Assembly (NCBI GenBank): GCA_027069135.1
Contig: JALXFE010000576.1
Span: 1-36,620 of the forward strand
Reading direction: 5' to 3'
DNA: 36,620 nucleotides
From: Thermoanaerobaculia bacterium
GTDB lineage: Bacteria; Acidobacteriota; Thermoanaerobaculia; Multivoradales; JAHZIX01
The translations under genes were made by a program, and so were the position numbers. The notes below the pieces were generated by a model that was not told where the DNA came from, ran no database searches, and saw only the letters and a program-made list of their open reading frames with translations. Positions 1-36,620 of this stretch are shown here, in pieces; the first letter of the stretch is position 1; every line of letters begins with the position of its first letter.

Positions 1-1402
1 GGGAGACCACTTCCGCCGGCACGACCCGGAGCACCGCCGGCTCAGCGTCCTCGGCCGGTGATTCCTCGGCGAGGACTCTCGGCGTCCCGGCCTTGGCCTC
101 GAAGGGTGCGGCCTTGTCTCCCAGACAGAAAATGCCGTTTTCAGTGGCGAAATACACCCGGCCGTAGGCCACCGCCGGTGAGCCGTAGACCTCGGCGTAG
201 CGACCCTCCGGCATGGCGATATGCTCGGCGTCGAGGACTGTGACGCCCTCCTCTCCCAGCTTGAGGATATGGAAGCCACCATTGACCTCGGTGACGTAGA
301 TCTTGCCGTCCGCCCACACCGGCGAGCTCTTGCCCACGGTGCCGAAATTGTGTTTCCAAAGATCTTTCCCGGTGTCCGCGTCGAGGGCGTGGAGGTTCGC
401 CGAGTTGTCCACCACATAGAGGACGCCCTCATGCACCAGGGGTGAGGCGTAGCCTACGGATTGGGGAGAGCGCCATTTCTCCTTCCCTGTCGAGGCGTCC
501 AGAGCCACCACCCGACCCAGGGTTCCTTCATCCATATTCTCTTCGCTATGAGCGATGTAGACGGTATTGCCGGACACCACCGGCGAGACGTTGATACCCC
601 GCTTGGAGAGCTTGAATCCCCACACCTTCTCGCCGGTGCGAGTCTTGAGAGCGTACACGCCGCCGTCGCAGGCACCCCCGATCAGGAGACGTTGACCGTC
701 GACCATCGTGACCACCGGCGTCGAATAGGTGTTGAGGTCTGCCGGGCGGCCGCCGGGGCTCGAAACCCACAGCACCTCGCCGCTGCGCTTGTCGAAGGAA
801 AAGTAGCGATGGCGGGGCGGGGCTTGGTCTCCCCAATTGATGCCGATCACCGTCAGGATGACCTGGTCCTGGTCGACGATGGGAGTGTGGGTCCGCCCGC
901 CATAGCCCGAGTAGCGGCCGACATCCTCTCCCAATCTCCATTCCCACACGGTCTTTCCATCCCGATCCAGGCACCAGAGCTGGCCGCCCACCCCATGGGC
1001 ATAGAGATAGCCGGTCTCCGGATCTCCGGAGACACTGGCCCAGCCTACCCGCGAGAAAGGAACCGTCGTGTGGTAGACGTTGAACCGTCGTTCCCAGCGC
1101 TTCTCACCGGTCCCGGCATCCCAGCAGGAGACCACCTCCTGCTCGTCCACCCCGACCCCCACGCGGCCGATGGCACAGGTCCGACCGTCGAAGACCACGG
1201 GCGTCGATCGGCCCGTAAAATCCGCGCGCCAGACCAGATTCTCTCCGTCCTTCGACCAGGAATCGATCAAACCGGTTTCCGTCGAAACCCCGTCCTGGGT
1301 CGGCCCACGCCAGCTCGCCCATTCCTGCGCAGCCCCAAATTCGCTCGTCCCCAACCCCAGGGCCGAGATCAAAACCACCATCCTCAACAAGCTTCGCTTC
1401 AT
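1..1402 (-). CDS. PQQ-binding-like beta-propeller repeat protein (C-terminus beyond left edge)
   Basis: The reading frame starts at ATG 1402 and stays open for 467 codons to the window edge, so the C-terminus is missing. A good Shine-Dalgarno (AGGAGG, 1411-1416) lies 8 bases upstream of the start. Residues 1-25 form a Sec signal peptide ending near GAAQ. The mature N-terminus has the W-A-S-W-R-G-P motif typical of exported PQQ-like quinoprotein-type propellers. It is followed by repeated blades of the form L-D-x-x-T-G-x-x-x-W, such as CWDAGTGEKRW, SFDKRSGEVLW, ALDASTGKEKW and ALDADTGKDLW. BamB and quinoprotein dehydrogenases share this fold, but the lack of a lipobox and the WRGP motif favour a stand-alone periplasmic propeller of unknown substrate. 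The last visible residues are an Ala/Glu-rich linker after the propeller, so a further domain may follow outside the window. Confidence 0.85.
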   Translation of the reverse strand, partial: MKRSLLRMVVLISALGLGTSEFGAAQEWASWRGPTQDGVSTETGLIDSWSKDGENLVWRADFTGRSTPVVFDGRTCAIGRVGVGVDEQEVVSCWDAGTGEKRWERRFNVYHTTVPFSRVGWASVSGDPETGYLYAHGVGGQLWCLDRDGKTVWEWRLGEDVGRYSGYGGRTHTPIVDQDQVILTVIGINWGDQAPPRHRYFSFDKRSGEVLWVSSPGGRPADLNTYSTPVVTMVDGQRLLIGGACDGGVYALKTRTGEKVWGFKLSKRGINVSPVVSGNTVYIAHSEENMDEGTLGRVVALDASTGKEKWRSPQSVGYASPLVHEGVLYVVDNSANLHALDADTGKDLWKHNFGTVGKSSPVWADGKIYVTEVNGGFHILKLGEEGVTVLDAEHIAMPEGRYAEVYGSPAVAYGRVYFATENGIFCLGDKAAPFEAKAGTPRVLAEESPAEDAEPAVLRVVPAEVVS

Positions 1403-1578
1403 CAAGTTGTCCTCCTGAAAGGAGCCCAAAGTCGAGACGGGCCCTCACCAGCTCATGATCCTACTATGGGTGTCGGAGACGACCAAACGCTCTGGCGATC
1501 CGGCCGCTGCCTCCGCCCCAATCTACGGAGAAAAAATCGTGAAGTTCCTCGGCAAGGGGTCGCGGGGGGTGAGGGCCA

Positions 1579-2433
1579 CTAGAAGAAATCCAGAAAGCTA
1601 TCGAGGACCTCGAGGAAGACAGTGCCTCGACGAGACCGGAAAGGCTCCGGGCTTTCGCCGATGGGCTCGAAACGTCGAAGCCTTGCCCGGTCCTCGACTT
1701 CCCGGGCCTTGAGGGCGTTCGCCCGAGCCAGCCCCCCTTGGCGAATCCAGCTCAGGATACGGTCCAGCTCCTCGTGATCGAACCAGGTGCCATGGGGATG
1801 GCAACTGTCGACAATGACACCACTCTTGCGCCCGTAGTTTTTCCGGTTCATCAGCTTGGCGCAAACCGGGCACGGGCGGTACCGGATTTCCCCCAAGGAT
1901 TGGACCGAGGGAGTCGGAGAAGACTGCTGAGGAACCTCCACCGATGCAGCTTTGGCCCGTTCCTCGAGCACCCGGAAGATTTCAGAGGAGAGCCACATTC
2001 CCGCGCAACGATGACACTCGAGAAGGTTGAGCGCTTCGTCTCCGAATTGCCGGCTCCTCAGGGGCACGTCCGTTCCACAGACCGGACAGCCCTTGTCAGA
2101 GGCCTCTCCAGCGACCTCTTCTGCGCTCAGCACAGCGGAGCAATGATGGCAAAAACGAGCACGGTCGCCGACTCGGGCCATGCACTGGGGGCAGACCGTG
2201 TTGAGGTCCTGGTCGACCAGAGTGAAGCTGGCGGAGCAGTGGCGGCAGACCGGCTCTGCCCCTTGCCGCGGGGCTCCACAGGCGGAACAGCGAACCACCG
2301 TAGCTTCGAAACCCTGGAGGCGAGGGACCGTGAGCACCTCGCCACAGGCGCAGTGGAAACGGCTGCCGTGAGCCAGGTCACTGGCATCGTATTGACGCTT
2401 GCAGCCGGCGGTGCAGGCAACGAGGATACGCAT
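1579..2433 (-). CDS. Multi-zinc-ribbon protein with two zf-TFIIB-type domains
   Basis: A 284-aa soluble protein built almost entirely of zinc ribbons. Cysteine pairs are seen at 7/11 with 28/30, 49/52 with 63/66, 81/84 with 95/98, 116/119 with 140/143, and 188/191 with C211/H214. The fourth module (CPVC, then CHRCAGMWLSSEIF) and the last (CPVC, then CHPHGTWFDHEEL) match the bacterial zf-TFIIB family, in which a ribbon is followed by G-x-W-(L/F)-x-x-x-E-(L/I). The C-terminal 50 residues are basic and arginine-rich. No catalytic motif is visible; family members are mostly uncharacterised and may bind nucleic acid or proteins. It lies 44 bases downstream of the DUF5655 gene on the same strand, so it is probably cotranscribed with it. 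The ATG at 2433 has no strong ribosome-binding site. Confidence 0.8.
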   Translation of the reverse strand: MRILVACTAGCKRQYDASDLAHGSRFHCACGEVLTVPRLQGFEATVVRCSACGAPRQGAEPVCRHCSASFTLVDQDLNTVCPQCMARVGDRARFCHHCSAVLSAEEVAGEASDKGCPVCGTDVPLRSRQFGDEALNLLECHRCAGMWLSSEIFRVLEERAKAASVEVPQQSSPTPSVQSLGEIRYRPCPVCAKLMNRKNYGRKSGVIVDSCHPHGTWFDHEELDRILSWIRQGGLARANALKAREVEDRARLRRFEPIGESPEPFRSRRGTVFLEVLDSFLDFF

Positions 2434-2477
2434 ATCTGGAGAAGATACCAGATCCGTCCAGCTCCTCTAGCAGCGCC

Positions 2478-3077
2478 TCAGCCGTCCAGCTCGTAGGCCC
2501 GGCGTAGCCACGCTGAGACCTCGCCGTCGATCTCTTCGAGCGAGGTGATGGGGATCCGGTGGCTGATGCGATCCCCCTTGGCAAAGCCACCGGTATCGAT
2601 CAAACGGCCCTGGGCAGCGAGATCCTTGAGCGCGAATCCCAGATCGATGCGCGTCCGCGTCGAGGGTTTGATCTGAGCGAAGACGTGCCGTCGATACAGG
2701 GGCAAAATGGTCTTTCCCGGGCAGGCCCGAACGTCGCTGCCGAAGCTGAAGGCGAGCCGGACCAAGGCGTCACTCACCGGCCGCAGCGCCTCCTTGGGCC
2801 CCGAAAACAAGGTATCCACCAAGACCGCCGGATCGCTGGGTTCGCCCCCCTTGCCGAGAGCATACCGGGCGATCATCTTGGCGTAATTGGTCCCCACCCC
2901 GTGCTCCGCCTTCAACCAAGCCACCGCCTCCTTCTCCACCCCCCGCCCGGAGACGCCCACCGCCACCACCCACTCCTCGAGGGATCTTCCGGTCTTGGTC
3001 GGGAGATTCTCGATGAACTTCCTCTCCATGGCGAGGCCCGGATGGGGGCTGTAGGTGATCTTTCTCGCGGGGATCAT
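2478..3077 (-). CDS. DUF4287 and DUF5655 domain-containing protein
   Basis: A 199-aa protein of two small domains. The N-terminal part (about residues 15-75) carries LPTKTGRSLEEW and HGVGTNYAKMIA, typical of DUF4287. The C-terminal part (about 85-197) carries LPLYRRHVFAQIKPSTRTRIDLG, typical of DUF5655. Both families are of unknown function and are often found together in one polypeptide of about this length, so the gene looks intact. The ATG start overlaps the TGA stop of the upstream 75-aa gene (ATGA at 3077-3074), implying translational coupling and joint function or regulation. Confidence 0.85.
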   Translation of the reverse strand: MIPARKITYSPHPGLAMERKFIENLPTKTGRSLEEWVVAVGVSGRGVEKEAVAWLKAEHGVGTNYAKMIARYALGKGGEPSDPAVLVDTLFSGPKEALRPVSDALVRLAFSFGSDVRACPGKTILPLYRRHVFAQIKPSTRTRIDLGFALKDLAAQGRLIDTGGFAKGDRISHRIPITSLEEIDGEVSAWLRRAYELDG

Positions 3078-3301
3078 GCTCCCTCCGGTGAAGGGTCTGA
3101 CGTCTCAAAGCTTGAGTCGTCTGCTTTCCATAGCTCCGGATCGATGCGGCGCTGCATGGCGAGCAGCTCATTGAAATGCTTTGTTTCTCCCGCTGTCCAG
3201 GTACCCGCGAGATGATCCAGGTCATGAAAGCGAGCTCTGGGCTCGTCCTCCAGGCGCTCTCGAGGCTTGGCGGGAATGTTGCGCGGGGTTGTCTTCTTCA
3301 T
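3074..3301 (-). CDS. Small antitoxin-like protein (LAGTW-type motif)
   Basis: A 75-aa acidic-basic protein starting at ATG 3301 behind GGAGG. The middle contains H-D-L-D-H-L-A-G-T-W-T, followed by an acidic/aromatic helix and R-R-I-D-P-E-L-W. From memory, this arrangement resembles small proteins encoded just upstream of PIN-domain VapC toxins and annotated as antitoxins. Here no PIN gene follows; the stop codon instead overlaps the start of the DUF4287-DUF5655 gene by four bases. The upstream permease gene ends 37 bases before it, so it may also be read from the hydrolase-natAB transcript. The antitoxin role is an inference from motif resemblance only. Confidence 0.6.
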   Translation of the reverse strand: MKKTTPRNIPAKPRERLEDEPRARFHDLDHLAGTWTAGETKHFNELLAMQRRIDPELWKADDSSFETSDPSPEGA

Positions 3302-3338
3302 GGTGCGTCCTCCCATCTTCTGCGGTGCGTCCGGACCC

Positions 3339-4517
3339 CTAGCGCCCGAAGACGACCCGCTCCCGTTCGTAGAGCTTGGAGGCCAGGAAGATGACCCCCA
3401 GACCGGCGGCGGCGGTGACGCCGGAGGCGGTGGCGACATGGAGGAAGGAGACTCCCTCCCCCCGCATCAGGTGATTGATCAGCAGTTGCTGACCGAAGGT
3501 GGGGATGAGCATCATCCACAATTGGGTCTTCACCGGTAGGAGAGCGAGGAAGATCCCCGGCAGGGCTGGCACCAGAGGCAGCATGGAGAGGTACGTCTGC
3601 GCTTCCTTGAAGCTGCGGGTGAAGGTGGCAATGATGATCTGTAGCGCCGCCGCGAGCAGGGCGATGGGCAGGGCGATAAAGAAAATCGCCACCAGCGCCG
3701 GGACGCTCAAATGGAAACGGATCCCCAGATAATTCTCCAATGGAAAGACATTCATCAACACCAGGAGACCGATCAGAGTCACCGCCAAGCCCACCACGGT
3801 GAACACCAGGGTCGCACCATATTTGCCGAAGATCACTTGCCTCCGGCTCGCCGGGTTGATGAGAAGGGGCTCCAAGGAACCCCGCTCCCGCTCACCGGCG
3901 GTGCTGTCGATGGCAAGGTACATTCCGCCGATGAAGATCGCCAGGATAATAAAATACGGCGTCATGCTGAGGATCGCCGCCGCTTGGCTCTGGGGTGTCG
4001 CGAGATTCACCCGCTCCACGGCCAGGGCCTGCATCACCTGCGGGCTCACCCCCCGGGCCATCAGACGCAGGGCTCCGATCTGACCGTTGTAGGCCTGCAA
4101 CAAGCCCTCGGCTCGCCGAATCGAGACCCCGGCGGATTGGCGAGAATCGTCGATGACCAGCCGCACCGGCGCCGGCTGGCCGGAGGTAAAATCTTCCCCG
4201 AAGCCTTCCGGGATCACCAGCACGACCTCCGCATCGCCGCTTTGGACCGCGGCCTCCGGATCCTCCGGCGCGACCTGCACTTCCGCTCCGTTCTGCTCCA
4301 GGAAGGCCACCAGATTCGGGGCATGCTCGGCTCCGGCGACGGGAAGCTCCAGGGGCTTTTCCGCCCGCTCGGTCACACTCTTGCCCACGACCATGAAAAT
4401 CAGCGCCAAGAGCACCGGGCCGAGGAGGGGATACACCAACGAGGACATGAGGGCTCGGCGATCCCGGAGGTTGTCTACGACCTCCTTGCGAAACACTACT
4501 CCGACTGCCTTGGCCAT
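3339..4517 (-). CDS. ABC-2 type permease, NatB-like
   Basis: A 392-aa inner-membrane protein. An N-terminal cytoplasmic stretch (FRKEVVDNLRDRRAL) precedes the first membrane helix (about 27-48). A large extracytoplasmic domain of about 130 residues follows. Five further hydrophobic segments begin near residue 185 (PYFIILAIFIGGMYLAID), with the conserved cytoplasmic E-R-E-R-G-S-L-E-P-L-L between the second and third helices. This layout is that of NatB/YhaP-type ABC-2 permeases, which export sodium in Bacillus; other members move other substrates, so the cargo is not fixed by sequence. The start ATG overlaps the ATPase stop by one base (TGATG), so the two proteins are translationally coupled and form one transporter. 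Confidence 0.85.
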   Translation of the reverse strand: MAKAVGVVFRKEVVDNLRDRRALMSSLVYPLLGPVLLALIFMVVGKSVTERAEKPLELPVAGAEHAPNLVAFLEQNGAEVQVAPEDPEAAVQSGDAEVVLVIPEGFGEDFTSGQPAPVRLVIDDSRQSAGVSIRRAEGLLQAYNGQIGALRLMARGVSPQVMQALAVERVNLATPQSQAAAILSMTPYFIILAIFIGGMYLAIDSTAGERERGSLEPLLINPASRRQVIFGKYGATLVFTVVGLAVTLIGLLVLMNVFPLENYLGIRFHLSVPALVAIFFIALPIALLAAALQIIIATFTRSFKEAQTYLSMLPLVPALPGIFLALLPVKTQLWMMLIPTFGQQLLINHLMRGEGVSFLHVATASGVTAAAGLGVIFLASKLYERERVVFGR

Positions 4518-5251
4518 CAGCCCAATCCTTCCGCAGAACCGATCGCAGCCACGAAGGCCTCTTCCAGGTCTGTTTCTCCGGTCGCCTGACGCAGGTCTTC
4601 CGGGCTACCGGAAGCCACGACCCGACCTTGAGCGATGACCACGATGTTCTCGCACAGGGCCGCCACCTCTTGCATGATATGGCTCGAAAAAAGAACGCTC
4701 CGCCCCTCGTCCCGGAGACGCCGAACGAAGGCCCGCAGAGCCCGGGTGCTCATGACGTCGAGGCCCGTGGTGGGCTCATCCAAGAGCACGTTCCGGGGAT
4801 CGTGGACGAGGGCTCGGGCGATGGCGACCTTGAGCTGTTGCCCGGTGGAGAAACCTTGCGTTCTACGATCGATGATGTCCTGCATCTCCAACAGCTTGAC
4901 CAGATGATCGATGCTGTCCTCGAGGGCGGCCCCGGCCAAGCCGTGGAGCCGGCCGAAATAGCGAATATTTTCCCGGCTGGTCAGGCGCGGATAGAGCCCC
5001 CGGCTATCCGAAGGCAGAGCACCGATGGCCCGTTGTACGGCGAGGGTCTCGCGGACCGAATCATGACCGTCGACTCGGGCCCGCCCGGCATCCGGGCGCA
5101 GAACCGTGTAGAGAATACGCAGCGCCGTCGTCTTGCCCGCCCCATTGGGGCCCAACAAACCGGTGATCTGTCCGTCCGGGACCTCGAAGGAGACCCCCCG
5201 CAGGGCTTTGACAGAGCCGAAGCTCTTCTCCAGGTTCTCAACGGCGATCAT
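4517..5251 (-). CDS. ABC transporter ATP-binding protein, NatA-like
   Basis: A 244-aa ATPase that powers the adjoining NatB-like permease. Walker A is GPNGAGKTT (34-42); the signature loop is a degenerate F-S-T-G-Q followed by QLKVAIARAL; Walker B is VLLDEPTTGLD; the switch histidine lies in FSSHIMQEV. The start chosen is ATG 5251 (MIAVENLEKSFG), because the family begins there and because it overlaps the TGA stop of the hydrolase gene (ATGA). The frame remains open further upstream, but that extension lies wholly inside the hydrolase gene and has no family similarity. The stop overlaps the permease start by one base. Confidence 0.9.
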   Translation of the reverse strand: MIAVENLEKSFGSVKALRGVSFEVPDGQITGLLGPNGAGKTTALRILYTVLRPDAGRARVDGHDSVRETLAVQRAIGALPSDSRGLYPRLTSRENIRYFGRLHGLAGAALEDSIDHLVKLLEMQDIIDRRTQGFSTGQQLKVAIARALVHDPRNVLLDEPTTGLDVMSTRALRAFVRRLRDEGRSVLFSSHIMQEVAALCENIVVIAQGRVVASGSPEDLRQATGETDLEEAFVAAIGSAEGLG

Positions 5252-6750
5252 GGCGAAGGTCCTGCAGGGCTCACGAAAAAGGCCGTAGGCTCGATGTCCT
5301 CGACACAGGAGCCGTCGAGACCTTCGACGGAACCCGATTCCAAGAATTCCTCGACCAGGCGAGGAATGCATCCTCGGGCCAGGACGTTATGCCCCAAACC
5401 CGGTGCCACCAAGTGGAGACTGTGGGCAAAACCCGCCGCCACGCGATCCCCATAGGTCGGGGGCGTCACGGGATCGGCTTCCCCGGAAAGTAGGAGGGCC
5501 GGCACTGAGGACTCGACCGGCGCCTTGAAGGCCGCCTCGACCTCCCCCCGAGGCCAGAAGGAACACAATCGGCGTAGCATCCGAGGCTGGTAGTCGCCCA
5601 GATAGTAGCCCTCGCTGGCCGCTGCCGCCGCCTCGGCATCCATGAACCTCTCGTCTTCGGCACAGAGAACCGACAGGGTCATGCCCACGGACATGCCTCC
5701 GAAGGCAGAACCCGTGGTCAGCGCCTGGGAAGCCAGGGCCTCGAGGCGGCCCTCGTGGGCGGCCTCGTGAATCAGGAGCGGCAGCAGGGCTACCGTCTCC
5801 GGGGCGTAGCTAAGCCGTTGCACCAGGACCGCTATAGTCTCCCGATCCACCTCGAGAGATATCCGCCGACCGCTCTCCGGATGATCTATCTCGAGGGTCA
5901 CCGGGGCTTCTTCGAGAGACGTCAGAAGAGCTTCGAAGCTCCCTTCCAGATCGGGAAAGGCGTCCTGACAAGGGGTGCTCTCGCGGCAGCGTCGAAAGAT
6001 GAGATCGATCGAGCGCTGCGCTTCTCTCGCCCAATCGATCCCGAGAACCAGGTCCTGAGGTACCACCCCATCGAGGATCACCGACCGCACCCGCTCCTCA
6101 AACATGCGGAGGTAGGTCAAGGCTGCCCGCGTGCCGTAGGAAACGCCGTAGAGATTGATCGTCTCGTAGCCCAAGGCCTCACGGACGGCATTGAGATCCA
6201 TCATGGCAATCTGCGAGTGGTAGAACCGAGGATCCGCTTCCCAGGACTCAAGACATGCGGAGAGGAGCTCCTTTTCCTCTTCGTCCGACAGGGTCTCCAA
6301 ATCCCCTTCCGGGCCTAGCTCGCAGTCCAGGGGGTTTGAAGCGCCGGTCCCACGCTGGTCGACGAGAATCAGATCCCGCTCCTGGCGGACGTTGCGCAGA
6401 GCTCCCAACAGGGGGAGGAAGGCCTCCGTAGCGGCTTGCCCGGGCCCTCCTGCCAGCAGAAATAAGGGATCCGGAGCAGCATCGCGGCGAACGGCCCGCA
6501 GGACGGCCACCGAAAGAGAAATTCGCCGCCCCGCAGGACGGCTCGGATCCTCGGCAACCTCCAGCTCTCCACATTCGGCGGGGATGCGCAGAGCCCGTCC
6601 GGGAATCGAGAGCTGGCAAGGGGTCAGATCGAGGACGCTCTCCCGGGATCCGCCGCCACCGGCCGCAGAGCCAAAGTCTTCGCCGCAGCCGCTGAGCAGC
6701 AGGCAGACCAGGACACTGAGGATCGGGAGGTGACGCGTCGAATAATTCAT
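5248..6750 (-). CDS. Alpha/beta-hydrolase lipoprotein, TAP/proline iminopeptidase-like
   Basis: A 500-aa protein with a lipoprotein signal peptide (LLSGC, lipidated Cys22), so it is probably membrane-anchored in the periplasm. The fold is an alpha/beta hydrolase of the peptidase S33/TAP type: HGGPG-like oxyanion element LLAGGPGQ (about 98-105), DQRGTGAS (131-138), nucleophile elbow G-V-S-Y-G with Ser204, acid in GEADPVTPP and histidine in GLGHNV near the C-terminus, which is the TAP-like C-terminal domain. Members remove N-terminal residues or hydrolyse esters or amides. It is the first gene of a tightly coupled operon: its stop overlaps the NatA-like start. The cargo of that exporter and the substrate of this hydrolase may therefore be related. 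Confidence 0.87.
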   Translation of the reverse strand: MNYSTRHLPILSVLVCLLLSGCGEDFGSAAGGGGSRESVLDLTPCQLSIPGRALRIPAECGELEVAEDPSRPAGRRISLSVAVLRAVRRDAAPDPLFLLAGGPGQAATEAFLPLLGALRNVRQERDLILVDQRGTGASNPLDCELGPEGDLETLSDEEEKELLSACLESWEADPRFYHSQIAMMDLNAVREALGYETINLYGVSYGTRAALTYLRMFEERVRSVILDGVVPQDLVLGIDWAREAQRSIDLIFRRCRESTPCQDAFPDLEGSFEALLTSLEEAPVTLEIDHPESGRRISLEVDRETIAVLVQRLSYAPETVALLPLLIHEAAHEGRLEALASQALTTGSAFGGMSVGMTLSVLCAEDERFMDAEAAAAASEGYYLGDYQPRMLRRLCSFWPRGEVEAAFKAPVESSVPALLLSGEADPVTPPTYGDRVAAGFAHSLHLVAPGLGHNVLARGCIPRLVEEFLESGSVEGLDGSCVEDIEPTAFFVSPAGPSP

Positions 6751-6872
6751 AGAGGATTTCGAGACTGGAGGGCGTATCTTAGCATGCGCTCCGTCAAGGT
6801 TCCTTTACGGCGCCCCCGGAGGGAAGTTTCAGCGTGAGCACCGAGAGATCGCGCGAGAATCGATCGTAGCCT

Positions 6873-6901
6873 TTGACCCATCGCTGAACATTTGGTAAGA
6901 A
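6873..6901 (+). promoter_or_regulatory. Possible sigma-70-like promoter for the cyclophilin gene
   Basis: TTGACC (6873-6878) is followed after 17 bases by TAAGAA (6896-6901), about 65 bases upstream of the cyclophilin start. The -35 is good, but the -10 matches the consensus at only three positions. Confidence 0.25.
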
Positions 6902-6966
6902 AAGGCGCGCCGTCCGCCTGCTGCGGAAGGCCTACAACCTTTCAGCCACAGGAGGTCCCCAAGAAT

Positions 6967-7578
6967 ATGCATTTGACTACCATCGCTCTCATGAGCTTGA
7001 CCCTGGTCGCCTTAGGCGCCACCGCCTTCGCCCAAGACGGAGCGAAGACGGAAACCGATTCCTCGGAGATTTTCGCCGTCATCAAGACCGACCGTGGAGA
7101 TATTCGGCTGCACCTTTTCGCAGACAAGGCTCCCATCACGGTCGCCAACTTCGTCAACCTGGCCGAACGGGGCTACTACGACGGCCTGAAATTCCACCGG
7201 GTAATCCAAGGGTTCATGATCCAGGGCGGGGATCCGGAAGGCTCCGGCCGCGGCGGCCCCGGCTATAAATTCGCCGATGAATTCCATCCAGACCTACGTC
7301 ACAGCAAACCCGGCATTCTCTCCATGGCCAATTCCGGCCCGGGAACCAACGGAAGTCAATTCTTCATCACCCACGGCCCCACTCCGCACCTCGACGACCG
7401 CCATACGGTCTTCGGCGAGGTCGTCTCCGGGCAGGACGTCGTAGACGCTGTGGCCCAGAACGACGTCATGAAAGAGGTGAAGATCGAAGGAGATACGAAC
7501 GCCTTGAAGGAGAAGGCGAAGGAGCAGCTGACGGCCTGGAACCGAACCCTGGACGTTCGCTATCCCAAGAAGAACTAA
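6967..7578 (+). CDS. Exported peptidyl-prolyl cis-trans isomerase, cyclophilin type
   Basis: A 203-aa protein starting at ATG 6967, with AGGAGG at 6950-6955. A Sec signal peptide (about 1-22, ending ATAFAQ) directs it to the periplasm, where it would catalyse proline isomerisation during protein folding. Cyclophilin signatures are intact: [19 protein letters not shown], with the catalytic Arg, then [16 protein letters not shown] and [12 protein letters not shown]. After the domain there is a charged tail of about 40 residues ([13 protein letters not shown]), longer than in minimal PpiA/PpiB proteins. The gene stands alone between divergent and convergent neighbours and ends in a tandem repeat and a strong terminator. 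Confidence 0.93.
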
Positions 7579-7586
7579 CCGCCCAG

Positions 7587-7645
7587 GCAGCCCAAAGACC
7601 TGCAGCCAAAAGACCTGCAGCCAAAAGACCTGCAGCCAAAAGACC
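7587..7645. repeat. Four-copy 15-bp tandem repeat after the cyclophilin stop
   Basis: Four consecutive copies of GCAGCCAAAAGACCT start nine bases after the stop codon. The first copy has one substitution and the last ends in A rather than T. The array lies between the stop codon and the terminator hairpin, in a stretch without a gene. Confidence 0.9.
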
Positions 7646-7660
7646 AGGGCTCAATAAAAA

Positions 7661-7692
7661 AAGGCCGGCTTCCCTCATCGGGGGCCGGCCTT
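7661..7692. terminator. Bidirectional rho-independent terminator
   Basis: AAGGCCGGC (7661-7669) pairs with GCCGGCCTT (7684-7692) around a 14-base loop. A run of seven A residues lies on the left and TTCTTCTT on the right, so the element can end both the cyclophilin transcript (plus) and the HU transcript (minus). Confidence 0.85.
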
Positions 7693-7740
7693 CTTCTTGT
7701 TCGGGGCGAGGTGTAAAGCCCCGCGAGCTGCTTGCCCGAG

Positions 7741-8076
7741 TTACTCGGCCAGCACCTTGAGGCCCTTGAGGACCCGAGCCTTGACCGTCCGGCTGGCCGG
7801 CTTGGCCTTGAAGGTCATTTCCTCGCCAGTGAAGGGATTCACGCCCTTGCGCTCCTTGGTGGCTGCCTTCTTGGCGACGGAGAGCTTCAGAAGGCCGGGA
7901 AGGGTGAACATACCGACGGCCCGCGGCTTCAGGTGACGGCGCATGACGCCCCGCAGGGAATCGAAAACCGCGCCGACCTCTTTCTTGGTCAAACCGGTTT
8001 CCTCGGCAATCTCGCTGAAGAGTTGCGCCTTGGTGAAAGCGTCACGAACCGCGGTGGTCTTGGTGCTGGTAGCCAT
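7741..8076 (-). CDS. HU/IHF-family DNA-binding protein
   Basis: A 111-aa nucleoid protein. After a variable N-terminal tail of about 15 residues comes the HU core: FTKAQLFSEIAEETGLTKKEV (helices), then the beta-arm region with KGVNPFTGEEMTFKAKPASRTVK, where the conserved R-N-P-x-T-G site appears as V-N-P-F-T-G. Length is slightly above that of classical HU (90 aa) because of the N-terminal tail and basic insertions. GGAGG precedes the start by four bases. It is a single gene, ending at the shared terminator. Confidence 0.92.
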   Translation of the reverse strand: MATSTKTTAVRDAFTKAQLFSEIAEETGLTKKEVGAVFDSLRGVMRRHLKPRAVGMFTLPGLLKLSVAKKAATKERKGVNPFTGEEMTFKAKPASRTVKARVLKGLKVLAE

Positions 8077-8263
8077 GTTTCCTCCGAGTACCGATGCGCT
8101 GCTCTCCTTGACGCGGCTCCTCTTTGAGCCGTATGCAGCGCTTCATCTCTCTTGTTATTTTGCTTGCGGCGCTCTCCCCTTCCGGACAATAAATCGCTGC
8201 CTGAATTCAAGACTAACGGCAAGCTGTCGTAAGGAAGATAGAGAGCAATCTCTAGACATTTCG

Positions 8264-8292
8264 ATAGTAGCGAAAAACTTCCTCGGAGTCCA
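8264..8292 (-). promoter_or_regulatory. Possible promoter upstream of HU
   Basis: On the minus strand TGGACT (8292-8287) is followed after 17 bases by TACTAT (8269-8264). Each box matches four of six consensus positions. The position lies between pyrD and HU and would give a leader of about 180 bases. Confidence 0.25.
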
Positions 8293-8305
8293 GAAAAATC
8301 ACCGT

Positions 8306-9535
8306 TTATAGGGTAGAGAGACTCTTCCCTTCCGGTCCGAGAATTCCCTCGTAGATCCGTCGATAGAGATCGTGTCCGTCGCGACCGAAGGCGGCGAAGT
8401 AGCCCGTGTACCAGCCGACCAGGGCAACTCCCGCGGCCTCGGACTCGACGACGTCCGCGGAACTCTCCACGCCGCCGGTGCGCAGGACATGAAAAGCACC
8501 CGCGCCGGAGCTCGCCCGGGCCGCCCGCCGGGCCAAGTCCAGGGATAGGGTTTTCAAGGGGCGACCGCTAACTCCTCCGCCGAAGCGCCCGGTGAAATAG
8601 TCGTAGAGACGCCGTTCGGTTGGCGCGATAGAGGTCCGCCACCGAGGGTAGTCGATCGAGGTATTTCCGAAATTGACGCCGTCAAACCCCAACTCGATCA
8701 GCATGGCCACCAATTCATCGACCTGCTCCGGCCGGGTATCCAAAGACAATTTGAGGATCACGGGGACGGTCCGTCCAGTCTCCGGTCTCGGCTGCCGGCA
8801 CTCGAGGAAGCCCCGCTTGAGGAAACCCAGACGCCGGTGAAGATCTCCCTTCGGCCCGCTCCCCTCCTCGGTATTCGGGCAGCTCTCGTTGACCTCCAGG
8901 AAATCGACTCCGGCCCTCGCGTGGTGTCCCATCCCCGTGACCAAAGCCTCCAGGGCCTCGTCTCCCTCAAGCTCCGGTGCCGCGGCGACGCTGGCGCCCA
9001 CGGGGCACCCGGCGACTCTCACGATTTTCCCCAGCCGTTTCGCGACTACGGCGTCCCCACGATTCGGTAGCCCCAACCAATTGGAAGCCGCCCCGGAACG
9101 GGGGTAGGGAGTGAAGGGATGGGTGATCCAGCCGCGCCGGTTACCCCGCCGGGGACGACTGGTCGTGGTCCCCGCCAAATACCAACCCGCTCCTTGGGCC
9201 GCGGATAAGGAATATCCCTCGCCGTTCTTGAACATGCCCGCCGCATTGCCCAAGGGAGATCGGAAGGTCAAACCCCAAAGCTCGCGCCGCAGCTCCGGCG
9301 CCGGTTCATGCGGCGGCGGCGGACGGCGGACCGTCGCAGCCAGAAAACGAGACCTCCCAGCGGAATAGAGCTGAACCGGGAGGCGAGGGGGAAGACGAAC
9401 CAGAAGGGGACGCAGGACTTCGTCCCAACGAGCTAGGAATTCGGTATTCAGAAGTCCCTCCCGGAAGAGCCCCATCGGAGCGCCCCCAAACGGGCCCCGA
9501 CGAGCTCCCTCTAAGCAGGCGATCATAGCAGGCAC
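8306..9535 (-). CDS. pyrD: Dihydroorotate dehydrogenase-like FMN enzyme
   Basis: A 409-aa protein of the dihydroorotate dehydrogenase family, the FMN enzyme that oxidises dihydroorotate to orotate in pyrimidine synthesis. The start is GTG 9535, with GGAGG 10 bases upstream; ATG 9526 and ATG 9475 are alternatives. The N-terminal extension (LNTEFLARWDEVLRPLLVRL) resembles the membrane-associated helices of class 2 quinone-linked enzymes. The barrel has SPLGNAAGMFKNGEG, AGTTTSRPRRGN, EVNESCPNTEEG, ILKLSLD and the phosphate-binding VLRTGGVESSAD. The position of the catalytic base is Cys219 in N-E-S-C-P-N-T; class 2 enzymes usually have serine there and class 1 enzymes cysteine, so the protein mixes features. 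Downstream motifs are divergent, so a relative with another substrate cannot be excluded. Confidence 0.75.
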   Translation of the reverse strand: MPAMIACLEGARRGPFGGAPMGLFREGLLNTEFLARWDEVLRPLLVRLPPRLPVQLYSAGRSRFLAATVRRPPPPHEPAPELRRELWGLTFRSPLGNAAGMFKNGEGYSLSAAQGAGWYLAGTTTSRPRRGNRRGWITHPFTPYPRSGAASNWLGLPNRGDAVVAKRLGKIVRVAGCPVGASVAAAPELEGDEALEALVTGMGHHARAGVDFLEVNESCPNTEEGSGPKGDLHRRLGFLKRGFLECRQPRPETGRTVPVILKLSLDTRPEQVDELVAMLIELGFDGVNFGNTSIDYPRWRTSIAPTERRLYDYFTGRFGGGVSGRPLKTLSLDLARRAARASSGAGAFHVLRTGGVESSADVVESEAAGVALVGWYTGYFAAFGRDGHDLYRRIYEGILGPEGKSLSTL

Positions 9536-9586
9536 AGCGTGCTATCCTCCGCCCTTCCACGTCCCCTACGAGGACTTGAATTTTCG

Positions 9587-9925
9587 ATGAGTGAGCCGCG
9601 CATTTACAAGGTCATTTTTCATGACCGGGGAAAGATTTTCGAGATCTTCGCCCGGCAGGTCTCGCACAGTGCTCTCATGGGTTTCGTCGAAGTCGAAGAG
9701 CTGGTCTTCGGCGAGAATTCTCAGTGGGTGGTCGACCCATCCGAGGAACGGCTCCAACGGGAATTCGAAGGCGTCAAGCGAACCTTCATCCCCGTCCACT
9801 CCGTCGTACGGATCGACGAGGTTCAAAAAGAGGGGACCGCCAAGATTCTCGACCGGGAAGACGACGACAACGTCCGTTCCTTCCCGGTTCCCTTCTACCC
9901 GCCCGGCCCCGATGCCGGGAAGTAG
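9587..9925 (+). CDS. DUF1820 family protein
   Basis: A 112-aa acidic protein that starts at ATG 9587 (MSEPRIYKVIFHDRGKIFEI). The segments VIFHDRGKIFEIFARQV, GFVEVEELVFGE and an internal R-T-F-I-P-V-H-S-V-V-R-I-D-E-V are the conserved core of DUF1820, a family of about this length with no known function. It has no signal peptide or membrane segment. It is divergent from the pyrD-like gene (51 bases between starts) and its stop is two bases from the stop of the convergent VKOR gene. Confidence 0.85.
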   Translation: MSEPRIYKVIFHDRGKIFEIFARQVSHSALMGFVEVEELVFGENSQWVVDPSEERLQREFEGVKRTFIPVHSVVRIDEVQKEGTAKILDREDDDNVRSFPVPFYPPGPDAGK

Positions 9926-9927
9926 AG

Positions 9928-11295
9928 CTAGTGCGAAGGGGCCGGGAGCGCTGAGAAGGCCGGATGGCTCACCGAGCCACCATTGAGGATGAGGGCGTAG
10001 AGAAGCGGGGTAAAGGCCCGGGCCTCCTTTCCGTTGACGATCACCAACGGAGTCCCCCGCGGCCGATACCGGGAAGCGAGCTCGACGTCGGTGGCCACGG
10101 CTTCCAAGGTCTCCGGAGCCTTCACACAGGCCTTCAACTCAGGGAGCGAGCCGTATTTCCCGGCAATCTCCCAAAGGCTCATCTCGGTGAGCTCCTCCTG
10201 CTCACGGTACAGCTCGCCGGTGAACGCCTGGGAACCTTCCCGCCCCTCGAAGCAAACCTTGGCTCGCGCCGCCAGACACCGAACGGATTCCGGCCCGCGG
10301 ACCGGCAGATTGCGATTGCAGTTTCCATCCAAAGGGTAATGGCGTTGGTCGACGCTGAAACTTCTCGCCGGTGAAACCTCTCGGAGCTGGTGCAGAGATT
10401 CAAAGAGGGTGGCGCAATGGGAGCAGAGAGTGTCGGTAAATTCCACGATGTGTACGGGGGCCTCGGCCGAGCCTTCCAAAGCCCGTGGAGGCGCCTCTTC
10501 GAAGGCCGGGGCCCGGTCGTAGTCGACCAGCAGATCGCTCATCGCCTGCCGCAGCTGAGGAGAAAGGTTCCCGATCAAGGTTGCCAGCTGCCGGTCCCGG
10601 GCTTCGTCACCGGTCCCCGGGCCTTGGGTAAAGCGGGACGGCAAGCCTCCCATCGAGGCCCCCGGTGACCGGACCGGTTCCTTCGGCAGGCTCGCCGCTC
10701 CTTGGGAGGACGCCGCCGCCGCGGCTTCGAGAGCCTGCCGACTCTCCGTCGCCGTGCTCTTCGGGGTCTCGAGACCTGGGATGAGGGCCAGGAGATAGGC
10801 TCCAAGGAGGGCAAGGGCCACCCGGCCCCGGCCGGTGCCTCGCTCCTTGCTCTCCCCCTTTCCGGCCCAGGCGAGGCCCCCGAAGGCCCCGGCCAAGAGA
10901 TACGCCAAGAAACAGCTGCTGCAAAAAGCCCCCTCCAGGAGGCTCGCGGCAGCCAACCCGGCCACGGCCAACACACCCGCCCCGCCGATCCACCGCAAGG
11001 TTCCCCAGGGCGCTTTGCGAGCCCTCACTCGGAGTGTCAGGAAAAGGGCTGCGAGCCCCCAGATGGCCCCCCATCCGGCGATCGGTACCCCTGTCCAACG
11101 GTGGACCCAGGCAGCCAGAGGTCCGTCCCACAGCTCTCCGCAGGAACCGGGATCCCCGAAGGCGCAAAAGGGATCCGAGCCATTCCCGCGGGCTTGAACC
11201 AGCTCCCACCAGAGAAATGTCGACCACAGCAGGGCCGCCAAGGCCAAGATCAGCAGAGCCAACGTTTTCCGGGAGCCTGTCTTCGGTCTCGTCAT
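9928..11295 (-). CDS. VKOR-thioredoxin (DsbA-like) fusion protein
   Basis: A 455-aa membrane protein that joins a bacterial vitamin K epoxide reductase homologue to a periplasmic thioredoxin-fold domain, a one-chain equivalent of DsbB plus DsbA that makes disulfide bonds using quinone. In the VKOR part, helix 1 (about 11-30) is followed by the loop cysteines C44 and C52, then a further helix, and the redox pair C125-S-S-C128 at the start of a later helix. After a helix near 157-174 and a long Ala/Pro/Ser linker, the DsbA-like domain (about 265-450) has FTDTLCSHC with C291/C294 and the cis-proline loop R-G-T-P. All six expected cysteines are present, so it should be active. It is divergent from the cytidine deaminase gene. 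Confidence 0.9.
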   Translation of the reverse strand: MTRPKTGSRKTLALLILALAALLWSTFLWWELVQARGNGSDPFCAFGDPGSCGELWDGPLAAWVHRWTGVPIAGWGAIWGLAALFLTLRVRARKAPWGTLRWIGGAGVLAVAGLAAASLLEGAFCSSCFLAYLLAGAFGGLAWAGKGESKERGTGRGRVALALLGAYLLALIPGLETPKSTATESRQALEAAAAASSQGAASLPKEPVRSPGASMGGLPSRFTQGPGTGDEARDRQLATLIGNLSPQLRQAMSDLLVDYDRAPAFEEAPPRALEGSAEAPVHIVEFTDTLCSHCATLFESLHQLREVSPARSFSVDQRHYPLDGNCNRNLPVRGPESVRCLAARAKVCFEGREGSQAFTGELYREQEELTEMSLWEIAGKYGSLPELKACVKAPETLEAVATDVELASRYRPRGTPLVIVNGKEARAFTPLLYALILNGGSVSHPAFSALPAPSH

Positions 11296-11313
11296 GTCGT
11301 ATCCTCGGTAAGT

Positions 11314-11343
11314 TTGGCAGTCTCGCCGGGTGGATTCTATATA
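11314..11343 (+). promoter_or_regulatory. Promoter for cytidine deaminase, probably leaderless
   Basis: TTGGCA (11314-11319) and TATATA (11338-11343) are 18 bases apart. A start site about seven bases downstream falls near 11350, only a few bases before the ATG at 11353. No Shine-Dalgarno is visible, which fits a leaderless or near-leaderless transcript. Confidence 0.5.
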
Positions 11344-11352
11344 GTTGCGGCC

Positions 11353-11784
11353 ATGTCCGACCTAGAAGCCATGATCCAACTTGCGCGGGAGTCCATGGAC
11401 CGCGCCTACGCACCGTATTCGAGATTCCACGTCGGGGCCTGTTTGCGCAGCGCCGATGGACGGCTCTTCGCCGGTTGTAACGTCGAGAATGCTTCCTTCC
11501 CGGAAGGGTGGTGCGCCGAGACCTCCGCCATCGCGGCCATGATCCTTGCCGGGGCTCGAGACATCGTGGAGGTCGTCGTCGTCGCCACCAGCGAAGAGGC
11601 CTGCTCGCCGTGTGGCGGCTGCCGTCAACGATTGAGCGAATTTGCAGCCCCCGAGACACAGGTCCATATGTGCAGCCAATCCGGTTCCCGGCGAACCGTG
11701 ACCCTGGGGGAGCTGCTGCCGGATTCCTTCACCGGGGATCAGCTCCTCGTACCTCGTACGCCCGAAGCAGTGCCCGACTTCTAG
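11353..11784 (+). CDS. cdd: Cytidine deaminase
   Basis: A 143-aa homotetrameric-type cytidine deaminase, which converts cytidine or deoxycytidine to uridine in pyrimidine salvage. Family motifs are YAPYSRFHVGACL (substrate-binding N-terminal region), GCNVENASF, the zinc and proton-shuttle site C54-A-E56, and P-C87-x-x-C90, which supplies the other two zinc ligands. The start at ATG 11353 was chosen because the family begins at this point (MSDLEAMIQLARESM); upstream in-frame sequence overlaps the opposite VKOR gene. Length is typical (about 130-145 aa). The sigma factor gene follows after 22 bases. Confidence 0.93.
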   Translation: MSDLEAMIQLARESMDRAYAPYSRFHVGACLRSADGRLFAGCNVENASFPEGWCAETSAIAAMILAGARDIVEVVVVATSEEACSPCGGCRQRLSEFAAPETQVHMCSQSGSRRTVTLGELLPDSFTGDQLLVPRTPEAVPDF

Positions 11785-11806
11785 AAGCCCACGGGCTGCT
11801 AGCAGC

Positions 11807-12448
11807 ATGGTAATCTCCCGATCCATGGAATCCGGCCAAGAAATTCCCTCAAACGGAGGGGCTCCGCTGGGCGAGCCCGAATCCTCTCCGCCCGACGACA
11901 AACTCCTCATCGAACGGATGATCTCGGGCGATGCGGACGCATTGGCTTCCCTCTACGATCGATATTCCTCTCTTCTCCTCGCGCTGGCTCGAAGGATCCT
12001 CCACGATGCTTCCGATTCCGAGGAAATCCTCCAGGAGGTCTTCCTTCAAGCATGGAATCAAGCCGCCCGATACCAGGGATCCCGCTCCTCCGTCTCCACC
12101 TGGCTGGTCATGCTCACCCGAAGCCGCTCCATCGACCGTCTCCGGAGCCGAAAGTCTCGAGATCGGACTCTGGACGCCCTGATGGACGAGAATCCTCGCG
12201 ACCATACATCCGCCGCCGCGGTAGGGAACGTACTGTTGGGAGAAAGAAGGGAACGTCTGCGTAAGGAACTCGCGGAGCTCCCGAAGGAACAGAGGACCGT
12301 ATTGGAGCTCGCGTTTTATCGCGGCATGAGCCAGAGCGAAATCTCCTCCTTCGCGAAGATTCCGCTCGGCACCGTGAAAACCCGGACGCTGCTCGCGATG
12401 CGAAAACTACGAAAGGCCTTGGGACTCGAGATGAGAGAGCTACTATGA
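11807..12448 (+). CDS. ECF-type RNA polymerase sigma factor (SigK-like)
   Basis: A 213-aa sigma-70 family factor of the extracytoplasmic-function type. Region 2 (about 43-115) includes LASLYDRYSSLLLALARRIL, DSEEILQEVFLQAW and the -10 recognition helix STWLVMLTRSRSIDRLR. Region 4 (about 155-205) has LPKEQRTVLELAFYRGMSQ and the helix-turn-helix PLGTVKTRTLLAMRKLR. Two ATG codons (11807 and 11825) are possible starts and neither has a clear ribosome-binding site. The stop overlaps the start of the anti-sigma gene (ATGA), the usual arrangement for a sigma/anti-sigma pair of the SigK/RskA kind. Confidence 0.92.
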   Translation: MVISRSMESGQEIPSNGGAPLGEPESSPPDDKLLIERMISGDADALASLYDRYSSLLLALARRILHDASDSEEILQEVFLQAWNQAARYQGSRSSVSTWLVMLTRSRSIDRLRSRKSRDRTLDALMDENPRDHTSAAAVGNVLLGERRERLRKELAELPKEQRTVLELAFYRGMSQSEISSFAKIPLGTVKTRTLLAMRKLRKALGLEMRELL

Positions 12449-13284
12449 ATAATGCGCCCTCAACAGAGGACAGAGTTCTTCTAGAAGCCTTTGGTTACCT
12501 TGGGTCGGATCGGCCATTCCACGACCTGGAACCATCCAAAGAGGCCGCTGCAGTCCTGGCGACCTTTGCAGCTTTACCCTACGAGCTGACTCCGGTGCCT
12601 CCGTCGCCGGCGCTTCGAAGGCGGCTCTTAGAGGCCGTCCAGAAAGACGCTCCGAGCCAAGACCTGGCCCCGGTCCGTTCCTTCCAAGCTTCCACAGTAA
12701 GAGCTTCCACAGTGGAGGCTCCTACTCGAATTCCCGGCTGGGCGAAGGCCTTGGCTGCCGCTCTGATCACGGCGGTCTTCGGCTTGGGTATCTCTGCATC
12801 CCGCCTGAACGAATCTTTGGAGCGTCAACGGGAGGAAATCGCCTCTCTCAGCCGCGCGATGATGGTCGGTCATCTGGAAGCCGAAGCTCAATTGGCGAGC
12901 ACTCTCGAGCTGGCTTCCGACTCCCGGTTCAGACCCATCCAGGCCGACGCATCCAAGCTCTTCCCGATCACCGCCAAAGATGCCGGATCCGCCTGGGGAG
13001 CCGTCTTCGTATGCGCCAAGCATCGACGTTGGTATCTCCAGCTCTCCGGATTGGAGCCACCTCCGGGGACCTCCGAGTACAAGCTTTGGTTCCTGACGGA
13101 TTCCGGCTTGGTCCCGGTCACCACCCTCGATGTTCGCAGCGGTGAGCCCCTCGAGCTCTCCGCAGATCGGATGCCTCCGGATACCCGGGGTATTTTCATC
13201 TCGATCGAATCCGACCTGGCCTCCGGGGCTTCCCCGGATCCGCGAACCATCATCGCCCAGGGCCGCGATATCATCGAAATCTGA
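12445..13284 (+). CDS. Membrane anti-sigma factor, RskA-like
   Basis: A 279-aa single-pass protein coupled to the sigma factor gene by an ATGA overlap. The N-terminal cytoplasmic part (1-98) should hold the sigma factor; it lacks the H-x3-C-x2-C zinc motif of ZAS anti-sigma factors. A membrane helix lies at about 99-118 (WAKALAAALITAVFGLGIS), followed by a short coil (119-136). The outer domain (about 175-277) has WYLQLSGLEPPPGTSEYKLWF and the closing FISIESDLASGASPDP, the pattern of RskA C-terminal domains. Release of the sigma factor would follow proteolysis on an envelope signal (family knowledge). The linker contains an in-frame 15-bp duplication (12687-12716, ASTVR-ASTVE). Confidence 0.88.
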   Translation: MNNAPSTEDRVLLEAFGYLGSDRPFHDLEPSKEAAAVLATFAALPYELTPVPPSPALRRRLLEAVQKDAPSQDLAPVRSFQASTVRASTVEAPTRIPGWAKALAAALITAVFGLGISASRLNESLERQREEIASLSRAMMVGHLEAEAQLASTLELASDSRFRPIQADASKLFPITAKDAGSAWGAVFVCAKHRRWYLQLSGLEPPPGTSEYKLWFLTDSGLVPVTTLDVRSGEPLELSADRMPPDTRGIFISIESDLASGASPDPRTIIAQGRDIIEI

Positions 13285-13359
13285 CGACCCCGATCTCTGC
13301 GACCCCGATCTCTGCGACCCCGATCTCCGCGAACCCGATTTCCGCGAACCTCAACTCCG
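13285..13359. repeat. Five-copy degenerate 15-bp tandem repeat
   Basis: Five consecutive 15-bp units based on CGACCCCGATCTCTG begin directly after the anti-sigma stop codon. The first two are identical, and changes accumulate rightward. The last unit enters the 3-prime end of the convergent aminotransferase gene (stop at 13351), so it supplies its final codons. Confidence 0.9.
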
Positions 13360-14466
13360 CAGCCCCGTGGCTACGGCGTCGAGGACTTCGTCCAGCTCAT
13401 TTTCGCGCATGTAGGCGAAGAGCGGCAGGTTTACAACGCTTCGAGACAGGCGCTGGGCAACCTCTCCTCCCAGGCGACCGGCGAGCCACCGCTGGGCCCC
13501 GCTCTGCTGAGACATACTTCCCGGATACACTTCGCCGAATCCGATACCACGACTCTTGAGGGCCGTCGTGAGGGATGTCTTGCGTGCGGGATCCGGGAGA
13601 CAAACATTGAGGTAGCCGTTCTCGCGATAGCCCTCCGGAGGAGCGCAGGTCGGAAGGTCCAGATCGGCCAATCGCTCCCGGTATTGCGAAGCGATGCGAC
13701 GGCGGCTGGCGATGCGCTCTTCGAAGAACTCCAGAGAGAGATTCAGGAAAGCCGCTTCGAAACCACCCATGCGGCTATTCCATCCCACGTCCGGATGATC
13801 GTAATGCCCTCCCCGTCCATGATTTCCGAGCCGCCGGACTCTTCCGGCCAGCTCCGGCGAGGAACAGCACACCGCACCGGCGTCCCCGCAGGCTCCGAGG
13901 ACCTTAGCGGGATAGAACGAAATCGTCGAGATCGTCGCTCCTTGATAGAGACTTCTCCCCCGCCATTCCACCCCGAACCCCTGGGCTCCGTCCTCCACCA
14001 AGGGCACCCGCTTCGAGCGGCATAGCTCGCGGATTTCATCGAGCCGGGCGGAGCCCCAGCCGTAGAGATGCACCAGAATCACGGCCGCCGGACGGAATTC
14101 GTCGAGCCCCTTTTCGAGCAGGTCGAGATCCAATTGGAGGTCGTCGCCGGAGATATCGACCGTCACCGGCTGGGCGGAGCAATTCACGACCGCCTCGAAC
14201 GTGGCCCAGAATGTGGCATCGGGAATGAGGACTCGGTCCCCGCCGCCAACCCCCAGAGCTCGCAACGCTAGCTGGAGGGCGTCGGTACCGTTGGCACAGG
14301 CGACGACCTCCGGCACCTGGCAACGCCGGGCGAGCTCCTCCTCGAGCTGTGCGACCCCCGGGCCACCGACAAAGCGGGTATTCTCACTGACTTCCTGACA
14401 CGTGCGTGCCCACCGCTCCAAGAAACCGTCTTCGAAACGGCGTAGGTCGATAAAGGGTACGGCCAT
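13351..14466 (-). CDS. DegT/DnrJ/EryC1/StrS-family PLP aminotransferase
   Basis: A 371-aa PLP enzyme of the sugar-aminotransferase family, which adds an amino group to nucleotide-linked keto-sugars. The start ATG 14466 has AGGAGGT nine bases upstream. Motifs in order are VPFIDLRR, N-G-T-D-A-L-Q-L-A-L-R (59-69), VHLYGW, the PLP-ring aspartate D159 in V-E-D-G-A-Q, and the Schiff-base lysine K188 in S-F-Y-P-A-K-V-L-G, then GNHGRGGHYDHPDVGWNSRM. All catalytic residues are present and length is typical. No other sugar-nucleotide or polysaccharide gene is adjacent, so the substrate cannot be guessed. Confidence 0.92.
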   Translation of the reverse strand: MAVPFIDLRRFEDGFLERWARTCQEVSENTRFVGGPGVAQLEEELARRCQVPEVVACANGTDALQLALRALGVGGGDRVLIPDATFWATFEAVVNCSAQPVTVDISGDDLQLDLDLLEKGLDEFRPAAVILVHLYGWGSARLDEIRELCRSKRVPLVEDGAQGFGVEWRGRSLYQGATISTISFYPAKVLGACGDAGAVCCSSPELAGRVRRLGNHGRGGHYDHPDVGWNSRMGGFEAAFLNLSLEFFEERIASRRRIASQYRERLADLDLPTCAPPEGYRENGYLNVCLPDPARKTSLTTALKSRGIGFGEVYPGSMSQQSGAQRWLAGRLGGEVAQRLSRSVVNLPLFAYMRENELDEVLDAVATGLRS

Positions 14467-14696
14467 GGGGCTTACACCTCCTAGCGAATCGGGGTCCATT
14501 CACGCTGTGGCCACCTCGGCACGGCGCCGTCGATCTGATTAGAGTTTCGTAGCCAGTGAGCCCATCTCTCAGGGCCGATCGGAGTTTGTTTTGTCATAGT
14601 AGATCTGTTTTCGTCGAGGCACTTTATCTCATTCCCTGGGCTGCCTCCTCGCGGAAATCTCTTCGTTCGGCCCCCGGCTGCCGGTAGGATCGAGGG

Positions 14697-15233
14697 ATGG
14701 AGACACCCGCTGCGAACACTCCGAGCGTTCTGTGCTGCGACGATCTCACCCCGGGGAGCCTGGAGAAGCTCTTGGGGCCCTATGGGTTGGAAGTTGCGTG
14801 GATCAAAGCCGGCGGAGCGATTCCTGGCAGCCATTGGGGAGAGCCGGAGGCTGGTTTGATCGCAGACCGCCTGTGGATTCGCCCGGATACACCGGTTCAT
14901 TCGGCCCTTCACGAAGCCTGTCATTGGCTCTGCATGGACGAGCTTCGAAGGGCGCACCTGGACACCGATGCTGGCGGTGACGACCCGGAGGAATGCGGGG
15001 TCTGCTACCTCCAAATTCTCCTCGCCGAACACCTTCCGGGGGTCGGCAAGGATCGCCTGTGCCGGGATATGGACGCCTGGGGATATAGCTTTCGCCTGGG
15101 TTCGACCCGGGCCTGGTTCGAGGAAGATGCCGAAGATGCCCGGCGATGGCTCCGGCGAGAGAGGCTCGTCGACGACGAGGACTGCCTCACCGGTCGACGG
15201 CGGGATTTCAACGAAGAGCAGCGGGAACCGTAA
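14697..15233 (+). CDS. Conserved hypothetical protein with HExxH motif
   Basis: A 178-aa soluble acidic protein. The most striking feature is H-E-A-C-H (72-76) within HSALHEACHWLCMDELRR, matching the HExxH zinc-metallopeptidase consensus. This is followed by the conserved-looking HLDTDAGGDDPEECGVCYLQ and MDAWGYSFRLGSTRAWFEED. It has no signal peptide. It resembles short uncharacterised bacterial proteins with the same HEACH core, but I cannot name a family. Whether it is a peptidase is unproven; acidic residues after the motif (for example in EECGVCYLQ) could provide a third ligand. Its last 26 bases overlap the 3-prime end of convergent trpS. Confidence 0.75.
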   Translation: METPAANTPSVLCCDDLTPGSLEKLLGPYGLEVAWIKAGGAIPGSHWGEPEAGLIADRLWIRPDTPVHSALHEACHWLCMDELRRAHLDTDAGGDDPEECGVCYLQILLAEHLPGVGKDRLCRDMDAWGYSFRLGSTRAWFEEDAEDARRWLRRERLVDDEDCLTGRRRDFNEEQREP

Positions 15234-16236
15234 GCCCTACCCTCTCCTTGATCTGAATAATCTTCGGTTCGGCCAGAGCCCGTGCTCGATCGGCGCCTAC
15301 CGCCAAGAGTCGATCCAACTCGGCCGGATCCCCCATGAGCCGTTCATATCGCTCCCGAATGGGCCGGATCGATTCCACCACGGCCTCCGCCACGGCCTTC
15401 TTCAAATCACCGTAGCCCCGCGCCTCGGCGAAATCCTTCAGGACAGCCTCCTGATCCTTGCCGGTTAGAAGCTTATAGATCGTCAGCAGATTGTTGACCC
15501 CGGCCTTTTCCGGATCCTCGGAAAAGACGATCTCGCGCCCGGAATCGGTGACCGCCCGCTTGATGGTCTTCCGGATCTTGGCATCTTCGTCGGTGAGGGC
15601 CACCGCATGGCCTTGAGCGTCGCCGGAGCTCTTGCTCATCTTCGCCGTCGGATTGTCGAAGGCCATGATCCGGGCGCCGAACTTACGGATGACCGGTTCC
15701 GGCAGCACGAAGGTCTCTCCGTAGAGATGGTTGAACCGGCCGGCGATATCCCGGGCCAGCTCCAGGTGTTGCCGTTGGTCATCCCCCACCGGGACCTCGT
15801 CGGCATCGTAGAGCAGGATATCCGCAGCTTGCAGGACCGGGTAGGTCAACAAGCCCGCGGAGGCCCGTTCCTTATTCGCCGCCTTGGACTTGAATTGGGT
15901 CATCCGCTCCAACCATCCGAGCGGGGTCTGACAGTTGAGGATCCAGGCCGCCTCCGAATGAGCTCGCACATGGCTCTGTACGAAGAGCACGGATTTCTCC
16001 GGATCGATGCCGCAAGCCAGCAGCAAGGCAGCGGTTCCCCGGACCTGCTCCTCAAGCTCCTCCGGATCCTGGTACACGGTGATGGCGTGGAGGTCCACCA
16101 CGCAGTACAGCCCTTCTTTTTCTTCCTGAGCCTGCACCCATTGCTGGACGGCACCGAGATAATTCCCCAGGTGCATACGCCCGGAGGGTTGGATTCCTGA
16201 CAGGACGCGACGACGGGGGGTCTTGGATTCGGTCAT
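15208..16236 (-). CDS. trpS: Tryptophan--tRNA ligase
   Basis: A 342-aa class I aminoacyl-tRNA synthetase that charges tRNA-Trp. The HIGH-type motif is in PSGRMHLGNY (17-26) and KMSKS is exact (200-204). YPVLQAADILLYDADEVPVGDDQRQH is the tryptophan-site segment typical of bacterial TrpS. Length matches the bacterial norm (about 330-345 aa). It starts at ATG 16236 (MTESKTPRRR). The upstream CBS gene on the same strand ends 78 bases away. The convergent HExxH gene overlaps its last 26 bases. Confidence 0.97.
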   Translation of the reverse strand: MTESKTPRRRVLSGIQPSGRMHLGNYLGAVQQWVQAQEEKEGLYCVVDLHAITVYQDPEELEEQVRGTAALLLACGIDPEKSVLFVQSHVRAHSEAAWILNCQTPLGWLERMTQFKSKAANKERASAGLLTYPVLQAADILLYDADEVPVGDDQRQHLELARDIAGRFNHLYGETFVLPEPVIRKFGARIMAFDNPTAKMSKSSGDAQGHAVALTDEDAKIRKTIKRAVTDSGREIVFSEDPEKAGVNNLLTIYKLLTGKDQEAVLKDFAEARGYGDLKKAVAEAVVESIRPIRERYERLMGDPAELDRLLAVGADRARALAEPKIIQIKERVGLTVPAALR

Positions 16237-16314
16237 GAGATAAGGGTCGACTTTCGGAGGCGTTGGGTTCCTGGAGGACCGCGGTGCGGCGCATCGAGGG
16301 GCGAGCTTACCGGC

Positions 16315-16860
16315 TCAGCGGTTTCTTGAAAAGAGCCCAGCGAGGCCTTTCGGAGGGGTACGAGCCGCCGTCTGCTGCATTTCCTCGATGGACCGAGGCC
16401 GCTCCCCGCCCCGGGCCTGCTCCGCCAGGAGCTTCTGCCGCTGCTTCAGGTTTTCAACGAGAAAATCGCGCACACCACGGAGCATTCCCTTCCGGCTGAG
16501 GCGGCCGACAAGGCGACCGTCCTCAACCACCGGAAGGGTGGGAAAATTGCAACAGAGAAATTGCTCAGCGGTCTGGAAGATATCCATATCCGGCTCCAGG
16601 ACCACCCGCACAACCGACATATAATCCGCCACCGTGCCAGACTTAAAGACGTCTTCGTAGGCCGACGTCGACAGGACCCGGAGGCAGTCTTTCTCGGTCA
16701 GCATTCCTAGGAGCTGGTCGTCGAGATCCACCACCGCCGCCGCCGCCACCTCTCGCTCCACCAGCTGATCGATAGCATCGAGGATGTCGAGCTCCGGCTT
16801 CAGGACGAGCCTCGAGGTGGTCATAAGCTCTGCGGCGGTTGGGATGCTGTGGCTGATCAT
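16315..16860 (-). CDS. Tandem CBS-domain protein
   Basis: A 181-aa soluble protein consisting of a CBS pair. The first CBS repeat spans about residues 8-65 (LMTTSRLVLKPELDILDAIDQL to LLGMLTEKDCLRVL) and the second about 75-130 (VADYMSVVRVVLEPDMDIFQTA to LVGRLSRKGMLRGV). CBS pairs bind adenine nucleotides and act as energy or redox sensors; no effector domain is attached. The C-terminal 45 residues are a charged tail. ATG 16860 is preferred, with GGGGGAG eight bases upstream, over an in-frame TTG at 16866. It lies upstream of trpS on the same strand. Confidence 0.9.
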   Translation of the reverse strand: MISHSIPTAAELMTTSRLVLKPELDILDAIDQLVEREVAAAAVVDLDDQLLGMLTEKDCLRVLSTSAYEDVFKSGTVADYMSVVRVVLEPDMDIFQTAEQFLCCNFPTLPVVEDGRLVGRLSRKGMLRGVRDFLVENLKQRQKLLAEQARGGERPRSIEEMQQTAARTPPKGLAGLFSRNR

Positions 16861-16944
16861 CGGCAAGCTCCCCCAGAAGGCTGCGCGGTTTTTCTTCTAT
16901 TGGGAGTCTAGCAGACGCCACCGGAGGTGCTCCTCAGGGACGCT

Positions 16945-19008
16945 TCAGCGCCTCTCCTCCAAGAAGGCTCGCAGGGCGCTCCACAGGAACTGTATCTTCT
17001 GCCGGCGATCCAGGAAGCCGGCCGTCGTGAGCTCGTGCAAGGATCGGTGTACACAGCCAAAGTACTGGTAGAAGCTTCCCCAGGGGGCGTCGAAGGAGCA
17101 GGGAATCTCCGGAAACACTAACCGCTCTCCCCGCTGGACTCGGTAGAGTCGGTTACGCACGCCCCCAGGCCAAAGAACTTCGACCGTAGCGGTGCGGGCT
17201 CCCCCCAGGCCAAAGTGAGCTTCGAGGCTGTGCTGAGAGAGGTGCGCAGAGCCCGCTACAACGGGGACCCGGGCCTCTGGGCCGCTCCCGGGAGTCGCCG
17301 CGACGATGGCCCCGATGCCATCCCGGTTGACCCGACCGAGGCTCGTTATATCGACGGTGCCCAAGGTCTCGATGCTGATGCTGCCGTTGGTATTGCCGAG
17401 GTTCCGTTCCACCGTCACAGTGCCCGGGCCGTAGTCGACTCCGCTCCAGACCAGGCCGTCCGGAGTCGGGATGAATACACTCGTGAAGAAAGCCGTGGCG
17501 TCGAAATCTGTGCCGTAGCCGACAGGCATGGGCACCAGCGGAAGGGCCGGCGGCACCGAGAGATTCGAGGCCGTCACCAGATCCGGAAATCCGTCTCGAT
17601 CCAAGTCACCGGAGGCTACACCCCGCACGTTGCGCGCGACATAATCCCCGCGCAAGGCCGCACTATCCACCGTGAAAGAGGCGGAACATCCGTCGTTGAG
17701 GAGAATCGCCCCGGGGTTGTCCGCAAGAAGCAGCGTGATCAGGTCCATGCCGCCGAAATAGGCTAGGTCCTGATCCCCGTCGTTGTCGAAATCCTGAACC
17801 GCATTCCCCCAGCCGAAGACCGAGGACACGGAAGTCCCCAGGCCAGGATCTGAAAAGGTGCCGTCCCCGTGACCCAGAAGCCAGCGGGTCGCCTGGTCCT
17901 CGAGGGCGTAGGGCAGGCCCAAGACGGAAAAGCCGTAATCCCCAAAGTTCGATCCCAACATATCGAGGGCGCCATCGCAGTTCAGATCCCCGAAGGAAAG
18001 CCCCATCCAACTGCCGGCGGAGGTGGGGCCCGTGAGAACCGGCGTGTCAGAAAAATGGCCTGTGCCGTCATTGAGGAGCACGTGAACATAGCCGATATCA
18101 AAGCCACCGCGAAAGGCCACGGGAATCGGACCCTGATCGTCCGCGGTGACCAGGTCAACGTCACCGTCCTGGTCGACGTCGACCAAGGCCAAAGCCCAGG
18201 TAGCGGTCCGCCCTTCGGCTACCGGAGGCAGCGCGGCCAGCTCGCGAATTCCGGAAATCACGCTGACGTCCTCGAAGGTCAGGCCTCCGAGATTGCGAAA
18301 AAGTTGATTCGGATGGATCTCTTCGAACATGAAATCGAAGGGGTTCGGCGGTGCCGCGAAGTCGAAGAGGTTGCCGACCGCCGCGTCCAGAAGGCCGTCC
18401 CCGTCGACATCCCCCAGAGTGCAGCCCACCGAGCCCAGATCTCCCCCGCTGAGCCCGGAGCCCGGAACCTCTACAAAGGATCCGTTGCCTAAATTCTCGA
18501 ACAGCCGGTTCGCCTCGTCACGGCCCAGGACCAGCAGGTCCTGATCCCCGTCGTTGTCCAAATCCCCCGCGCAGGCTCCCGTGGAGTCCTGGCTCTCGGC
18601 TCCTACTCCCGCCGCCGCGCCCACATCGACAAAAGTAAAGGTCCCGGCCTCCAGCTGATTCTCAAAGAGGCTATTCGCCGCCCCGGGTCCATTCGTAACG
18701 TAGAGATCCAGATCGCCATCGTCGTCGTAGTCGAAGACCACCACCCCCGGCAAGCCTTGGGGAACGGAGGGAAGCCCTGCCAGAGACGCCGGGGTCAGAG
18801 GTTCCAGCAACGACGCCTCCCGAACCGCCTGCACAGTCGCCGCCGTCACCGATGGGACTCGCTCATAGACCAAGCCCGACGCCGGATCCGCGGCGATGTT
18901 TTCGAAACTGACTCCTGCTGACACTTCGACGGCCTCGACCAGAAAAATCATTGGAAGAATCAACGCGGCCACCAACTGCGCGCGAAAAGAAAGGTTCACG
19001 GCCCTCAT
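16945..19008 (-). CDS. Secreted FG-GAP/VCBS repeat protein with ASPIC/UnbV domain
   Basis: A 687-aa exported protein that starts at ATG 19008 behind GAGGAG. A Sec signal peptide covers about 1-30. From about residue 75 to 545 there are many FG-GAP/VCBS repeats with calcium-binding-like loops, for example DYDDDGDLDLYVTNG, DLDNDGDQDLLVLG, DVDGDGLLDAAVGN, DVDQDGDVDLVTAD and DFDNDGDQDLAYFG, expected to form a beta-propeller. The C-terminal part (about 570-640) is an ASPIC/UnbV domain, ending HFGLGGARTATVEVLWPGG. The last 45 residues (from CSFDAPWGSFYQYFGC) are an extra tail with two cysteines. Such proteins are surface or secreted and usually of unknown ligand; no sorting signal is visible. Confidence 0.88.
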   Translation of the reverse strand: MRAVNLSFRAQLVAALILPMIFLVEAVEVSAGVSFENIAADPASGLVYERVPSVTAATVQAVREASLLEPLTPASLAGLPSVPQGLPGVVVFDYDDDGDLDLYVTNGPGAANSLFENQLEAGTFTFVDVGAAAGVGAESQDSTGACAGDLDNDGDQDLLVLGRDEANRLFENLGNGSFVEVPGSGLSGGDLGSVGCTLGDVDGDGLLDAAVGNLFDFAAPPNPFDFMFEEIHPNQLFRNLGGLTFEDVSVISGIRELAALPPVAEGRTATWALALVDVDQDGDVDLVTADDQGPIPVAFRGGFDIGYVHVLLNDGTGHFSDTPVLTGPTSAGSWMGLSFGDLNCDGALDMLGSNFGDYGFSVLGLPYALEDQATRWLLGHGDGTFSDPGLGTSVSSVFGWGNAVQDFDNDGDQDLAYFGGMDLITLLLADNPGAILLNDGCSASFTVDSAALRGDYVARNVRGVASGDLDRDGFPDLVTASNLSVPPALPLVPMPVGYGTDFDATAFFTSVFIPTPDGLVWSGVDYGPGTVTVERNLGNTNGSISIETLGTVDITSLGRVNRDGIGAIVAATPGSGPEARVPVVAGSAHLSQHSLEAHFGLGGARTATVEVLWPGGVRNRLYRVQRGERLVFPEIPCSFDAPWGSFYQYFGCVHRSLHELTTAGFLDRRQKIQFLWSALRAFLEERR

Positions 19009-19414
19009 AGGAATCTCCTCTCTGGAAGAATGCAACCAACATCTCAACTCGGGCCCCAGGGCTTGGAGCTCCCGGGACGGAGCCGGCAAAAGGAAAGGAA
19101 CGACCACCGGATATTATTTCATAAGACCGGAAATTCCCAAAGTGAAATTGTCTTGATCGATATAGGGAGACAAGGTTCCGGACGCCCACCGGCCACTTCT
19201 TTGCGGCGAGTCCCTCTTCGGTCTCAAACCTACCTAAATGGTAAGTAAAGAAACATGATTCGAGGTCGTCCCTTTTCTCTTCTGGGGCCCGGCCAAGGCC
19301 GGGAGACGATCCACAGGCTCTTTGAATCCCTGGCCGCCTTCAGGCGGGCTCGAAACCAGCCCGGGGCTTAAGTCCCGGCGGTGGGTTGAGGAGGAGCCGG
19401 AGGCCTCGCATCCC
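19009..19414. other. 406-bp gene-free region between FG-GAP and MOSC genes
   Basis: I see no credible coding sequence. The right half holds several strong palindromes: CCCGGCC-AA-GGCCGGG (19288-19303) and the cluster listed separately at 19334-19378. The left half is locally AT-richer (about 19100-19260) and probably carries the promoter of the FG-GAP gene, but no pair of boxes is convincing. Confidence 0.6.
19334..19378. repeat. Cluster of three abutting palindromes (REP-like or terminator)
   Basis: Three hairpins follow without gaps: CCGCC-TTCA-GGCGG (19334-19347), GGGCT/AGCCC (19346-19350 with 19358-19362), and CCGGGGCTTAAGTCCCGG (19361-19378), which is palindromic except for one G-T pair. 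It lies 37 bases downstream of the MOSC gene stop, so it could act as a terminator, but there is no T-run. Clusters of extragenic palindromes of this kind are often mobile REP-type elements (family knowledge). Confidence 0.6.
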
Positions 19415-20029
19415 CTAGCTGCCTGCCGACAGCTTCTTCGCGACGTCTCCCACCCGAATCACCCCGGATTGAACGACCCGGGCGTTGAGGCCCCGCAAGT
19501 GGAGGCCCTTGCCCCGGTCGGAGTTGACGAACTTCATGGCTTCGAGGCCGAATCGAGCGACAAACTTCTTGCAGCCGTTGTGGGGAACCTCGGTGATCTC
19601 GAGGGTGGCGGAGCCCAGGGACAGGCGGGTGCCCGGCGGAAGATTCTCCTCGCTGAGATCGAGATCCAGAAAAAGTTGGTCCCCAGCCAGAGCCCAACGC
19701 TCCTTGTTTTGGGCAACGAGGGCGATGACGCGGGAATTCATGATGTTGAGCTGCATCCCCGGATGGGAGGACCCATCGGCCGTCTTGGAGCTGCCTTTGG
19801 TCTTCCAATTGTCGCCCACAAGACCCACCTCTAAGTCCAGGAACCCCTCTTCCAGGATCTCTCGTTGATTCTCCGCCGGGCGTCGGACCAGCAACTCCAA
19901 GACCCCTTCGTCCTCAGGGGATTGGAGGATGGCCTCGAGGCCCGCTTCCAACGCTTCCGGACCGAGGTGTAGGGAGGCATCCTCCGGGGCTATTGCGGTA
20001 TTTTGATTCAAAGGCTCTGGATCTCTCAT
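19415..20029 (-). CDS. MOSC domain-containing protein
   Basis: A 204-aa soluble protein from ATG 20029 (MRDPEPLNQNTAIAPEDAS). The frame is open further upstream, but that part overlaps nqrM. The N-terminal 70 residues are an acidic helical segment with LVRRPAENQREIL. The MOSC core (about 70-200) includes DNWKTKGSS, the conserved-Cys segment VPHNGCKKFVARFG, and LRGLNARVVQSGVIRVGD. MOSC domains derive from the molybdenum-cofactor sulfurase C-terminus and the cysteine may bind sulfur or metal; small stand-alone members have no assigned substrate. It follows nqrM by 61 bases on the same strand and may be cotranscribed with apbE-nqrM. Confidence 0.87.
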   Translation of the reverse strand: MRDPEPLNQNTAIAPEDASLHLGPEALEAGLEAILQSPEDEGVLELLVRRPAENQREILEEGFLDLEVGLVGDNWKTKGSSKTADGSSHPGMQLNIMNSRVIALVAQNKERWALAGDQLFLDLDLSEENLPPGTRLSLGSATLEITEVPHNGCKKFVARFGLEAMKFVNSDRGKGLHLRGLNARVVQSGVIRVGDVAKKLSAGS

Positions 20030-20090
20030 CGACGGAACCTTCAACTTATTCTGGAAAGATAAGGACACTAGCAGCCCGTGGCAATGCGGT

Positions 20091-20276
20091 CTAGGATTGC
20101 GCGTCGTCCGGCAATTTGCAATTGCAATCACCACAGGTCATGGGCTCCCCGTCCGGACCGAGGACAGCCACGCCCCCACAGGAACCCCGCAGGGCCCGAT
20201 TGCTGAGGATGACCCCGACGGCCATTCCGATCATGGCGATTGAAAAAGCGACGATAACGAGTAGTAGCAAAGGCAT
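20091..20276 (-). CDS. nqrM: NqrM, Na+-NQR maturation protein
   Basis: A 61-aa single-pass membrane protein. An N-terminal helix (about 2-25, LLLLVIVAFSIAMIGMAVGVIL) is followed by R-G-S-C-G-G and a Cys cluster: C33, C48, C51 and C53. This is the DUF539/NqrM pattern. NqrM is required with ApbE for assembly of active Na+-translocating NADH:quinone reductase, probably by delivering iron to the NqrD/NqrE cysteines (established for Vibrio). AGGAGG stands six bases before ATG 20276. The gene lies 22 bases downstream of apbE, the usual partner, while the nqrA-F operon is about 6 kb away on the same strand. The spacer between C33 and C48 is slightly longer than I recall for Vibrio NqrM. Confidence 0.85.
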   Translation of the reverse strand: MPLLLLVIVAFSIAMIGMAVGVILSNRALRGSCGGVAVLGPDGEPMTCGDCNCKLPDDAQS

Positions 20277-20298
20277 GGCGTTCCTCCTCGTCGGGATT

Positions 20299-21378
20299 CT
20301 ATCCCGTCGCTGACATTCCGAATAGGGCTTTGAATCTGGGGGTCTCTTTGGCCGAGATGTCCCCGTCACCCTCGTAAACAAGGAAAAGGGCTGCCAAATT
20401 CTCTTCAACGGCCAAATCAAAGCCGGCCCGGGGACCGAGGACCAACAAGGCCGTGGCCCAGGCATCCGCCGAGGCACAATCCTCCGTCACGACACTCACG
20501 GAAGCTCCGGCATGTTCCACCGGTCGGCCGGTCTTCGGGTCGATCGTGTGGGAAAAGCGCTCACCGTCCACCTCATAGAAATTCCGGTAGTCGCCGGAGG
20601 TCGCGACCGCTTGGCCCGTCAGGGGTAACACGCGGTAGAGGCTGCGCCCCGCCGGCGTCGGTCCCTCAATACCGATCCGCCAGGGGCCGCCGCTAGGTGC
20701 CTCTCCGGCGGTGCGAACCTCCCCGCCGACCTCGACCATGAATCGGGAAACTCCGGATTCTTCGAGGACCCGGACCACCTGGTCCACCGCGTAGCCCTTG
20801 GCGATGGCGCTGAGATCGCCGACAACCTCCGGATCCCGCTTGAGGACTCCCTCCGGGACAAGCTCCAGAAGCTCGAATCCGATATGGGGAAGAATCCGCT
20901 CCAGCTCCTCCTGCGACGGCGGAACCGGCGGCACCCCTTCCGGCCCAAAGCCCCAAGCGTTGACCAACGGCCCCACCGTGATATCGAAAGCGCCACCGCT
21001 GCGCCGGCTGATCTCCCGAGCCAACCGGAACACCTCAAGGGACTCTTCCGAAAGCGCAAAGACCTCACTTCCCCGAAATCGGTTGAGTCGCGAAAGCTCC
21101 GAGTCCGCAAGATAGGTCGACATCCTTTGATTGACCGACCCCAAGGCTTCAATCACAGCGGTTTCCAGCCTCTCCTCCTCCGCTGCCGAAAGATCAGCAA
21201 CCACTTTGACGGTGTACGAGGTCCCCATGGTCGGACCTTGGAGTAGGGTCTCCTGCGCCGCTGGCACCCTGCAGCCGGCAAAGATCGCCTGGAGGCCGAG
21301 CAGCCCTACCAGGACGCTCTTACCGACTCCATTCCGGAGTTTTGTAGGTCTCGCCAGTCTTTTCGAAAGATTCTTCAC
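20299..21378 (-). CDS. apbE: FAD:protein FMN transferase ApbE (lipoprotein)
   Basis: A 359-aa flavin transferase that splits FAD and attaches FMN through a phosphoester to threonine in NqrB and NqrC. The N-terminus is a lipoprotein-type signal with LLGLQAIFAGC, so the enzyme is periplasmic and membrane-anchored. Core motifs are GTSYTVKV, MSTYLADSELSRLNR, GGAFDITVGPLVNAWGFG, DLSAIAKGYAVD, EVGGEVRTAG, ATSGDYRNFYE and the C-terminal SHTIDPKTGRP with a downstream A-D-A-W-A-T-A. The start is GTG 21378; no strong ribosome-binding site is seen, so a later start is possible, but it must keep the signal peptide. It directly precedes nqrM. Confidence 0.92.
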   Translation of the reverse strand: MKNLSKRLARPTKLRNGVGKSVLVGLLGLQAIFAGCRVPAAQETLLQGPTMGTSYTVKVVADLSAAEEERLETAVIEALGSVNQRMSTYLADSELSRLNRFRGSEVFALSEESLEVFRLAREISRRSGGAFDITVGPLVNAWGFGPEGVPPVPPSQEELERILPHIGFELLELVPEGVLKRDPEVVGDLSAIAKGYAVDQVVRVLEESGVSRFMVEVGGEVRTAGEAPSGGPWRIGIEGPTPAGRSLYRVLPLTGQAVATSGDYRNFYEVDGERFSHTIDPKTGRPVEHAGASVSVVTEDCASADAWATALLVLGPRAGFDLAVEENLAALFLVYEGDGDISAKETPRFKALFGMSATG

Positions 21379-21459
21379 GACCTGATGAGAGTAGCAGGCT
21401 GGGAGTAGGAAAGACTTTCCTCCGGCTATCTGACGCTCGGTTCTTCGCCTGTTTCGGCC

Positions 21460-24400
21460 TCACATCTCCACCTCCGTCCACGCCCTCCCCGTGGTGATGG
21501 CGCGGCCCTGCCAGACTTGACCGTCGGAGGCGACGACTTGGAGGCTCCAGGTTCCTGCGGGGATGGCTTTGATGACGGCGGTGCCGCCGGTGACCTTCCA
21601 CTCCCGCTGGGGCTGCCCCGTGCCGTCCACCGCCTCGAAGGGCACCCCCTGCGGATCTGCCAATCGTAGCGTCGCCAATAAGTTGGACTCCGAGAGGGCG
21701 AGGACCTGGACCCGCAGGCGACCGGCGTCCGGCAGAACCACTTCGAGGGTGGGGCCCGGCACCGTCGCGGGCACTCGCGTCGCCGCCCCGCCGGGCGTGC
21801 TGACAAGGAGATTCCAGGTCCCCGAAGGAACCGTGGGGAACCAGGCCGTGCCGCCCTCCAGGCCGATCCTCAGCTCCGAGAAGACCAGCTGGCCACCAGT
21901 ATCGAGAACCGTGAGGAGGAGGGATTCCGGAAATCGCCCGGAGGCCAGCCTTGCGCTGATCTCGATTCCTTCGGTTGCTTTGAGGGGGATCTCGAGGCCT
22001 TCGCGATCTTCGCCCCCCCGCACTTCCAGGAACCGCTCCGATGGAGCGTAGGAGTCCTTGCGGGCTTCCAGACGATAGCGACCGGGGGTCAGGCGGGCGA
22101 CATGGAAGGTCCCTTCTTCGCTGACCACCATCGACACCATGGACCCTGTATCTCCTCCGGGGAGGAGCTGCGTGAAGATGACCAAGGCCTCCGGGAGAGG
22201 ACGCGAGCCGTCCGCCGACACCACCCGCCCCGACACGGCCGCCGATTGGAGATCGACGCGGATCTCTCGGGGCCCGAACACGGAGACATCGCGGCTGTGG
22301 TTCAGCAGCTCCCGGGCGTTCGACACGGAGAGGCGATACCGGGCTGGCTCCAGGTCCTGCAGTTCGAAGACGCCCTGGTAATCCGTCACGACGGAACGCT
22401 CGGCCGCAATCCCCCGACCGGTGACGGTCACGGTGGTGTCCGGCAACGGACCGCCGTCATAGGTTACGACCCCGCGCAGGGAGACGCCGTCGAAGACCAG
22501 GTCCCGCTCGAGACGCTCGCCCCCTCGCCGCACAGCCACGCGGCGGGACGTCTCCCTCCGGCCCCCCTCGACGGACGCCGTGAGGAGCCAGCTCCCCTCC
22601 CCGAGGTCCGCCACTTCGAATCGCCCTTCGTGATCCAGCGTGCCGCGATGGACCACATCACCATCTGCGGCGAAGACCTCCGCTCCCATCAGCTCTTCGA
22701 ATTCCAACCCGAGGACCTGCCCGAAGACCGAGCTCCCGGCCTTCAGGACGATCTCCAGGCCCTCGACGGACTCACCGACAACCCTCAGAGCGCCCTCTCG
22801 GTGGGTGACGGCAAAACCCGGGGCCCGAGCTTCCAGGTCGTAGCCGCCATCCACCACCCCATAGACGACGAAGGCGCCATCCTCCTGGGTCAACGCTTCG
22901 AACCTCCGAGGATCCCGCCAATTCCGTCCTTCGAAGACCACCTGAGCGCCGGCAATGCCATCACCCTCATCCGTCAGAGCTCGGCCGGAAACGCTGAGCC
23001 CCCGCCGGAGAACCAACTCCAAGACATTCCCGCCGGCTTCGACGAAGAGCTTTTGATCCAGGCGTTCGAAACCCGGATGCTCGATGCGGAGGGTCTTGAG
23101 CCCGGTGGGGAGGCCGATGAGCCGAAAGGCACCCTCCACGTCCGAGACCGCGCGCTGGGAGGCCAGCCTGATCCTGGCTTCCGCCACCGGCTCGCCCCCT
23201 TCGTCGACCACACGGCCATCCAGGACAGAACCCCTCTCGAGGGTCAGGAGGACACCGTGGACCACTTTGCGGGGCGCGACGCTCACCCGCTTCGGATCGG
23301 ATGGTCGATAGCCGTCGGCGTCGGCATAGAGCTCCAGATCACCGGGGACCAGGCCGGAGAACCGGAACGATCCGGTCTCATCCGCCCGCGTCGACCGGGA
23401 AGCCTCCGCCCGACGCCCCGGGGGTTCCACCACTCCCACCTCCATCGGTGCTGCAGAGATCCCGATGCGAGCGCCCGGAACGGGCTTGCCGTCGGCGGAG
23501 ACCACTTTCCCTCGGAGCCCGGCGGCGGGCTCCAAGGCGATGGTCAAGGGGTGCTCCGACGGCGCTTCTACATCCCGAAGCACCGTCGGCAGGAAATCTT
23601 CATGGCGGACCTCGAGGAGAAAACGTCGACCGACTTCTAGGTCACCGATCTCGAACCTGCCCTTAGGCCCCGAGGCCCCCCGCACCGCCACGCCGCGAAA
23701 GGCGCGCCCGGGGGCTACCGACCGAGCCTCCTCCGTGTCCCTCAGGCGCAGCTCCGCATCTTCGACAGGCCGACCATCGAGATCGGTGATCCGACCCACA
23801 AGGGCAGCCCCGGGAACCAGGACAAGGGTTCCGAGATCTACCGGTTGGGTACTCGGAAGATCGGCGGCCGCCACTTCCACCCCCCGAACCTGCAGCGTAG
23901 AAAAGCCTTCAAAACTGGCTGCGATGTCCAGCCGCTGGCTCGGTAGCTCGGCGACCTCGAAGAAACCCTTCTCCCCCGTGAGGGCTTCGATCGCCCCACC
24001 CCGAGAATTCCCCGCCATACCGAAAGCGGCGATCCGTACCTTGGCCCCGGAAATCGGCCGGTCTTCTCCATCGACGACCCGTCCGACCCCCCGTCGGGAT
24101 CGCGCCAAGAGGATCCTTACCCTCATCGGGTCCTTCCGGGCAGCGCCCTCCAGCGAGACCTCCCGCGAGCCTACCGCGTAGCCTTCCTTGCGGGCTCTTA
24201 GGTCATACGCCGAGCCTGCCGCAAGGAGGGTGAGGTCGAAGCGCCCATCGGCGTCGCTCCAGGCCCGGCGGGTGACCGATCCGGACCCTCGAAGCCGAGC
24301 TTCGAGCCCCACACCGGATAGGGGGTTTCCCTCGACGTCGAAGACCTGGCCTCGGATCGACTCCGCAGACTCCAGGGCCAGAATCGGAGCCCTCCCATCG

Positions 24401-25578
24401 GCCCTCGGCCCGCCGTAGGCCCGGACCTGTCGCGGGAGATAACCCGGTGCCCGAGCGACGATAGAAAACCTCTCGAAGGGAGGCCGGGGCAAGGTGTAGC
24501 GGCCCTCGCGGTCGGTAAAGACAGAGGTTCCAGGATCGTGCCGAGGCCAGACCAAGGCTCCGGGGACACCCCGGCCCTTCGCCCGTTCCACGACCTTTCC
24601 GGTCAGCCGGTTGGCGGCCGGAAAGAGAATCTGATGGGTATCTCGGCTCTCCTCTCCGGACTCCGAGAGGGCCGGGATCCGGCTCTGCAGGCGCCGTCCG
24701 TCGACGGTGAAGAGCTGGAGATCGGCGGCCTCCGAAGCGGGTGCCTTCAAGATCGCTCGCCCCGCCTCGTCGGTAAGGCCCACCGGCCAAGCAGGGTTCC
24801 CGGCAGCGATGTGGACTCCGGCTACCGATGCGCCGGTGGGATCTAGGACCTGGACGACGTGGCGCCGAGAGGGAACCGCCGGCAAGACCACCTCGGCATC
24901 GGCCACCACTCCCTTCAAGACTCCGCGGCCGACGGTGTCCGAAAAGGCGTTGATCTCCAGGAGCTCTGCTGAAGCTCGCGGAAAAGAAATCTTTCCGGAG
25001 GCATCTGTGCGTCCCAGGCGGGGTGCCGGGTACCAGCCTTCCGGCCAGAGATTCTCGCCCCCGGCTTCCCGGGCGTGAACCCAAGTACCCGCCGCCGGCT
25101 GGCGATTCTTCCTGACCACCCGGATCGATACCGCGATGGCCGGAACCGCGGGCAGCAGAGGCAAATCCAGAGGCTCCAGGATCGCGAGGACCGCAGACTC
25201 CATGGGGACATACCCGGTGGCGGTGATTCGAACCCGCCAAAGACCGGGCTGCGGGGAATGAAGCTCGAAGCGGCCGAGAAAATCCGTAGCCACGGTCGCT
25301 ACCGCAGGAGGATCACCGCTTTCTTCGGCGAGTCTCTCGAGGCGCTGGAAGTTGCCGAGAACCGGGATGAGCTCCACCAAAGCCCCTTGAATGGCCCCTC
25401 CAGCCCCGCCGCCGACCTTACCTCGAATTTTCAGAGGTAAAGCGCCTACCTCATCACTCCTTAAAGATTGAAGCTCATTGGAGACTATCTCTTGAGCCTC
25501 GCTTCGAGTCGCTGTGAGCAGGAGAGCCCCAAAGGAGACCAAAGCAGCTATGACAACTAGAACGTGCGGTCGGTTCAT
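21460..25578 (-). CDS. Giant exported carboxypeptidase-regulatory-like repeat protein
   Basis: A 1372-aa protein from ATG 25578 (MNRPHVLVVIAALVSFG), with GAGGGGG upstream. A Sec signal peptide ends near residue 29 (TRSEAQ). The rest consists of at least twelve tandem beta-sandwich modules of the carboxypeptidase-regulatory/prealbumin-like type. Each has an opening strand such as LRGKVVSADGKPVPGARI, LDGRVVDEGGEPVAEARI, LVGRITDLDGRPVEDAEL or VSGRVVSADGSRPLPEAL, then D-x-x-G-x-F and an ending like PGxYRLEARKxGY. No peptidase domain, TonB plug, beta-barrel or C-terminal sorting motif is visible, so it is probably a periplasmic or surface rod-like adhesion or scaffold protein. Open frame upstream of 25578 is promoter and leader, not coding. 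It has its own promoter (25668-25695). Confidence 0.88.
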   Translation of the reverse strand: MNRPHVLVVIAALVSFGALLLTATRSEAQEIVSNELQSLRSDEVGALPLKIRGKVGGGAGGAIQGALVELIPVLGNFQRLERLAEESGDPPAVATVATDFLGRFELHSPQPGLWRVRITATGYVPMESAVLAILEPLDLPLLPAVPAIAVSIRVVRKNRQPAAGTWVHAREAGGENLWPEGWYPAPRLGRTDASGKISFPRASAELLEINAFSDTVGRGVLKGVVADAEVVLPAVPSRRHVVQVLDPTGASVAGVHIAAGNPAWPVGLTDEAGRAILKAPASEAADLQLFTVDGRRLQSRIPALSESGEESRDTHQILFPAANRLTGKVVERAKGRGVPGALVWPRHDPGTSVFTDREGRYTLPRPPFERFSIVARAPGYLPRQVRAYGGPRADGRAPILALESAESIRGQVFDVEGNPLSGVGLEARLRGSGSVTRRAWSDADGRFDLTLLAAGSAYDLRARKEGYAVGSREVSLEGAARKDPMRVRILLARSRRGVGRVVDGEDRPISGAKVRIAAFGMAGNSRGGAIEALTGEKGFFEVAELPSQRLDIAASFEGFSTLQVRGVEVAAADLPSTQPVDLGTLVLVPGAALVGRITDLDGRPVEDAELRLRDTEEARSVAPGRAFRGVAVRGASGPKGRFEIGDLEVGRRFLLEVRHEDFLPTVLRDVEAPSEHPLTIALEPAAGLRGKVVSADGKPVPGARIGISAAPMEVGVVEPPGRRAEASRSTRADETGSFRFSGLVPGDLELYADADGYRPSDPKRVSVAPRKVVHGVLLTLERGSVLDGRVVDEGGEPVAEARIRLASQRAVSDVEGAFRLIGLPTGLKTLRIEHPGFERLDQKLFVEAGGNVLELVLRRGLSVSGRALTDEGDGIAGAQVVFEGRNWRDPRRFEALTQEDGAFVVYGVVDGGYDLEARAPGFAVTHREGALRVVGESVEGLEIVLKAGSSVFGQVLGLEFEELMGAEVFAADGDVVHRGTLDHEGRFEVADLGEGSWLLTASVEGGRRETSRRVAVRRGGERLERDLVFDGVSLRGVVTYDGGPLPDTTVTVTGRGIAAERSVVTDYQGVFELQDLEPARYRLSVSNARELLNHSRDVSVFGPREIRVDLQSAAVSGRVVSADGSRPLPEALVIFTQLLPGGDTGSMVSMVVSEEGTFHVARLTPGRYRLEARKDSYAPSERFLEVRGGEDREGLEIPLKATEGIEISARLASGRFPESLLLTVLDTGGQLVFSELRIGLEGGTAWFPTVPSGTWNLLVSTPGGAATRVPATVPGPTLEVVLPDAGRLRVQVLALSESNLLATLRLADPQGVPFEAVDGTGQPQREWKVTGGTAVIKAIPAGTWSLQVVASDGQVWQGRAITTGRAWTEVEM

Positions 25579-25625
25579 AACGCCCCCTCGAGTAAGTCGG
25601 AACGGTCGGGAAAACTTCTTAAGTG

Positions 25626-25654
25626 TTAACATTTTATAAAACATTACATAAACT
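25626..25654 (+). promoter_or_regulatory. Possible promoter toward the RTX gene cluster
   Basis: TTAACA (25626-25631) and TAAACT (25649-25654) are 17 bases apart in a local AT-rich island. They match five and four of six consensus positions. The transcript would carry a leader of about 230 bases before the first RTX gene. Confidence 0.35.
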
Positions 25655-25667
25655 GCCGTCATTCTGA

Positions 25668-25695
25668 AGTATAAGGAATTCCAGAATCGTGTCAA
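25668..25695 (-). promoter_or_regulatory. Near-consensus sigma-70 promoter of the giant repeat protein gene
   Basis: On the minus strand TTGACA (25695-25690) is a perfect -35 box and TATACT (25673-25668) is a five-of-six -10 box, separated by 16 bases. Transcription would start about 80 bases before the ATG at 25578. It is the best promoter in the window. Confidence 0.7.
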
Positions 25696-25750
25696 GCCTT
25701 CACAAGGGTCCAATCAGTAGACCTGGGCTCCCGGGAGCCGCGGGTGGGGA

Positions 25751-25899
25751 CCGGAGGGCCCCCTCCCCGAATCAGAAAGGAGGAGATGTGGTCACGCAAG
25801 ACCACGGGTGTGGACGTGCCCCGCGCACCTCGAGCACCGCAACGAGAGTAGATGTCCGAACAACTGTTTCTCTTACAAGGGAGAGTATCGAATGAGTAA
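25751..25899 (+). promoter_or_regulatory. Structured leader before the first RTX gene
   Basis: The leader holds a GC-rich inverted repeat (GGAGGG/CCCTCC near 25753-25766), a strong Shine-Dalgarno-like AGGAGG (25778-25783) two bases before an ATG, and immediately a hairpin GTGGTC/GACCAC (25788-25793 with 25800-25805). Two very short frames follow: 21 codons from 25786 ending at TAG 25849-25851, then 15 codons from the ATG at 25852 whose stop lies inside the RTX start region. Whether either is translated is unknown; the 2-base spacing of the first is poor. Confidence 0.35.
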
Positions 25900-26305
25900 G
25901 TCTATTCGCATTTCCACCGTGGCCGGCCTCGCGCTGACCGTCCTTGTCCTGCTATCCGCCAGTGCGGCTTCGGCCCAGATCTCGGTGCCGGTGGGGCCGC
26001 GTGTCCCCGCGATCGCCTGCCTCTTGTTGAGCAATGCCAGCAACACCTATAACGGAAGCGCCGGGGACAATTGCGTCTTCGGCAACGGGGGTGACGACAC
26101 CCTCAACGGCAATGCCGGCAACGATATGTTGCACGGCGGTTCCGGCAACGACACTCTCAACGGTGGTTCCGGCGACGACGTCCTCAACGGGAATTCCGGC
26201 AACGACACCCTCAACGGTGGCTCTGGCGACGACACCCTCAACGGCGGAAGCGGCAACGACAGCTGCGACGGCGGGTCTGGTTCCAACACCTTGACCAACT
26301 GCTAA
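25892..26305 (+). CDS. Small Sec-exported RTX-repeat protein 1
   Basis: A 137-aa protein from ATG 25892 ([12 protein letters not shown]), with AAGGGAGAG upstream. A clear Sec signal peptide ends at S-A-S-A-A-S-A-Q (about residue 29). The mature part opens with I-A-C-L-L-L and D-N-C-V-F-G, then runs through about eight RTX nonapeptides (G-G-S-G-N-D-T-L-N type), the calcium-binding beta-roll motif of hemolysin-type repeats. It ends with D-S-C-D-G-G and a terminal N-C. No catalytic domain or type I secretion signal is present. It is the first of three paralogues in tandem; the four cysteines are conserved in all three. The product is probably a small secreted calcium-dependent beta-roll with disulfide caps (inference). 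Confidence 0.88.
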
Positions 26306-26323
26306 CCGCTAACCCAACCCATG

Positions 26324-26365
26324 GCCTCGGGGGCGCGCCGCCCTCAAGCGGCGGGCCCTTGAGGC
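26324..26365 (+). terminator. Overlapping inverted repeats between RTX genes 1 and 2
   Basis: GCCGC (26337-26341) can pair with GCGGC (26348-26352), while CCTCAAG (26342-26348) can pair with CTTGAGG (26358-26364), and GCCTC (26324-26328) with GAGGC (26361-26365). The two inner stems are mutually exclusive. No long T-run follows (TGTGGTCTTGTCTCC), so this may be a weak terminator or a processing/attenuation element. Confidence 0.45.
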
Positions 26366-26463
26366 TGTGGTCTTGTCTCCTAAGTCTCGAGCCCCTCGAA
26401 GCTCCTCTTTTCGGGGTCTTGGGTGGGGCTCCAAGAATATTCTGATTCCATTTGGAGGAAACC

Positions 26464-26949
26464 ATGAAACGATCTCTGAAAATTGCATCTCTCGCCGTCT
26501 TGGGGCTGGCCGTCGCCCTGCTCCTCAGTGCAACGGCTGCCTCTGCCCAAATTGCAGCATTTCAACAGGCCATCCCTTGCCTACTCCTGGGCAATGGTAA
26601 CGACACTTACAACGGCACCAACGGCCCCAACTGCGTCTTCGGCAACGGCGGTGACGATACTCTCAATGGCCGGGGTGGAGCCGACACATTGAATGGAGGC
26701 GCGGGCGACGACACCTTGAACGGCGGTAACGGCGACGACACCCTCACCGGCGCCGCGGGCGACGATACTCTCAACGGAGGGGATGGGGATGACACCCTCA
26801 ACGGGAACGGCGGCGCCGACACGCTGAACGGCGACAACGGCAACGACACCTTGAACGGCGGAGCCGGCAACGATTTCCTAGACGGCGGCGCCGGCGCCGA
26901 TGCCTGCAACGGTGGCGCGGGAAGCAACGTGATCATCAACTGTCCGTAA
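26464..26949 (+). CDS. Small Sec-exported RTX-repeat protein 2
   Basis: A 161-aa paralogue of the preceding protein, starting at ATG 26464 with GGAGG five bases upstream. The signal peptide (about 1-29) ends T-A-A-S-A-Q. The same frame is kept: I-P-C-L-L-L and P-N-C-V-F-G at the start, about eleven RTX nonapeptides (G-A-G-D-D-T-L-N-G type, with A-D-T-L variants), then D-A-C-N-G-G and I-N-C-P at the end. It is the longest of the three, differing mainly in repeat number, which suggests expansion by recombination among 27-bp units. It is followed by a strong terminator. Confidence 0.88.
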
Positions 26950-26976
26950 TCGGAGCATTTCTGATCCTTTCAACCG

Positions 26977-27003
26977 AGAGCGTCCCAAGCCCTGGGACGC
27001 TCT
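26977..27003 (+). terminator. Rho-independent terminator after RTX gene 2
   Basis: AGAGCGTCCCA (26977-26987) pairs perfectly with TGGGACGCTCT (26993-27003) around a 5-base loop, followed by TTCG. It lies 27 bases after the stop of RTX gene 2, implying that RTX gene 3 has its own promoter or is read through. Confidence 0.8.
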
Positions 27004-27078
27004 TTCGTCCACCCCACAGTCCTCGCAGCACTCCGGATAAGGGAGCTCGAGGCGCCAAACCCAAAAAGGAAATGAACT

Positions 27079-27405
27079 ATGAACGCCAGAAGGATCCTCT
27101 CTACCCTCACAGCATTGGCAACCGCCCTGGTGCTCCTGGTGAGCGCAGTGCCCGCCGACGCCGCTCTTGCCTGCCAGCTTCTCGGCCCCGGACCCGACAT
27201 TTTCAACGGCGGCACCCGGGACGATTGCGTCAACGGTGGCGCTGGCAAAGACATTCTCAACGGCAATGCCGGCGATGACCGACTCTTCGGCGGTCCCGGG
27301 GACGACTCCCTCAACGGGGGATCCGGGGACGACTATCTCAACGGGGGCCCCGGAAACGATTCCTGCAATGGAGGATCCGGCAACGACACGATCATTAACT
27401 GCTGA
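27079..27405 (+). CDS. Small Sec-exported RTX-repeat protein 3
   Basis: A 108-aa paralogue, the shortest of the three, from ATG 27079 with AAAAAGGAA upstream. The signal peptide (about 1-29) ends V-P-A-D-A-A. The mature protein has L-A-C-Q-L-L and D-D-C-V-N-G, then about seven RTX nonapeptides (G-P-G-D-D-S-L-N-G type), D-S-C-N-G-G and a final I-I-N-C. The four-cysteine frame is the same as in proteins 1 and 2, although the leader and the first repeats have diverged. It is convergent with nqrF, from which it is separated by a strong hairpin. Confidence 0.87.
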   Translation: MNARRILSTLTALATALVLLVSAVPADAALACQLLGPGPDIFNGGTRDDCVNGGAGKDILNGNAGDDRLFGGPGDDSLNGGSGDDYLNGGPGNDSCNGGSGNDTIINC

Positions 27406-27462
27406 ACGGCGTCTCCTGGCCGCCGACCAGCGCGGTAGGAGAAACATCTCCATATATGGGTT

Positions 27463-27490
27463 GGGCGCGTCGTAGGGATACGACGCGCCC
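27463..27490. terminator. Strong hairpin terminator between RTX gene 3 and nqrF
   Basis: GGGCGCGTCGTA (27463-27474) pairs perfectly over 12 bp with TACGACGCGCCC (27479-27490) around GGGA. It serves the convergent ends of RTX gene 3 (plus) and the nqr operon (minus). T-runs are short on both sides. Confidence 0.75.
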
Positions 27491-27550
27491 TTCCCCATTC
27501 TTCGGAGCGTGGCTCCTACCGGGGGGTCCCCTACGGCCCGTGGCAAAAGT

Positions 27551-28771
27551 CTAGCCGAAGTCGTCGAAGAGGATGTTCTCCGGCTCAACGCCCATGCTGT
27601 CGAGCATCTTCATACAGGCGTCAAGCATCAGCGGTGGGCCGCAGAGGTAATACTCGATGTCCTCCGGCGCCGGGTGATCTTTCAGGTAATTGTCCAGGAC
27701 TACCTGGTGGATGAAGCCCTTGTAGCCCTCCCAATGATCCTCCGGCTGAGGCTCGGACATGGCCATATGCCACTCGAAGTTCGGGAAGTCCTTGGCGATA
27801 GAATCGAAATCCTCGATGTAAAAAGCTTCCCTCAAGCTCCGGGCTCCGTACCAGAACGTCACCTTACGGTCCGTGTTGAGCCGCCGGAACTGGTCGAAGA
27901 TGTGGGAGCGCATGGGTGCCATGCCCGCACCGCCGCCGATAAAACACATTTCGTTGTTCGTTTCCCGGGCAAAGAACTCACCGAAGGGCCCGGAGATGGT
28001 CACCTCGTCTCCGGGCTTGAGGCTGAAGATGTAGGAAGACATCTTCCCCGGCGGCACATCCGGCTGCCGCGGCGGCGGAGAAGCTACCCGGACGTTGAGC
28101 ATGATGATGCCTTTCTCCTCCGGGTAACTGGCCATGGAGTACGCTCGGGTGACATCCTCATCGACCTTCGACACGTAACGCCAGACATCGAATCGATCCC
28201 AGTCCGCCCGATACTCCTCCTGAACGTCGAAATCCTTGTACTCCACGACGTGGGGAGGGCATTCGATCTGAATATAGCCTCCGGCGCGAAACGGAACCTC
28301 TTCACCCGGGGGTAACTCCAGCACCAACTCCTTGATGAATGTGGCGACGTTGTCGTTGGAGCGTACTTTGCACCGCCATTTGCGAATGCTGAAGATCTCC
28401 GGCTCGACTTCGATCTTCATATCCGACTTGACCTTGACCTGACAGGAGAGGCGACAACCTTCCCGGGCCTCGCCGCGGCCGATGAAACCCTTTTCCGTGG
28501 GCAACATAGCACCGCCGCCTTCGAGGACATGCACCTTGCAGACCCCACAACTCCCCATTCCTCCACAGGCGGAGGGAATGAAAATCTTGTTGTCCGCCAG
28601 GGTGTTCAGGAGACTGGAACCGGACTGTACGGTGATCGCCTTGGATTCGTCATCGTTGATGAGAATCCTGACGTCACCGCTGGCGACCAACTTGCTCTTG
28701 GCCACCAACAAGATCGTCACCAAGGACAAGATGACGACGGTAAACATGAGCACGCCGAGTGCAATCGTCAT
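27551..28771 (-). CDS. nqrF: Na+-translocating NADH:quinone reductase subunit F
   Basis: A 406-aa subunit that takes electrons from NADH. An N-terminal membrane helix (about 4-24) is followed by a 2Fe-2S ferredoxin domain with C69, C75, C78 and C110, matching Cys70/76/79/111 of the Vibrio protein. The flavin reductase part has R-A-Y-S-M-A-S-Y-P (209-217) for [16 protein letters not shown], and the NADH site [14 protein letters not shown], with the C-terminal YYLCGPPLM and the ending LFDDFG. It is the last gene of the operon, 45 bases after nqrE. Confidence 0.97.
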
Positions 28772-28816
28772 GGTCTATTTGAATCCCTTCTCGCGCTTGT
28801 TCAGCTTTCGACGAGC

Positions 28817-29434
28817 CTATAGCTGGATGCCGCCGAAGGCCATAAAGCCGATGGCCATCAGGCCGGCAATCATGAAAGTGAGGCCTAGGCCACGCAGGGC
28901 CGGTGGAACGTTGCTGTAGCGTAGGCGCTCACGGATGGAAGCCATGGCCACCACTGCCAGGAGCCAACCGACCCCGTTGCTGAAGCCAAAAACCACACTC
29001 TGGCCGAAATCATAATCCCGCTCCACCATCCACAGGGAGGCGCCCAAGATGGCGCAATTCACTGCGATGAGGGGTAGGAAGACCCCCAGAGCGTTGTACA
29101 AACTGGGAACGTAGCGGTCCAGGAACATTTCTACCAACTGGGTCATCGCAGCGATGGTACCGATATAGCACAGGAATCCCAGAAACGAGAGATCGTATTG
29201 CCCGAGGCTCGGATGGACCCAGGCCAGGGCACCGTCCTTGAGCAGATATTGGTAGATCAGGTTATTCGCCGGTACGGTCACCGAGAGGACGAAGACCACC
29301 GCCAGACCCAACCCCAAGGCCGTCTCGACCTTCTTGGAGACCGCCAAGAATGAACACATTCCCAAGAAAAAGGCCAAGGCCATATTCTCGACGAAGACCG
29401 CTTTGACGGCGAGGCTCAGATATTCCTCGAGCAT
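28817..29434 (-). CDS. nqrE: Na+-translocating NADH:quinone reductase subunit E
   Basis: A 205-aa six-helix membrane subunit. The cysteines in [10 protein letters not shown] (C27) and in [10 protein letters not shown] (mid-protein) are those that with NqrD hold the intramembrane iron centre, which NqrM helps to assemble. [14 protein letters not shown] at the N-terminus is highly characteristic. Length is as in Vibrio. The gene starts three bases after the nqrD stop. Confidence 0.97.
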
Positions 29435-29437
29435 GGT

Positions 29438-30061
29438 CTAGTCCTCCTCCACTTGCTCGGGTTTCCAAGTTCTAAGGAGCCAGATGAACATCCCTATGAT
29501 GAAAAATGCTGCCGGAGAGAGCAGCATGAGCCCGTTGGGCTGATACCAACCGCCGTCCCTCACCAGGGGAAACACCGTAACCCCGAAGAGCTTACCGGCC
29601 CCGAGGAGCTCACGTATAGTCGCCGTTCCAATGAGTACCACGGAGTATCCAAGCCCGTTGCCGATACCATCGAGTACGCTCAGCCAGGGACCGTTCTGCA
29701 TCGCGTAAGCTTCCGCTCGACCCATCACGATGCAATTCGTGATGATCAATCCCACGAAGACCGACAGCTGCTTGCTGATGTCGAACAAAAAGGCCTTGAG
29801 GACCTGGTCCGCGACGATCACCAAACTAGCGATGATCGTCAGCTGGACGATGATGCGGATGCTGCTTGGAATTCCGTTGCGCACCAGGCTCACGAAGAAA
29901 TTCGAGAAGGTCAGGACCGCGATGAGGGCCGCGGACATGACGACCGAGGTCTCGAGCTTCGACGTGACCGCTAGAGCTGAGCAGATTCCCAGCACTTGCA
30001 AGGCGATGGGATTGTTGTTGAAGAGCGGATCGATCAGCACATCCCGACTTGATTTGGCCAT
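29438..30061 (-). CDS. nqrD: Na+-translocating NADH:quinone reductase subunit D
   Basis: A 207-aa membrane subunit, homologous to NqrE with inverted topology. It has [23 protein letters not shown] with the iron-centre Cys27, and [13 protein letters not shown] with the second cysteine. The C-terminus is short and charged ([11 protein letters not shown]). Its start overlaps the nqrC stop by one base (TGATG). Confidence 0.97.
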
Positions 30062-30843
30062 CAGGCGGCCCTCCTAAGCTCGCGAAACGTGTCGAAGTAC
30101 TCGCCAAAGCCCTGATCACTGAGCCAAAAAGCGAGGAGGTTCGTCACTCCCCGCGAAGTGATGGTCGCTCCGGAGAGGCCGTCGACTTGATAAGGGTCCT
30201 CCGAGGCCGGGCCGGCGGGGCCTTTGACCACCTTGATCCGGACTTCGCCATCGGCACCATAGATCTTGCGACCGGGCCAGAGGGCCTTCCAATTGGGGTT
30301 GTCGACCTCACCACCTAAACCCGGTGTCTCCTTATGCTCGTAAAAAGTGAGTCCCTCGATCGTCTCCATATCTCCCCCCACGGCGACGAAGCCATAGAGG
30401 GCGCCCCACAATCCCTGGCCTTCGATCGGAAGAACGAGTTTCTTCAATTCGCCGCCCTCGCCGACCAGTTTGTAGACCACGGCCTGGTTGGCGACCCGTT
30501 TGATCAACGCCGGGTTGGAATCCACTTCGAAGCTTCGGGCGGGGTTCCGGGCCATCTTGCGTTGATCGACGGAATCAGGATCGATATCCGGCACTTCCTG
30601 CCCCGTCTTCAGATCCACCACCACCGCCTCGAAGGAGGCGAACCGCCGGGCCACTTCGTCTGCCGCGATATCTTCGCCTTCCTCGAGAAGCCCCGCTGCA
30701 AGCAGTACATTGCACTGCCGGTCCAGGGTCAGATTTTCATCCTGCCGGGATTTCAGGGTCACCGCCGCCGAGGTCACCAGGACTGAACAGACCAGGCAGA
30801 TCGCTGCGGCGAAACCTAGGGTGTACCACGCGCTACGCGGCAT
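30061..30843 (-). CDS. nqrC: Na+-translocating NADH:quinone reductase subunit C
   Basis: A 260-aa subunit with one N-terminal membrane helix (about 8-30) and a periplasmic FMN-binding domain. The covalent FMN site is D-G-L-S-G-A-T, with Thr227 corresponding to Thr225 of Vibrio NqrC; ApbE attaches the flavin. Other family segments are [14 protein letters not shown] and [16 protein letters not shown]. The start lies 11 bases inside the end of nqrB, implying translational coupling. Confidence 0.97.
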
Positions 30844-32062
30844 ATCGGGCCCTCCTACGCTTGATGTTCGCCTGAACGACGTAATGGTCGATGAAGGCGG
30901 CGAAGAGGTTCATGAAGAGAATGGCCAGCATCATGCCTTCCGGAAAGGCCGGATTCACGACGCGGATCAGGATCGCCAGGATTCCTATGAAGAATCCGTA
31001 AATCCAACGGCCGACGTTGGAATGGGCCGCGGAAACCGGATCCGTGGCCATGAACACCGCCCCGAAGGCCCAGCCCCCGAGAACAATGTGCCAATGGAAG
31101 GGAACGTTGAGCAACGGATTGGTATCCGAACCCACAGCGTTGAGAAGCAATGTCATCGCGAAGCTTCCGATCACCAACCCCGACATCACCCGCCAGGAAC
31201 CGACGCGGGTGAGAATGAGGATGGCGGCACCGATCAGGCAGGCTAAAGCCGAGGTCTCTCCCATCGAACCCGGCACGAGGCCCAGAAAGGCGTCCCACCA
31301 TGAGACGTGCTCGGATGCGAGAGCCGCTGGCCCAGCCTCCGCCGCCCGGGCCAGCCAGGTCGCCCCGCTGTAGCCGTCGACGTTGGTTTGTGCCGCGACC
31401 CAGACTTTGTCTCCGGAGATCTGCCCCGGGTAGGCAAAGAAGAGAAAGGCGCGGGCGGTGAGGGCGGGATTCAAAAAATTCATCCCTGTGCCGCCGAAGA
31501 TTTCTTTGCCGATGACCGTTCCGAAAGCGATGCCGATGGCCACCTGCCAGAGGGGAATCGTCGGTGGGAGGATCAGCGGGAAAAGCATCCCCGTGACCAG
31601 GAAGCCCTCGTTGATCTCATGCTTGCGAGCCACCGCGAAGAGGGTCTCGCAATTTCCCCCGATGGCGAAGGTGACGAGCAGGACCGGCAAATAGTAGAGA
31701 GCACCGTGGATCCCACAGGCCAGGAGGTTGGTCGGATCGAAGGCTCCCTCCCCCATGAGCTTCGTAAACAACGCCGTCTGCCAATTATCCAGGGGCAACG
31801 CCCCCCCGGCGATGGCCCGGTGGGCTTGCAGGCCGGTGTTGTACATCGCCATCAGGATCGCCGGCACCAGGGCCACGACGACGACAGCCATCATCCTCTT
31901 GAGATCGAGGGCGTCGCGCACGTGGGAGGGTCCTCGGGTGACCTCCCCGGGAGTAAAAATGAAGGAATCCGTCGCTTCGTAGAGTGGGTGGAGCTTCTCC
32001 AGCTTGCCGCCCTTTTCGAAGAGCTTCGCCTGTTTGTCGAGGAGCGCTCGAAGAGCTTTCAT
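30833..32062 (-). CDS. nqrB: Na+-translocating NADH:quinone reductase subunit B
   Basis: A 409-aa multi-helix membrane subunit that carries covalent FMN, riboflavin and part of the sodium path. The FMN site S-G-A-T is at 232-235 (Thr235, equivalent to Thr236 in Vibrio). Conserved segments include [36 protein letters not shown] and [27 protein letters not shown]. The N-terminal 55 residues are cytoplasmic. Its start overlaps the nqrA stop by one base. Confidence 0.97.
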
Positions 32063-33429
32063 CAGCCTTCCTTCTCGATAGTGGTCAAGACGTCACGCAG
32101 CTTCGGGCCCCAATCGGTCTTGCCCGGGCAGACGAAGGTGCAAAGAGCCAGATCCTCTTCGGCGAGCTCCAAGCAACCGAGCTCTTCGGAGCGCTCGATA
32201 TCACCGACGTAGAGAGCGCGCAGGAGGAACGACGGCATGATGTCCATGGGCATGATCCGCTCGTACATCCCGATGGGGACCATGGCTCGACCGGAACCGT
32301 GGGTCGTCGTGGTGAAATCATACTTACGTTGAGGAGCCAGGGCCGAGAGATAGGCACTGGCGGTAGAGAATTTCTGGGAACCTGCCCCGAGCCAGCCCAG
32401 GAACTCTCGCCGTCGATCCTCCCGGATCACGGAGATCTGCTGGTGATAGCGGCCCAGGTATCCCAACACCTCGCCCGAAGCCTGACGGCCGGAGAGAACG
32501 GAGCCGGAGATCGCCCGCAGATCGCCGTCTTCCACCTGGCCTTCCAGGAGATCGTCGACGGAGGCTCCGAGGCGGGTTCTAAAAAGCTGCGGCGAGCGAA
32601 CCGGGGGGCCGGCGATGGCGACGACCCGATGGACGTCGAGCTCGCCGGTGGCGAAGAGGGTACCGATGGCGGCGACATCCTGGTACCCGAGGTGCCAGAC
32701 CCATTTCTTGCGGTCCACGGGATCCAAGGTGTGGATGTGAAGCCCGGCGGTCCCCGACGGATGCGGTCCGCTGAACTCCTCGACCTGGGCACCGTCGTCC
32801 GTGGGAATCGAAGCACCCGCCGCCTTGCACAGGTACACGGTGCCGTCGGTCAGCTTACCGAGGGCTTGGAGGCCCCGGCGGAAATCCTCTTCGCGGCCCT
32901 CCAAAACGAGGCTCGGATTCGGTGCTAGGGGCTCGGAGTCGGCGGCGGTGACGAAAATCGACTTCGGTGAGGTGGCCGGATCCGCCGTGCGTCCGAAAGG
33001 TCGAGCCCGCAGGGCTGTCCACAGGCCGGACTCCAAGAGGAGGTCTCGGACCTGATCTCGGCTGAGGGTGCTCACATCTTTGCCGGAGAAATGCTCGAAG
33101 TCCTGGGAATCCTGAACCTCTCCGGACCTCTCGCGATCGTCCAACTCGATGACCAGCGACTGGAAAGCGCGCCGGGCTCCCCGGTTGACGGCGACGACCT
33201 TACCGGCGGCCGGGGCCGTGAAGCGCACGCCGGGGATCTTCTTGTCCTCAAATACGAGCTGTCCCCGCCGGACGACATCCCCCTCCGCGACGTGCATCGT
33301 CGGCTTCATGCCGATGTAATCCTCGCCCATCAGCGCGACCCGGCGCACCGGCTTGGCGTCGGAGATCTTTTGCTCCGGCTGGCCGAGAATCGGAAGGTCC
33401 AACCCTTTACGAATCTTGTGTAGGCCCAC
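32062..33429 (-). CDS. nqrA: Na+-translocating NADH:quinone reductase subunit A
   Basis: A 455-aa peripheral cytoplasmic subunit, first gene of nqrABCDEF. The start is GTG 33429 ([16 protein letters not shown]), with a modest AGGAA upstream. Typical segments are [44 protein letters not shown] with the barrel-sandwich fold near the N-terminus, [18 protein letters not shown], and the C-terminal [22 protein letters not shown] followed by [17 protein letters not shown]. Length is close to the 446 aa of the Vibrio protein. The 5-prime leader and upstream region contain a CRP-type operator. Confidence 0.97.
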
Positions 33430-33696
33430 GGTGTCTTCCTATCCTTACGCGGAGCGTGCGAGCCGTGGTCGACCGCAGTCCGGCAGTTTCTGTTCTGTAG
33501 AGGTCCTCTGCCCAGAGCATACCTCAGGCAGGAGAGAGGTTTCGACCTTCCGCGAGGCGACTCTCGGACCTTTCTCGGTACTTTCCATACTTAGTACGGG
33601 ACAACTTGACACCAGGATCTCTGGGAGAGGATTCGATACGAGTTTCCTCGGATCCGGAGCCCACGGTCCGACGGCATTCCGCTCCCCAAGAGCCGC

Positions 33697-33714
33697 TTGT
33701 GAAGTTTGTCACAA
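33697..33714. promoter_or_regulatory. CRP/FNR-family operator (perfect TGTGA-N6-TCACA)
   Basis: TTGTGAAGTTTGTCACAA is a perfect inverted repeat with TGTGA at 33698-33702 and TCACA at 33709-33713, exactly the CRP consensus with a 6-base spacer. It lies in the 481-bp gene-free region between divergent nqrA (about 270 bases away) and the GNAT gene (about 200 bases away), so it could act on either. No convincing -35/-10 pair was found nearby. Apart from this site the region 33430-33910 shows no gene. Confidence 0.6.
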
Positions 33715-33910
33715 ATCGATCCACAGCGAAAGAATCGGATCGTGGACCAAGGCCCGTCGAATCTGCTGGATAGCTCTGTCAAATCGGACTCCCGCCTCCC
33801 GAGCGTGGCTCGACTTCTGATGTGAGCTGCTATACCTTCCCTCGAAATGCTCGAATCTTCCGCGGTTCTCTTCCTCTCTTGTAGCCAGCTGATCTGGTGG
33901 GGCCTGGCTC

Positions 33911-34522
33911 ATGGATAGCGACTCCGAGCTCGTGCTTCCGCCTACCCTGCAGACCCGGCGACTCACCCTTCGCCCGCTGCGGCCGGAGGATGAGACGGCG
34001 ATTTTCTCCTATGCATCGAATCCGGAAGTGGCTCGCTGGACCCTCTGGGAGCCCCATAAGAGCCTCGAAGACAGCCGAGCCTTTATCGCCGACTATGCCA
34101 TCGCCAACTACCGCCAGCAAGTCCCTGACCCCTACGGAATCGTCTTGCGAGACGAGCCGGAGCATGTCCTCGGAACGGTAGGCTGCCATTGGGCTTCTCA
34201 GCTCCACCTGACGATGGAGGTTGGTTTCGCTCTCGCCCAGGAATACTGGGGTCGGGGCTTGGTCACCGAAGCCAGCTGGGCGGTACTGTGTTTCGCCTTC
34301 TCGATCTGTCGGCCGAACCGGATCCAGGCCCGTTGCCATCAAGACAATCTATCGAGCGGCCGGGTTCTGACCAAACTCGGGATGCGGTCGGAGGGAGTGC
34401 TGCGCTGCGCCGCCTGCAAGGCGTCGGAAGTCTGGGATGTCGAGCTTTTTTCGCTGATTCGGAAGGATTGGCAGAGGTATCTGGAGAGCCGGCCGGAGGG
34501 GCCACCGGGAAAAGCCCTCTGA
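33911..34522 (+). CDS. GNAT-family N-acetyltransferase (RimJ/RimL-like)
   Basis: A 203-aa acetyl-CoA-dependent acetyltransferase. LQTRRLTLRPLRPEDETAIF at the N-terminus and SNPEVARWTLWEPHKS are typical of the RimJ/RimL branch, which acetylates N-terminal amines or small molecules. The acetyl-CoA loop is Q-E-Y-W-G-R-G-L (110-117), followed by V-T-E-A and a C-terminal N-L-S-S-G-R-V-L-T-K-L-G-M. Length is slightly above the usual 180 aa owing to N- and C-terminal tails. It is a single gene with its own terminator; the substrate is unknown. Confidence 0.92.
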   Translation: MDSDSELVLPPTLQTRRLTLRPLRPEDETAIFSYASNPEVARWTLWEPHKSLEDSRAFIADYAIANYRQQVPDPYGIVLRDEPEHVLGTVGCHWASQLHLTMEVGFALAQEYWGRGLVTEASWAVLCFAFSICRPNRIQARCHQDNLSSGRVLTKLGMRSEGVLRCAACKASEVWDVELFSLIRKDWQRYLESRPEGPPGKAL

Positions 34523-34530
34523 AACGATCC

Positions 34531-34569
34531 GGGCCGAGCCCCGGAGAGAATCCTCCCCGGGCTCGGCCC
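34531..34569. terminator. Hairpin terminator between GNAT and secreted protein genes
   Basis: GGGCCGAGCCC (34531-34541) pairs with GGGCTCGGCCC (34559-34569) over 11 bp with a 17-base loop, followed by ATCTAATTCTT. It lies nine bases after the GNAT stop and 45 bases from the stop of the convergent gene. Confidence 0.75.
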
Positions 34570-34614
34570 ATCTAATTCTTGAAATCCCTATCGAAGGGAA
34601 TCTTTTCTTTGGCC

Positions 34615-35247
34615 TTACTCGGAATCGGAATCCGAATCGTCTGCAATCTTGACCATTTGCACCGTGTAGCCGCATTTCTGCTCTGTTGCGAACCCAATGG
34701 AAGGGATTCGGAAAATCTCGACCTCCGGAGTCGTGTTGGCCAAGAGGATCGTAGCGTCCTTCCCCAGAGGCAAGACACCGGTCACGACGAAGGGCGCGCT
34801 GACGAAGCTCAGGCCCGCAGCTTCGCCGGAAAGAATGTCGCCGACACAGCTAGCACCCAGCGCGAAAACCCTATCTGAGCCCACGCTCCAGGTGACGTCA
34901 CAGTCCAAGGTGCTGTTGGAAACGACAACGAGCCCTGCTGGGCGATCTCCGCCAGTGATACCCGCGGTCTCCGCCTCGAGGCTCCCCGTTCCGTCCCGAT
35001 CCAGAGACAGAATCCCGCTGACGGAATTCAGGGCCGTCCCGGACTTGCCCAGCAACTCGCCGTTCGGCCCAAAGCCCGCCGCGGTGCTTAGACAGTTGAT
35101 GGAGGCAGTGAGCATATAGTCCCCGGCAAGACCCCTCTGGGGACTGCCGTGACTCTCTCCACCCGTCCGATCCAAATTCTGCGCCGTCACCACCGAGCTT
35201 GCCAAGAGACTCAAGCACATCATTACAACAAACATCACATTTCTCAT
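34615..35247 (-). CDS. Secreted four-cysteine hypothetical protein with acidic tail
   Basis: A 210-aa protein from ATG 35247, with AAAGGAGAT six bases upstream. A signal peptide (about 1-23, ending SSVVTAQ) precedes a Gly/Ser/Thr-rich beta-type mature domain. Mature cysteines occur in A-S-I-N-C, T-L-D-C-D, G-A-S-C-V and E-Q-K-C-G, enough for two disulfides. It ends in D-S-D-S-D-S-E. I do not recognise a family, and no catalytic motif is visible. Its neighbours (GNAT, SDR) give no hint of function. Confidence 0.75.
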   Translation of the reverse strand: MRNVMFVVMMCLSLLASSVVTAQNLDRTGGESHGSPQRGLAGDYMLTASINCLSTAAGFGPNGELLGKSGTALNSVSGILSLDRDGTGSLEAETAGITGGDRPAGLVVVSNSTLDCDVTWSVGSDRVFALGASCVGDILSGEAAGLSFVSAPFVVTGVLPLGKDATILLANTTPEVEIFRIPSIGFATEQKCGYTVQMVKIADDSDSDSE

Positions 35248-35419
35248 GGGATCTCCTTTTGGGCAGGTCTCCCCTACCCACCAAATCAGTTCAAAGTATC
35301 CGAACACACATGGGTGATACGGAGCATGCCTCCATAATAACAGGCAAAGAACCCTTCCGGGGAACTCTGCTTTCGGCAGTCGATAGCGCCCAAGACTTCC
35401 GAAAGGCTGCGCCCGAAGG

Positions 35420-36166
35420 CTATGGGGTCCGGCTCTTGAAATGGATCGACTTCTTGAGGGGGGTCAAGCGGATCTCGTCGTAGACCAACTCCGGCGGACT
35501 CGCCAGGATCCTCAAGATTGCGGTGGCGACATCTTCCGGACGCAGGGCGTTTTCCGGGTCCGGACCGGGCTCGAAGCTGAGCTCGTCGAAGAACTCCGTG
35601 CGGACCATCCCCGGGTGAAGAATAGAGATCCGGACACCGCTCTTGGCGCACTCCGGTCGCAGAGCCTCCGCAAAGCCCCTAAGAGCGAATTTGGTCGCTG
35701 AGTACACCGCCCCCCGGCGACCGGCAGTGACCGCTGCTTCAGATCCCACGATCAGAAAATCCCCTCCTCCGCCGCGCTTGAGGAGGGGTAAGAAGACCCG
35801 CGCCAAGAGAATCTGACTGGTGAGGTTGAGATCGATCAATCGACGGATCTGATCGGGAGACTGCTCCTCCAGGGAACCGAAACGGCCGACCCCGGCGTTG
35901 GCCACCAGGGCGTTGATCCCCGGGTGCTGGCGGGCGATCTGGCCGAAGGCTTCCGGGACTTGATCCAGCCTGCCGAGGTCTAGGCGATGCCACTCGAATC
36001 CCTCCCCGAAGCCCTGGGGAGCCTTCCGACTGACTCCGACGACCTGCGCTTCGGCCTCGAGGAGCCGACGGCTCGTCGCTCGGCCGATACCGGAGCTGGC
36101 ACCGGTCACCAGTACCGTGCGTCCCTTCAAGCTGACCGCGTCTCCCTCGTCCCGTGGTTGCACCAT
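35420..36166 (-). CDS. Short-chain dehydrogenase/reductase
   Basis: A 248-aa classical SDR oxidoreductase. The NAD(P) motif is T-G-A-S-S-G-I-G (about 20-27), N-A-G-V stabilises the central sheet, the catalytic serine lies in I-V-G-S-E-A-A-V, and Y-S-A-T-K gives the Tyr/Lys pair. HPGMVRTEFFDE follows. The basic residues after the glycine-rich loop (SRK) suggest NADPH. The start ATG 36166 (MVQPRDEGDAVSLKGRTVLVTG) has GGAGA about nine bases upstream; the open frame upstream to 36376 crosses repeats and is unlikely to be coding. Length is typical; substrate unknown. Confidence 0.92.
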   Translation of the reverse strand: MVQPRDEGDAVSLKGRTVLVTGASSGIGRATSRRLLEAEAQVVGVSRKAPQGFGEGFEWHRLDLGRLDQVPEAFGQIARQHPGINALVANAGVGRFGSLEEQSPDQIRRLIDLNLTSQILLARVFLPLLKRGGGGDFLIVGSEAAVTAGRRGAVYSATKFALRGFAEALRPECAKSGVRISILHPGMVRTEFFDELSFEPGPDPENALRPEDVATAILRILASPPELVYDEIRLTPLKKSIHFKSRTP

Positions 36167-36297
36167 GCCCACAATTCTCCGCCAACGGGCCTCGGTACTG
36201 CAACCACAAGCCCTTACCCTATCGCTCGATGGTAGGCGAGGGTCGTCGATTGGAGGGGCTCGACGCCAAATTCTTCGCTGAGAAGCCTCGAACCCGT

Positions 36298-36322
36298 ACC
36301 AACTATTTGACCACCAACTATT
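36298..36322. repeat. Two-copy 10-bp direct repeat, 15-bp period
   Basis: ACCAACTATT occurs at 36298-36307 and 36313-36322. It lies in the intergenic region between the SDR gene and the transposase-like gene. Confidence 0.7.
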
Positions 36323-36336
36323 CGGCTGCCCCTTCT

Positions 36337-36396
36337 TGAAATCCCCCGATTGACCTCGAAATCCCCCGAATTTCACCCAATTCCCCGATTTCTCCC
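36337..36396. repeat. Three degenerate 20-bp repeats before the transposase-like gene
   Basis: Three successive 20-bp units share the core GAAATCCCCCGATT; the core positions are 36338-36349, 36358-36369 and a degenerate third copy (CAATTCCCCGATTT) near 36378-36391. They lie 44 bases before the transposase-like gene, in a stretch without other genes. Confidence 0.75.
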
Positions 36397-36439
36397 CAGA
36401 ATCTGCAAGATCCGCCTCCTACTCTCCGTCCCAAGGAGT

Positions 36440-36620
36440 ATGAAGCACTTACCTCGGTATCTTCCGCCCGGCACCTTCCTTGCCGACATCACCCAACGCT
36501 GCCTCCTGGGTCACTTCCTGCTCAGACCCTCCAAGAGGCTCAATCTCCTCATCGCGGGCGTCGTAGCCCGGGCCCAGGAGAAATACCCCATCGAGGTCAT
36601 CGGCCTGGCCGTTCCCTCCA
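36440..36620 (+). CDS. REP-associated/IS200-like transposase-family protein (N-terminal part)
   Basis: An open frame begins at ATG 36440 and runs off the right edge after 60 codons. Its start reads K-H-L-P-R-Y-L-P-P-G-T-F, followed by LLGHFLLRPSKRLNLLIAGVVARAQEKYPIEV. This resembles the N-terminus of Y1 (IS200-like) REP-associated tyrosine transposases, in which the same P-R-x-x-P-P-G and F-L-L-R-P-S elements precede the HUH catalytic core. The catalytic His and Tyr would lie outside the window. AGGAG is only one base from the ATG, so the true start is uncertain. Confidence 0.6.
   Translation, partial: MKHLPRYLPPGTFLADITQRCLLGHFLLRPSKRLNLLIAGVVARAQEKYPIEVIGLAVPS

Follow-up and report, generated by a model that had tools for sequence, protein, structure and literature searches.

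A predicted operator of the redox-sensing repressor Rex upstream of the nqr operon in a Thermoanaerobaculia bacterium

A palindrome upstream of the sodium-pumping nqr operon of a Thermoanaerobaculia bacterium is, with high confidence, predicted to serve as an operator for Rex, a redox-sensing repressor. It lies at positions 33,697–33,714 of the window, the whole 36,620-nucleotide stretch of contig JALXFE010000576.1 that was analysed, and its presence there as a genuine, conserved regulatory site was confirmed. The preliminary description had read the same palindrome as a CRP-type site. Judged from the motif and its distribution, the regulator at nqr is almost certainly Rex rather than a CRP-type protein.

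The predicted Rex operator (ROP) TTGTGAAGTTTGTCACAA, to which no strand is assigned, reads exactly TTGTGA-AGTTTG-TCACAA in the window and TTGTGACAAACTTCACAA on the nqr strand. It is located in an intergenic region of 481 bp and 57% GC, between nqrA and a divergent GNAT acetyltransferase gene (33,911–34,522, plus strand). The palindrome is separated from the nqrA start by ~268 bp (276 bp from centre to start), and its centre from the acetyltransferase start by ~205 bp. No other zero-mismatch instance of TGTGA-N6-TCACA occurs in the window. When up to two mismatches were allowed, six matches were found, the palindrome and five others with two mismatches each, which is chance level (6.63 expected). 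Markov models derived from the window predict 0.006–0.016 copies of the 10-base core in the whole window and ~4e-6 to 7e-6 copies of TTGTGA-N6-TCACAA in the intergenic stretch, in keeping with the earlier statement that a palindrome of this kind is unlikely there by chance. That the palindrome is a product of chance without function can be given next to no weight. The 10-base core alone is expected 1.2–3.1 times in a genome of such size and composition, but the congener G003, whose flanks have diverged, has the identical 18-mer at the same place before nqrA, and none of 1200 shuffled nqrA upstream regions contained a site at ≤2 mismatches.

The exact match to the CRP core noted in the preliminary description stands, but the extended bases of the palindrome fit Rex better. 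TTGTGAANNNNTTCACAA, or TTGTGAAW4TTCACAA, is the consensus operator of Rex, an NADH/NAD+-sensing repressor, in the available text of four publications (PMC6391272, PMC2883068, PMC5355995, PMC5317091). The window site has one mismatch to TTGTGAANNNNTTCACAA. This single departure falls in the right half-site, which reads TTGTGAC on the nqr strand; a TTGTGAC half is also present in the DNase-footprinted ROP at nuoA1 of S. avermitilis (PMC5355995, available sections). Scanning the window alone with the Rex pattern at ≤3 mismatches gave one match, a match count also reached by 29 of 100 shuffles; the match in the window has one mismatch.

Across the 7.17-Mb host genome, TGTGA-N6-TCACA occurs at five sites against the expected 1.2–3.1 (Poisson p 0.008–0.20), which by itself points weakly to a genome-wide excess of the 10-base core. 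The case against chance for this set rests more on two flanking bases, because the core search did not demand them. The outer T/A, a T before TGTGA, is present in 10/10 half-sites of the five sites (p 6e-8), and the inner A after TGTGA in 8/10 (p 5e-5). With the reversed pattern as control, TTGTGAANNNNTTCACAA at ≤1 mismatch recovered the same five sites and no control matches. The extended pattern CTTGTGAANNNNTTCACAAG at ≤3 mismatches gave nine sites, five with zero to two mismatches and four with exactly three, against four for the reversed control, a figure that is the control total at ≤3 mismatches with no split by mismatch number. The host genome carries a sharply bounded set of five Rex-type sites.

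Besides the site upstream of nqrA, a second precedes actA, its centre 72 bp before the start. The three genes after it encode a multihaem cytochrome c, a protein with Qrc-like molybdopterin and 4Fe-4S regions, and an NrfD-type membrane protein, a gene order that we take to be that of alternative complex III (act). The third site is followed by genes for a class V aminotransferase (PF00266) and then phosphoglycerate dehydrogenase (TIGR01327, above cut-off). A unit of class V aminotransferase and NADH-dependent phosphoglycerate dehydrogenase is bound by Rex in Caldicellulosiruptor bescii (PMC6391272, available text), so that the pair in the host, an operon common to the two Rex sets, provides an independent target match. 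The fourth site (C260:8316-8333) lies ~60 bp upstream of rex itself, a distance measured to the HTH domain. The fifth (C180:12128-12145, or L015:5129-5146) is near a leucine-rich-repeat gene. It is a perfect Rex-type palindrome without a clear respiratory target, the nearest genes encoding the leucine-rich-repeat protein and a convergent mscL. A sequence resembling a tRNA 3' end follows this site, and ARAGORN found no tRNA gene in that locus.

A search with Pfam PF06971 turned up one rex gene in the host genome (C260:8116-8256, minus strand). The host Rex protein scored 216.8 bits on NCBIfam model NF003995 (cut-off 126), and its best solved match was the sequence of 5zz5/7wb3 (E 6e-44), which is Rex of T. 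maritima (PMC8836258). Of the 12 residues that the accessible part of that paper lists as contacting DNA in the T. maritima protein, nine are identical in host Rex. Arg48 and Lys49, the two key base readers, are among the nine; the differences are at contact positions 34, 43 and 52. Of the NAD-site residues checked, 6/7 are identical in the two proteins.

Conservation of the sites was assessed in a family set of four genomes and an order set of 72. The site is found upstream of nqrA at ≤2 mismatches in 4/4 family genomes, as the identical 18-mer in G003 and as TTGTGACAAAATGCACAA, with two mismatches, in G001 and G002. A match to nqrA was obtained in 44 of the 72 order genomes, that of G014 being very weak. 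Among the nqrA loci fetched, the best 30 of 46 matches, 15 have an nqrA-proximal site (≤2 mismatches, within 500 bp). These counts support the earlier suggestion that sodium-pumping respiration is the likely target. The 15 siteless loci comprise seven of genus g23, which is without rex, and eight others (G021, G032, G034, G035, G037, G038, G039 and G040; 8/23 loci outside g23). Seven of these eight genomes have rex, so nqr is not always part of the Rex regulon. Three named nqrA relatives of 56–64% identity (L085–L087; Acidobacteriia bacterium UBA6623, a Hydrogenedentota MAG and a Deltaproteobacteria MAG) showed no site at ≤3 mismatches.

The other sites of the host differ in how widely they recur. 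Of the 30 best-matching actA loci, each from a different genome, 25 have a site within 400 bp, a count made without a shuffled control. The siteless actA loci are those of G019 (with 65 bp of upstream sequence only), G029, G032, G033 and G034; G031 and G066 have the actA site and no detected rex. The aminotransferase site is found in three of the four family genomes (G000, G001 and G003). At rex, 4 of 31 loci (host plus 30 relatives; 3/30 in the relatives) carry a site at ≤2 mismatches.

Sites and rex are distributed together across the order. Rex-type sites at ≤1 mismatch occur in 43 of the 72 genomes, with 90 sites in all against three reversed-control matches, and rex was detected in 42. 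Sites are present in 38/42 rex-positive and 5/30 rex-negative genomes (Fisher p 1.4e-10) and, when genus g23 is left out, in 38/42 and 4/9 (p 0.005), these p values treating related genomes as independent and hence overstating independence. The genomes having sites without a detected rex are G020, G031, G032, G044 and G066, three of which are only 70–86% complete. Those with rex and no sites are G011, G012, G013 and G065, in which, except for G013, the rex match is weak (E 1e-9 to 3e-8).

Genus g23 (G043–G063) keeps nqrA in 19/21 genomes and an ActA-like gene in 21/21, and has rex in none of the 21. CRP-type HTH domains, found in 55/72 genomes of the order, are nearly absent from it as well, with none in 17/21 and a weak match in four. 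It is apparently a genus without these redox regulators. One of its genomes, G044, has a single Rex-type site despite the absence of rex.

Further Rex-type sites were seen beside other genes in relatives. Of the 90 sites in the order, neighbours were read for those in fetched loci, among the sites listed as far as G042. A site with one mismatch in G020 (L070:1501-1518) lies immediately before atpB, the gene for the ATP synthase A chain; this genome is 86% complete and no rex was detected in it. The atp operon of Streptomyces has been reported as a Rex target (PMC5355995, available text). Perfect sites in G035 and G036 of genus g18 (L082:1501 and L083:1168) precede a ferredoxin/flavodoxin-reductase-like gene (Pfam NAD_binding_1), and in G002 a one-mismatch site (L058:3726-3743) precedes an aldehyde dehydrogenase gene by ~370 bp. 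Another, in G003 (L053:3490-3507; G003:C19:654989), falls within a TauD-like gene and may be due to chance. Neighbours are uncertain for C180, G003:C19:654989, L069, L071, L073, L074, L076, L079, L080 and L081, the simple ORF picker erring on strand in GC-rich DNA.

The preliminary description had proposed a CRP/FNR-family regulator as the binder. Such a protein acting at 33,697–33,714, either alone or in competition with Rex, appears very unlikely to us. Its 10-base core does match the CRP core, sharing both core bases and half-site spacing with the E. coli CRP site TGTGA-N6-TCACA, and four CRP/FNR-type proteins of the host genome exceed the Pfam cut-off. One of these, L019, has an R-E-x-x-S-R helix, which resembles that of CRP. 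ArcR, a CRP/FNR protein of S. aureus, has also been reported to bind in front of genes treated there as Rex targets (PMC2883068, available text), and secondary binding by one of the host proteins may occur here. The search of the genome for CRP/FNR genes and of relatives for a conserved site upstream of nqrA, both proposed in advance as checks, gave positive results, so these two tests could not separate CRP from Rex, and nor does g23, given its near lack of CRP-type HTH domains.

What separates them is the composition and company of the sites. The E. coli CRP consensus has the inner bases TGTGAT...ATCACA, and its inner T is present in 0/10 host half-sites, which always have A or C at this position and in eight cases the Rex inner A. 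The outer T, invariant in the host set, is likewise that of Rex. Unlike a CRP set, the host sites include one carried by rex, and the co-targets are respiratory or NAD(H)-linked. Orthologues were traced for L019, one of the four CRP/FNR paralogues, and clear ones were found besides the host only in G003 and G066 (53–57% identity), far fewer than the genomes with sites. Five genomes (G017, G018, G027, G028 and G029) have CRP-type proteins and neither rex nor sites. Two others have rex and sites with marginal CRP-type proteins: G010 (three sites, best CRP-type E 5e-4) and G040 (one site, E 3e-5, below cut-off). None of nine CRP-type matches in the host is on a site-bearing contig, whereas rex is. 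As the main regulator, a CRP/FNR protein is disfavoured by the motif positions and by the distribution of L019 orthologues. An FNR-type site, TTGAT-N4-ATCAA, was also considered and does not fit the palindrome by eye.

The presumed target of the predicted Rex operator is a complete nqrABCDEF operon on the minus strand, as assigned with NCBIfam models. Its first gene is nqrA (32,062–33,429, with a GTG start at 33,429; NF003759, 644 bits, cut-off 505), followed by nqrB (30,833–32,062; NF003756), nqrC (30,061–30,843; NF003749), nqrD (29,438–30,061; NF006777), nqrE (28,817–29,434; TIGR01940) and nqrF (27,551–28,771; TIGR01941). At the gathering threshold, the window contained no Rfam match that would indicate an RNA element in the nqr leader, and no tRNA was found in it.

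Either flanking gene had been put forward as the regulated one. A homologue of the acetyltransferase accompanies the nqr site in the congener G003 only, 1 of 14 relatives' loci with the site, and is missing from the locus DNA examined in the other 13, which suggests that the target is probably nqr. We consider it unlikely that the Rex operator serves the acetyltransferase, be it instead of nqr or besides it. The divergent arrangement is kept in the congener, and by the centre-to-start distances given above the operator is somewhat nearer to the acetyltransferase than to nqrA. In addition, the sole sigma-70-like match of the intergenic region, TTGTCA-N18-AAGAAT (33,706–33,735, plus strand), is directed toward this gene and overlaps the operator. 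It is a consensus match only, with one found against 0.2 expected in shuffles, and in the nqr direction the same consensus scan of this region returned nothing. In the genus of the window the acetyltransferase could, through this overlap, be affected by Rex. Beyond the genus, the absence of its homologue from most site-bearing nqr loci argues against it, as does family f2, where a promoter-like pair is directed from the operator to nqr in 7/7 genomes.

The position of the predicted Rex operator relative to the nqr promoter may differ between families. In all seven f2 genomes, TTGGNN-N17/18-[AC]A[AG]AAT follows the operator toward nqr, with 5–7 bp between operator and −35 element. In the family of the window, alignment of the four genomes showed, in every case, CAAA[AC]T inside the operator, preceded at a distance of 17 nt by the hexamer TTTNNC. 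The corresponding candidate elements in the window are a −35 hexamer TTTCGC (33,726–33,731, minus strand) and a −10 hexamer CAAACT (33,703–33,708, minus strand), each with weak consensus and no chance control. The promoter pairs of families f1 and f2 were first picked by eye in the alignments and then measured, likewise with no chance control. The −10 element of nqr may therefore lie within the operator in the family of the window, where bound Rex would cover it. A −10 element at this position would also, less certainly, account for the departure of the TTGTGAC half-site from the Rex consensus.

The proposed host regulon shares several features with known Rex systems. The 18-bp palindrome TTGTGAANNNNTTCACAA is the Rex operator of Streptomyces, Staphylococcus and Caldicellulosiruptor, and there, too, rex has an autoregulatory site. 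Rex of S. avermitilis targets nuo, atp, cyd and ndh2 (PMC5355995, available sections), among them operons for respiratory NADH dehydrogenases and for ATP synthase, and the loop of Rex (YdiH) and Ndh in Bacillus subtilis (cited in PMC2883068, in the part available) is an NADH dehydrogenase loop of a like kind. The host differs from these regulons in that its NADH dehydrogenase is the Na+-pumping Nqr, its quinol side is alternative complex III, and its strong sites number only five.

Rex control of Rnf has been described in Desulfovibrio (Ravcheev 2012, cited in the accessible text of PMC4215793). The host Nqr subunits match Rnf models too in the NCBIfam search and, given how closely Rnf and Nqr are related, we found no nearer precedent for the link to nqr. 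Nqr transfers electrons from NADH to quinone, and Rnf uses ferredoxin; the Desulfovibrio system differs from that of the host in electron partner and in lineage. In the literature searched, whose reach did not extend to the Ravcheev 2012 survey, we did not find Rex with nqr or alternative complex III as targets, and the available portions of PMC5317091 and PMC4215793 do not connect Rex with alternative complex III. That Rex regulates respiratory NADH dehydrogenases is already known (PMC5355995, available sections), and we make no claim to a first report for nqr or act.

By analogy with studied Rex proteins, a Rex dimer carrying NAD+ would occupy the operator at low NADH/NAD+ and block transcription of nqrABCDEF. 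As NADH builds up, for example under oxygen limitation, it would displace NAD+ and Rex would be released, leading to more Na+-translocating NADH:quinone reductase. The nqr genes would probably be switched on in this way when NADH accumulates. As Nqr uses up the very NADH to which Rex responds, the two would form a homeostatic feedback loop. The same Rex probably also controls alternative complex III, the aminotransferase/phosphoglycerate dehydrogenase operon and its own gene.

On balance, we favour a combined reading in which Rex would make a single NADH-controlled unit of both ends of the respiratory chain, Nqr and alternative complex III. On this reading, which we hold with some reservation, the operator would have absorbed the nqr −10 box in the family of the window and would stand just ahead of the −35 element in f2, and the regulon would be missing in g23, the rex-less genus that nevertheless keeps nqr and act-like genes.

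A perfect CRP core is contained in the Rex operator, which sets a general trap for the reading of such palindromes. Replacing CRP with Rex shifts the predicted signal at nqr to NADH/NAD+, instead of cAMP or of oxygen sensed via CRP/FNR. For a poorly studied order known mainly from draft genomes, the predicted sites would define a compact and testable redox regulon.
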